Assembly (NCBI RefSeq): GCF_013304445.1
Contig: NZ_JAAITA010000022.1
Span: forward strand, 1-47,963
DNA length: 47,963 bases
Source of the DNA: Blautia hansenii
GTDB taxonomy: Bacteria > Bacillota > Clostridia > Lachnospirales > Lachnospiraceae
Direction: 5' to 3'
Positions 1 through 47,963 of this stretch are shown here, piece after piece. The notes beneath the pieces were generated by a model. That model was not told where the DNA came from, did not search any database, and was given only the letters and a program-made list of their open reading frames with translations. The position numbers and the translations under genes are program-made. Numbering within the stretch: position 1 is the first letter of the stretch; the number at the start of each line of letters is the position of its first letter.

Positions 1-55
1 TAATGACATATCTTATATCAGTTTTTTGAGTTTACACAAAACTTGAAACGGTCTC
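1..55. repeat. Left copy of the 55-bp terminal inverted repeat (probable IS end)
   Basis: The first 55 bases are the exact reverse complement of the last 55 bases of the window, and the match stops at base 56. Read outward from the window, both copies start GAGACCGTTTCAAG and include TTTGTGTAAACTC. A GTGTAAA-type terminus is reminiscent of IS256-family ends, but no transposase is visible, so that family call is weak. The simplest reading is that both window edges enter two oppositely oriented copies of one repeat. Confidence 0.85.
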
Positions 56-186
56 CAGAATTTATAAACCTTTTCATCTCCAAGCACCCAAATATCATTT
101 TCAAATCTATGCTAATGAATAAATTCCTGTTTGCATCTTTCCTAAAAAGATGTATGATATAGAAAAACACAGGAGACATCATTAAA

Positions 187-394
187 ATGAAGGCACATAA
201 ATATTGGTCACTCGGTGCATTGGCATCCATGATCGGAACTTTTTACTGCTTCTCAAGATATGAAATCTGCTCATAAATATTTTGCTTACAGCTCTCTTCT
301 CTGTATGATTATGGCTATCTATTCTGGTCATAAAATGATTTCTGGAAAGTCCTTAAAAAAGAAAGACTCTGTTTCCGAAGAATCTGCTGAATAA
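187..394 (+). pseudogene. Frameshifted small membrane protein, DUF6219-like
   Basis: An ATG at 187 follows a good ribosome binding site (AGGAGA, 171-176). It opens MKAHKYWSLGALASMIGTF and then reaches a stop at 274-276. A second frame continues with MKSAHKYFAYSSLLCMIMAI to a stop at 392-394. Removing one T from the five-T run at 240-244 joins both halves into about 68 codons. The two halves repeat each other (AHKYWSLGALASMI and AHKYFAYSSLLCMI), giving two short membrane segments and a charged tail. This resembles the small DUF6219 proteins of Clostridia; the family name is from memory. The extra T lies in a homopolymer, so it could be a real mutation or a sequencing error. Function unknown. 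Confidence 0.6.
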
Positions 395-565
395 TCAAAG
401 AAGGAGTTTCTCCATGTGTGGCGAAATAGAAAAATGCTATTAAAAAGTTCACATAAAATACATTGCTTATGTAAATGTACCGGTATTCTCAAACAGTTAT
501 AACGAAAATACCTATTGAAAAGGAACTCACAACCATAGTTCATTTCATAAATCAATACAAAAACA

Positions 566-598
566 TTGATGTTTTTCTTATTTACAGTATGATATAAT
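566..598 (+). promoter_or_regulatory. Putative extended -10 promoter for the HEPN-domain gene
   Basis: TATAAT at 593-598 is preceded by TG at 590-591 (extended -10). A TTGATG at 566-571 lies 21 bases upstream, too far for a standard -35, so recognition would rest on the extended -10. A start near 605 would give a leader of about 245 nt before the ATG at 853. Confidence 0.45.
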
Positions 599-852
599 TA
601 AAAAGAAGATGCAGTATTAAAGGGAGAACTGCCCAGACAGCCTGGCCTCAGAAATATGCACCTTCCTCTATAAATATATTATGTGGTATCAACACCTTTT
701 ATACATAAATAAAAAGATACAGTAAACAAAATGGTACTACCCAGGTAGCCCGTTTCTTGCTCATGTATCTCAATCTATCTTAATCTTAGTCGATAAATTT
801 TAATTTGTCAAGATAAATTTCAAATAAAAGAAAGGAAAAAAAGGTCTCACTT
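599..852 (+). other. Long untranslated leader before the HEPN-domain gene
   Basis: No convincing gene lies between the DUF6219-like pseudogene and the ATG at 853. The stretch holds two similar 14-mers, CTGCCCAGACAGCC (629-642) and CTACCCAGGTAGCC (737-750). Each can form a small stem (CTG/CAG and CTAC/GTAG). They stand out as GC-rich islands in very AT-rich sequence. I recognise no known riboswitch. A structured leader or small RNA is possible but unproven. Confidence 0.3.
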
Positions 853-2655
853 ATGTTAGAAAAGAACAAAGCAGATAGCAGAAAATATTTTATTTTCAAA
901 ATACGAGATTTGGTACATAATTCTTTCCACACACTTGAAGAAAAGCGAACAGAAAGTTTATTGCAATATATGGGTATCTGTATCAGCACCTATGATGAAC
1001 TTAGGGCATCCCTTGACCCAACCAAACTAAAACGCTCATACGAAGGATTGTTAGAAGGACTGGATTACCAGATGCAAATACATCCTTTTCATAAGCTTGA
1101 TTTATACCAAAATGATTTTTCTCACTTACATCAGCTCATAAATCTTGCAAATGAAGCTCGCGATAAAGAACTTCATAACATTCACCGTAGCATTGTAGCT
1201 TTAAAAAAGAAATTGGAAGCTGAAAATCTCATAAATTGTTATATTCAATGCTTACTCACAGAAACCACATTCAAAGGCATGGATTATTTAATGGAGGCTC
1301 TTATTAGTGATTTATTATATGCAGGACATTCTATGTCTCATATTTTAGATTTTTTCAAAAGACAGCAGCAAGAATTTCTAGAACATAATGATGCTGAAAA
1401 AACTATACAGAATCTTAACGAATTTGACAGAAAACCTATACCTTTTTCTATTCATATCTGTTTTAAAATTTCAAGCCAGACGCAGAAGGAACTGGCACTT
1501 AATCTTATAAAACAGCAATTTGAAATCCATACTAACCAAGAATTAGGGATACCTCATATAAATAACGATACTTTAATTGCCAGTAAAGAGTATCTAGCTT
1601 TAGATGAATTCAAAGCAATCGACTTAGCTCAAAAAGAATTCCAATCCGTTACAGAACTGTTTGATATGTGGCAAAGCACAACCAATTGTATTCGCGATGA
1701 TTTATGGTATTATTGGAAAGAAGACACGGTTTTTCATAAAATCAGCTTAAACAGCATTGATCCCATAAAAATGCTTAACCATATTGACGCAAACTATAAA
1801 AAACAGATGGAACGTTTTTTACAGTTGCGAAATGATCTTGGCAGCAACAATATTAGAACTTTGGAACGAGTACTTTATACTCTTAATTCTGCCAAATCGC
1901 TGACTACTCAAAACCGTTTTCTTAACTTTTGGTCATCCCTTGAATATATTTTATATTCATTTCCACGCTTTACAATCATAGAAAAAGCACGCGTTGTTGT
2001 TCCAGAAGTTTTTGGATTGTTCTATCTAAAAAATAAACTTAATATATTTTGGGCACGACTTACTTATTGTATGTCTAACAAAAAGGATTATGCTGAGAAA
2101 TATCCTACTTTACAAAATTTTATAATGAATTGTCAGGTCACTGAAAAAGATTATTCTACCCCAAAAGTAATTGCTTATCTAAGTGATGTAAATAAATATA
2201 GTGCTATTTTATCTGAGCTTTCTTTCCATATTGTCCTTGAGCGAGAATGTCGTGAAATAATTATGCTTTTAACTGAGCCAGAAAAAACAAGCAAGGCAAT
2301 TCAAGAATATTTTGACGGTATTAAGCATGATTTAAATTATATTTATCGTCTCCGAAATCAACTAATTCATTCTACAAAGGACATTGACGATTCCCTGGAG
2401 TATATCAGCTTTCGATTGTATCGCTATGTTAACTCTGTACTTTCCACGATATTATACTATCAGGAAAAAAACAATTTATATAGCATTACAGATATATTAA
2501 TTTCTGTAGATGCCACCTACCAAGACTATAATAAAAAATTATCGCCAGATATCAAAAAGAAAAAGAAGAAATCTTCTTCCGAAATTGCTTCAGAAACCCT
2601 TTCTCCTGAAGACATCTATCGCATTGTACGACCAAAATATTTATTCATTGAATAG
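853..2655 (+). CDS. HEPN-domain protein, candidate RNase/defence protein
   Basis: This 600-residue soluble protein has no signal peptide or membrane segment. Near the C-terminus it has RNQLIH at residues 501-506, the R-x4-H pattern of HEPN ribonucleases, in a helical stretch that continues with DSLEYISFRLYRYVNSVL. Upstream, FLNFWSSLEYIL (about residues 355-367) matches the 'FxxxWxxLE' helix common in ApeA-like HEPN proteins. The N-terminal 340 residues are helical and unrecognised. A lysine tract lies near residues 565-572. HEPN proteins often act as RNases in toxin-antitoxin or abortive infection systems; that role here is inference from the motif. The gene is much more AT-rich than the ICE beside it and is convergent to the ICE operon, so it is probably separately acquired cargo. 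It appears to stand alone behind a long leader. The start is supported by AAAGGT upstream of the ATG, a moderate ribosome binding site. Confidence 0.6.
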   Translation: MLEKNKADSRKYFIFKIRDLVHNSFHTLEEKRTESLLQYMGICISTYDELRASLDPTKLKRSYEGLLEGLDYQMQIHPFHKLDLYQNDFSHLHQLINLANEARDKELHNIHRSIVALKKKLEAENLINCYIQCLLTETTFKGMDYLMEALISDLLYAGHSMSHILDFFKRQQQEFLEHNDAEKTIQNLNEFDRKPIPFSIHICFKISSQTQKELALNLIKQQFEIHTNQELGIPHINNDTLIASKEYLALDEFKAIDLAQKEFQSVTELFDMWQSTTNCIRDDLWYYWKEDTVFHKISLNSIDPIKMLNHIDANYKKQMERFLQLRNDLGSNNIRTLERVLYTLNSAKSLTTQNRFLNFWSSLEYILYSFPRFTIIEKARVVVPEVFGLFYLKNKLNIFWARLTYCMSNKKDYAEKYPTLQNFIMNCQVTEKDYSTPKVIAYLSDVNKYSAILSELSFHIVLERECREIIMLLTEPEKTSKAIQEYFDGIKHDLNYIYRLRNQLIHSTKDIDDSLEYISFRLYRYVNSVLSTILYYQEKNNLYSITDILISVDATYQDYNKKLSPDIKKKKKKSSSEIASETLSPEDIYRIVRPKYLFIE

Positions 2656-2697
2656 TATTTTAATATTAAGATTCATCTTTAAAATACATTATCTAAA

Positions 2698-2740
2698 AAG
2701 TGGATGCTACTTTAACTAAAAGTTACAGTAACATCCACTT
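2698..2740 (-). terminator. Terminator of the ICE operon, possibly also serving the HEPN gene
   Basis: Two 20-base arms (2698-2717 and 2721-2740) pair at 18 of 20 positions around a 3-base loop. On the minus strand the stem is followed by a T-run (CTTTTTAG). On the plus strand the T-run is weak. It sits between the convergent HEPN gene and the end of the ICE operon. Confidence 0.8.
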
Positions 2741-2748
2741 CTTAAAAA

Positions 2749-3657
2749 CTATTTCTTCTTTCTCTCCATTTCTTCTTCGATTTCCTTCTGTGGCTGTCCT
2801 TTTCTCTGACTGGCTATCTTCTTCTGATGATTACGGAGTCGTTTCAGTACCGATCTTCGTGGAGCATTTTTATCTTTTTTCCTTGGAATGTTGTTCATCA
2901 GTCCATCAATCATATTGTAGTTGGCTTCTTCTGCCATCTCTGCACTGCGAAGATATTCTCCATTATCCATGACCTTCTGCCAGTTTGCCAGCTCTGGTTT
3001 CTTCTTTTGTGTTTCTCCAGATTGTTGCTGTCTGATCTGGGATTGTGCCTGCATTTCCTGCTGTTTTTGCTGTGCCTGCTCTGCCTGTTGCTGCATGAAG
3101 TTCTGGATGTTCCGTCTGGCTTCTTCATCAAAGCCATTGTAACAGTCATTCATGACTACGGCACCTTCCTCACTGAGAATCACATAGGCTGCTCTTGTTC
3201 CATACTCCTCATGCTCCATCAGAAACCATTTCTTCTCGTTCATCAGGATGTAATCCTGTGCAAGCCATGTTCCTTTCTTTCCTTCGATTTCGTACCCGGT
3301 TGTATCAATGGAAAGTCTGGTATCGGAAGAACTTTTGATTGTGAGAAATTCTGGAATGATGATAAAACCATCTTTGTTGACATAGTAAGCTGTGGTTTTT
3401 CCATCGTCGGTGATGACGATCACATCACTGCAACCAATGGAATGACCTTTGAAGTTCTTCGGTCGCTGCTTCTGTAAACGGAGTTTAATATCAGCCGGAG
3501 TTTCCCTCGGCTGGATTCTTCCAATATACACCTGCTGATAGTTTTCTACCTGGACTGTTCTTCCTTCGCTTTTCAGTTTCTCGTAAGAACGGAAACGGAC
3601 ATCCCGGTACTCTGGGGTATCTTTTACCTGATATACTGCACACTGACTTGTATTCAT
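2749..3657 (-). CDS. YodL-domain ICE protein
   Basis: The protein has 302 residues. Residues about 70-125 (HSIGCSDVIVI, TAYYVNKDGF) match the YodL-type domain found in the giant ArdC protein upstream. The following stretch (TTGYEIEGKKGTW, WFLMEHEEYG, NDCYNGFDEEA) matches the next domain of the same giant protein. It is therefore a stand-alone paralogue of an internal segment of that protein. The C-terminal third is Gln/Lys-rich, with a coiled-coil-like QQQAEQAQQKQQ run and a basic tail. Such domains belong to the 'polyvalent protein' repertoire of conjugative elements and phages; their biochemical role is unknown. The ATG overlaps the stop of the TTRAP-like gene (ATGA), so translation is probably coupled. 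It is the last gene of the ICE operon, just before the terminator. Confidence 0.75.
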   Translation of the reverse strand: MNTSQCAVYQVKDTPEYRDVRFRSYEKLKSEGRTVQVENYQQVYIGRIQPRETPADIKLRLQKQRPKNFKGHSIGCSDVIVITDDGKTTAYYVNKDGFIIIPEFLTIKSSSDTRLSIDTTGYEIEGKKGTWLAQDYILMNEKKWFLMEHEEYGTRAAYVILSEEGAVVMNDCYNGFDEEARRNIQNFMQQQAEQAQQKQQEMQAQSQIRQQQSGETQKKKPELANWQKVMDNGEYLRSAEMAEEANYNMIDGLMNNIPRKKDKNAPRRSVLKRLRNHQKKIASQRKGQPQKEIEEEMERKKK

Positions 3658-3905
3658 TCTTCATCCTCCTCTTCCAGTTCCATTTTATATTCTTCCAGAT
3701 CCATAAGAAAAACCTCATATCCTTCATCGCTCATGCAGAACAGTTTTCTTATGGTATTGCAGACAAGCCCGATCATATCTGCATCGCCTTTCAGAAAAGG
3801 AATGATATGATCGATTGCCTCCATCGTGTCATTTCTGTTTCCTTTATCAAACATTGCTGTTACTAAACATTCATCCGCATCAAAGTTCATCGCCAAATCC
3901 ATCAT
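3654..3905 (-). CDS. TTRAP-like transfer-assisting small protein
   Basis: This acidic protein has 83 residues; a start at the second or sixth Met is possible. The core NFDADECLVTAMF, TMEAIDHIIPFL and DMIGLVCNTIRKLFCMSDEGY has the layout of the transposon-encoded transfer-assisting protein family (TTRAP) of Clostridia ICEs. That assignment is by recalled pattern. The ORF ends in a run of Glu and Asp. It overlaps the upstream giant gene and the downstream YodL gene by ATGA overlaps on both sides, so all three are probably translated in series. The molecular role in transfer is not known. Confidence 0.6.
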   Translation of the reverse strand: MMDLAMNFDADECLVTAMFDKGNRNDTMEAIDHIIPFLKGDADMIGLVCNTIRKLFCMSDEGYEVFLMDLEEYKMELEEEDEE

Positions 3906-6900
3906 AATTCCACTTCTCCCTTCTTATGTGTCTTGGATTTCTCCGTTGTCTTATTCTGCTCCTGAGCTTTTGCCCTTGCCTGAAAATCTTTTAAAGACTG
4001 CAGCACAGATTTCTTCACTTCACCTTTTGCTCTGCTTGCAGGTTCTGCCTTTTGTGGCTGGCTCCGATTTACAGATACCGGTTCCTGCTCTGCCCTTCTG
4101 TCTGCCGCAACCGCAGAAGGTTTCTGTCCACTTCCTATTACTGTTTCTGTCGTATGTTCCGTTTCCTTTACCCTTCCATGCTTTTCATCCAGATACTTTT
4201 CCATGTCTGCGATTGCTTTCTGCACCAGAGGGCTTTCTTTATAGTGTGGAATCATATCTATCAGATCACGCCGTATCCGGTCTGCACTCATCAACTCATA
4301 TTCTCCGGAATAATTTTCATCACCATCTTGCAGATCAAATCCGATTCCTTTAATCCCATGCAGTCTCTCTGCTGGGATACTCTCATATATTTTAATGGCT
4401 TCTTCTAAAGTGAGGTTGTTATGGTACTCTCCCATGACCGGAAACTCCATGCACTCTGCGACATAAAAACTGATCGTGGCTTCTGGCTGTTCCTGCTCCG
4501 GCTGTTTGTCAAAAATAGAAAATCGCTCTGTATCTTCCAGACGGGAAAGTAAAGAACGGGCAGTTATAACATCGCTGTCTATATCGGATTCCTCGGATAC
4601 CTCAAGCAGCCAGTCCTTGATAGTTTCTGTTTTCTTATTCAAAATATCCTCCGTGAGTTTTTCCACCTGTTCTTCTCTATTTTCAACTGTATCGTTATAC
4701 TCATAGGTATCAACGTCATAGCTAAAATTATCCAGGTCCACAGCGAGCTTTTTAATCTCCTGCTGGTCAAGATATTTTTCGGATTCTTTTATATACTCTG
4801 CCAGAGTGATTCGCTCCTCTGCAATCGGGTTAATATCCACCTTAATTCCTGCCATCGCTATACCAGATTCATTTAAGGCATTGAAAAAGCTATCTTCTCG
4901 AATATCACCTTTATAGGAAAGAACCACATCAAGGTCAGAATCTTCCCGGTAAAGGTCTTGTCTGCTTCTGGAACCATACACTCTTGCAGCAAGCAGCTCT
5001 ACCTCCTGTTCCATTCCCATATCTTCTAATACTGCCTGTGCATGATACAAGACACCTCTTTCAACATCTGCCCTGCTCAGACTGTTTAATGCCAGTTCAT
5101 TTCTTCCAATCTCAGAAGTCGCACGAAGTTCCCCCTCCTGCAATAAATCTTTAGAGTGCTGGATCGTCATTTCTTCAAATTCTTTATAATCCACTTTGAC
5201 ACATTCCATATCATCCATTCTTTCACTTTTAAGGATTTCATAAGCAGCTTCCTGAATAGATGCGTCTGGATTATCATAATCACCACCCTGGATTTCATGC
5301 AAATCAGAGTCATAAAAAATAAACGAATATCCTTCTTCTGTTGCCTGTATGGTCAGATACCCTTTACTCCTGGTAAACTGCATTGCGATTCCTTCATAGG
5401 TTTGCATTGCTTCTTCCCTGCGAAATCCTTCAAAAATACTTGCCGGGCAGTTCTTTTCTAATTGTATCCGCTGCATTTGTTCTTCCTGAACTTCTTCCAC
5501 ATCTGCCATCAGATCTTCGTAATCCACTACTTTTGCATCTTCCAGTGAGTACCCTTTATCTTCTAAAATATCACTGGCAGCTTCATCTACATAGATTGTC
5601 GGATTGTCATAGATTCCTCCATCATCCTCCTGATAATCTTCATTATAAAATGTATAGTCATAGCCATCTTCTGCGGTCTGGATTGTAAAGTATTGTTTTC
5701 CAATCTGATATGCAATCTGTACCTCATTCCAGTCCAGCATGTTTTCCATTTTATTTACCGCTTCATATATTTCTGGATTCAGCCACCCTCCGATCTGTTC
5801 ATACGCATGGGTAAGCCGATCTATTCCGTTTTCACATCGGATGAAATCCATGCTTTCCTGCATTGTTTCCGTATTCTGGATACCAAGCACTTTTTCCTGA
5901 TGATTGGGCAAACGTAAATACTCCTGCATCGCTTCATCCAGTGATTCATACCGGTTTACTTTTACTACACCTTCTGCATTTACATCTTCCATCACATAAA
6001 AATTATCAATGTAATGGATCTCTGGCATCTTTAATTTTATTCTTTCCGGAAGCTGCACCTCACTGACTGCATGGAAATTAAACCGGACATCCGTTCCAGA
6101 TTCATTTTTTCCTTCCATCGTTTCTTCCCAGGTATCTTTCTGTACTGCCTGTATTTCTTCGATTGTAAGTGTCTGTCCACTCCGCAGGGTTACAGCAGAA
6201 TCTTTCGGGAATTCCGACAAATCATAGAGTGTTGTTCCATTTTCCTGCAAATATTCTGATACAGCTTCTAACGCTCCTGCATCAAACCCATTCCACAAGT
6301 CCTCCGCTACAAGCTGTCCATTTTCCGCTACGATAATGCCTGCCACATCGGAGCCAAATTCATCATGTTCCATTAAGAAAAACTTCTCCCCGGCATATTC
6401 CTTTTCATCAACCGTATGCCATGTCCCATTATGTCCTTCTGCTTCATACCCTCTTGTCTCTGCCGTGATCGTCACTTCGTTTTCTCCTATCGCCTGTTCT
6501 ATCCTCTGCATCCGGATCTCAGCTCTTGCCATGTCGATAAACCCATCTAAAACTGCCGGGTGGCTTTCGATCACATAATCCAGGTTCAGATTTCTGCCCC
6601 GGCTGATATTTTCCGGGACTTCGATATGCTCCGCCCAGTCTTTGTTCTGTCTGGAAAATCTTCCATCATGGAAAAGTTCACGGATGGTATTTGCCATAAC
6701 AAAATTCATACGTTCTTCCCCGAAGCGTTCCACGACTTCTTTTGCCGCATCCTGCTTTAAGTGCAGCCCGTCAAAATTCTCCCGGATGGCTTCTTCGATT
6801 GCTTTCTTACAGTCCAGGTTTAACTTTCTGGAATCCAGATAAGCATCCACATCCCGTTCTCCCATTGCCTGTTCCAATGTTCCTTTATAAACTGGCGGAT

Positions 6901-9262
6901 ATGCCCTGACGGAATTATGTTCCAGCATGTTCATTCTCTGCTGGACAAACTCCGGAAGTTCCTGAAATCCAAAAGAATCTACATAATAGGCTGTGATCTC
7001 TGCACCCCTGTTTATCACGATCACATCACTTACCGATAAGGAATGGCCACGGAAATCTTCCGGTCGGTCAATGTTAAAGCGTTCAAATATATTGTCTAAC
7101 GTGATCGTTGGCATCCACGGTGCTGCATAAACCATCCTGTAATCCTTTCCGTCAATGGTATAGCCCAGACTCTTTGCGGATTCCATTCCCATAAACTGAT
7201 AAGTATGCTCATCTCCGGTATCCATCTGATAAATGGCAAACCTTCCGCTTTCTCCATGCAGAAGAAGTGTCTCATCAATCTTTTCTGCACTCTGCTGTAC
7301 CAGTGCTTCCTGTTTTGTAGCAGATATTTCTCTCTCTTTCTGCACTTCCCATTCTGTTTCTGTGATTCCAAAGATACCGTCATATCCAAGGATCTCACTT
7401 TCCGTCTCCACAAGCATCTGTTCTGCCCGTTGTGGATTCTCTGGATTTCCGTGTAAGATATAAATTTCTGCCCCTCCACGGTACAGTTCATATGCCCGGT
7501 CTTTCGTAAGCGGGAGCATATGGTCTAACTGAATTCCTGCCTCGTGCATTTCCGTAAAACCGATCATGCCATCCGGGAAATTGTCAATCTGTGCCTGTGT
7601 TTCATTCATAAGGCTTCTCGTATATTCACTTCCCGGTCTGCGGATTGCGGTCATCATACGGTTCACCAGTCCAAGCACTTCGTCTTTGTCATCCATCTTA
7701 TATGCAAAATTCACAATAAGATTTCTCTGGGAATCTGTGAAATTTCCTGTATTTGCAGCTTCTGCCGTTTCAATCAGACGGTGAGCATACTGCATGGCTG
7801 TTTCTTCTACAATCTCCGGTTCTTTCACTGGGAAGTTTGCCCTTGCTGCCTGGATTACTTCATACACTAGCTTTGAACCGGCTTCATCGTAAGATTCCCT
7901 CATGTCCCATACCAGGTCATTCAGTCTTTCCACCCGTCCGGGGAAAGTTTCTGCATATTCATTTACAAATGCCTTTTCTTCTTCTGAAAAAATATTTCTT
8001 GGAAACTCTGCTTTATGCACCAACATCTCTGCCTGCTCTTTCGGAGAAAGGTCAGAAAAATAAGTAACGCCTGTGTCAGCATCATATTCCACATCATAAA
8101 AATCAATCGGATAATTCTCTCCGTGTCCACTGCTGTCATAGAGTGGTGTGACGGCAGCACCTTTTTCCTCCAGAAAACTTTCCAGTGGTTTCTCATTCTC
8201 CTCTATCTCACCACTTTCCAGAAGGCGGACGTATTCCCCCACATTCTGCTCTAACTGTTCCCTGCTCATGTTTTCGATCAGGTCATAAGTAAACTCGGAA
8301 CCCATGCTGCCTGAAAGACGCAGGATCAAATCTTCCTTATGGAAGGTATCCCGCACCGGTCTTTCCATTTCCAGTTCGTGCATCTGTGTCTCGATATTCT
8401 CAATGACTTCTGCAGACGTTTTCCGGATGGTATCCATAGATGCCCGGAGTGCTTTCATATCCTTGCTCTCACACCAGCTGGCAATATAGGTAAAAGAGTA
8501 TTCTGAAGTATCCAAACCAAAGTGATTGCAGACAATATAGGCAATACTTTCTGCTTCTACTTCTTTTGTTGTCCGGTCTTTTAAAATTCCTTCCGCATCC
8601 ATTACCTTCCGGTCATGCAGCAATGCATGGCTTACTTCGTGTACTTCGGTTTTCATGGTCTGAAGATTACTCATATCTTCCTGAATTGCAATATACTTTT
8701 CTGTCTGATGATAATAGCCTTTTGCTTCCCCTTCTATTTCCATCATGCGGATTGGCACAGGAGAAATGTTCTGCAATGCTTCCATAAATGTGTCATAAAA
8801 CTGTACACTCCCGGTAAGTTCCGATACTTCCAGCTCTGCAATCGGCTCTCCCTCTGTCTGGCTGACATCAAATACCGTTGTCACACGGAACCTTGGAATG
8901 ACCATCTCCACGATCTCTGTTTCCGGCTGACCGTCATCCCCGATCACCGGCTCTTTTGTTACAGGGTCAATCTTTTCAATCTCCTGTTTCTCACGGATGG
9001 GTGCCGGTGCGATGATCTGGATTCCTTTTTCCCCACGTTTTACATGGCGGTTAAACTTCTTCTGCCACGCCTGATACCCTGCCACCAGAGTAGCCTCCGG
9101 TTTCTGCATGGTGATCAGAAGGGTGTTATTAAAACTGTAATTATGGAACTTGGACATGGTATTCAGATATTCCGTATACCGTTCCGAAGTAAAAATCTCC
9201 TTTACGCCCTGTTCCAGCCGTTCCGATATTTCTTTTAACTGTTTCTCTATATTATTTGCCAT
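3902..9262 (-). CDS. Giant ArdC-type polyvalent protein with zincin and nucleotidyltransferase domains
   Basis: The protein has 1,786 residues. The N-terminus (1-130) is an ArdC-like ssDNA-binding domain (FHNYSFNNTLLI, GYQAWQKKF, RHVKRGEKGI). A zinc-metallopeptidase motif HEVSH follows at 208-212. A YodL-like domain starts near 676 (FAIYQMDTGDEHTYQFMG) and contains SLSVSDVIVI. Two tandem copies of a roughly 65-residue module (YFTIQTAEDGYDYTFY, then YLTIQATEEGYSFIFY) lie near 1190-1340. A nucleotidyltransferase motif GSRSRQDLYREDSDLDVVL is near 1429, with a further Asp in VKVDINPI. A last domain (ATISFYVAECMEFPVMGEY) precedes a basic tail. Proteins of this kind are thought to enter recipients with the transferred DNA and counter host defences; antirestriction is known for ArdC, while the role of the full fusion is inference. 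No gene break is seen. It lies directly downstream of the helicase remnant. Confidence 0.8.
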   Translation of the reverse strand: MANNIEKQLKEISERLEQGVKEIFTSERYTEYLNTMSKFHNYSFNNTLLITMQKPEATLVAGYQAWQKKFNRHVKRGEKGIQIIAPAPIREKQEIEKIDPVTKEPVIGDDGQPETEIVEMVIPRFRVTTVFDVSQTEGEPIAELEVSELTGSVQFYDTFMEALQNISPVPIRMMEIEGEAKGYYHQTEKYIAIQEDMSNLQTMKTEVHEVSHALLHDRKVMDAEGILKDRTTKEVEAESIAYIVCNHFGLDTSEYSFTYIASWCESKDMKALRASMDTIRKTSAEVIENIETQMHELEMERPVRDTFHKEDLILRLSGSMGSEFTYDLIENMSREQLEQNVGEYVRLLESGEIEENEKPLESFLEEKGAAVTPLYDSSGHGENYPIDFYDVEYDADTGVTYFSDLSPKEQAEMLVHKAEFPRNIFSEEEKAFVNEYAETFPGRVERLNDLVWDMRESYDEAGSKLVYEVIQAARANFPVKEPEIVEETAMQYAHRLIETAEAANTGNFTDSQRNLIVNFAYKMDDKDEVLGLVNRMMTAIRRPGSEYTRSLMNETQAQIDNFPDGMIGFTEMHEAGIQLDHMLPLTKDRAYELYRGGAEIYILHGNPENPQRAEQMLVETESEILGYDGIFGITETEWEVQKEREISATKQEALVQQSAEKIDETLLLHGESGRFAIYQMDTGDEHTYQFMGMESAKSLGYTIDGKDYRMVYAAPWMPTITLDNIFERFNIDRPEDFRGHSLSVSDVIVINRGAEITAYYVDSFGFQELPEFVQQRMNMLEHNSVRAYPPVYKGTLEQAMGERDVDAYLDSRKLNLDCKKAIEEAIRENFDGLHLKQDAAKEVVERFGEERMNFVMANTIRELFHDGRFSRQNKDWAEHIEVPENISRGRNLNLDYVIESHPAVLDGFIDMARAEIRMQRIEQAIGENEVTITAETRGYEAEGHNGTWHTVDEKEYAGEKFFLMEHDEFGSDVAGIIVAENGQLVAEDLWNGFDAGALEAVSEYLQENGTTLYDLSEFPKDSAVTLRSGQTLTIEEIQAVQKDTWEETMEGKNESGTDVRFNFHAVSEVQLPERIKLKMPEIHYIDNFYVMEDVNAEGVVKVNRYESLDEAMQEYLRLPNHQEKVLGIQNTETMQESMDFIRCENGIDRLTHAYEQIGGWLNPEIYEAVNKMENMLDWNEVQIAYQIGKQYFTIQTAEDGYDYTFYNEDYQEDDGGIYDNPTIYVDEAASDILEDKGYSLEDAKVVDYEDLMADVEEVQEEQMQRIQLEKNCPASIFEGFRREEAMQTYEGIAMQFTRSKGYLTIQATEEGYSFIFYDSDLHEIQGGDYDNPDASIQEAAYEILKSERMDDMECVKVDYKEFEEMTIQHSKDLLQEGELRATSEIGRNELALNSLSRADVERGVLYHAQAVLEDMGMEQEVELLAARVYGSRSRQDLYREDSDLDVVLSYKGDIREDSFFNALNESGIAMAGIKVDINPIAEERITLAEYIKESEKYLDQQEIKKLAVDLDNFSYDVDTYEYNDTVENREEQVEKLTEDILNKKTETIKDWLLEVSEESDIDSDVITARSLLSRLEDTERFSIFDKQPEQEQPEATISFYVAECMEFPVMGEYHNNLTLEEAIKIYESIPAERLHGIKGIGFDLQDGDENYSGEYELMSADRIRRDLIDMIPHYKESPLVQKAIADMEKYLDEKHGRVKETEHTTETVIGSGQKPSAVAADRRAEQEPVSVNRSQPQKAEPASRAKGEVKKSVLQSLKDFQARAKAQEQNKTTEKSKTHKKGEVEL

Positions 9263-9319
9263 AAAACAAATCCTCCTTTTGGATTTCTCCCGCCAGAAAA
9301 TATCCTGACGGGAAACTTT
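9263..9319. other. Short intergenic stretch with a GC-rich hairpin
   Basis: The 57 bases hold the ribosome binding site of the ArdC-type gene (AGGAGG on the minus strand near 9270) and an imperfect stem CCCGCCAG...CTGACGGG at about 9287-9312. There is no T-run on the minus strand, so it is unlikely to be a strong terminator between the helicase remnant and the ArdC-type gene. Confidence 0.35.
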
Positions 9320-10402
9320 TTATAACTCCTGTTCGTGTTTCTTCTTTGCTGATTTCTGCACAGTCGGCTGCTGTGGTGCGTTTTGCTGTGCTTTTTCCTG
9401 CTTTAAGCGTTCCAGAATAGATGGCTTATGGATTCTGTCTGCTGTTTCCGGAAGTTCTTTTTCTTCTACAGCATCCCTGCTATCTGTGCTACTTCCTTCT
9501 CTGCCAATATCCTCATCTGCCATAATCGTCTCATTGCCCTTTTCATCCATGTTCAGCAACGCATTTAACTCAGATAACCGTTCCATCTTTTCATTCAGCT
9601 CTGCTTCTTTCGGGAATGGTTTCTTTACCTCTTCCTGTGCTGTCGCAAGCTGCTGTTGTACGGTTTCCAATTTCTGCTCACTTTCCGTCAGCTTCCTGTC
9701 AATGGAAGAAAGGGTGTTATGGATACGCTGCATATTTCCTACCGGGTCTTTTCCGATTTCCAGCTTATAAGAACATTTCCCTTTGACCGTCAGTTCAAAT
9801 GCATTGGAGAACATATTGTAGGAAGCAGATAACGTAAACCCATGATATTCCCCGACCTTTCCACCGGTGCTAACGGTTTTTAGTCCTGCACAGGCAGCGA
9901 TCAATGCCTCGCCTGCTTCTTTCTTATCTTCATAAAGGACATTTCCTACTGTCATGGCAAACGTGTCATTATCCTGTAAATCCACGCTTTTTACTACCTG
10001 GGAATCTATCTGCATCCCGGCAATCCGCTCTTTCAATGCACTGATCTGTACCGGGAAATTCTTTGCAATATCGGATTCCAGACGGTAAATCTGACTGGTA
10101 TGGTTTGCCTTTAAGAGTTTCAGCTTACTCACCTGCACATCCAGATCCATTTTTTCCTTAATGTACGGATTGCCTGTAGCAAGTGCCTTGATCTCTGCAT
10201 AGGACAGTGCCGTATCATCCACATCTTCACAAGCCCTGACCGGGGATTTACTGGTCATGATCTGACTGATGAACTTCTGCTTATTCTCCAAAATCTGCCA
10301 CATATACGCATCAAAAGTGTTCTCCGTCACATACCGGAATATCTTTACTTTGTCATTCTGGTTTCCCTGTCTTAAAATACGCCCTTCCTGCTGTTCCAGA
10401 TC
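9320..10402 (-). pseudogene. 3' part of the methylase-SNF2 helicase gene, cut off by IME1
   Basis: Reading from the junction, the codons give LEQQEGRILRQGNQNDKVKI, then the coiled-coil-like tail of 359 residues in all. QxxGRILRQG is the conserved helicase C-terminal motif (the QxxGRxxR type) and fits the end of the 5' part at 21403-28461, which stops at PWKPSD. A GTG codon at 10328-10330 could be taken for a start but is an internal Val of the original protein. The tail carries long helices (KLKLLKANHTSQIYRLESDI) and a basic C-terminus. Without the ATPase half the fragment probably has no helicase activity, and it has lost its own promoter and start. Confidence 0.9.
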
Positions 10403-10404
10403 AG
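10400..10404. other. IME1 attachment core, left junction (ATCAG)
   Basis: The sequence reads TTCCAG-ATCAG-TCGGTC; the ICE half lies left of the core and IME1 right of it. The core overlaps the stop codon of the IME1 recombinase (TGA on the minus strand, 10401-10403). Confidence 0.8.
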
Positions 10405-12257
10405 TCGGTCATTTTTTGCGGACAGTTCATACATGCTATCCTTTTCTGTTCTCTGCTCCTGCGTTTGCTCTCGTTTGATTTCTCCCTCCGTATCTTCTTG
10501 GCACAAGCAGGACAATACCTTGATGCACCAGAGCCCGGGACATATTCAACGCCGCACACCGTACAATTTTTAGCGGGCATTGCTGCCCACCGTTTTGTAG
10601 GTATGATATGTAATTCATCGACAAAGCCGATGAATTTATAGTAAATCTTGATTTCCTGCTTCACTGTTCCGTCTGCCATCTTCTCACGCTCCGAAACAAG
10701 TATCTTGTCTATGAGTGCGTTTATAACTGTTGCATCCAGTTCTTTTAAGCCTTGATAATTTCGGATAAGGGCGAGGAAGTCACGGATTCCCCGTGATTTC
10801 TCGTAGCTTTCATTAAGAGTTTCCGTCACCTCTTTCAGCCTTGCTTCAATTTCAAGCTGCTCTTTCTGGTATTTCCCCGACATCATCTCAAAATTCCGCT
10901 CGGTAATACGCTCCATGACCTTATCCTCGTAGAGAGAGGAAAACAGCCTGTCCAGTTCCGCAAGGCGTTTGTTCAGCTTCTTACGTTCTTTCTCTAATGC
11001 TTTCGCCCTGCTCTGGTCTGTTTCCGTGAGCCGCTTTTCTATGGCCCTGACCGCCTTTTCATCATTCACTGCCATATCCGCAAAACAGTTGATGTCGGCA
11101 AGAACGGCATTGAATAAATCCCTTGCTTCTATATTGTGGGCACTACACTCGCTTCTTCCGTTTCTTGCATAATTATTACATGAATACTGTACACAGTCGA
11201 TAATCTCTGGGCGTTTCCTCCTGTGTACGTTCATTGCCCGCAGAGCACATCCGCAGTCCACACACTTGATAACGCCTGCAAAAATATTTACAAATCCTCC
11301 CTTGTTCTGTGGAAGCCTACGACTTGTAATAAGCTGTTGGACAATATCAAATTCCTCCTGCGTGACTATTCCCTCATGGGTATTGGGTATCACTTCCCAT
11401 TCTTCGGGCAGCTTAGAGGGGCGTTTCTTGCTTTTCATATTGGCGGCAATCCGTTTGTAGCCTACAAGATTTCCCGCATATATCGGGCTTCTTAAAATGC
11501 TCCTCACGCTGTTCCCACTCCAAATATAGCGTTTGTCCTCGTTCCCCTCAAAATGACGTTCAAAGCCTGTTTCGCCACGCTCCGCCGCATAAGCGGCAGG
11601 GCGTAGGATATGCTGTTTATTAAGATGTCTGCAAATTTTGGCAACTCCATTCCCTTTTAATGCAAGGTCGAATATCTCTTTTACAACATGTGCCACTTTA
11701 TCATCTATCAGCAGATGGTTGTGGTCGGCAGGGTCTTTGATATAGCCATAAGGGGCGGTAGTTCCCATGAATTTCCCCTGTTGAAACCTCGCCCGATATG
11801 CCGATTTTATCTTAACAGATATGTCAGCGGCATACATTTCGTTTAAAATGTTGCGGAAAGGCGTGATGTCCATAGCAGATTTATTCAAGGTATCTACGCC
11901 GTCATTGACCGCTATATACCTCACGTTATGCTCTGGGAAGAAAACTTCCAGATATAACCCACAATCAAGATAGTTTCTCCCCAGACGGGATAAATCTTTC
12001 GTAATCACGCAGTTTATCAGACCGCTTTCAATGTCTTTTATCATATTCTGGAAACTTGGTCTTTGGAAATTTGTACCAGAATAACCATCGTCCACATACG
12101 TTTTTGCTATGTGCCATCCCTGCTTTTTCACATAATCCGTGAGGATGGATTTCTGTGTCGCAATGCTCGCACTCTCGTTATCCGTACCATCGTCTTTAGA
12201 TAAGCGGCAATAAATGCCGACTAAATAGATTTTCTTTTCTTCTTTGATTCCTGCCAT
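10401..12257 (-). CDS. Large serine recombinase of IME1
   Basis: This 618-residue site-specific integrase/excisionase is of the TnpX/large serine recombinase kind. The N-terminal catalytic domain has YCRLSKDD with the nucleophilic Ser near residue 20, then DLSRLGRNYL. The recombinase domain follows (GTTAPYGY, IWSGNSVRSILRSPIYAGN). A zinc ribbon (CVDCGCALRAM ... CNNYARNGRSEC) lies near residues 340-390, then a coiled coil (EKRLTETDQSRAKALEKERKKL). An extra C-terminal zinc-finger tail (CTVCGVEYVPGSGASRYCPAC) follows. It cuts and joins the element ends through a Ser-DNA link. Its stop codon lies inside the attachment core, so the last codon is set by the IME end itself. It is the most downstream gene of IME1. 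Length and motifs are complete, so it is probably active. Confidence 0.95.
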   Translation of the reverse strand: MAGIKEEKKIYLVGIYCRLSKDDGTDNESASIATQKSILTDYVKKQGWHIAKTYVDDGYSGTNFQRPSFQNMIKDIESGLINCVITKDLSRLGRNYLDCGLYLEVFFPEHNVRYIAVNDGVDTLNKSAMDITPFRNILNEMYAADISVKIKSAYRARFQQGKFMGTTAPYGYIKDPADHNHLLIDDKVAHVVKEIFDLALKGNGVAKICRHLNKQHILRPAAYAAERGETGFERHFEGNEDKRYIWSGNSVRSILRSPIYAGNLVGYKRIAANMKSKKRPSKLPEEWEVIPNTHEGIVTQEEFDIVQQLITSRRLPQNKGGFVNIFAGVIKCVDCGCALRAMNVHRRKRPEIIDCVQYSCNNYARNGRSECSAHNIEARDLFNAVLADINCFADMAVNDEKAVRAIEKRLTETDQSRAKALEKERKKLNKRLAELDRLFSSLYEDKVMERITERNFEMMSGKYQKEQLEIEARLKEVTETLNESYEKSRGIRDFLALIRNYQGLKELDATVINALIDKILVSEREKMADGTVKQEIKIYYKFIGFVDELHIIPTKRWAAMPAKNCTVCGVEYVPGSGASRYCPACAKKIRREKSNESKRRSREQKRIACMNCPQKMTD

Positions 12258-12311
12258 ACTGTAAAACCTCCGTATCTGTCCTATCTGTTTTCATGTCCCA
12301 TTGCGTACATT

Positions 12312-12503
12312 CTAAGCGGACAGCCCCTCATTGTCGAAGGTGTCGCCCTCGGCAATCTTCTTCCGAATATCCTCGGAGATAATCGGGACAAACGCTTCTG
12401 TAACGGTCTGTGTGCCGACATATTCACGGCTGATTATCATCTGCACTGGTGCTTTTGGCACGATACGCTTTCTCTTTTTATCTGCTTTCTTATCCTCGCC
12501 CAT
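12312..12503 (-). CDS. Small conserved protein upstream of the IME1 recombinase
   Basis: The protein is 63 residues from the preferred start MGEDKKADKKRKRIV, which follows a GGAAAGGAAG ribosome binding site. A longer start at 12575, overlapping the ydbC stop, would give 87 residues. It is basic at the N-terminus, then VQMIISREYVGTQTVTEAFV. That middle part resembles the 65-residue protein at the same position before the IME2 recombinase (EIHVTTVFDGELDATDVFV). Being placed directly before the recombinase in both elements suggests a role in integration or excision, for example directionality control; this is inference. I recognise no named family with certainty. Confidence 0.65.
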   Translation of the reverse strand: MGEDKKADKKRKRIVPKAPVQMIISREYVGTQTVTEAFVPIISEDIRKKIAEGDTFDNEGLSA

Positions 12504-12574
12504 ACTTAAATCTTCCTTTCCAGACAGGGCAGGGAAGAGTTTGGAAATGTCCCCGCCCTGCCAATCAGATACCA

Positions 12575-12805
12575 TTAATCCTCGCTGTTTAATTCTTTCT
12601 GTAATGCTTTAAGGAGTGCCGCCGCTTCATCAGCGTTCAGCGTGATTCCCTTGCCGCACTTTTCACGGTTCGGGGAAAAGCTGCGGATGTCATACTTCGG
12701 CTCTTTCCCATTCCATGAAATGAGATTGATTTCCTTTGTGTAGCCACTGTCGCCCGTAGACAATACTGCGATTTCCTTTACGATTTCATACTGGATTTCT
12801 CTCAT
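12575..12805 (-). CDS. YdbC-family (PC4-like) DNA-binding protein
   Basis: The protein has 76 residues: MREIQYEIVKEIAVLSTGDS, then a central EINLISWNGKEPKYDIRSFS and a C-terminal helix EAAALLKALQKEL. This is the pattern of the YdbC family, single-stranded DNA-binding proteins related to the PC4 coactivator, often encoded in ICEs. Its job here may be protecting or handling ssDNA during mobilization (inference). Its stop codon overlaps the longest possible start of the next small gene. It lies between parB and the small ORF in one minus-strand cluster. Confidence 0.8.
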   Translation of the reverse strand: MREIQYEIVKEIAVLSTGDSGYTKEINLISWNGKEPKYDIRSFSPNREKCGKGITLNADEAAALLKALQKELNSED

Positions 12806-12850
12806 TCTCCATACCTCAACTCTCTGTATTTACTTCCCGAAAAAAGAAGA

Positions 12851-13705
12851 TTAGCGGCTGTCACGGTTGCGTTTCCTCTGCAACTCACGCTCCAAAAGTT
12901 TGATGATGGTTTCCTCCATCTGCTTCGGCGTTGTGTTCTTCGGAAAGTATTTTTTCAGCTTGCTTGTGTTGATTTTCAAGGTTTCTTTCTGGTTGCCCTT
13001 TTCCTCCGTCATAATCGCAAATATCGTATCCATGTCAAGCCGCCCGCTCTGGCTTAACTGTTTCATCCGCTGTGCCTGTGAGAGTGAGGGCGTTGCTTCT
13101 TCGCTCTCCATCGTGGCAAAGAGGTTTTCCTGCTCGTCTTTCTTCAAGAAGGACAGTTCCACCGCAGGCGTGAGGGCGATTTTCCCCTCGTCCACCATCT
13201 GCAAAATCGGCGGTATCAGTTCCGTCAGGCGGATAAAACGCTGCACGGTCATCCTGCCCACGCCGAAGCCCTGTGCCACCTTGTCGTCCGTCCGCAACTT
13301 CGTCACAACTTGTGACGAGGTTAAGTCTGTGCGGAAACCCTGCCGCTTCATGGCTTCGGATTTCATCTTGTAAGCAAACGCCCGCTCCGATGGCAGGATA
13401 TTCTCACGCTGCAAATTGCTGTCTACAAGGGTGATGATGGCTCGGTCACGGTCTAAGGGCAGGACAAACGCAGGCACGGTATTTATCCCTGCAAGTTCAG
13501 AAGCACGGACACGCCGCTGTCCTGCAATCACTTCATAACCGTCCCCGTCCTCTTTCGGGCGTGTGATTATCGGCGTGACAATGCCAAATTCCTTGATGCT
13601 TTCCGCTAACTCTGACAGTGTTTCATCTTCTGCCACATGAAACGGATTGTCGGGGAACGGGTACAAGTCTTTGGTCTTTAACACCTTAAAATCCTGTTTC
13701 TTCAT
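12851..13705 (-). CDS. ParB/Spo0J-family partition protein
   Basis: The protein has 284 residues. The N-terminal nuclease-like ParB domain shows YPFPDNPFHV, ELAESIKEFGIVTPI and the hallmark EVIAGQRRVRASELAG (about residues 59-75). The central helix-turn-helix lies around KVAQGFGVGRMTVQRFIRL (about 140-160). The C-terminus is basic (RELQRKRNRDSR). ParB proteins bind centromere-like sites and, with CTP, spread on DNA; in mobile elements they may also regulate or stabilise the excised circle. No ParA is present in IME1. It starts 8 bases after the relaxase stop, so the two are probably co-transcribed and coupled. Confidence 0.9.
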   Translation of the reverse strand: MKKQDFKVLKTKDLYPFPDNPFHVAEDETLSELAESIKEFGIVTPIITRPKEDGDGYEVIAGQRRVRASELAGINTVPAFVLPLDRDRAIITLVDSNLQRENILPSERAFAYKMKSEAMKRQGFRTDLTSSQVVTKLRTDDKVAQGFGVGRMTVQRFIRLTELIPPILQMVDEGKIALTPAVELSFLKKDEQENLFATMESEEATPSLSQAQRMKQLSQSGRLDMDTIFAIMTEEKGNQKETLKINTSKLKKYFPKNTTPKQMEETIIKLLERELQRKRNRDSR

Positions 13706-13713
13706 TCACATAT

Positions 13714-14679
13714 CTACCTTTCTTTCGCTCTGCTTCTATGATTTTTCTGCAATTCTTCCAACACTTCGGGCGGTATTTTTGACAGCAGCCGCCCCATCTG
13801 CTCGTTGGTTCTCTGCAATTCAAATATCTTCTGATTCGCTTTCTGCACCTTTAGTTCCTGCTCGTACTTTTCATCACGCATACGCCCCGCATAGTCTGAT
13901 TCCTGCCCAATTCTCTCTTTCAAACTGTCGATATACGCCTGCTGTTTCCCGATTTCCTTAGAGAATTTCTCCACGTCTGGCAGCCATGCAGAGAGTAAAT
14001 CTAACGCTTTATCCCTTTTCTTCCCTGCGTTAAAGGCGTTGATGTCGGATAGGGCAGACACGATTTCTTCATACTGTTTATCAAGCCTGCCGCCTAATTT
14101 ATAGAGCCATGTGGGGACGTGTTTCCGCTTGGTTTCCATTGAGGACTGCCCCCGTTCAAGCTGATTCCACCGTGAGGACATCCGCTCATGGTAGGCGGTC
14201 TGCCACTCGGATAATGATTTCTGGTTGCCTAAGATAGCTTTCGCTGACAGCTTATTGTCTGGCGTAATCGGCACAAAGCAGAGGTGCATATGGGGCGTTC
14301 TCTCGTCCATATGGACGACAGCGGAGAGGATATTCTGCTTTCCAACACGCTCCGAAATGAAGTCAAGAGCCGTCTGGAAATACGCTTTTTGTTCTTCGGG
14401 CGGTAACTGGTTCATAAATTCTGGTGAAGCTGTGATGAGCGTTTCCACCATCATCACGCTGTCTTTCCTTGTCCTGCACCCCGCTTCGGCTACCATGCGG
14501 TTAATCTCTTTCTTGTAGGTGTACTTTGGTGGTGCTATGAGATGGTAATTGTTTTTAGAGCGTTCCATATCTATATCTGGGTTGCTTTTGTAGGCTTCTT
14601 TCTTCCGCTCGTTGTGGCGTTCACAAGCCGCAACGCCGCCCGCTTTTCGTTTCTGGAAACGCAGGATTGCATAAGGCAT
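13714..14679 (-). CDS. MobV-type (Mob_Pre) relaxase of IME1
   Basis: The protein has 321 residues. The frame is open upstream to 14850, but the start MPYAILRFQK at 14679 is chosen because AAGGAGG lies 9 bases upstream and it begins with the usual Mob_Pre N-terminus. The metal-binding His motif HMDERTPHMH is near residues 120-130. NYHLI and a C-terminal coiled coil (MRDEKYEQELKVQKANQKIF) are visible. The enzyme nicks oriT and stays on the 5' end to lead the strand into the recipient, using a pore supplied by a helper ICE. A MOBV-type oriT lies upstream at 14969-14990, on the expected side. Length and motifs look intact. Confidence 0.92.
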   Translation of the reverse strand: MPYAILRFQKRKAGGVAACERHNERKKEAYKSNPDIDMERSKNNYHLIAPPKYTYKKEINRMVAEAGCRTRKDSVMMVETLITASPEFMNQLPPEEQKAYFQTALDFISERVGKQNILSAVVHMDERTPHMHLCFVPITPDNKLSAKAILGNQKSLSEWQTAYHERMSSRWNQLERGQSSMETKRKHVPTWLYKLGGRLDKQYEEIVSALSDINAFNAGKKRDKALDLLSAWLPDVEKFSKEIGKQQAYIDSLKERIGQESDYAGRMRDEKYEQELKVQKANQKIFELQRTNEQMGRLLSKIPPEVLEELQKNHRSRAKER

Positions 14680-14719
14680 AGGCGGATTCCTCCTTTCTTT
14701 CGGCGGGTGACCGTCCTTT

Positions 14720-14765
14720 GGGGTGACAGCGGTGACGGTGGTGACAGCAGTTTTGGGATACCCCC
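14720..14765 (+). repeat. Iteron-like 43-bp repeat, copy A
   Basis: It contains three consecutive 9-bp units, GGTGACAGC, GGTGACGGT and GGTGACAGC, followed by TTTTGGGATACCCC. Copies C and D elsewhere in the region carry the same block on the opposite strand. A partial copy (TTTTGGGATACCCCCC) lies near 14829-14844. Confidence 0.75.
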
Positions 14766-14968
14766 TGCCGACTGCCGCAACTGTCACCCTCACCCCCTGC
14801 ATGACGGTCATGTCGATGATGACGGTGTTTTTGGGATACCCCCCTCGCAAGAGCCGTCACCGTCATGCCGCCATTCTTTTATCCGAAGCCGTAAGGCGTA
14901 GGATAGCAGGGCACAGCCCTGCCTTAAGGGAGTCCAGAGGGAACGTCTGGCACACGACTTTGCAGGGC

Positions 14969-14990
14969 AAAGTGTAGTGTGTTACACCCT
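14969..14990 (+). other. oriT: MOBV-type oriT of IME1
   Basis: The sequence AAAGTGTAGTGTGTTACACC contains TAGTGTGTTA, the nick core known from pMV158-type MOBV origins. Arms GTGTA (14972-14976) and TACAC (14983-14987) form a perfect small hairpin around it. By analogy the nick falls between 14981 (G) and 14982 (T). The cognate MobV relaxase gene is 290 bases away. Confidence 0.8.
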
Positions 14991-15123
14991 GTAAACGCAG
15001 TCGGAAAAATCGGAATGATTTTTCTGACCGCAGGGGTGGTTTTACACGACCGAAAAGGGCGAGTAAATCTCACGCCTGCATTTTGCGTTTACGGGGTGTT
15101 CTCCCGTAGGGATGACAGCGGCA

Positions 15124-15166
15124 GGGTATCCTAAAATCACTGTCACCACCGTCACTGCTGTCACCC
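15124..15166 (-). repeat. Iteron-like 43-bp repeat, copy C
   Basis: It reads GGGTATCCTAAAATCACTGT then CACCACCGTCACTGCTGTCACCC on the plus strand. It is the inverted counterpart of copy A (14720-14765) with a few mismatches and a direct copy of D (15221-15264). Confidence 0.75.
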
Positions 15167-15203
15167 GCAGGGCAGAGCCGCCAGCTTTACATGGCTTTAA
15201 GCG

Positions 15204-16229
15204 TCAATGACAGTAACAGGGGGGTATCCTAATATCGCTGTCACCACCATCACCGCTGTCACCCGCCCTCCTTGCAAGGGCAATCCGCCTGCCGTCTTTC
15301 CTGCGGCTGTACTGGTAGCAGATACGGTTCTCGCTTAAAAATGTGGTGCGGTATTCATTCAGCCATTTCGTAATCACCGTGGGTATGGTTTCCGTTTCCC
15401 CCATAGCGGCTAACAGTTCCGTTGCCGTGCCTATCCATTCTTCCTTATCCCTCATAAAATCCACCAACCGAAAAAGGACATCTGGTATCGTTTCTTTCGC
15501 AAGCTGCTCCTGCGTTTTCCGCTCCACAAGCTCCCAACGGCAATCACGGAAACGCAGCGTGTATTCCTGATAAGGCGTGTCCCTGCCCGTCACATACAGC
15601 TTGGCGGTGTCAGACGCACGTTTCTCCTTTTCCAGAACAAAGGTAGCGTCCGCACTCCCCGTTAATCCTGTCGTCCCAGACACCTTGTTGAACACGTCGC
15701 TGTCATTCTGCTTTCGGATGTGGTGTACGACAATGACCGCCAGAGAGTGCCTGTCGGCAAAGTCTTTGATGAGGGAGATGTCCCCATAGTCGCTTGCATA
15801 GGCATTGTCTTTTGAAGCTGTACGGACTTTCTGCAAGGTATCAATGACAATGAGCCTGCTGTCTGGGTAATCTTTCAGATAATCTTCAAGCTGCACGATA
15901 AGACCGTCTGACAGCTTGCAGCTTGCCACGGCAAAGTGGAGCCGCCCGCTTGCTTCGTCCGTCAAACGAAATAACCTGTCCTGTATGCGGCAGAACGTGT
16001 CCTCAAGGCAGAGGTAAAGCACATCGCCCTCCATTGTCGGCATATCCCATAAAGGGATTCCCTGCGACACGCATAAGCATAGCTTCAGCATGAGCCAGCT
16101 TTTGCCTATCTTCTGTGAGCCGCAGAACAGCGATAAGCCTGTCGGGATAAGGCTGTCCACCACAAAGGATGGTTTCTCAAGCGGTTCATAAAGGAGCGTT
16201 TCGGCGTTGACTGTCTGTAACTTCTGCAT
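15204..16229 (-). CDS. RepA-like AAA/RecA-fold ATPase
   Basis: The protein has 341 residues. A Walker A motif GSQKIGKSW lies near residues 37-45, a Walker B-like stretch SRLIVIDTLQKV near 125-135, and HSLAVIVVHHIRK and KVSGTTGLTGSADATFVL follow. This is the RecA-fold of RSF1010 RepA-like/DnaB-like hexameric helicases. A C-terminal winged-helix-like part follows (LLAAMGETETIPTVITKWL). It probably unwinds the element's replication origin. The last 15 or so residues (AGDSGDGGDSDIRIPP) are encoded by repeat copy D, so the gene end lies inside the iteron region. The start ATG follows AAAGGAGG, which itself sits inside a small upstream ORF. Confidence 0.85.
   Translation of the reverse strand: MQKLQTVNAETLLYEPLEKPSFVVDSLIPTGLSLFCGSQKIGKSWLMLKLCLCVSQGIPLWDMPTMEGDVLYLCLEDTFCRIQDRLFRLTDEASGRLHFAVASCKLSDGLIVQLEDYLKDYPDSRLIVIDTLQKVRTASKDNAYASDYGDISLIKDFADRHSLAVIVVHHIRKQNDSDVFNKVSGTTGLTGSADATFVLEKEKRASDTAKLYVTGRDTPYQEYTLRFRDCRWELVERKTQEQLAKETIPDVLFRLVDFMRDKEEWIGTATELLAAMGETETIPTVITKWLNEYRTTFLSENRICYQYSRRKDGRRIALARRAGDSGDGGDSDIRIPPCYCH
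15221..15264 (-). repeat. Iteron-like 43-bp repeat, copy D
   Basis: It reads GGGGTATCCTAATATCGCTG then TCACCACCATCACCGCTGTCACCC. It overlaps the 3' end of the RepA-like gene and encodes its Gly/Asp/Ser-rich tail. It is in the same orientation as copy C and inverted relative to copy A. Confidence 0.75.
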
Positions 16230-16272
16230 GGCTTTCCTCCTTTCGGGCGGTGTCTTTGTTTTCGTTGCACAT
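16186..16272 (-). CDS. 28-residue ORF overlapping the RepA-like start
   Basis: An ATG at 16272 lies behind a near-perfect ribosome binding site (AAGGAGGTCAACGCCT). The ORF reads MCNENKDTARKEESHAEV and ends at 16186, after the start of the RepA-like gene. The repA ribosome binding site lies inside it. It may be a translational coupling peptide that opens the repA start. No family is recognised. A chance ORF is possible, but the ribosome binding site is strong. Confidence 0.4.
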   Translation of the reverse strand: MCNENKDTARKEESHAEVTDSQRRNAPL

Positions 16273-16383
16273 AGGCGTTGACCTCCTTAAAAATAGATTT
16301 ACTCCCACGGAAAAAAGTGAGAGTATGTAATGCCGCCAATCCCACACAAATAAAAAACAGATTTCTTTTTCGGGCGGTGTCGG

Positions 16384-16858
16384 TCACGGTTGGAGATATT
16401 TCTTCAATTTCCGCCTTTACTTTCTCCTTTGCAATCGCAACAGATTTCTGTATTGCCGAAGCGGTGCAATGCTCCATAGCGGCGATTTGGTAAAAATTGA
16501 ACTCATACTCGTAGTAGAGCAGGAAACGCCGCCTTTGTATCTCTGGAAGGCTCCCAACCGCCTTATAGAGCGTTTCATTCCGTTCTTCCTCAACCATGCG
16601 TTCATCAAGGCTCTTAGGCACACGCAACGCCCGTCTGTAAAGGGTTTCGTCCCATACCTCGTTAAACTCCCTGTGCCGCTCGTCCCATTAGAAAAGATTC
16701 CTGTTCCTGCGCTCCATCTGCCGAAACTCCATAAAGAACTGTTCCGACACTTCCAACTCGTGGGATTTGCCCTGCCCGTCCTTAAAGCTGATAAAATACC
16801 TTGTGCCGCTTTCCGTGGATTCCTCCCGAAGCGTGTATGCCTTAACCCTGTATGCCAT
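16384..16858 (-). pseudogene. Sigma-70 region-4-like gene broken by a stop codon and a frameshift
   Basis: Translation starts at ATG 16858 behind AGGAGG and reads MAYRVKAYTLREESTESGTR, then ERRNRNLF, then TAA at 16688-16690. Directly after this stop the same frame goes on with WDERHREFNEVWDETLYRRA and VGSLPEIQRRRFLLYYEYEF, then FYQIAAMEHCTASAIQKSV, a region-4-like helix-turn-helix. Near the end the frame runs on to 16106, overlapping repA by 124 bases with an unlikely hydrophobic tail. One base less near 16395 would instead give KKYLQP and a stop at 16384-16386, clear of repA. So there appear to be two lesions, one nonsense and one +1. A fragment starting at ATG 16627 could still make the helix-turn-helix part. 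The intact version would be a regulator of about 157 residues. Confidence 0.7.
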
Positions 16859-16883
16859 CCTGTTGTCCTCCTGCAAAAAATGA

Positions 16884-16906
16884 GTGAGGGGATTTCCATC
16901 CCTCAC
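16884..16906 (-). terminator. Terminator between two sigma-like genes of IME1
   Basis: GTGAGGG (16884-16890) and CCCTCAC (16900-16906) form a perfect 7-bp stem. On the minus strand it is followed by CATTTTTTGC. It lies downstream of the gene at 16942-17367 and directly upstream of the broken sigma-like gene. Confidence 0.75.
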
Positions 16907-16941
16907 CCAGTAGCCCGCAGGATGGCAGGCTGTTTTAGAAG

Positions 16942-17367
16942 CTATAAAATTTTCCGCAGCTTCTTCCGCAGATGGTCTAACCTCGCATAGATGGCACCAG
17001 TCGTCAAATGCACAAGCGGGGCAATCTCCTTTGTGGAATACCCCTGCATTTTCAGCAGGACGATTTTCAAGGTACGCCCGTCCACCGTGACTAATACTTG
17101 ATAGAGATTTTCGCTCTCAATCTCTTCCAGTAACTCCGCAACCGTACCCACTTCCGCCTGCCGCTCCCTGCCTGCCATGTCCTCAAGATATTCCGCAACG
17201 TCATTCGTCCATCGGTAAAACCGCCTGTTGGAATTGAAGTCTGCCCTGTCCGCCATGCGTATCTGCTCAATGGTCGCTTCATCAACGCCGCACTCACGCA
17301 GCAGCTTTTCCTCCGCTTCTTTCCAGATACGCCATTTCCTGTCCTCCCGTCCGTGGTTGTATGCCAT
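16942..17367 (-). CDS. Sigma-70 region-4-like regulator
   Basis: The protein is 141 residues from MAYNHGREDRKWRIWKEAEE. This start (17367) has GGAGG 8 bases upstream; a GTG/ATG further up at 17382 is less likely. The C-terminal part (LKIVLLKMQGYSTKEIAPLV, then TTGAIYARLDHLRKKLRKIL) is a sigma region-4-type helix-turn-helix. The N-terminal half is helical and charged (CGVDEATIEQIRMADRADF). It probably regulates transcription of the IME1 genes; the target is unknown. It is the middle one of three such genes in a row, with terminators on both sides. Confidence 0.75.
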   Translation of the reverse strand: MAYNHGREDRKWRIWKEAEEKLLRECGVDEATIEQIRMADRADFNSNRRFYRWTNDVAEYLEDMAGRERQAEVGTVAELLEEIESENLYQVLVTVDGRTLKIVLLKMQGYSTKEIAPLVHLTTGAIYARLDHLRKKLRKIL

Positions 17368-17409
17368 TCTTACTTCCTCCAATCAGAATTGATTGAGAGG
17401 GCAGAGAAA

Positions 17410-17447
17410 AGCCCCCTCATCTTCCCAAAGGAAAAAACAAGGGGGCT
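17410..17447 (-). terminator. Terminator downstream of the first sigma-like gene
   Basis: AGCCCCCT (17410-17417) pairs with AGGGGGCT (17440-17447), a perfect 8-bp GC-rich stem. On the minus strand the stem is followed by TTTTCT. It lies between the sigma-like genes at 17462-17974 and 16942-17367. Confidence 0.75.
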
Positions 17448-17461
17448 GAACGCCTTAAATT

Positions 17462-17974
17462 TTAATTTTCTATTATCTTTCTTAGTTTTATTAGGATTCT
17501 GGCTTTGCGTTTGTTTACAACGCTCTGGGTTATGCCCAACCTCGCCCCGACTTCACGCTCGGAAAGTCCGTCAAAAAAGATTGCCTGTATCAGCTCCTGT
17601 TCACTATCCGACAGCAAAGGCAGGGCGGCTTTCAGCCTGTCCACCATGACCGCATTGACAACGGTTTCTGCAATGTCCACCGCTTCATCAGTGATAAAGT
17701 CCAGAGGATTCCCCTCGCTGTCCGTAAATCCGTCGAGAGATAGCAGTCTATTCTTTGTATCTAATTTTTGCAGATAACGCCACCGTTCCTTGTCACGGTA
17801 GAAGTCTGTGTATTGCTCCCTCACGACTTCAAGCAGACAGCCTTGAATGGGGATAAACAGCTTGTCCATATAGGTCTGGTCGGATTCCCTGCAACGGCAG
17901 AACTCCGTGTAGGATAATTCCACATAGCCGCCACTTTCTCTGATATATACCTTTCTTGGTGCATATTTCACCAT
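17462..17974 (-). CDS. Sigma-70 region-4-like regulator, first of three
   Basis: The protein is 170 residues from MVKYAPRKVYIRESGGYVEL. This start has GGGAGG 7 bases upstream; an upstream Met at 18037 lacks such a site. The C-terminus, LPLLSDSEQELIQAIFFDGL then SEREVGARLGITQSVVNKR, is a clear region-4 helix-turn-helix. The N-terminal domain (YTEFCRCRESDQTYMDKLFI) is typical of the Tn916 Orf7-type regulators encoded near tet genes. In Tn916 such a gene is transcribed by read-through from the tet promoter and activates transfer genes; a similar role here is inference from the same order downstream of tet(O). It appears intact. Confidence 0.8.
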   Translation of the reverse strand: MVKYAPRKVYIRESGGYVELSYTEFCRCRESDQTYMDKLFIPIQGCLLEVVREQYTDFYRDKERWRYLQKLDTKNRLLSLDGFTDSEGNPLDFITDEAVDIAETVVNAVMVDRLKAALPLLSDSEQELIQAIFFDGLSEREVGARLGITQSVVNKRKARILIKLRKIIEN

Positions 17975-18301
17975 AAATACCTCCCATCTGAATTTTTGAA
18001 ATGTAAAAAATCCAGATGGAGAGGCGGAGAACGACACCGCATATCAGAAACAGCCCTACGGCACTTTCCAACAAAAATCGACAAAAGAAAAACCGCAAAG
18101 GCTCTGTGACCTTTACGGTTATAGGAAATAGTAATTCTATTGTATGGAGATTGTACTTCTACTTTCAAGGTGAGAAGTACCGTTGCACTGGCAGAAATTT
18201 TTTTAACTGGTTTCCTGCCGTTCTCTGATATGCTATGTATTGATAAATTTTGCTTCGTATGAGCAGATAGATAACTGCCCGAAAAAAGGACATAAAAAAA
18301 T

Positions 18302-18331
18302 CCCTCCAAATTTAAAAACAAATTCAGAGGG
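18302..18331 (-). terminator. Minus-strand terminator in the leader of the sigma-like genes
   Basis: Arms CCCTCCAAATTT (18302-18313) and AAATTCAGAGGG (18320-18331) pair at 10 of 12 positions. On the minus strand a run of seven T follows. It is separate from the KTR terminator upstream, so it may act as an attenuator for transcription entering the sigma-like genes. Confidence 0.65.
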
Positions 18332-18413
18332 TAATTTAGGGTATAACAAAATAACCCACCCGAATATCGTTTTTTTTATTTGGTGAGTTTGTTCTTTCAA
18401 ATACGAAACAAAA

Positions 18414-18456
18414 AGAGCCGATGATTCGTGAATTGTTCCACAATTTCATCGGCTCT
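18414..18456 (-). terminator. Terminator after tet(O) and the KTR gene
   Basis: Arms AGAGCCGATGA (18414-18424) and TCATCGGCTCT (18446-18456) are perfect 11-bp complements. On the minus strand the stem is followed by TTTTTGTTT. It begins 6 bases after the KTR stop codon. Confidence 0.85.
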
Positions 18457-18461
18457 GCGTC

Positions 18462-18635
18462 TTAAGCGTCTGGCTCTTTGATGACAGTTATCTTCAAGTT
18501 GTCAACTTTAATCAATCTTTCTTGTCTGCATTTTGGACAATAAAGGGGATAATTCTCCAAAACAGTGTCCTTCCTAATTTTATTACGGGTTTTGCTCCCA
18601 CAAACAGGACACAATATCCATTCGCATTTCATCAT
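18462..18635 (-). CDS. Cysteine-rich KTR-domain small protein
   Basis: The protein has 57 residues (56 from the second Met). It reads MMKCEWILCPVCGSKTRNKI, then RKDTVLENYPLYCPKCRQER and a C-terminal TVIKEPDA. Two CxxC pairs (CPVC, CPKC) make a zinc ribbon, and KTR is the family signature. Such genes regularly lie directly downstream of tet(M)/tet(O) genes. The function is unknown. It lies 51 bases after the tet(O) stop with no terminator between, so it shares the tet transcript and ends at a strong terminator. Confidence 0.85.
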   Translation of the reverse strand: MMKCEWILCPVCGSKTRNKIRKDTVLENYPLYCPKCRQERLIKVDNLKITVIKEPDA

Positions 18636-18686
18636 AATTAGTCTCTAATCCTTTCAAATCTCATTTTATATGACTTTTGCAAGCTG

Positions 18687-20606
18687 TTAAGCTAACTTGT
18701 GGAACATATGCCGAACCTTATCTATACGGCTATTCGGGCGGCGGGGTTGGCAAATAAATTTACCAATAGCTGGCTGGTATCCTTTTAACTCTGTCAAGCA
18801 GACTCCCTGCCCATTTGTGAAATAAGTTAAATCGTTCCTGTATTCTTGAATACATCTAGCAGGGATTTCTCCTTTCAGAATGACCTCGTCATTCTTTATC
18901 TGAGTACTTACAATATCTGCACAATACCTTGGAGCATCATGATACGCCCGTGAGAGATATTCCTGCGGTGCATAAATTTCAAAGTGGAGATATGGCTCTA
19001 ATAGTTCTGTCCCTGCTTTTTTTAAAGCCTGCTCCAATACGATAGGGGAAAGCAGCCGAAAGTCTGCGGGGGTACTTACAGGACTATAATACAATCCATA
19101 TTCAAAACAGATTTTACAGTCTGTCACTTTCCATCCATACAGCCCCTGCTCGCAGCCATAAAGAACCCCCTCCATAACCGCATTTTGGAACGATTGATTT
19201 AAATATCCAAGTGAAACTCTGCTTTCATACTGCACTCCGCTTCCAATAGGGAGCGGCTCTATGGACAACCCGACAGAAGCCCAGAAAGGATTTGGCGGGA
19301 CTTCTATGTGGATGGTATATTCTGCTTTTCTAAGCGGTCTTTCCATATATATAACAGTAGGCTCTTTTATTTCTGCCTCCACATGATATTTTTCCTCAAG
19401 GATGGCACAAATGACTTCCATCTGCACATTCCCCAAAAAAGAAAGTATAATCTCATGCGTTGTAGTATCCACATAATATTTTAAAAGAGGGTCGCCATCT
19501 GAAATTTCTGTAAGTGCCCCAAGCAATATTTCCCGCTGTTCAGATTTCTTTACTGCAATCGTTGTTTGGAGCATAGGGAGAGGATTTTCAATAAATTTTC
19601 TCTGCGGCAACAGTATTTCGTTCCCCAAAATACTGTTTAGCTGCAAAACATCATTTGGTAAAATTACAATATCACCAGAGCAGGCTGTATCGGATGAATA
19701 TAATTCACCGTTTGTCGGAACACACATCTCTGTGATTTTTATTTTCTCTTTTTCAGATATTCTAATAACATCCCTCAAATGCAATGTTCCGCTATATATA
19801 CGCACATAAACAAAACGCCGCCTTTTCTCTGAATATTCAATCTTAAAAACCTGCCCGCATAGTTCAGATTGACCTTCAGGCGTTGATGAATAAAATTTAC
19901 TGGCAATTACTTCTATAAGCTGCCGAATCCCCAGATTGTTTTTAGCGCTTCCGTGATAAACGGGAAATAACGTTCCGTTTTGGAATCTCCTGTTTTCTTC
20001 CTGTTCCAGTTCTGACATTTTAAACGGTTTCCCTGACATATATTTCTCTAATAGTTCATCGTTTCCCATAATTACCGCATCCCACTGTTCCATATCGTCA
20101 TTGTCCGTTACATTTATATGGGGATGCTGCCCAACCTTTTGCTTCACTATAATTTCCGAAGAAAGCTTTGCTTTCATTTCCCGATATACCATTGGCAAAT
20201 CAATCCCCTCTTGGTCAATTTTATTGATGAAAAAAATTGTCGGAATCTTCATTATCTGTAGTGCATGAAACAGTATACGGGTCTGTGCCTGTATGCCATC
20301 CTTTGCAGAAACTAATAATACTGCTCCGTCTAATACGGATAAAGAACGGTATACTTCCGCCAAAAAATCCATATGGCCTGGCGTATCTATAATGTTGACT
20401 TTTACATCCTCCCACTGAAAAGATGTCACTGCTGTCTGGATAGTGATTCCCCTTTGACGCTCCAAATTCATTGTATCTGTCCTTGTTGTGCCTTCATCTA
20501 CGCTCCCTAGTTCTGCAATTGCACCACTGGTATACAATAAACTTTCCGTTAATGTTGTCTTTCCTGCGTCAACGTGAGCCAGAATGCCTAAGTTAATTAT
20601 TTTCAT
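18687..20606 (-). CDS. tet(O): Tet(O)-family tetracycline resistance ribosomal protection protein
   Basis: This 639-residue EF-G-like GTPase binds the tetracycline-stalled ribosome and removes the drug. The G1 motif [10 protein letters not shown] lies at about 10-19, DTPGHMDF (G3) near 74-81, and NKID (G4) near 128-131. The length equals the usual Tet(O)/Tet(W) length. The N-terminus ([19 protein letters not shown]) and the text throughout read as Tet(O); mosaics such as tet(O/32/O) cannot be excluded by eye. AGGAGG lies 8 bases upstream of the ATG. It is preceded by a tet(M)-type attenuation leader and followed by the KTR gene. It is complete and should give resistance. Confidence 0.95.
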
Positions 20607-20640
20607 GTGATTTTCCTCCTATCAACACCCAAAAAAGGGC

Positions 20641-20679
20641 ATAAAAATACCCAGTGATAAATACTCCTATCACTGGGTA
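20641..20679 (-). terminator. tet(O) leader attenuator hairpin
   Basis: Perfect 12-base arms TACCCAGTGATA (20648-20659) and TATCACTGGGTA (20668-20679) are followed on the minus strand by a TTTTTAT run. It lies between the leader peptide and the tet(O) start. In tet(M) leaders such a hairpin stops transcription unless tetracycline-slowed translation changes the folding. Confidence 0.85.
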
Positions 20680-20741
20680 AATAACTCCAATAGCCCCAAA
20701 ACACTTATATGTTTTCGGGCATATAAAATTACATGATAAAA

Positions 20742-20846
20742 GTATTCTTAAACTGGGTACAAAAAACTAAGCCCCATATTAAAAGTGAAACGGGACTGCT
20801 ACTTTTTGTTCCCACTATCAAATTGACAGTTTATTTAAGAATACCT
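20742..20846 (-). promoter_or_regulatory. Alternative pairing region of the tet(O) leader
   Basis: GTATTCTTAAACTG (20742-20755) can pair with the leader-peptide coding region (CAGTTTATTTAAGAATACC on the plus strand, 20828-20846). This links leader translation to RNA folding, as in the tet(M) model. Confidence 0.6.
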
Positions 20847-20854
20847 TGCCGCAT
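20831..20854 (-). CDS. tet(O) leader peptide MRQGILK
   Basis: An ATG at 20854 lies 9 bases after AAGGAG and encodes MRQGILK, then TAA. This short ORF is the same type as in tet(M) leaders. Its coding sequence overlaps one arm of an RNA stem, so its translation could sense ribosome availability under tetracycline. Confidence 0.7.
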   Translation of the reverse strand: MRQGILK

Positions 20855-20886
20855 ATTTATTAACTCCTTGTATAATACTGAATCTA

Positions 20887-20915
20887 ATTATATTCCTTAA
20901 CCCTTTATTTGTCAA
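20887..20915 (-). promoter_or_regulatory. tet(O) promoter
   Basis: On the minus strand TTGACA (20910-20915) and TATAAT (20887-20892) are separated by exactly 17 bases. Both hexamers match consensus perfectly. The start would fall near 20880, about 25 bases before the leader peptide. Confidence 0.9.
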
Positions 20916-20972
20916 GCTGACAAACTAAAGCAGAAAAAGCGGCAGGATTTCCCCCTGCCACTAATCATCTGT

Positions 20973-21347
20973 TTATGCAAAAATAATTTCCTTTTCCACA
21001 ATCTCCCTCGCACAAGCCCTTATGTTATTGAGGCATCCTGTCCATTCTAAGGCGTTTTCTGCCTTTAGCTGTTCCGTTATGCCCTGTGCCTGTTTCATAC
21101 CCTCTATGAGCCTTTCAAAGCGTTCCTGTGCCTGTCTGTTGATGTCGGCAAGGTAGGCGTTTAGCCTGCCGCTTGTAAGAAGATTGGTGTATGTAACTTT
21201 ACGGTACTGTTTTAGATAATCTAAATGCCGTTGCCCCCAGATGCCTATTGCCTGTTCTTCTTCGGCGGGTACAGTTAAGCACGGTATCAAATAATCCCCT
21301 TGCCTTTCGTATTTGCCGCCCAGTTCCTCAAATAATGATTTTGCCAT
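20973..21347 (-). CDS. tnpV: TnpV-family transposon protein of IME1
   Basis: The protein has 124 residues, [20 protein letters not shown], then [20 protein letters not shown] and [20 protein letters not shown]. This is the TnpV family, first known from Tn4451-type elements with large serine recombinases; its function is not established. GGAGG lies 9 bases upstream of the ATG. It is the first gene at the right end of IME1, 56 bases from the attachment core, so its promoter could partly lie in the flanking ICE or at the joined circle ends. Confidence 0.85.
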
Positions 21348-21402
21348 TGTCTGTTACCTCCACATTCTTTTTTATTTTGAATGTCCGCAAAATCCGTCCT
21401 AC

Positions 21403-21407
21403 ATCAG
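21403..21407. other. IME1 attachment core, right junction (ATCAG)
   Basis: The sequence reads CCTAC-ATCAG-ACGGCTTCC, with IME1 left of the core and the ICE helicase gene right of it. Together with the left core it is a 5-bp direct repeat flanking the element. Confidence 0.8.
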
Positions 21408-24400
21408 ACGGCTTCCACGGACAGTCAAGGTGATGCAGAGCAATGAGCCTGTCTTGCACGTTGGTACCAGCACCGAGTTTCGGTGTAGAACCCATGAGGA
21501 TTCTCACCTGTCCGGCCCGCACCTTTGTAAACAGTTCCGCTTTCTTTGCCTCCGTGTTATATTCATGGATAAAAGCAATCTCTTCTTTCGGGATTCCTCT
21601 GGCAACCAGCTTCTCCCTCACATCATCGTAAACATTGAAACTGCCATCCCCTTTTGGTGTGGACAGGTCACAGAAGATCAGCTGGGTTGTCCGGTCTGTC
21701 TTTCCCTCATCCCATACCTGAAAAGCATTTTCCACACAGGTATTGACCTTGCTTTTTTCGGCATCCGGGAGAAGTTCATTCAACAGTCTCTGGTCAAGGG
21801 CACATTTTCTTCCATCATTCGTGATTTTCAGCATGTTGTCCTCGGTCGGATTTACTAAGCCTGCCCTTACGCTTTCCGCACGTTCCGAAAATGCCCCGAC
21901 CATTTCCTGCTGTTCCTCGCTTGGTTTTAAGACTTCATTGATAAACTCTGCTTCCGGCACTGGAAGATTCAGCATATCAGAAGTCTGAATATCTGCAGCT
22001 TCCTTAAAAATGGAGATCAGCTCCGGAAGATTAAAAAAACGGGCAAACCGTGTTTTTGCACGATAGCCCGTTCCTTCCGGTGATAATTCGATTGCGGTCA
22101 CTGTCTCCCCGAACGTTGCCGCCCAGGAATCAAAGTGTCCCATACCCATACGCATGAGTGTGTCATACTGGAGATAACGCATGATAGTGTAAAGCTCTGT
22201 CATACTGTTCGATACGGGAGTACCTGTAGCAAAGGTGATTCCTCTGCCGCCGGTCAGTTCATCCATGTACCGACATTTCATAAACATATCCGAACTTTTC
22301 TGTGCATCCGTCTGTGAGATACCCGCCACGTTCCGCATTTTTGTATACAAAAAAAGGTTCTTAAAACTATGGCTTTCATCCACAAACAGCCGATCTACCC
22401 CCAACTGCTCAAAGGTTACTACATCATCCTTTCTGGTCTGGTCATTGAGTTTCTTCATCCTCGCCTGCAGACTCTTTTTTGTTTTTTCCAACTGCTTGAT
22501 GGTATAATTCTGCCCTGCCTGATGTGCTGCTTCTTCAATGGAAAACGTAATATCTGCAATCTGATCTTCCAACATGGCAATCTGACGTTCCCTTGAAAGA
22601 GGGATTTTCTCAAACTGTGTATGTCCGATGATCACCGCATCATAATCCCCTGTCGCAATACGGGAACAGAACCGTTTTCGGTTTGCTGGTTCAAAGTCTT
22701 TCTTCGTTGCCACCAAAATATTTGCTCCCGGATAGAGGCGTAAGAAGTCACTGCCCCACTGCTCGGTCAGATGGTTTGGCACAACATAAAGATTCTTCTG
22801 TGAGAGTCCCAGCCGTTTTGATTCCATACCGGCTGCGATCATCTGGAATGTCTTTCCAGCTCCTACGCAATGAGCCAGTAACGTATTATTTCCATACAGC
22901 ACATGAGCCACTGCGTTTTTCTGATGCGGCATCAGAGTAATCTCCGGATTCATGCCAACAAACTGAATATGGCTTCCATCATATTCCCGTGGACGGATGC
23001 TATTAAATCGTTCATTATAGATCTTACAGAGATCTTCCCGTCGGTGCAGGTCTTTAAATATCCACTCCTTAAATTCCTCTTTGATCAGTTCCTGCTTCTG
23101 CTGTGCCAGCATCGTTTCCTTCCGGTTTAATTCCCGGTGTTCTCCCTCGGCATCCTGTACCGTGTCATAAATCTTGGTATCTCTAAGATTTAAGGCATCT
23201 TCCAAAAGGCGGTAGGCATTGGCTCTCTGTATTCCATAAGTGGAAGTAACAAGAGCATTTCCGTAGCTGTCCACATTCTTTCCCATAACATTCCACTGTC
23301 CGGTCACTTCGGCATACTGGACTTTGACCTTGCTCCCTACATAATATCTTGGTGTATGGAATGTCTCTGCCATAAACCGTGTAATGTAATCCTCGGAGAT
23401 CCAGGTTGCCCCAAGTCTTGCCTCAATCTCTGATGCATCCAGATCTTTTGGCTGTACCTGCTCCAAATACTGCACGTTCACCTGATATTCCGGGTGATTT
23501 TCTGCAAACTGTTTGGCAATCTGCAGTTTCTCCCTCACATTTCCAGAAAGATATTCGTCCGATGGCTCCCATTTTTCACTGATTGGGTTCTTAAAGATTA
23601 CCCCTGCCAGTTCTTCGGTAAGCTCCTCTTCTGTTTTTCCGGAAAGCTGTGCCATATAGGAAAGGTCAACGCCTGCCCTCTCACCGATAGAAACCGCAAG
23701 TGCTTCACTGGCAGTATCTACAGAAGTTACCGTTTCTGCCCTGCGGATTGTCCTTTTGGTAAAAATATCCGCTTTCCGTTTCAGTTCTCCCTTATCATCC
23801 AGAAATTCCAGAGAAGTCAAAAGACAATAGCTGCTGTCCTGGCTAAATGCCCGCTTATTGGCATTACTGCTAAGCAGACCATATTTTACTGTAAAGGTAT
23901 CGTATTCTTCATTGAGTTTTCCCTGCAGCTTTGTGATCTGTTCATCGCTTCCCTCTTCCATCTGGCACTGGATCAGTTCATTCGTAACATCACGGATCTT
24001 CACCATCCCTTTGACACGTTCCGCTGTCATTGCCGGAAGTTCCATCCGGTTCATCACAGAGTTTTCCCGGTAATACACTTCCTCATTGACCACCGTAAAG
24101 CTGAAATTCTTTACTTCCGGGTCTGCTGGAATGGACACCACATCTTCTTCCAGTTCGGTATCGGAAAGTTCCAGTTCCGTAATGGTACCATGTATATGCT
24201 TTACAGCTTCCTTTAACTGCTCCTCTAAGGTTATTCCCTCTTTTGGTCTTACGGTTACTTCCTGCTTTCCATACTGGGTACTCTCCGTTGTAAACTCTCC
24301 AAGCACCATTTCCGGATGATCTGCAAAATACGCATTGACCGAATATCCTTCGGCAGTTTCCTTCAGATGTATCCAGTCCGGTTCCTCGATGGAAGTCCTG

Positions 24401-27239
24401 TCTCTTTTCTGGAAAAATAAAATATCGGAAACAACACCTGTATTGGCATTTCTCTGGAACGCATTATTTGGAAGGCGGATCACCCCTAATAACTCTGCCC
24501 GGTTTGCAAAATACTGTCTGACTGCCTGATTCTGCTTATCCATCGTCCCACTGGAAGTCACCACGGCTACCACACCACCGGGACGAACCAAATCAAGGGA
24601 TTTTGCGATAAAATAATCATGGATCAGAAAATGGTGGCGGTCATATCTGCGGTCACTGACCTGATATGCTCCAAATGGTACATTCCCGATCACGCAGTCA
24701 AAAAAGCTGTCCGGGTAATCTGTTTCCTCAAATCCCTGTATGGCAATCTTATTTTTCTGGTAAAGCTGCCTTGCAATCCTGCCCGAAACCGGGTCGAGTT
24801 CCACACCGTACATATTAGTTTTGCTCATACTCTCCGGGATCAGTCCCATAAAGTTACCAACACCACAGGACGGTTCCAGAATATTTCCCTGTTTCAGTCC
24901 CATATTTTCCAGTGCTTCATACATGCTTCGGATCACGGTCGGTGATGTATAAAAAGCATTTAAGGTCGATGCTCTTGCTGCACTGTATTCTTCCGGTGAT
25001 AAGGTATTCTTTAACTCCAGATACTCATTTGTCCAATTACTGTTATTCTCTTCAAATGCCTGCGGGATGCCACCCCAGCCAACATAACGGGATAAAATTT
25101 CCTGTTCTTCGGGTGTTGCCAGACGTTCTTCCTGCTCCAGAGTCTGCAATAAATGGATGGCTTCCATATTTGCTTTATACTTTGCTTTCGGACCACCTGC
25201 TCCAAGGTCATTATCCTGAATCCGAAAGTTATGCGGTTCTGTTACAATCTCTTCTACTTCCGGTTTTAAATATGGTTGAAATTCTCCCTCATATCCAAAC
25301 AGTTCATTTTCTCCGGGAATATAATTGTGTCCGGTTTCCAGACACCGGAACACATCGGCAGTTGGTGCATTGCTGACTGCATAAAAATCATCATAAGAAT
25401 ACTTTGGGAAATCTTCTGTATGGTAGGTTGATAAATGCAGTTCTGTATTGGAACGGGTCTGTGCAACCAGATCTTTTCCTTCTATTCCTTCCGGCAATAC
25501 CCCTACTGCTTCAAAATGATACCCCTGATACTCAAAAACACCTTCATCCCAGGACTCCGTTATCTCTTCTTCTGATTCCTTTTGTTCCTGTCCCTCAGAA
25601 GTTTCTGTTATTTCCTGTTCCTGATTTTCCGGAATATATTCTTTGGCAGTAACCTCTTCCTCTTCTATTTCCTCCACATCTGACATATCTACTACGGTCG
25701 GTTCTGTCACCGCCTTCGTATCCAAGAAATCAAACATGGTCATCTGGTGCCCGGATGGTTCCGCAAAAGACGGTTCTGCTTCCAGTGTCGGGAAAATCGT
25801 ATAGGTTCCTTCTGCATACTGGTGAAGTTCTGAAAGAAGTTCTGTTTTCTGCTGGTAGTTTGTCCCATATGCCTCAAAATCTAATGGCAGAACTGCCAAT
25901 GCTGCATCCATCTTCTGTAACAGTTCTTCTGCCTGCTCTGGATTCTCTAAAACTGCCACCATTTCTTTTCCTGGTTTTTCCCAGAAGAAATCATCCGTAA
26001 ATGGTCTGTCTATCTCTTCCGGAAGACGGTCATAAAAGCGGAGTACCTTGTTTGCCATCTGTTCCCGTTCATATTCCGGCATACGAGCATAATCTTCTGC
26101 CTGCAGGAACTGGTCATTCTTTATCAGATAAGCTACTCTATTTGCAACTTTATTCCAAGATAATAAAACTGATGTATATGGATTTCCATAAGCACCTCTT
26201 GCAAGAAACAATCCTTTTCCATCATAATTTGCGTGTGAATCATCGGCACCAGACAGTGCATGACTGCTTCCACCGATCCCATACTGTTCCTTGATAAAAC
26301 CTGTCCTCGATCTTTCATCCTCATGCAGCAGATAAAAGGAATATGTCCTGAGTCTGCCTTCGGAATACGCCCCACCTCTGACAAGAAATGCGTCGATCTC
26401 GTCTTGTGTAATGAACATCTGCTGTTCTTTCCATGCAAATCCCTCTCTTGCCTGGTATGGGATCACTTCATCTGCAAACTTCTGGAACTGTCTGGAGATA
26501 TTGACCGGATTATAATGATGGAAACGCATAAGAGAGTTGTCCGTCTCATAGGCTTCTGCCAGTGCTTCCAGTCTTTCATTCAAATCCGAAAGCCACCCTG
26601 GATCTTGCAGTTTTTCAGTAAGATAATCCGTGATTTCCGGATAAATACTACGAAGATGCGGCAGATCTGCTTCATCAAAGACAATCTCTGCCACACCTTC
26701 TGCCATATCCCCTTTCATATAAGCAAGTGCCTGTGCGTGTTCCTTCAATGCGTTGTCCCTTGCCACATCCAATACCGACTGCGGGGCATATTCTCCCTGA
26801 TTTAAAAGCTGATGGATACGTCTGCTGACATCTTTCCAGGATAAAAAGGCTTTATCCAGAATCTGGTCTGCCACCGTATGCCCGACTGCGATCTGCATCC
26901 CAGTTTCATCAAACCAGACGGAATACTCCCTTCCATCCATCTGAAAACCTTTGCCGCCTTTTCTATACTCACGCTTTACAAACTCCGTGTATTCTCCCGG
27001 TGACTGTTCACTCATAAAGTTATAGATGATACGCAGCTGGCTTCCTGTCCGGTTTCCTCCCGTCCGTAAAATATCATCCACAACACTTTCCGGAATAGGA
27101 ATCTCCCCGGCATAAAAAGCAGCTACTCTTTCACCAATCTGCCTTTTCTGTTCATTTGCTGTAGGATATTCGGGCAAAGATAAAGCAGAGGCAATTTCTT
27201 CCTCTGCTTTGCTCAGTCCATCTTCTCTTGTATCTTCAA

Positions 27240-27581
27240 CTAGCTGTATACCAATTCCGTCAAGATGCTCTCTTCCGCTGTTGCCATCAGTGCGTTCATA
27301 TGTGCTGTCCAGGCCATCGGGTCTGCTTCCTTGTCCGGTGCCGGATGGTTCTTCAGCAGTTTCTCCATCTGGCTGTCCATCCTCTCCTGTGCTGCCTTCT
27401 CGATCTCTGCCAGATGGCTGTTCAGCTTTCCTGTCAGGAACAGGCTCTGATACAGGCTGTTCTTGTGTTCCTTCAGGAATGTCCTCCGAAGCATCCCGTA
27501 TTTCCCTATTGTCACTTCTTCCTCCTCTACGGTCAGGTTCGGAAACAGGTAATCCCCCTTGCGATGATATGTCAGTTCCAT
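27240..27581 (-). CDS. TnpV-family gene encoded in a second frame inside the helicase gene
   Basis: The ORF has 113 residues from [18 protein letters not shown], on the same strand as the host gene but shifted by one base. A textbook ribosome binding site, AAGGAGG, lies 8 bases before this ATG. It aligns along its whole length with the TnpV of IME1: [10 protein letters not shown] against [28 protein letters not shown] against [18 protein letters not shown], and [10 protein letters not shown] against [10 protein letters not shown]. In the host frame the same bases encode a low-complexity, disordered-looking segment (Gly, Glu, Ser, Asp, Pro, Arg-rich, residues about 294-407). This is a real dual-coding region by homology, not a random shadow. 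TnpV function is unknown. Expression would have to come from the helicase transcript by internal initiation. Confidence 0.8.
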
Positions 27582-28479
27582 AGTCGGTTCCTCCTTCATT
27601 CTCGATATTTTCTTCTTTGTTGTTTTCTACGCCCTTATTTTCACGCATTAACGTGTTAAAGTTATTATAATTCCTTTCATTGGAAATTTCAACCTCTTTT
27701 CTGGCTTCTTCCAGAGAAATTTTATGTACCGTCCTTCCAATGTCAATCAGAACACTCTCACTGATCTGGCTTGCTGCATTTCCAAGAAAGGTCAGTACAG
27801 ACAGCCGGTTATAATCGGTAATATGCATAAAATCCTCTTCTTCCAGAAGCTCCATCGGTTCCAGACCACACCGTCTGCAAAGCATGTAATATACACTGTC
27901 CGTTGCAAGCTGGCGGAAATCACTGCGGACCGTAACTTCATCCAGATCTTCCAGATACGTTCCTTCCGCTGCATATTCCAAGCCGTCCAGATATTCTTCC
28001 AGACTGTCTGCGACCATTTCCCTTGCAACCGCCATCAACGCATCCGATAAAGTCCCTGTATCTTTTTCTTCCAGACCATACGCTTCTGCCAGATGGGTAA
28101 GAATCTCTTCCTGCTGATGTTCCTGCATCTGCCACAGGTAAGGGCTTCTTCCGCCTGCCACCATGTGCGTATCTGAAATATCAAACACATACCGGAGTCT
28201 GGTATTATGACCATTCTCGTCAAGCAGGGCGATTCCCCTAGCTCCCCGGTTTACCCAGCGGAACATCTTCTCATTCCACAGTTCCAGGGACGCACAGGCG
28301 GTTGCCTGTGGATGCTGTGCGTGGATCAGTAACTGGTCTGTAAAAGGATACCGGTATAGTCTCGCTGCGGTATCCATATAACCCATCCAGTCCCTTGGCG
28401 AACTGCTCACCGATGTCGCATGTTCCTGTGCCAGTTCCCGGATGTCCTGTAATTTCGACATACTGCCTACCTCCTTGCC

Positions 28480-30570
28480 TTATTTCTTCTTTGGAAATTC
28501 CAGATGGAACCTTGGCTTTCCGTCCTCCAGTGTCAGTAAAAGGTCTGCGTCAAACTTTATATCTTTTTTTCTGGAATACAGCCCTTTTACATGGGTGCAG
28601 GCTTTATCAAGAAGCTCCACTGCCATCTTTTTATCCAGTGTTTTCTCCATGCTTCCTAAGAAACGGTTTTCTTTCCAAAGGGCAAAATCACACTGCCTGT
28701 TGGAGCAGTAAAAATTCTGCTTTCCTTCGTAGACATCAGAGCCGCAGACCGGACACTTACCAATCACTTCCCTTGCTTTCTGGAACCTTCTCCTTTCCGT
28801 TTCCGGTATTTCCCTGCACACAGAAAGAATCTTACCGACTAAAGAAGTGATCTCACCCATAAACTGTGTATCGGTGATCTGCCCTTTTTCCATCATTAAA
28901 AGCTGATTTTCCCATTCGGCAGTCATTGCGGCAGATTTCAGATAGGCCGGCATGACATTCACCAGTTCCCTGCCCTCTGTGCTTGGCAAGATCTGCTTTC
29001 CTTTTCTGACTGCATAGCCGGAAGAAACCAGTTTTTCAATGATACCTGCCCTGGTTGCCGGAGTCCCCAGTCCTTTCTTCTCTGTCTCCGAATCAAAGTC
29101 TTTATTCCCTGCGGTTTCCATAGCGGCAAGGAGGGTATCTTCATTGAATGGTTTTGGCGGGGAAGTAAAATGCACTGTCTTTTCTGCCTTTACCGAAGAA
29201 AGCGTCATTCCTTCTTCATATCCATATGGAATGGAAGTTTCTTTTTCCGTTTCTTCTTCCGGCTTGGCTTTCACGCACTGATTCTTAAAGGCATTCCCCG
29301 CCGCTTTAAATCCCATCTGCACCGGCACTTTTCCTCTGGCGGTAAAATCATGTCCCTGACATTTGACCGTAATATCCGTCTGCTCATACTGATACTCTTC
29401 CCCTGTTGCCTGCACCAGCTGCTGGCAGACCAGCATCATCAGGTTCTTTTTGTCCGCTGTCAGATCAGAGATTCCTTTTTCTACGGCTTCTTTTGTTGGA
29501 AGAATCGCATGATGGTCGGATACTTTTGCATTGTTAATCACTCTGGTGATGTTATGTCCCAGCTGTCCATAATCCAAGAACGGAAGTAAGACTGGCATTT
29601 TCCCTACCAGTTCCTCTACGGTATCCCTCATATCCTCCGTCACGAACTGGCTGTCCGTTCTTGGATAAGTGACCAGCTTTTCTTCATATAATTCCTGCAG
29701 CATATCCAGTGTTTTCTTTGCCGTATAGCCAAAGTAACGGTTTGCTTCCCTTTGCAGACTGGTCAAATCATAAAGTTTGGGAGGAAACGCTTTCTTTTGT
29801 TCCCTCTTTACCTGTGTAATCACTGCTTCCGAATCCATACATAAGGAAGCAAGGAGATCGGCTGCTTCCTCATTTGCAATATTTTCAGAAACTACCGTAA
29901 GCCTTCCGTCTGTCAGTGCTACTTTATAAAAGGCTTCTTTCTGAAAATGCTCAATCTTATCCTGACGTTCCGCAAGCATGGCAAGCGTTGGCGTCTGCAC
30001 CCTGCCCACAACCAGACGTTTAAAATAACAGGTCGTATATGCCCTGGTTCCGTTCATTCCGATCAGCCAGTCTGCCTGTGCCCTGCATACCGCAGCCATG
30101 CAAATATTCCGGTATTCCTCTGCTCCTTTCATTGTCTGAAAACCTGTCCGGATTGCCGTATCTTCCATGGAACTGATCCATAAACGCTTCACCGGTTTCC
30201 TGCATCCGGCAAGGTCATACACTCTCTGGAAGATCAGTTCCCCTTCCCTTCCTGCATCACAGCCATTTACCAGATAGTCCACATCTGCCCGGTTCATCAG
30301 GCTTTTTAACACATCAAACTGTTTCTTCTTATCTCTGGAAACTTTCAACTTCCAGACCTGCGGGAGAATCGGAAGGTCATCAAACTGCCATTTCCCATAT
30401 TTCGGGTCATATTCCTCCGGCTGTGCATACTCTGCCAGATGCCCAAGGCACCAGCTGACAATACAGCTCTCCCCTTCTAAATATCCGTCCTCTTTTTTAT
30501 AAGCTGACAGATTTTTGGCATAACTCTGTGCCACACTTGGTTTCTCTGCGATCACTAAAAATTTTGACAT
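28480..30570 (-). CDS. topB: DNA topoisomerase III, type IA, ICE-encoded
   Basis: The protein has 696 residues. The N-terminal Toprim domain begins FLVIAEKPSVAQSYAKNL and has NGCDAGREGELIF. The active-site Tyr lies in VTYPRTDSQ near residue 302. A C-terminal zinc-ribbon-like part, CPVCGSDVYEGKQNFYCSNR, follows, then a basic end. Type IA topoisomerases pass single strands; ICE copies of this enzyme probably resolve DNA during processing and transfer. It ends 18 bases before the methylase-helicase start, so the two are co-transcribed. It is intact and of usual length. Confidence 0.93.
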   Translation of the reverse strand: MSKFLVIAEKPSVAQSYAKNLSAYKKEDGYLEGESCIVSWCLGHLAEYAQPEEYDPKYGKWQFDDLPILPQVWKLKVSRDKKKQFDVLKSLMNRADVDYLVNGCDAGREGELIFQRVYDLAGCRKPVKRLWISSMEDTAIRTGFQTMKGAEEYRNICMAAVCRAQADWLIGMNGTRAYTTCYFKRLVVGRVQTPTLAMLAERQDKIEHFQKEAFYKVALTDGRLTVVSENIANEEAADLLASLCMDSEAVITQVKREQKKAFPPKLYDLTSLQREANRYFGYTAKKTLDMLQELYEEKLVTYPRTDSQFVTEDMRDTVEELVGKMPVLLPFLDYGQLGHNITRVINNAKVSDHHAILPTKEAVEKGISDLTADKKNLMMLVCQQLVQATGEEYQYEQTDITVKCQGHDFTARGKVPVQMGFKAAGNAFKNQCVKAKPEEETEKETSIPYGYEEGMTLSSVKAEKTVHFTSPPKPFNEDTLLAAMETAGNKDFDSETEKKGLGTPATRAGIIEKLVSSGYAVRKGKQILPSTEGRELVNVMPAYLKSAAMTAEWENQLLMMEKGQITDTQFMGEITSLVGKILSVCREIPETERRRFQKAREVIGKCPVCGSDVYEGKQNFYCSNRQCDFALWKENRFLGSMEKTLDKKMAVELLDKACTHVKGLYSRKKDIKFDADLLLTLEDGKPRFHLEFPKKK

Positions 30571-30597
30571 ACGCTTTTTTTGTCCTTTCTGAAAAAA

Positions 30598-30623
30598 GGG
30601 CAGCCAAACTGCTCTGGCTGCCC
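30598..30623 (-). terminator. Terminator or attenuator before topoisomerase III
   Basis: GGGCAGCCA (30598-30606) and TGGCTGCCC (30615-30623) form a perfect 9-bp stem. On the minus strand it is followed by TTTTTTC. It lies between the DUF4366 gene and topB, so it may limit read-through from the pore genes into the DNA-processing genes. Confidence 0.8.
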
Positions 30624-30660
30624 CTGTCCTTATTTTGGTTGCTTCTTTGGAGATGGAAGT

Positions 30661-31344
30661 TTATTCTTCTTCCTCATCCTCTTCTTCATTTACATACGGT
30701 CCGTCAGAGAACTCCAGCTGTTCGCTTACATAGTCATCCTCTTTGCCACGTCCATGCTTTTTATAAACGGCGATACCTGCCACTCCAAGAATCGTTGCAA
30801 GTACGATTGCTCCAAGTCCTTTTACATTCATTCCTGTCTTTTCTTCTTTCTTCACTCCGGTTTCCTCCTCTGCTACCGGGGTAGTTTCCGGTGTGGTTTC
30901 CGGGATCACTACGGTTGATTCTTCGGTTTCTTTGCTCTTTTCTGTCTCATCCAGAAATTCTGCCAGGTCATTCTCATCGACCAGGGACATCATATATACA
31001 TTTTCTGTATTGCTGGAACGGTCAATGACCATGTAAAATGTATTTCCCTTCTTGGTCTGGATGGTAAGGAACTGTTTCGTATCATCATTTTCCTTATCAT
31101 CCACCAGCTGGGCATTTCCCGGAGTAGAAAAAGCAGAATTATCCCCTTCCCCGGTGACCCTTCCGGTATCCTCTTTCTTCTCCGTATCTTCTGTTGATTC
31201 TGTTGCCGTTTCTTCTACTACCTGTGTCGTTGTCTCCTCTGCCGGTGGGTTTGCATTTGCATAAACCGTAGCAATGGATGTCCCGGAGATCATGGTGACT
31301 GCCATGGCAATCATAAGCAGTTTCTTTAGCACTTTATTCCTCAT
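30661..31344 (-). CDS. DUF4366 membrane-anchored surface protein
   Basis: The protein has 227 residues. A signal peptide is clear: MRNKVLKKLLMIAMAVTMIS with a cleavage region near VYANA. A Thr/Glu-rich extracellular segment (EETTTQVVEETATESTEDTE) and the DUF4366 core (FLTIQTKKGNTFYMVIDRSS) follow. A single C-terminal membrane helix (LGAIVLATILGVAGIAVYKK) precedes an acidic cytoplasmic tail. It is a conserved part of Tn1549-type transfer modules, probably at the cell surface; the role is unknown. Its start overlaps the end of the DUF4315 gene by 11 bases. Confidence 0.85.
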   Translation of the reverse strand: MRNKVLKKLLMIAMAVTMISGTSIATVYANANPPAEETTTQVVEETATESTEDTEKKEDTGRVTGEGDNSAFSTPGNAQLVDDKENDDTKQFLTIQTKKGNTFYMVIDRSSNTENVYMMSLVDENDLAEFLDETEKSKETEESTVVIPETTPETTPVAEEETGVKKEEKTGMNVKGLGAIVLATILGVAGIAVYKKHGRGKEDDYVSEQLEFSDGPYVNEEEDEEEE

Positions 31345-31672
31345 CGTCTAAAACCTCTCTTTCTGTCATCTGACCAACAGGTGGTCTGTGAACTTCTGCG
31401 TTGTTTTCCTTTTTCTGCGGAGCTTTTGCATCCTCCACCGTGATACCACCGTCCTCATCCATCTGGATCGTAACGGTTCCTTTCTGAATCCCGTCAAGCA
31501 GGACAAGCAGGCTGCGGCTGTCCAGCTTCATGGAACGGAACGACTTAACGATCTCTATATCTTCCATCTGCTGTCTCAATGTATTCTGCCGCTTCAGGTG
31601 TTCCTGTAATTCAGCAATCTTATCCTCCGTTTTCTGAATATCATTCAGAAGTTTTTTTAATTTCATGTTCAT
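31334..31672 (-). CDS. DUF4315 family protein
   Basis: The protein has 112 residues. The chosen start is MNMKLKKLLNDIQKTEDKIA at 31672, 11 bases after GGAGG; an in-frame GTG four codons earlier is possible. The N-terminal two thirds form a coiled coil (IAELQEHLKRQNTLRQQMED). The C-terminal part is charged. DUF4315 proteins sit between the CD1108 hydrolase and DUF4366 in ICEs of this class. Function unknown. It overlaps the next gene. Confidence 0.8.
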   Translation of the reverse strand: MNMKLKKLLNDIQKTEDKIAELQEHLKRQNTLRQQMEDIEIVKSFRSMKLDSRSLLVLLDGIQKGTVTIQMDEDGGITVEDAKAPQKKENNAEVHRPPVGQMTEREVLDDEE

Positions 31673-31689
31673 CTGCCCTGTCACCTCCT

Positions 31690-34161
31690 TTAATGCAGAC
31701 GACCAAACGCCATAAAATGTTCCTGCCAGTAAGCACTTGCAATGCTGGTATACTGGACAGGCTTGCCACAGTGGATCATCATGTTATTGCCGACATAGAT
31801 TCCCACATGGCTTGCTCCCGGTGTGTCATAGGTTCCCTGGAAGAAGATCAGATCTCCCGGCTTTGCCTCCGATAGAGATACCTGCGAACAGTGTGACCGC
31901 AGCTCATCTGCAGTACATCTTCCGACATTCCATCCATTTCCACAGTTATTGATAACCCAGCTCACAAAACCGGAACAGTCAAAACCACTTGGGGAATAAC
32001 CGCCCCATACATATGGAACACCCAGATATTTTTCTGCTTCCTGTATCATTTTTGCAAACTGTGGATCAGATAAAGCATCTGCCGGTATGTCATAACCAAA
32101 TCCACTGCTTCCGGTGGGTATGCTGTTTAGATCAAACAGATAATCACGGTTGCCGTAATATTTGTTATACGCATCGTAGCGTTCCTGTTCTTCCTCTGTC
32201 ATACGGCTCCTTAACACGGCATCCAGGCTGTGGTTTGTCATCGTCACATCCAGACGGTTCACCTCTTTTGTAGTCGTGACCTGCACTTCCTGGTTTCCAT
32301 TGCTGTCTGCTATGTAGGCTTCCCATGTCTGGTGTCCATGTGCGGATGCCGCCGCATGATTGTCATAGTAAACATCGAACTGTACCCCATATCTTGCGAA
32401 CGCTCCGGTATCTTCTACTACATATTCCACACCGTTCATGACTACATGGGTCCCGATCGGCACAAATGGATTCGCCGCATCCACGGCAATCGTATGGTTT
32501 GCTGTCGGCATTGCCCCACTGGCTGTCGGTCCGCCACTCCACTGGCCACAGCAGATCGGGCAGTTACAGTACCCACTTGTCACAACCAGTCCCAAGGACT
32601 CCCCTACCCGGACAGTCTTGGTTTCTGTAACTGTTTCTCTGGTAGAGTCTGTGGTGATTCCATACTGCTGTCGGAAGATCTCCTTAATCTCCTCTGCCAC
32701 TTCATCGTAAGTGAAGCCGCCGTATTTTACCGTAAGATAAGAGATCAACTGATATGGGTTATGACCGATCTCATCAATCTGGTACCGGTATTCGTCATAA
32801 TCCGGATGGGTGGATTCCATCTGATTGATCTGTGTATTCAGTGCTTCTTCCAAGGCACGGTACGCATTTTCAGTGGCATAAATATCTTCATCCGTACTGG
32901 AATAGCTGGTAGAGATGATTGCTGAAGAAGCTCCCTGCAAAGATGCCGTACAGCTGGTAAAACTGGCTGCGATCAGCACAAAGATCAGAGCAAAGACAGC
33001 TACCGTGGCAAAAATCCCCCGGTTCTGTGCCGCCACCATCTTGACGGCATCTTTCGCTTTTTCCGTAAACTTCTGTGCGGAAGTGATCGCTGCATCCTTT
33101 ACTTTTTTACTCTGTCTGGCTGCCTGATACTGCTTCTGGTAACGCTTCTTCTGAAAGAGTTTCTGCAGGGCAGATTTCTTTTTCTTCTCTGCTTCTCTTT
33201 TCACTGCGTCCTTCGCTTCATTTCCATAGGCAGTCTCAAATATCAGCCTGCTCCTTTCTGCTTCATCCAGGACGCTTTCTTTTAATCTCCGGGATTCTTC
33301 CCTTCGCCCTTTCAGCCGTTCCCGCATGTAGATGGATTTCCTTGCAAGGCTTTCCCCGACAAGCTCTGCCCGGTGTGCCCCTTCCACTGCCGCATTTTCA
33401 TCCTCTTCTTCGTGCGTTTTCCAGTGTGCTGCTGTGACTGCCGCATCTTTGACTGCCGATGCCGGATTCCGGATACCGATCCCGGCACCATGTACCATGC
33501 CGTCACCCTCATCACCAAAAGACAGACGGGAAACTTTTTTCCGCTGTTCCTTCAGCACCCGTTCCCTTTTGGACTTGCCTTTGATCTCCTCGTGGAACTT
33601 ATCCAGGGAATCTTCCATCACTTCGGAAGTTTCCCGGTAACGGGCAGATTCTCTTTTGGCTGCTTTTTCTTCTCTGGAAGTCTCCTTTTCCTTCCTTCTT
33701 TCCTTTGCAGCATAATCCCTGACCATCTTTTTCTTCCGAAGATCCCGGCTGTCTGCAACTGTCTCCAGATATGCCCGTTCCCCTCTTGGCTGTCCACGGA
33801 TACTCTCTGTACGAAAGGCAGATTTGGGGTTCTCGCTGCTATCGTCTGTAAGCCCCTCTTCTACATCCGCATCAGTTGCTATATCTTGTTCATCATCCAA
33901 TATATCTGCATGTTCCCTACTATATCTGGGTTTTCTGGAACTCTGCTCCGGCTGTTCCATCTCCCGTTCTTCTTTCAGCCGTTCATGTCTGCGTTTACTA
34001 AAATCCAGTTCCTCTTTCTTCTCACTGCGGGAAATCTCGGTATCCGTATCCCGCCCGGTGATCCTTTTTTCTTCCTTGTTCCGGAGGTTTTCTTCCCGCA
34101 GTCCATCCCGGCTCATTTTCTGGACGGTTTTATCTCTCGCCTTATACTCATGCTCCTGCAA
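31690..34161 (-). CDS. CD1108-type conjugation protein with NlpC/P60 peptidase
   Basis: The protein has 823 residues with a TTG start at 34161 (QEHEYKARDKTVQKMSRDGL), preceded by AAAGGGG. The first 390 residues are very charged and probably disordered. One membrane helix follows (GIFATVAVFALIFVLIAASF). A 3D-type domain (SGYCNCPICCGQWSGG, AVDAANPFVPIGTHV) is outside the membrane. The C-terminal NlpC/P60 domain has GVPYVWGGYSPSGFDCSGF with the catalytic Cys near residue 728, and SHVGIYVG with the His. It should open peptidoglycan for the conjugation channel. It is intact and lies downstream of the VirB4-like gene as in Tn1549-type elements. Confidence 0.9.
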   Translation of the reverse strand: MQEHEYKARDKTVQKMSRDGLREENLRNKEEKRITGRDTDTEISRSEKKEELDFSKRRHERLKEEREMEQPEQSSRKPRYSREHADILDDEQDIATDADVEEGLTDDSSENPKSAFRTESIRGQPRGERAYLETVADSRDLRKKKMVRDYAAKERRKEKETSREEKAAKRESARYRETSEVMEDSLDKFHEEIKGKSKRERVLKEQRKKVSRLSFGDEGDGMVHGAGIGIRNPASAVKDAAVTAAHWKTHEEEDENAAVEGAHRAELVGESLARKSIYMRERLKGRREESRRLKESVLDEAERSRLIFETAYGNEAKDAVKREAEKKKKSALQKLFQKKRYQKQYQAARQSKKVKDAAITSAQKFTEKAKDAVKMVAAQNRGIFATVAVFALIFVLIAASFTSCTASLQGASSAIISTSYSSTDEDIYATENAYRALEEALNTQINQMESTHPDYDEYRYQIDEIGHNPYQLISYLTVKYGGFTYDEVAEEIKEIFRQQYGITTDSTRETVTETKTVRVGESLGLVVTSGYCNCPICCGQWSGGPTASGAMPTANHTIAVDAANPFVPIGTHVVMNGVEYVVEDTGAFARYGVQFDVYYDNHAAASAHGHQTWEAYIADSNGNQEVQVTTTKEVNRLDVTMTNHSLDAVLRSRMTEEEQERYDAYNKYYGNRDYLFDLNSIPTGSSGFGYDIPADALSDPQFAKMIQEAEKYLGVPYVWGGYSPSGFDCSGFVSWVINNCGNGWNVGRCTADELRSHCSQVSLSEAKPGDLIFFQGTYDTPGASHVGIYVGNNMMIHCGKPVQYTSIASAYWQEHFMAFGRLH

Positions 34162-34193
34162 CTTTGACCATCCCCTTTACTGCTTTGTCCCGG

Positions 34194-34520
34194 TTATTCT
34201 GTCTTATCCTGATAGTCCTCCCATTTCTCCAACACTTCATCTGCCATCCCTGCAATGGAATCCGTCAGCTTGTCTGTCATTCGCTCACTTAAAGTTCCCC
34301 TTACAGCCAGACAAGATGTAATTCCCATGAAATCAATCAGTTCCGCCAGATAGATAAGGTCATCCATCATTTCATCAGCCGTCACTTTTTCCTTTGTGTC
34401 CTTTTCCATTTTCAAAATCTCCTTTTCATTGTCTGCACAGATTCTTTCTGCAAATATGCAGCAAGGTTCGCCGCTGCATCTCTCCATGTTTCTGTAATCT
34501 TCCATCTTGTAATCCTCCAT
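34194..34520 (-). CDS. Small hypothetical protein between the VirB4-like and NlpC/P60 genes
   Basis: The ORF encodes 108 residues from ATG 34520. Alternative starts are the sixth codon (34505, GGAGG upstream) and Met 38 (34409, AAGGAG 9 bases upstream). The N-terminal part has several Cys (MERCSGEPCCIFAERICADN). The rest is helical and acidic (ADEMMDDLIYLAELIDFMGI). No family is recognised with certainty. The good internal ribosome binding site means the shorter 71-residue form may be the main product. It lies in the transfer operon after a hairpin terminator. Confidence 0.6.
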   Translation of the reverse strand: MEDYKMEDYRNMERCSGEPCCIFAERICADNEKEILKMEKDTKEKVTADEMMDDLIYLAELIDFMGITSCLAVRGTLSERMTDKLTDSIAGMADEVLEKWEDYQDKTE

Positions 34521-34540
34521 GATTTCCGGGCAGAAAAATT

Positions 34541-34560
34541 GCCGGAAGTATTCCTCCGGC
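34541..34560 (-). terminator. Hairpin after the VirB4-like gene
   Basis: GCCGGA (34541-34546) and TCCGGC (34555-34560) pair around AGTATTCC. On the minus strand AATTTTTCT follows. It is short, so it may be a partial terminator or an RNA processing site inside the operon. Confidence 0.55.
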
Positions 34561-34599
34561 TCATCCTCTACTCTGTTTTATTTTGTTTCGTTTATTTCT

Positions 34600-37419
34600 T
34601 TAATCGTCCCGTTCTCCGATACCAAGTTTCTTACGCTTTTCCACCTCATCCGGCTTAGAAGTCATCAGGGCATACAGCATCAGGGAATTATCAAACTTAT
34701 CCTTGAACGGGATAATGGTACTGCCATAAAAGACCAGTCCCTCACCTTCCCCGCTGTTCGTTACATAAGAAAGCTGGTGAGGGGAAATGTTGAGCTGTTT
34801 TGCAAGGATCTGTCTGTCACCAGATGCCTGGTTGAGCATCAGGATAAAGTCCGAGTTTTCAAAGATGTTCTCAATCTCCCGGCTGGCTAACAGGTCTTTT
34901 ACGTTCTGTGTGATACCCGTAGGGATACCACCCCATTTACGGAAACGCTTCCAGATCTCCACACTGTATGCTGCCGTCTGCTCCTCTTTTAAGAGCAGAT
35001 GGAACTCATCAATGTAATATCTGGTACTCTTATTCGCAGAACGGTTGACCGTTACCCTGTTCCACACCTGGTCCTGCACGATCAGCATACCCAGTTTTTT
35101 CAGCTGTTTTCCCAGATCCTTAATGTCAAAACATACGATACGGTTACTCAGTTCCACGTTGGTTCTATGGTTAAACACTTTTAAGGAACCATTGACATAA
35201 ATCTCCAGTGCCGTTGCCAGACGCTGTGCTTCCTGCTCTTTCTGATTACGGAGAAGATTATATAAATCCTCTAAGATCGGCATTTTTTCCGGTACCGGGT
35301 CAGAAAGGAAATCCTGATAGACCAGCCTTACGCATCGGTCAATGACGGTCTTTTCAACCGGCTCCAGTCCGTTCTTTCCGCCTACTACCAGCTCACAAAG
35401 AGACAGGATGAAGTCCGATTTTAAGGAAAGCGGGTCATCATCGTCAGCGTAATCCAGGTTAATATCCATCGGATTGATATAATCGTGGCTGGTCGGGGAA
35501 ATACGGATCACCTGGCCATGAAATGCCCGGACTAACGGATAATACTCCCCCTCCGGGTCACAGACGATAATGTCATCTTTCGTCACGATAAATGCATTTG
35601 CAATCTCTCGTTTTGCCGCAAACGACTTACCGGAACCCGGTGTACCAAGAATCAGTCCGTTCGGGTTCTTCAGTTTCTTCCTGTCTGCCATGATAAGGTT
35701 ATTGGACAGGGCATTTAATCCATAATAAATAGATTCCCCAGCCATAAATAATTCCTGTGTGGTAAACGGGACAAAAATTGCCGTGGATGTCGTTGTCAGT
35801 GCCCGTTTGATCGGTACAAAATTCACCGCAAGCGGCAGGCAGCTCATCAGTCCCGTCTCCTGCTGGTAATCCAGCCGTTTCAATGCACAGTTATATTTCT
35901 GTGCGATACCGGCAGTCTGGAACACCACATTTTCCAGTTCCTGTCTGGTCGGTGCAGTATTTAAGAACAATGCTGTTACAAGGAACATTCGCTCATTTCT
36001 GGACTGTAGATCTTCCAGAAGCCTTTTTGCTTCCCCACCGTATGTATTTAAGTCCGAAGGGATAATGTCCATGTCATAGCCTGCCCGGACTGCTTTTTTC
36101 TGTTCCTCGATCTTCATACGGTTAATATCCGTCACCTTGCTTTTTACCAGCTTGATTGCCTTCATCTGGTCGATGGACTGGATATGGAAATTCACCATCA
36201 GGTTGCTGTCCATCTCCAAAAACTCTGCCAGCATCTTGTCGGTAAGTTCCGGTGCAAGGATCTGTAAATAGGAAACAGCTCCCATCGTGCCGCCCATCTC
36301 AAAATCTTTTCCACTCTTAAATACAAAACTGGTCGGTGCGACATAATCCTTGGTACTAAGCCCTGTCCGAAGCACATCATCATAAGAGAAATGGAACGGA
36401 ACTTTGCTGTCCTGGTTAAAGGTTTCATACATGATCTGTAACCGTTCCTCCCCATTCAGCGGATAAGCAGATACCCCAAGAATCTTAAAATTGTTCAGAA
36501 TATCCGACTCGATACGTTCCAGTTTTGGTCGTGCTTCCCGGATATTCTCCGCTTCAATCCCAAATGTGATATATTTGGTACGCATCAGCCCGTTATTTCC
36601 TTTTGCCAACTGATTATTAAGCATCTGGGCAAACTCCATACGCAGGTCATCAAATTCATCTTCCTGCGGATTGATATGAATGACTTTCTCATACTCTGCC
36701 ATGTTGCTGTGCTGGTTGATAAAGGACAGCTGAAAATGAATTGTGCTGTCAAAGTAATTCAGGAAATCACACCAGTTTTCAAAGATGGCGTTCTTATCTT
36801 CATTCTGTGCCAGCTGATAGTTGATGTCATAAAAACGGATCGTCTTGGAATAAAACTTGTCCTGCACCCGACAGATACCGTCCCTTCCCATCTCATGGTA
36901 TGGAATCGACTGCTGTGCAGTGATCCTTTTATCCCTGGCACTATCCGATGTTTTCTTTCCTGTTCCACTGCTTTTCGTTCCGGAAACCGCTTTTCCTGCC
37001 GGACGCTGCCCCGGCGGTGCTGCGGCAGGTCTGTTCTTTTTCTTCTTCGCATTTTTCTTTGCGTCACGCACTGCCTGCTTTTCTGCTTTGGCTGCCAGTT
37101 TTGCTTCCTTTTTCGCATTTTTCTTATCCGCTTTTTCATGTTCCTTATGCAGTTTTTCTTCATATTTCTGTGCCCTTTTGAGGGCTTTCTTTTCCCTGCG
37201 TGTCAGTTTCCGGTTCGGTCTGCGGACACCTCTTTGGCGTTCCAGTGCTTCATACCCTGTCACCATTGGCTCATCGTGCAGTCTGCCACTTACTGATTTC
37301 TTTTTCATTGCGGGGTCTGGAAGTTCTTCTTCTCCATCCTCCTCATCCAGCCAGTAATCATCCGGATATAATTCATCTAAGCTCTGTGGCGGCTGTCTAT
37401 CGTTTTTTCTTTTTAACAC
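34600..37419 (-). CDS. VirB4-like conjugation ATPase
   Basis: The protein has 939 residues with a GTG start at 37419 inside the end of the prgI gene (23-base overlap). The first 160 residues are very basic and low-complexity (KKNAKKEAKLAAKAEKQAVR). The ATPase domain has Walker A LGTPGSGKSFAAK near residue 596, and IIVCDPEGEYYPLV follows as in VirB4/TraE. RYYIDEFHLLLKEEQT is the Walker B region. VirB4 proteins power assembly and transport of the type IV secretion channel at the inner face of the membrane. It is complete. The Lys/Ala-rich N-terminal extension is typical of this ICE class. Confidence 0.93.
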   Translation of the reverse strand: MLKRKNDRQPPQSLDELYPDDYWLDEEDGEEELPDPAMKKKSVSGRLHDEPMVTGYEALERQRGVRRPNRKLTRREKKALKRAQKYEEKLHKEHEKADKKNAKKEAKLAAKAEKQAVRDAKKNAKKKKNRPAAAPPGQRPAGKAVSGTKSSGTGKKTSDSARDKRITAQQSIPYHEMGRDGICRVQDKFYSKTIRFYDINYQLAQNEDKNAIFENWCDFLNYFDSTIHFQLSFINQHSNMAEYEKVIHINPQEDEFDDLRMEFAQMLNNQLAKGNNGLMRTKYITFGIEAENIREARPKLERIESDILNNFKILGVSAYPLNGEERLQIMYETFNQDSKVPFHFSYDDVLRTGLSTKDYVAPTSFVFKSGKDFEMGGTMGAVSYLQILAPELTDKMLAEFLEMDSNLMVNFHIQSIDQMKAIKLVKSKVTDINRMKIEEQKKAVRAGYDMDIIPSDLNTYGGEAKRLLEDLQSRNERMFLVTALFLNTAPTRQELENVVFQTAGIAQKYNCALKRLDYQQETGLMSCLPLAVNFVPIKRALTTTSTAIFVPFTTQELFMAGESIYYGLNALSNNLIMADRKKLKNPNGLILGTPGSGKSFAAKREIANAFIVTKDDIIVCDPEGEYYPLVRAFHGQVIRISPTSHDYINPMDINLDYADDDDPLSLKSDFILSLCELVVGGKNGLEPVEKTVIDRCVRLVYQDFLSDPVPEKMPILEDLYNLLRNQKEQEAQRLATALEIYVNGSLKVFNHRTNVELSNRIVCFDIKDLGKQLKKLGMLIVQDQVWNRVTVNRSANKSTRYYIDEFHLLLKEEQTAAYSVEIWKRFRKWGGIPTGITQNVKDLLASREIENIFENSDFILMLNQASGDRQILAKQLNISPHQLSYVTNSGEGEGLVFYGSTIIPFKDKFDNSLMLYALMTSKPDEVEKRKKLGIGERDD

Positions 37420-37771
37420 CCTTCGTTCCCCCTTTCTTCTTTCTGACCACGGTATACTTTTTCTCGTACATATTTTCCATCTGGTACTTGCGTACCGGAG
37501 GACGGATAAATTTTACGGTGATCATGTTTTTTAAGACCTTTTCTAACGGAAGTCCATCCTTCTCATACATGGCAAACAAAAATGCCGGAAGCATAAGAAG
37601 GCACATCCCGGTCGCTGCGTTACTGGAACCAATGATTCCCCTGCTTAAGAAATAAAACGGAAGCCCTACTGCCGCCGCAATCCCAAAGCAGATTAGCTGC
37701 CGTTTCGTCAGGTTGAAAATGATCTTATTCTTGACCTTGGTTAAGTCTTTAGGCACAGATACAAATGCCAT
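37397..37771 (-). CDS. PrgI family membrane protein
   Basis: The protein has 124 residues, MAFVSVPKDLTKVKNKIIFN, then two membrane segments (RQLICFGIAAAVGLPFYFLS and TGMCLLMLPAFLFAMYEKDG). It ends with a basic tail (VVRKKKGGTKGVKKKKR). PrgI proteins are VirB3-like parts of Gram-positive conjugation machines and regularly precede the VirB4-type ATPase. The 3' end overlaps the GTG start of the ATPase gene, so translation is probably coupled. Confidence 0.9.
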   Translation of the reverse strand: MAFVSVPKDLTKVKNKIIFNLTKRQLICFGIAAAVGLPFYFLSRGIIGSSNAATGMCLLMLPAFLFAMYEKDGLPLEKVLKNMITVKFIRPPVRKYQMENMYEKKYTVVRKKKGGTKGVKKKKR

Positions 37772-37788
37772 TGCCAGTTCCTCCTTTC

Positions 37789-38658
37789 TTAGTGGGCGTT
37801 AAAGATACTGCGGGCAAAGTTTCCTGTTTTCATCAGACTGAAACACAGGATCACCGTGTATGCCATCACGCCGAACAATGCAGAATGTATGTTATCTGAC
37901 ATCTGGATGTTTGCGACCAGGACCGCATAGATTCCCACGCAGACCATCATAAAAAATCCCTGGAATGCCAGTGCAAACAATCCACGAAGATAGTTGTTCC
38001 CGATCTGCCCCCATTCCCGGTTGGACATGGTTGCAAACGGGATCGCTCCAACGGACGAATAGAGATAAATCTCAATCATACGTCCATACAAAATCACTGT
38101 AATAAAGACTGAGATAATCTTCATACACAGGCTTACAAGCATCGTTTCCAGTGCCAGTATGACAAGTTCACCAATCTCCATAGATTCCATCGCTGTCTCC
38201 ATCGTAGAGATCATCGTATCTATATTGATCGCTGTATCAGAACTGATAACCCCAGCTGCCCGGCTGACTACGGACTGCCCGACATCAAATACCGCCATCG
38301 TGATCGTAAAGGTATGGCTGACAATCCAGACTGCCACCCACATCTTGAAAAAGTATTTAAAGAACATCCAGGTGTCGATGTCGTGCATGTTGTTCTTTTC
38401 CGTCAACATGGAGATCAGCTCATAACAAAGTACAAATGTGATAATCATACCGGCAATCGGTACAATGACCGACTCGGAAAGATTCTGTATCATGCTGTAA
38501 ATGCTGCCATTCCAGCCCTGCGGTGTCTGCCCAACCTGAGCAGCAATCTGACCGGTCTTTTCATTGACATCGGTATACATTGTTGTCAGGTTGGAACTTA
38601 CCATGCCTGTCAGAAGATTCCTCATCCATTCTTCAATCGCTTCAAATATCCGATCCAT
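37789..38658 (-). CDS. VirB6/TrbL-like membrane protein of the conjugation pore
   Basis: The protein has 289 residues with a periplasm-like N-terminus (MDRIFEAIEEWMRNLLTGMV) and several membrane helices: VIVPIAGMIITFVLCYELIS, FFKYFFKMWVAVWIVSHTFT, ILALETMLVSLCMKIISVFI and GFFMMVCVGIYAVLVANIQM. The composition and position between Maff2 and PrgI fit the CD1110-type VirB6/TrbL-like protein of Tn1549-type ICEs. It probably forms the inner-membrane part of the channel. The ribosome binding site AGGAGGG precedes the ATG. It is intact. Confidence 0.88.
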   Translation of the reverse strand: MDRIFEAIEEWMRNLLTGMVSSNLTTMYTDVNEKTGQIAAQVGQTPQGWNGSIYSMIQNLSESVIVPIAGMIITFVLCYELISMLTEKNNMHDIDTWMFFKYFFKMWVAVWIVSHTFTITMAVFDVGQSVVSRAAGVISSDTAINIDTMISTMETAMESMEIGELVILALETMLVSLCMKIISVFITVILYGRMIEIYLYSSVGAIPFATMSNREWGQIGNNYLRGLFALAFQGFFMMVCVGIYAVLVANIQMSDNIHSALFGVMAYTVILCFSLMKTGNFARSIFNAH

Positions 38659-38681
38659 GAGTCATCTCCCTCCTGCTTCTC

Positions 38682-38768
38682 TCAGCTGAACAATCCGGAC
38701 AGTAACGGTACCAGCTGGGTGCCGATCAGAACGACACCGCCTCCTGCCATCAGCTGTTTTATCCCTAA
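38682..38768 (-). pseudogene. 3' remnant of a Maff2-family gene, cut by IME2
   Basis: The frame reads KQLMAGGGVVLIGTQLVPLL, then SGLFS and a TGA at 38682-38684. This is the conserved end of Maff2-family small membrane proteins (pilin-like size) that lie directly upstream of the VirB6-like gene in these ICEs. Upstream of the GIK codons an in-frame TAA occurs in IME2 sequence, so the N-terminal half is missing here and is expected beyond the far end of IME2. The gene is disrupted unless IME2 excises. Confidence 0.75.
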
Positions 38769-38855
38769 TTAGGAGTAAAACCTTGCTCGATGGCGGGCGG
38801 CGGCGTACAAAAAATCTATATGGTGTTGTTAAGAGAACCGTCCCGGCGGGACAGG

Positions 38856-40526
38856 TCAGGCAGTGACCTGTTCCACCTCCGGGATGGGTTTGAGATTAAA
38901 ATGAATTTCGATAGAAATGTGTCTTGTTTTATCTTCGTCAATGCGTTCATGCACGACGATTTCTTTGATTAAGCGGTTGAGGGTGGCTGCGTCCAGCTCT
39001 GTGATGTTGGCATATTCCTGAATGGCTTCCACCCATTGTTTTGCGTCATTGGCAAGCTGGATTTCATCGGACAGCCGCTTTCTGCCCTCGGACACTCTGG
39101 TTTTAAGCTCCGTCTGCTCGGTCTGTGTCTTTTCCAACATGGTGTTGAAATTCTGCTCACTGATACGCCCTGCAATCATATCCTCATAAAGCCGCATTAC
39201 CATTTTGTCCAGAACCTCAATCCGTTCTTCGTCCCTTGTAAGGGAGCGTTCCATTGCTTCCCGCTGTTCCCGCTGCTCTGCTTCACAGGTATTGGTCAGG
39301 CGGTCGGCAACCGCTTCCCCGTCCATCAGGGCAGCTCTGGCACATTCCCGGATTTTCCGCAGCACATGGCTGTAAAGGGTGTCATAATCAATCCGGTGCT
39401 GGGTGCAGTGGTTTTTTCCAAAGGCGTTGTAGGTCTTGCAGGAATAAATCCGCTGGGGATGTTTTGCGTTTGTGTAGCGTACCGTCAGCGACTTCCCACA
39501 CTCGCCGCATTTTAACAGTCCGGCAAACAGGCTGATTTCATTGGTCTGCCCCGGACGCTGACGGGATTTCAGCTTGTTCTGCACAATGTCAAAGCTCATG
39601 CGGTCAATCAGCGGTTCATGCTGTCCCTCCACCACAATCCAGTCCTCCGGCTTCTTTTCCCCTATCGTGCCGATTTTGAAGCGGTAGTCCTTTTTCTGGG
39701 AAGCAATCGCCCCAGTGTAGACGGGATTCATCAAAAGGTCTTTGATAACGGAGAAGTCCCACATATACCGCCCGTTTTCCGGGTCTTTCTTTTCCCATTT
39801 TGTGCTGGTATTGCGAAGCCCCCGTTCCCGGTTCCACCATGTGGGGCAGGGGATTTTTTCTTCCTCCAGCCGTCTGCGGATATAGTTGGGACCATGACCA
39901 TTTAGGGCATATCCGAAAATCAGCCGCACAATCGGGGCGGTTTCCTCATCAATGAGCAGATGGTTTTTGTCCTCCGGGTCTTTCCGATACCCAAACGGGG
40001 CAAGACACCCGGTAAACTGTCCTTTCTGCGCTTTCAGAAGATAAGAGGAATGGACTTTCTTGGAAATATCCTTGCTGTACATCTCGTTCAGGATATTCTT
40101 GAACGGGGCAATATCGTTGTTATCCCGCAGGGTGTCGATACCGTCATTCATGGCGATATAGCGGACACCATTTCTTGGAAAAAAGTCCTCAATCAAATGC
40201 CCGGTTTGCAGATAGTTACGCCCCAGTCGGCTGAGGTCTTTCGTGATGACAAGGTTGATTTGCCTGCGCTCAATGGCTCTCAACATTCTCTGTAAATCAG
40301 GACGCTCCATATTAAGACCTGTGAAGCCATCGTCCTGATAGACTGCCACAACCTCCCATCCCTGCTTTTCGCAGTATTTTTCTAGCATATCCCGCTGGTT
40401 TGCGATACTGGCACTTTCGCCTTGCAGGTCATCGTCCTTTGACAGCCTGCAATAGACCGCCGCACGATAACCCCCGGCAAGTGCTTTTCCGATTGTTCTA
40501 TATTCCATTTCGTTCATCATAGCCAT
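38856..40526 (-). CDS. Large serine recombinase of IME2
   Basis: The protein has 556 residues. The catalytic domain has YCRLSKDDDLQGESASIANQ with the nucleophilic Ser near residue 24, then TKDLSRLGRNYLQTGHLIED. The recombinase domain has CLAPFGYRKDPEDKNH and FSVIKDLLMNPVYTGAIASQ. The zinc ribbon is CGECGKSLTVRY with a second pair, CKTYNAFGKNHC. A coiled coil (RDEERIEVLDKMVMRLYEDM) and a C-terminal region follow. It belongs to the same broad family as the IME1 enzyme but lacks that enzyme's extra C-terminal zinc finger. It is the gene nearest the left end, as expected for an integrase. It appears intact. Confidence 0.95.
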   Translation of the reverse strand: MAMMNEMEYRTIGKALAGGYRAAVYCRLSKDDDLQGESASIANQRDMLEKYCEKQGWEVVAVYQDDGFTGLNMERPDLQRMLRAIERRQINLVITKDLSRLGRNYLQTGHLIEDFFPRNGVRYIAMNDGIDTLRDNNDIAPFKNILNEMYSKDISKKVHSSYLLKAQKGQFTGCLAPFGYRKDPEDKNHLLIDEETAPIVRLIFGYALNGHGPNYIRRRLEEEKIPCPTWWNRERGLRNTSTKWEKKDPENGRYMWDFSVIKDLLMNPVYTGAIASQKKDYRFKIGTIGEKKPEDWIVVEGQHEPLIDRMSFDIVQNKLKSRQRPGQTNEISLFAGLLKCGECGKSLTVRYTNAKHPQRIYSCKTYNAFGKNHCTQHRIDYDTLYSHVLRKIRECARAALMDGEAVADRLTNTCEAEQREQREAMERSLTRDEERIEVLDKMVMRLYEDMIAGRISEQNFNTMLEKTQTEQTELKTRVSEGRKRLSDEIQLANDAKQWVEAIQEYANITELDAATLNRLIKEIVVHERIDEDKTRHISIEIHFNLKPIPEVEQVTA

Positions 40527-40724
40527 TTACCCACACAATCCAGACGGTATCTGGCTCTTTTGAACCTCATCTTCATTATAGCCTATATCTTTCTTTTTAG
40601 CAAGATATTCTTTTGTATTTGTCTTTCCGTATTTCTGGGAAATCAGGCTGACGAACACATCGGTGGCGTCCAGCTCCCCGTCAAATACAGTGGTCACATG
40701 AATCTCTGTTTTGTTTTTTGCCAT
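40527..40724 (-). CDS. Small conserved protein upstream of the IME2 recombinase
   Basis: The protein has 65 residues, MAKNKTEIHVTTVFDGELDA, then TDVFVSLISQKYGKTNTKEY. GGAGG lies before the ATG. Its stop abuts the recombinase start, so translation is coupled. The VTTVFDG...FVSLIS part resembles the small protein before the IME1 recombinase (ISREYVG...FVPIIS). A role in recombination control is a guess based on position. No confident family name. Confidence 0.7.
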   Translation of the reverse strand: MAKNKTEIHVTTVFDGELDATDVFVSLISQKYGKTNTKEYLAKKKDIGYNEDEVQKSQIPSGLCG

Positions 40725-40768
40725 AGGCAGTTATCCTCCATACATGAAAACAGCCAGACAGAGGGTGT

Positions 40769-40955
40769 CGGCAACGAAGTCCGGCAACGGGCTTCAAAAG
40801 ACCTTGCAAACAATCTCAATCTGGCGATGGTTACTATTTATACTTTTCTTTTATTTTTCTGTTGTTTTGGTTGTTATAAGGGAGAAAAGCCCAGAAATAA
40901 GGGATTTTCCCCGGCAACCGGCTCGGCAACGGGATAGCAACAGGGGGTGCAACGG
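40769..40955 (+). repeat. Iteron-like CGGCAACGGG repeats
   Basis: Six related copies of (CGG)CAAC(GGG) occur: CGGCAACG (40769-40776), CCGGCAACGGG (40781-40791), CCGGCAAC (40911-40918), CGGCAACGGG (40924-40933), GCAACAGGG (40937-40945) and TGCAACGGG (40948-40956). They occupy the only gene-free gap near the VapE-like and primase genes, together with an AT-rich core (40830-40880). This is the expected make-up of a replication origin. Confidence 0.55.
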
Positions 40956-40965
40956 GCTGTCATTA

Positions 40966-42303
40966 TCAGAATGGAAGCTCCATCTGTTCTGTGACCTCCA
41001 CAAAACCGTCCATCGTTTTTTCAGACGGGTTGCATAAGTCCGTTGCCGGGGTTTCACGCTCCCAGCCCTTTTGTCTGCCATATTCGGAAAACATTCTGGG
41101 GTTCTGGAAGTACCGCCACCCGGAAATGCACTGGTTCATTATCTCGTTGATTTCCCGGATTTCCCATTGCTTCGGCTCGTCAAAGGCATGGTTTAAGGCT
41201 TCCTTGTAGAGCTGCTTGGAGCAGACCATGCTCCCGGTGTACTTATCAAGATATGCCTGTATCATCCCGGCTTTGGTGTCCTCCGGCATAAAATCCCGCT
41301 GGTGTTCTTTGAGATACCGCTGCATGGCGGGGCTGAACGCCAGCTTGAACCTGCCGCTTCGGTAAATCTCCATCGCTTCTGCCCACATCTGTCCGATATA
41401 GGCTCTGGAAGCGGCTTCGTCCTCCAAAATGTGAACTTCCGCCTGCTCCGGGTACACCATGACCGGGATAAAGCGGCGGTTGCCGGAACGGTCAAGGGGC
41501 AGGAAGTCAAGGGCATTGGAAGTGCCGCCAAACACGCACTGACGGGGGCGGTCTGCCGGATGGGTTTCATAGGGTATCTTGTAAACCTCTTTCTGTCTGC
41601 TTAAAAATGACTTGATTTCCTCAATGCTCTTGGCGTTGGCGGTTGCCATCATTTCCGACATTTCGATAATCCAGTGACCTTGCAGCTTGCGGTACACATT
41701 GTCATCGTCCAACTTCCGCAAATCATCGGAGAACCACTCGTCCCGGACTGCCAGCAGACGGAAGAAGGTGGACTTGCCAGCCCCCTGACCGCCTACCAGA
41801 CAGAGCATGATTTCAAATTTGCATCCCGGCTGAAAGGCTCGTGAGATTGCACCCAGCAGGAACAGCTTCAACGCTTCATAGGTGTAATCGTCTGCGTCAG
41901 CCCCCAGAAAGTGCCGCAGGCAGAAACGGATTCGCTCTGTCCCGTCCCACACAAGGGTATTGAGATAGTCCCGGATGGGATGGTACTTGTTTTCATTCGC
42001 CACAATCCCGATGGCGTTATCAATCTTTTTCTCATTGGTAAGCCCATAGGTTTCTTCCAGATAGAGAAGCAGATACTTCATATCCGTATCGTTTAAGGCG
42101 GTGCTTTCTCTGTGGAAGCCAATGGGCTTTATGATGTCCTTGCGGTCAGTCAGGATGTTGTATGCGATAGCCCTGGAGAGCAGCGGGTCACGCTGGAATA
42201 CGGTCAGGCAGTTCCGTATGCTCTGACGCACACCGCCTTTCTCGGTAGTTTCCAGCCCCGCCTTGATTTCCTCAATGCTCTGGGGCGGCTGCATGGCGTT
42301 CAT
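40966..42303 (-). CDS. VapE-type superfamily 3-like helicase
   Basis: The protein is 445 residues from MNAMQPPQSIEEIKAGLETT; a longer in-frame start at 42360 adds 19 residues but has no better ribosome binding site. Walker A is CLVGGQGAGKSTFFRL near residue 185. HWIIEMSEM and FLSRQKEVYKIPYETHPADR follow, then GTSNALDFLPLDRSGNRRFI, all typical of VapE/D5-like replication helicases. The C-terminus has CISGWRYFQNPRMFSEYGRQ. With the primase upstream it should start replication of the excised element. The 3' end is intact. It overlaps the primase gene by about 32 bases. Confidence 0.85.
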   Translation of the reverse strand: MNAMQPPQSIEEIKAGLETTEKGGVRQSIRNCLTVFQRDPLLSRAIAYNILTDRKDIIKPIGFHRESTALNDTDMKYLLLYLEETYGLTNEKKIDNAIGIVANENKYHPIRDYLNTLVWDGTERIRFCLRHFLGADADDYTYEALKLFLLGAISRAFQPGCKFEIMLCLVGGQGAGKSTFFRLLAVRDEWFSDDLRKLDDDNVYRKLQGHWIIEMSEMMATANAKSIEEIKSFLSRQKEVYKIPYETHPADRPRQCVFGGTSNALDFLPLDRSGNRRFIPVMVYPEQAEVHILEDEAASRAYIGQMWAEAMEIYRSGRFKLAFSPAMQRYLKEHQRDFMPEDTKAGMIQAYLDKYTGSMVCSKQLYKEALNHAFDEPKQWEIREINEIMNQCISGWRYFQNPRMFSEYGRQKGWERETPATDLCNPSEKTMDGFVEVTEQMELPF

Positions 42304-42916
42304 GGTGTTTTTTAGTTCTTGCTGCGTCTGCGGCTGCAAGCTCTGCCATTCGCTGTTCAAGCTGTATCACATCCTTTCCGTAGTCCGTAATCAAAGCCGC
42401 TTTTTCCTCTGTTTCCCCGAACAGAAGCACATCCAGCAGATATTCCACTTGGGCTTGCTTCTGTAAGGCTTCCACAAACCGGGGATGAAAGGCTTCCTCC
42501 GGGGAGTGCGGGGCATATTCCTTTCTCCACACTCGAAGTAGGTGGAGATAATCGGCAAGAATACGGAAGCAGCGGTTCTTTGCTTCCTGAAACTGTTCCT
42601 CCGTGGATTTCTGCCGGGGCTTGGGCTTTTTCGCCTTTCCCGGCGGCTTCCAGTCCTCATAGGAAAGCCCGAAGTCCTGTGCCAGTTGTACGGCGGCTTC
42701 TTTCTTTCCCAGCCCATACAGAGCGGCGGCAAAATCAATCACATCCCCATCCGCACCGCAGCCGAAGCAGTGGTAACGCCGATCCAGCTTCATGCTTGGG
42801 GTTTTATCGTTATGGAACGGGCAGCAAGCCATCCCGTTCCGACCTATACGGATTCCATAATGCTCCGCAGCCTGTCTTGTTGTGACGGACTGCTTCACAG
42901 CTTCAAATACATTCAA
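42272..42916 (-). CDS. CHC2-type DNA primase
   Basis: The protein has 214 residues. The N-terminal zinc domain has GMACCPFHNDKTPSM and RRYHCFGCGADGDVIDFAAA, the CHC2 fold of DnaG primases. No Toprim catalytic domain follows; the rest is helical (QFQEAKNRCFRILADYLHLL, QVEYLLDVLLFGETEEKAAL). It may therefore recognise or load rather than synthesise alone, or work with the VapE-like helicase. It is the usual partner of that helicase in IMEs of this type. Confidence 0.85.
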   Translation of the reverse strand: MNVFEAVKQSVTTRQAAEHYGIRIGRNGMACCPFHNDKTPSMKLDRRYHCFGCGADGDVIDFAAALYGLGKKEAAVQLAQDFGLSYEDWKPPGKAKKPKPRQKSTEEQFQEAKNRCFRILADYLHLLRVWRKEYAPHSPEEAFHPRFVEALQKQAQVEYLLDVLLFGETEEKAALITDYGKDVIQLEQRMAELAAADAARTKKHHERHAAAPEH

Positions 42917-42943
42917 ATCTATCCCTCCTTGAAAATAAGAAAA

Positions 42944-42978
42944 GCACCTGACATTCTCTGATTGAAAATGGCAAGTGC
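42944..42978 (-). terminator. Terminator between the relaxase and primase genes
   Basis: Arms GCACCTGACATT (42944-42955) and AATGGCAAGTGC (42967-42978) pair with two mismatches. On the minus strand TTTTCTTATTTT follows. It lies directly after the mobA stop. Confidence 0.7.
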
Positions 42979-42981
42979 CTG

Positions 42982-44562
42982 TTAAAGTTCCATATCCTGT
43001 TGTCTGTGTTTCTCCTGTGCCGGGGTGGTTCTTTGTGCTTTTTTCTCGTCAGTCTTATCCTGCAAGACTTCCTTGATAGGCTGCTTTTTGGGCGGCTCTT
43101 TACTTTCCTCTGTGCCGGGTGTGGCTTTCCGTACCCAGTAGCGGATGTCCCGCAGCTTCTTCAAATCCTCCTGTACCTCGGTCAGCGGTGTTTTCAGAGC
43201 TGCAATTTCTTCCAGAAGCGTTTCCTGCTCCTCTTGCAGCTCCTTTTGGGTACTGTCCTTATCGTCCGGATGCTTGGCAAGGTAGGCGGCGGCTTTCTCA
43301 TACCGGGCAACCTCCGGGTGTTCCTGTTTGAATTTCTCCTTTGTTTTCTTAAAAAATATCTTCTGGTATTTCTCATAGACAGGCTTACATTCTTTGCAGT
43401 CTGTCCGGCTGGCAAGAATCCCATCAATCACTTTGCTTCGGGCTTCCTTTGGCTTCATCTGATTGCGGTAATCTGCGGCTGATTTCCCGGAAGATTCCAG
43501 AAATGCTTCTAAGTCCTCCACAGTAGAAAGCCCCTTTTGACGGAGATAGGACAGGGCTTCGCTGACTGCCTTTAAGTCCTGTGAAGTCCCCCGGTTCTGT
43601 CCAGCCCTTGTCCAGTCCTTCCGTTCTTCCTTTCGTATCTCCATATACTTCATCAGCAGATTGGGAAGAAGTGTCGCTTCCTCCGCCGCTTTTTGTGCAA
43701 GCAGCTCTTTCCGTTTTTCGCCCAGCTCGGTAATCCAGCCTTTGAGGTTGTGGATGAGCTGCCTGATGGACTGCATTAAGCTGTTGGCGGCTCTGATTTC
43801 CCGGTTCAGGTTGCCGATATTCGTCTGGATACCTCGCTTTTCCATCTGCCGGACAGCAACTCCCTCATGGACAGTGGGGACTATATCAAGCCCCTGTCTG
43901 GCATAGGAACGCAAGTCCACACGCTCCGGGCGGTCATTGGCTTCCAGATAGCGGTTCTGGATGACCTCCCATTCATGCCGCCAGATTTCACAATACTTCT
44001 GGTCGTTCCAGTCCACCATATCCTCCTTGTGGCTTTTCCACCTGCCGGATGGCAGCTTTATCCGTTCCCCATTCTCGTCAAGGTCATAAACCTTGCGGCT
44101 CTTGGGAAGCCATTTCCCATGTTCGTCCATTGCCCGCATAGTGAGCAGGACATGGGCGTGGGGATTATGTCCCGGCGGGTGGGGGTCATGGATGGCAAAG
44201 TCAGCAATCATACCTTTGGAAACAAACTGCTGTTCACAAAACTCCCGGACAAGGACAGCGTACTGGTCAGGCGGTATCTCTCTGGGGATGGTAAGCACCC
44301 ACCGCCTTGCAAGCTGGGAGTTCCATTGTTTCTCCACCGCTTCGGCGGCGTTCCATAGAGTATTGCGGTCTGCATACGACCGTGGGGCATTTGCCGGGAG
44401 CAGGATTTCATTGTGGACGATACCACGCTTTTCCGGGTAGTGCTTCACTTGCTGGTCGTATTCACAGAACAGCTTTTCGCCACTCTGGTAAGCAGCGGCG
44501 GCAACCGCAGACTGCCGCTGGCTGCGCTGAACAATCGTGATTTCGTTGTGTGGACAGGGCAT
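42982..44562 (-). CDS. MobA/MobL (MOBQ) relaxase of IME2
   Basis: The protein has 526 residues. The N-terminus MPCPHNEITIVQRSQRQSAV, then AAAAYQSGEKL, carries the catalytic Tyr of MobA/MobL relaxases. The metal-binding His motif is HDPHPPGHNPHAHVLLTMRA near residues 125-145. The C-terminal half is a long coiled coil (QKELQEEQETLLEEIAALKT) with a basic, Glu-rich tail. It nicks the element at oriT and leads the strand into the recipient through a helper pore. A MOBQ-type oriT lies upstream at 45607-45639, now separated from the gene by the lnu(C) insert. The enzyme looks complete. Confidence 0.92.
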   Translation of the reverse strand: MPCPHNEITIVQRSQRQSAVAAAAYQSGEKLFCEYDQQVKHYPEKRGIVHNEILLPANAPRSYADRNTLWNAAEAVEKQWNSQLARRWVLTIPREIPPDQYAVLVREFCEQQFVSKGMIADFAIHDPHPPGHNPHAHVLLTMRAMDEHGKWLPKSRKVYDLDENGERIKLPSGRWKSHKEDMVDWNDQKYCEIWRHEWEVIQNRYLEANDRPERVDLRSYARQGLDIVPTVHEGVAVRQMEKRGIQTNIGNLNREIRAANSLMQSIRQLIHNLKGWITELGEKRKELLAQKAAEEATLLPNLLMKYMEIRKEERKDWTRAGQNRGTSQDLKAVSEALSYLRQKGLSTVEDLEAFLESSGKSAADYRNQMKPKEARSKVIDGILASRTDCKECKPVYEKYQKIFFKKTKEKFKQEHPEVARYEKAAAYLAKHPDDKDSTQKELQEEQETLLEEIAALKTPLTEVQEDLKKLRDIRYWVRKATPGTEESKEPPKKQPIKEVLQDKTDEKKAQRTTPAQEKHRQQDMEL

Positions 44563-44631
44563 TTCGTGTCCCTCCTTTCGGTAATTGGTGGATGGGGTGG
44601 CGTTTTACCACCTCATTTGGGGCAGAAAAAA

Positions 44632-44659
44632 AGCAGGAGACCTTTTCAGATTTCCTGCT
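44632..44659 (-). terminator. Terminator between lnu(C) and the relaxase gene
   Basis: AGCAGGA (44632-44638) and TCCTGCT (44653-44659) are perfect complements. On the minus strand the stem is followed by TTTTTTTCTG. It can stop lnu(C) transcripts before mobA. Confidence 0.75.
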
Positions 44660-44702
44660 CGGTGTGCCGCTGTGTGGGCGGCGGGTATTTAGTTATAAAA
44701 GT

Positions 44703-44721
44703 TCGGGGCAAGTTGACCCGA
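44703..44721. promoter_or_regulatory. Imperfect palindrome upstream of the relaxase gene
   Basis: TCGGGGCAAGTTGACCCGA matches its own reverse complement at 16 of 19 positions. It lies 140 bases upstream of the mobA start, near the junction with the AT-rich lnu(C) insert. It could be an operator; nothing more can be said. Confidence 0.3.
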
Positions 44722-44766
44722 TGTGAAGTTGACAAACTGCAATTTATCTTAGAAATTACAGCGATG

Positions 44767-45258
44767 TTATTTTGATAAACTTTCAAGAATTGAAATATCA
44801 TGCTTATCTTTATCTCTTAATTCATAACCTGAATGGAAAACTTTTTGGCCTTTTAAAGATATACAAGGAATTGTTTTGCCTTCAAAAAAAACACTACCAA
44901 AGTAATCTTTTTCAAACTCATACCATCCACCCTCTAAATCAGCTTGTTTTGAAGTTCCGTCCTCATTTAAAACGAACGGGTGAATGTCTAAGTAACCAAG
45001 TTCATCACTATATAACTCTATTCTAACCGGTTTCCAGTCTGTATCAATTTTATAGCCCAGATTCAAAAGCACATTTAACAATTTTTCCGTATGTTGAGCA
45101 TCAAAATTTATATCTATATCTCTATGAATTCTTGTTTGTTTACCAGCTAAAATATCTACACCCCATCCGCCATCCAACCAGTATGTAATTCCAGTATTTT
45201 CGAATAATTCTATTACTTTCATTAAATCTTCTTTTGTTGTTATTTCTTTTCTACCCAT
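44767..45258 (-). CDS. lnu(C): Lincosamide nucleotidyltransferase Lnu(C)-like
   Basis: The protein has 163 residues: MGRKEITTKEDLMKVIELFE, then TYWLDGGWGVDILAGKQ and HRDIDINFDAQHTEKL. The GGWGVD and D-x-D parts form the nucleotidyltransferase active site of Lnu(A)/Lnu(C) enzymes, which adenylylate lincomycin and clindamycin. The end (GQKVFHSGYELRDKDKHDIS) is also as in this family. The length fits. The gene is far more AT-rich than the IME2 genes on both sides and sits between oriT and the relaxase, so it is a later insertion. No transposase or clear inverted repeats remain. The lnu(C) subtype is by recollection of the sequence. Confidence 0.9.
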   Translation of the reverse strand: MGRKEITTKEDLMKVIELFENTGITYWLDGGWGVDILAGKQTRIHRDIDINFDAQHTEKLLNVLLNLGYKIDTDWKPVRIELYSDELGYLDIHPFVLNEDGTSKQADLEGGWYEFEKDYFGSVFFEGKTIPCISLKGQKVFHSGYELRDKDKHDISILESLSK

Positions 45259-45344
45259 ACAAAGTCTCCTTTACAACTTCTATATAATTGTTTAGTTAAG
45301 TCAATATCAATATCTAATTGCCAAGGCTCAAAATCAAAAATCAT
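45240..45344 (-). CDS. 34-residue ORF overlapping the lnu(C) start
   Basis: An ATG at 45344 behind AAGGAG opens MIFDFEPWQLDIDIDLTKQL, then YRSCKGDFVWVEKK, and ends 19 bases inside lnu(C). The lnu(C) ribosome binding site (AAAGGAG) lies inside it. It may be a leader peptide that couples translation, or the 5' remnant of another gene whose start resembles MxFDFxPWxxDID proteins in Clostridia. Both are inference. Confidence 0.45.
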   Translation of the reverse strand: MIFDFEPWQLDIDIDLTKQLYRSCKGDFVWVEKK

Positions 45345-45388
45345 GGTCATCACACTCCTTTTTAAAATTCATATTTGTTGTCATCTTC

Positions 45389-45394
45389 ATTATA
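45389..45394 (-). promoter_or_regulatory. Probable -10 box of the lnu(C) promoter
   Basis: TATAAT lies on the minus strand 45 bases before the leader ORF start. No good -35 is seen at 17 bases. A small stem (CTATCTTTTTGATAG, about 45405-45419) overlaps the expected -35 position. Confidence 0.4.
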
Positions 45395-45606
45395 CTTCAC
45401 TGCCTATCAAAAAGATAGCATATTTTATGAAACTTGTCGGCTGGGAACAGCTTGCAACGCAAGATGTCCCCAGATGGCAAGTCCACAAAAGGGTAGCTGG
45501 CGGCAGCCAGCGCAGGGGAAGCGTAGCGTCCCCTGTTTGATTTGAAGCAGACCATGACTGCGGAAAATCACAGCCCTCCGGCGAGGAGCCTTCGGAGAAC
45601 GCAATG

Positions 45607-45639
45607 CACCAACCTCTGGGTGGTGTATAATTGCGCCCT
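45607..45639 (+). other. oriT: MOBQ-type oriT of IME2
   Basis: An inverted repeat CACCAACC (45607-45614) / GGGTGGTG (45618-45625) is followed by TAATTGCGCCCT (45628-45639). This matches the MOBQ nick region (TAARTGCGCCCT in RSF1010/R1162-type origins) at all but one base, with the inverted repeat in the expected place. The nick should fall next to TGCG/CCCT. A palindrome CCCTTAGTAAACTAAGGG overlaps it at 45636-45653. The cognate relaxase is MOBQ. Confidence 0.8.
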
Positions 45640-45646
45640 TAGTAAA

Positions 45647-45943
45647 CTAAGGGGTTTCCGGCTTCTCCCGTTCCAGCAGTTTTTTCAATAGTTCCTGCGT
45701 GTCCTGCCTGTGAAAAATGAGTTTCAACAACAGCATGACATCATCATCTGTCAGGCGTTCCGGCTCTTGCAGAAAACTTTCCAGCATACCGCCACGAGTA
45801 CAGAGCCGGTGCGTCCGTTCCTTTCGGGTAAGCTGCTTTAACTGGTGCTGCAATGCCTTTTCATCATTGATGGCTTTCCGCAGTTTCTTTTCGCTTTTCT
45901 CCAACTCCCGGTTGAGCTTTTCCAGCTTTGAGGTATCAGGCAA
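45647..45943 (-). CDS. DUF3847 family protein
   Basis: The protein has 98 residues: KLEKLNRELEKSEKKLRKAI then KALQHQLKQLTRKERTHRLC. The N-terminal half is a coiled coil and the rest reads LTDDDVMLLLKLIFHRQDTQ. This pattern is DUF3847, a small protein common next to MobA-type relaxases in Firmicutes elements; it may be a relaxase accessory (inference). The stop codon lies inside the palindrome by oriT. It overlaps the upstream gene by 8 bases. Confidence 0.8.
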   Translation of the reverse strand: MPDTSKLEKLNRELEKSEKKLRKAINDEKALQHQLKQLTRKERTHRLCTRGGMLESFLQEPERLTDDDVMLLLKLIFHRQDTQELLKKLLEREKPETP

Positions 45944-46277
45944 GGGCAGCGTCCTCCTTTCCCGGTATCAGCACATAAATTCTATTCGGTTCTCCCACGC
46001 CCTGACGCACCCGCATGATAAGTCCGGCGGTTTCCAGTTCATTCAGAGAACGCTTGACCGTCATGGGACTGCGGGACAGGACTGCGGCAATAGCTGTGAC
46101 AGGGAAGCAGACAAACAGGATTCCGTTCTCGTCCTCCTGCCCTTTGGATAGCATGGCGTCCAACATCCGGCAGTACATGACCTTTGCGGTGCTGCTGACT
46201 GGAAATCCTGTCAACGCTCTGGGAAATGGCATACAGGACGGCAAGGGTGTGTCTATCGTCATAAATTCAAAATTCAT
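45936..46277 (-). CDS. RepA N-terminal-domain-like replication initiator
   Basis: The protein has 113 residues. PFPRALTGFPVSSTAKVMYC and RMLDAMLSKGQEDENGILFV are the start of a RepA_N-type winged helix, then AVLSRSPMTVKRSLNELETA as the recognition helix. Family members usually have a longer C-terminus, so this is a short version containing the DNA-binding part only. It could start replication at a nearby origin or act as a regulator. It overlaps both neighbours (ATGA upstream, 8 bases downstream), in one operon. Confidence 0.75.
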   Translation of the reverse strand: MNFEFMTIDTPLPSCMPFPRALTGFPVSSTAKVMYCRMLDAMLSKGQEDENGILFVCFPVTAIAAVLSRSPMTVKRSLNELETAGLIMRVRQGVGEPNRIYVLIPGKEDAALA

Positions 46278-46462
46278 TCGGTGTGTTCCTCCTTTTTCTT
46301 TGCTCGTTTGGATAAATAACGGGGGCAGTCAACCACAACCGCCCGGAAGCTCTGCTTGCATTCATGCTGGCATTTCCGGCATAATTCGTTGTAAGTGACA
46401 CGCCCCCGGTCATTGAGGTAAAAGGAAAGCTCATGCTTCCTCTTTTTGCTCATTCTCGGCAT
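46274..46462 (-). CDS. Small conserved Cys-containing protein of IME2
   Basis: The protein has 62 residues: MPRMSKKRKHELSFYLNDRG then RVTYNELCRKCQHECKQSFR. CxxC and a further Cys suggest a small zinc site. It is basic at both ends. It is a familiar short protein at the head of RepA_N-DUF3847-mob operons, but no function is known. GGGAGGAAGCG lies upstream as a ribosome binding site. Confidence 0.7.
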   Translation of the reverse strand: MPRMSKKRKHELSFYLNDRGRVTYNELCRKCQHECKQSFRAVVVDCPRYLSKRAKKKEEHTE

Positions 46463-46945
46463 TTTACGCTTCCTCCCGTTTTAGTGTATGGTTTCGGGGC
46501 GATTTTCGGCAAAATTACGCTCATAGAGCCGCTTAAAATCTCCCGAAGTATCAGCGATAGGGTAGAATATCCCCCTATCAGATTGTCGTGTTTCGGTATC
46601 ATTTCGGTGTCAGTTCGCCAGTTCTCCCCGGTGTCGTTCCTCCCCTGAATCTCACAGCGGCGTATCGCTCCCTTTGGTACGCTCGTTTCAGTCAGGGTTC
46701 CTCCACATCCCTGCCAAAAGTCATGGCGCTACATCGCCGGGGAAGCATATCCCACACAGGCTGGTCATTCGATTGGAATAATCCATCGATGAACTACCTG
46801 TATCATAGAACATTTTTGTGCCCCGTGCCGTATGTCCACAAAATAGGAATTAAGGACAAAAATCAGAAATTTCCACGATTGCGGAAAGTGTGATATAATC
46901 CAGTTAAACGGCAGCAATGAAACCGCCGGAAAGGAGCGTGCACCC
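46463..46945. other. Divergent intergenic region between the IME2 operon and the XRE gene
   Basis: No gene is supported in these 483 bases. On the minus strand a coding-like open stretch (GIFYPIADTSGDFKRLYERN, about 46490-46605) has no start codon and is preceded by a stop; it may be a decayed gene. The right part holds the XRE promoter. The minus-strand operon promoter is probably here too, but I cannot place it. Confidence 0.4.
46870..46899 (+). promoter_or_regulatory. Promoter and possible operator of the XRE regulator
   Basis: TATAAT at 46894-46899 has TG two bases upstream (extended -10). A weak -35 (TTCCAC, 46871-46876) is 17 bases away. The inverted pair TTTCC (46870-46874) / GGAAA (46883-46887) overlaps the promoter, so the XRE protein might bind here and repress itself. 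Confidence 0.55.
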
Positions 46946-47752
46946 ATGAAAGGAGCAACAAGCATACAGGAACGCCTTTGGGAACTCCGCAAGGACAAAG
47001 GCTTAAATCTGGAAGAATTATCAGAGCTGACGGGTATTTCCAAATCAGCCCTTGGCAGTTATGAGAAAGAGGATTATAAAGAAATCAATCATGGCAACCT
47101 TATCACGCTGGCAGACTTCTATGGGGTTTCCGTTGATTATCTGCTGTGCCGGACAGAGAACCGGGAGCAGATTAACACGCCACTAACAGAGCTGTATTTG
47201 AATGATGAGATGGTTGCACTTCTGAAAAGCGGTCGGATTAACAACCGCCTGCTCTGCGAACTTGCCACCCATAAGGACTTTATCAAGTTTCTTGCGGACA
47301 TTGAGATTTATGTGGATGGGATTGCCACCATGCAAATCCAAAACCTCAATGCCCTTGTTGATACCGTCCGGCATGAAATCATTGAACGGTATCGCCCCGG
47401 CGAAGATGACCCGCATTTGAAAGTGCTGCAAGCCGCCCATATCAGCGATGATGAATATTTCAGTCACATGGTTCTGGATGACCTCAACCTCATTATCCGG
47501 GATATTCGGGAAGCTCACAAAAAAGACAGCGAAAGTGCTCCCCAGACCACCGTTGCCGATGAACTGAAAGAAAATCTGGAAGCGGTCGAAAATTTCAAGG
47601 GCAGCCGGGATGAAAAGCTGGTTGTTCTTTACTGCAAGCAGCTCGGTATCAACTATAAAAATCTGTCAGACGAAGAATTTCGCTGGCTGATTCGGATTCT
47701 CAAAAAATCAAAGAAAATGGGAACGCCTATCAGCCAGAGGAAAAAACGGTAA
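46946..47752 (+). CDS. XRE-family transcriptional regulator
   Basis: The protein has 268 residues. The N-terminal helix-turn-helix is clear: IQERLWELRKDKGLNLEELS then ELTGISKSALGSYEKEDYKE, and LITLADFYGVSVDYLLCRTE. The remaining 190 residues are helical and unassigned (VDTVRHEIIERYRPGEDDPH). A basic tail closes it. It is the only plus-strand gene of IME2 and probably controls the divergent operon. AAAGGAG lies upstream of the ATG. It is followed by a bidirectional-looking hairpin. Confidence 0.88.
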   Translation: MKGATSIQERLWELRKDKGLNLEELSELTGISKSALGSYEKEDYKEINHGNLITLADFYGVSVDYLLCRTENREQINTPLTELYLNDEMVALLKSGRINNRLLCELATHKDFIKFLADIEIYVDGIATMQIQNLNALVDTVRHEIIERYRPGEDDPHLKVLQAAHISDDEYFSHMVLDDLNLIIRDIREAHKKDSESAPQTTVADELKENLEAVENFKGSRDEKLVVLYCKQLGINYKNLSDEEFRWLIRILKKSKKMGTPISQRKKR

Positions 47753-47757
47753 AGAAA

Positions 47758-47803
47758 AAACCGCTGTTGCATGGTTGTGTTGGCTTCCATGTAGCAGCGG
47801 TTT
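47758..47803. terminator. Hairpin terminator after the XRE gene
   Basis: AAACCGCTGTTGCATGG (47758-47774) pairs with CCATGTAGCAGCGGTTT (47787-47803), with one or two mismatches. On the minus strand TTTTTTC follows, which is a stronger T-run than on the plus strand. It may stop transcripts from both sides. Confidence 0.75.
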
Positions 47804-47854
47804 GTGCTGTGGTTATTCAGTTGAAAGTTTAGTTCGGTAAACTGTAGCTTTCGG

Positions 47855-47908
47855 TTATAGATTTACAATCATAATATATTCCTCATTATTTTCATCAGCA
47901 ACAGTAAA
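47855..47908 (-). pseudogene. 3' end of a gene cut by the terminal repeat
   Basis: The frame reads FTVADENNEEYIMIVNL and stops at 47855-47857. The upstream part is replaced by the 55-bp terminal repeat, which has an in-frame stop. It looks like a genuine protein end but is too short to assign. Confidence 0.35.
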
Positions 47909-47963
47909 GAGACCGTTTCAAGTTTTGTGTAAACTCAAAAAACTGATATAAGATATGTCATTA
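47909..47963. repeat. Right copy of the 55-bp terminal inverted repeat (probable IS end)
   Basis: It is the exact reverse complement of bases 1-55, with the first mismatch at the next inner base on each side. It truncates the small gene end at 47855-47908. See the left copy for interpretation. Confidence 0.85.

Follow-up and report, generated by a model that had tools for sequence, protein, structure and literature searches.

The question raised by this locus is whether one stretch of DNA inside a large helicase gene of a conjugative element encodes two proteins in two reading frames. In the window, which comprises positions 1 to 47,963 of contig NZ_JAAITA010000022.1 of Blautia hansenii, the host gene is an open reading frame on the minus strand (21328..28461), 2377 aa long as it stands, with methylase and SNF2 helicase domains recognized by Pfam (SNF2-rel_dom, Eco57I and ResIII, above cut-off). 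A type IA topoisomerase gene (28480..30570, minus strand; Pfam Topoisom_bac, E = 1.5e-99) lies directly upstream, and the genes around it mark a CD1108/CD1110-type conjugative element. A second ORF (27240..27599, minus strand) is located inside the host ORF. Its start is an ATG at 27581, 8 nt after an AAGGAGG motif (27590..27596, minus strand) that is likely its ribosome-binding site, and from there it encodes 113 aa (27240..27581, minus strand) in the frame +1 relative to the helicase, over the bases that the helicase frame reads as residues 294-407. The positions stated in the initial annotation all hold. Based on comparison with relatives, we propose a true two-protein overlap in which the same DNA would specify a linker of the helicase and a TnpV protein, with a probability of about 0.92. 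The comparison shows selection maintaining both frames, conservation of the internal start and co-inheritance of the two genes.

Identity, occurrence and start site of the nested gene

The nested ORF matches the Pfam family PF14198 over the full profile (positions 1-111 of 111) with an E value of 3e-33 and 114.5 bits, the curated cut-off being 27 bits. An end-to-end alignment with the separate TnpV of the window (20973..21347, minus strand; Pfam TnpV, E = 3.4e-45) had been claimed, and it was reproduced with 35% identity over 112 columns and an E value of 1e-24. The predicted structure is that of a helical protein with a pLDDT of 90. It should be mentioned that the TnpV profile used for searching was built by iteration in this analysis and cross-checked with Pfam, which confirms 36/36 of its members in alignment A1 and 41/41 in alignment A5; eight more distant relatives are divided into five above the Pfam cut-off and three below it (16.2, 24.8 and 20.9 bits), the proteins under it coming from S. 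agalactiae, Anaerococcus and locus L058. For the TnpV of Tn4451, a role in excision was postulated from homology with lambda Xis, according to the accessible part of that source (PMC3158075). An accessory role in the processing or excision of element DNA fits the company of TnpV best and may be its job, a proposal that we would put at even odds.

The separate tnpV is carried by an inserted element (18687-21347) that cuts the 3' end of the helicase gene and also bears a ribosomal protection gene of the TetM/TetW/TetO family. The nested tnpV, positioned upstream of this cut, is whole.

Of 145 related genomes, 63 contain TnpV-like places and 39 the N-terminal part of the helicase, the two often coinciding. 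With the N domain as query, matches were obtained in 78 of 291 genomes from the class and in 23 of 299 from the phylum; these numbers also count short matches to other ArdC-like proteins. From these genomes, from named contigs (the best 80 of 581 relatives) and from viral contigs, 214 distinct N-domain places were collected, each with an N match covering at least 60% of the profile. The tnpV gene is wholly within the helicase ORF at 200 of these 214 places, and it is in the +1 frame at 200/200. The initial annotation had considered that such overprinting would be unusual; within this helicase family, however, nesting is the norm and nothing peculiar to this element. For 176 of the 200 nested places the helicase region that follows was located in the same ORF. 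In 179 of the 200 the TnpV match extends over almost the entire profile, and these 179 form the set used for the stop-site and start-site counts given below.

The remaining 14 places include six that run off the contig (L190, L245, L306, L310, L370 and L374) and five with a broken helicase frame and an intact tnpV (L172, L308, L315, L327 and L328). In another of the 14, L160 (G009:C1:5460000-5477000), an insertion of about 9 kb separates the N domain from the nested tnpV, which is without its first residues. In L372 the ORF ends together with the N match, without a tnpV behind it. Locus L246 (G219:C68:6193-11430) is the sole open helicase among the 214 without tnpV; none was found there even by a more sensitive search, and its N and C matches are 69 nt apart. 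L246 is placed, weakly, among the tnpV-bearing rows. Two Enterococcus faecalis helicases (L383 and L390) and L207, all with more distant N domains, were also searched and no tnpV was found in them.

The 200 nested places come from genomes with 39 different family codes in the collection, in addition to named families. The nested pair is also present in plasmid records of Cohnella, Monoglobus, Subdoligranulum, Virgibacillus, Streptococcus agalactiae, Aerococcus, Anaerococcus, Ruminococcus albus and two Listeria, with a short outer ORF in some of them (436 aa in Aerococcus, 501 aa in one Listeria). The arrangement ranges over Clostridia and Bacilli, and also Tissierellia with a TnpV-like protein under the Pfam cut-off. 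Outside the helicase, a TnpV gene (L391, 4998-5360) was observed near an aminoglycoside resistance gene on the IncHI2A Salmonella plasmid CP123681; the family was otherwise seen here in Bacillota.

The start site of the nested gene is similarly recurrent. An SD match of at least 6 nt precedes 132 of 179 nested starts, whereas 60 of 2399 control places taken from the N domain reach this length; a site like that of the window is conserved in relatives. The start is an ATG in 168/179. The match is shorter than 6 nt in the other 47 of the 179, for six of which the rule found no start; an earlier count under a different rule gave a 7 nt SD in 38/49. Where the flanks have diverged, the SD is still conserved, as is the ATG that coincides with the beginning of the TnpV profile. 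Internal initiation is likely to be the mechanism by which TnpV is produced. Alternatively, ribosomes translating the helicase frame could undergo programmed frameshifting and yield an ArdC-TnpV fusion, TnpV then having no start of its own. The constant +1 frame of TnpV, close behind the N domain at all 200 nested places, is compatible with such a frameshift, and in L315 the N domain and TnpV are even in one and the same frame. However, L315 is a single case and looks like an ordinary indel because its C region sits in another ORF, and the conservation of the SD and ATG where flanks have diverged also argues against frameshifting, which we consider very improbable.

With internal initiation, one shared mRNA would bear the ICE helicase ORF. 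Ribosomes starting at the helicase ATG would continue through the tnpV stretch, which would then become a disordered linker joining the ArdC-like N domain to the methylase-helicase part; others would initiate at the internal SD and ATG and translate the +1 frame into the 113-aa helical TnpV. Nesting of this kind would couple the dose of TnpV to that of the helicase.

Selection in the two reading frames

To compare substitutions, 51 disjoint pairs with 72-97% identity in the N domain were drawn from 176 loci. At helicase codon positions 1/2/3, the substitution rates are.077/.050/.222 in the N domain and.093/.066/.247 in the C region. In the overlap they are.162/.076/.051, where these positions correspond to TnpV positions 3/1/2; the second position of TnpV codons is thus the least changed and the third the most. 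The rate at position 1 exceeds that at position 3 in 51/51 pairs for the overlap, in none for the N domain and in three for the C region. In a scan along the gene the codon pattern flips at the borders of tnpV. A bias arising from alignment in the TnpV frame was ruled out, since alignment in the helicase frame yields the same pattern, with position 1 to position 3 ratios of 2.76-4.0 in three tnpV bins vs 0.22-0.64 in 29 other bins. No further hidden gene was seen in the covered part of the helicase, which stops short of the 3' part, the 29 other bins being ordinary; bins at least 500 codons downstream rest on 11-25 pairs.

Ratios of site classes were calculated with our own script in the manner of OLGenie, as that method is described in the accessible part of the source (PMC7531306). 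For TnpV, the dN/dS-like ratios are 0.35 (0.29-0.40) and 0.13 (0.09-0.19). From these sequence comparisons, the tnpV frame in the overlap is under purifying selection at the protein level. One could still argue that tnpV is a decaying inserted gene and that the helicase frame alone matters, considering that the helicase is a core ICE gene and that TnpV function is without proof. This is scarcely credible to us: the TnpV codon pattern is present in every one of the 51 pairs, and five of 214 places have a broken helicase with a whole tnpV, vs the one open helicase without tnpV (L246).

The helicase frame leaves a different trace. At TnpV third positions that precede AA, AG or GA, a T would create a stop in the helicase frame, and in the 179 nested genes T is found at 0/6760 such positions. 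T occupies 14.1% of 13702 other TnpV third positions, and 16.8% of the same stop-making contexts in stand-alone tnpV genes, a figure in which L254, L256 and L266 are still counted. When synonymous codons were drawn at random for the 179 nested TnpVs, the helicase frame was open in 0.02% of draws with the codon use of the N domain and in 3.4% with the pooled codon use of the nested TnpVs themselves. Each of the 179 genes has 6-26 stops in the third, unused frame. Among stand-alone tnpV genes the helicase-equivalent frame is open in 0/71, all having stops; this count was reduced from 74 by removal of L254, L256 and L266, which have an open partner frame and ORFs with a partial N-domain match.

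At the amino-acid level, the helicase-frame ratio is 0.61 (0.46-0.82) for dNS/dSS, where the change is silent in TnpV, and 1.64 (1.45-1.89) for dNN/dSN, where it is not. The latter value would speak against constraint on the protein, but the classes compared sit on TnpV positions of unequal weight. Amino-acid-level selection on the helicase frame in the overlap appears weak and mixed, and by these counts the frame is mainly kept stop-free. A chance ORF was ruled out by the TnpV codon pattern in 51/51 pairs together with this avoidance of stops. The view of the initial annotation that both frames are plausible as genes is upheld by the same two results, and the substitution comparison in homologues that it proposed gave 0.35/0.13 for TnpV and 0.61/1.64 for the helicase. 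The opposite expectation, that relatives lack the tnpV frame and that selection acts on the helicase frame alone, is contradicted: 200 of the 214 places keep the tnpV frame, and in the overlap it is this frame that is under protein-level purifying selection.

The helicase protein is predicted to read the overlap as a disordered linker following an ArdC-like domain. Residues 264-430 (27172..27672, minus strand), which contain the entire overlap, have a pLDDT <50, in agreement with the disordered-looking linker noted earlier from the host frame. The preceding N domain (27672..28461, minus strand) was found, when tested, to have the ArdC fold. A Pfam scan of this domain in the window returned no family and no ArdcN match; in its relatives ArdcN was detected in 4 of 38 at E values up to 0.01, the best being 0.00045. 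The first conserved helicase region past the overlap (26800..27171, minus strand) shares the frame of the N domain, was located within the same ORF for 176 nested relatives, and has the ordinary helicase codon pattern. It is noted that another ORF of the window (3902-9262, minus strand; 1786 aa, with YodL, DUF3849, LPD18 and LPD16) also has an N-terminal ArdC-like domain (ArdcN, E = 4.4e-12), making this module common to two giant ICE proteins.

The position of the overlap at a domain boundary and the weak amino-acid constraint there would also suit an arrangement in which the stretch is translated only as tnpV, the ArdC-like and helicase parts being two proteins and the big ORF open by chance. 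The gene tables of two plasmid records, from Cohnella and Monoglobus, give TnpV and omit the big ORF. Against this arrangement, the absence of helicase-frame stops at 6760/6760 possible sites, the small share of open frames in random synonymous draws (0.02-3.4%) and the many stops of the third frame all have to be set; moreover, the gene table of PLSDB has gaps, and in the Monoglobus record the big frame has a stop within the N domain. We judge it very improbable and retain the reading of the helicase as one protein. The Virgibacillus table shows the reverse, with the SNF2 protein present and TnpV absent. Given the incomplete plasmid table and the Monoglobus stop, these tables at most suggest that gene callers pick one of the two overlapping frames.

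History of the nesting

The distances of N domain and TnpV agree with each other (Spearman 0.736, n = 166; permutation maximum 0.172), as expected from one old nesting followed by joint descent. Which frame came first may be judged from codon use. The synonymous codon fit to the host gene is +0.051 for the TnpV frame, -0.056 for the helicase frame and -0.052 for the third frame, and the TnpV frame has the better fit in 123/166. Since codon use fits the TnpV frame and the helicase frame resembles an unused one, tnpV is probably the original frame and the helicase reading the younger. The likely course is that tnpV was present, or became inserted, where the ArdC-like part meets the helicase part, that the big frame read through it once and early, and that copies later moved to mobilizable elements. 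The initial annotation had left two histories side by side; of these, tnpV first is favoured by codon use and by the disorder of the linker.

In that reverse order TnpV would have been born de novo within an existing helicase linker, which concerns the history only and leaves the two-protein reading as it stands. A midpoint root does put nested TnpVs on the deepest branches with stand-alone ones among them. The better codon fit of the TnpV frame, a helicase frame that fits no better than the third, the disorder on the helicase side of the overlap and the 69 nt between the N and C matches of L246 weigh in the other direction, and we consider de novo birth unlikely, at perhaps one chance in four.

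The TnpV tree comprises 172 rows (124 nested, 48 stand-alone) and 116 columns and was rooted at its midpoint. The label of nested or stand-alone changes 11 times on it, at least nine times by well supported branches, and the deepest forks are nested rows; some free copies in the tree could be decayed nested ones. Given a single origin of nesting, these label changes suggest that free tnpV genes descend repeatedly from nested ones, which would amount to repeated escape to free life. The neighbours of the 71 stand-alone tnpV genes resemble those of mobilizable elements, with a serine-recombinase-like family at 18 loci and a Mob-like one at 11, both names being read from sequence. We offer as a tentative scenario, somewhat short of an even chance, that tnpV was nested once early in Bacillota and that the free genes, including those that ride on ICEs by inserting into the helicase gene, are multiple escapees whose products may work on the same partner as the TnpV of the ICE itself.

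Relation to known systems and significance

Nested genes are a known kind, and the case of tnpV within a helicase gene seems unreported in the open papers searched. The nested protein is of the same family as Tn4451-type TnpV (PF14198) across the full profile; that TnpV, however, is described in the accessible text as the product of its own, separate gene on mobilizable transposons (PMC3158075), whereas here the gene is within a helicase gene. The host gene resembles the SNF2/COG4646 gene of ICEs of the Tn5252 and Tn1549 families in its methylase and SNF2 domains, as recognized by Pfam, and in its CD1108/CD1110-type conjugation neighbours, but a second gene inside it goes unmentioned in the accessible portions of published descriptions. 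An SNF2 gene with an inserted element is shared by the window and Streptococcus suis, insertions of mobilizable elements being known from the part of the source available (PMC7168690). In the accessible sections of PMC6139136, Rz/Rz1 of phage lambda likewise has a small gene entirely within another in the +1 frame, although the proteins are unrelated to those described here; spanin pairs can be embedded, overlapped or separate, in both frames, whereas the 200 nested cases here occupy one place and one frame. The comS gene in srfAB of Bacillus subtilis is also small and is read in a different frame of a giant gene; unlike the predicted folded protein at about 200 mobile-element loci described here, it encodes a small regulator in one chromosomal operon, as far as the accessible text goes (PMC12915044). 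No report of tnpV inside an SNF2 gene was found in the accessible parts of open-access papers (including PMC3158075, PMC9815147, PMC5633684, PMC10782964, PMC7168690 and PMC11913394), which is weak evidence of absence because these are open papers only.

If the overlap indeed yields two proteins, TnpV, known from small transposons, would become a core ICE protein. The SNF2/COG4646 gene is conserved in common ICEs of Bacillota and has so far been taken as one protein; its knock-outs, the mobilizable-element insertions in it and its annotation would then need re-reading. A bacterial nested pair with about 200 distinct sequences would also be useful to test how overlaps begin, persist and end.
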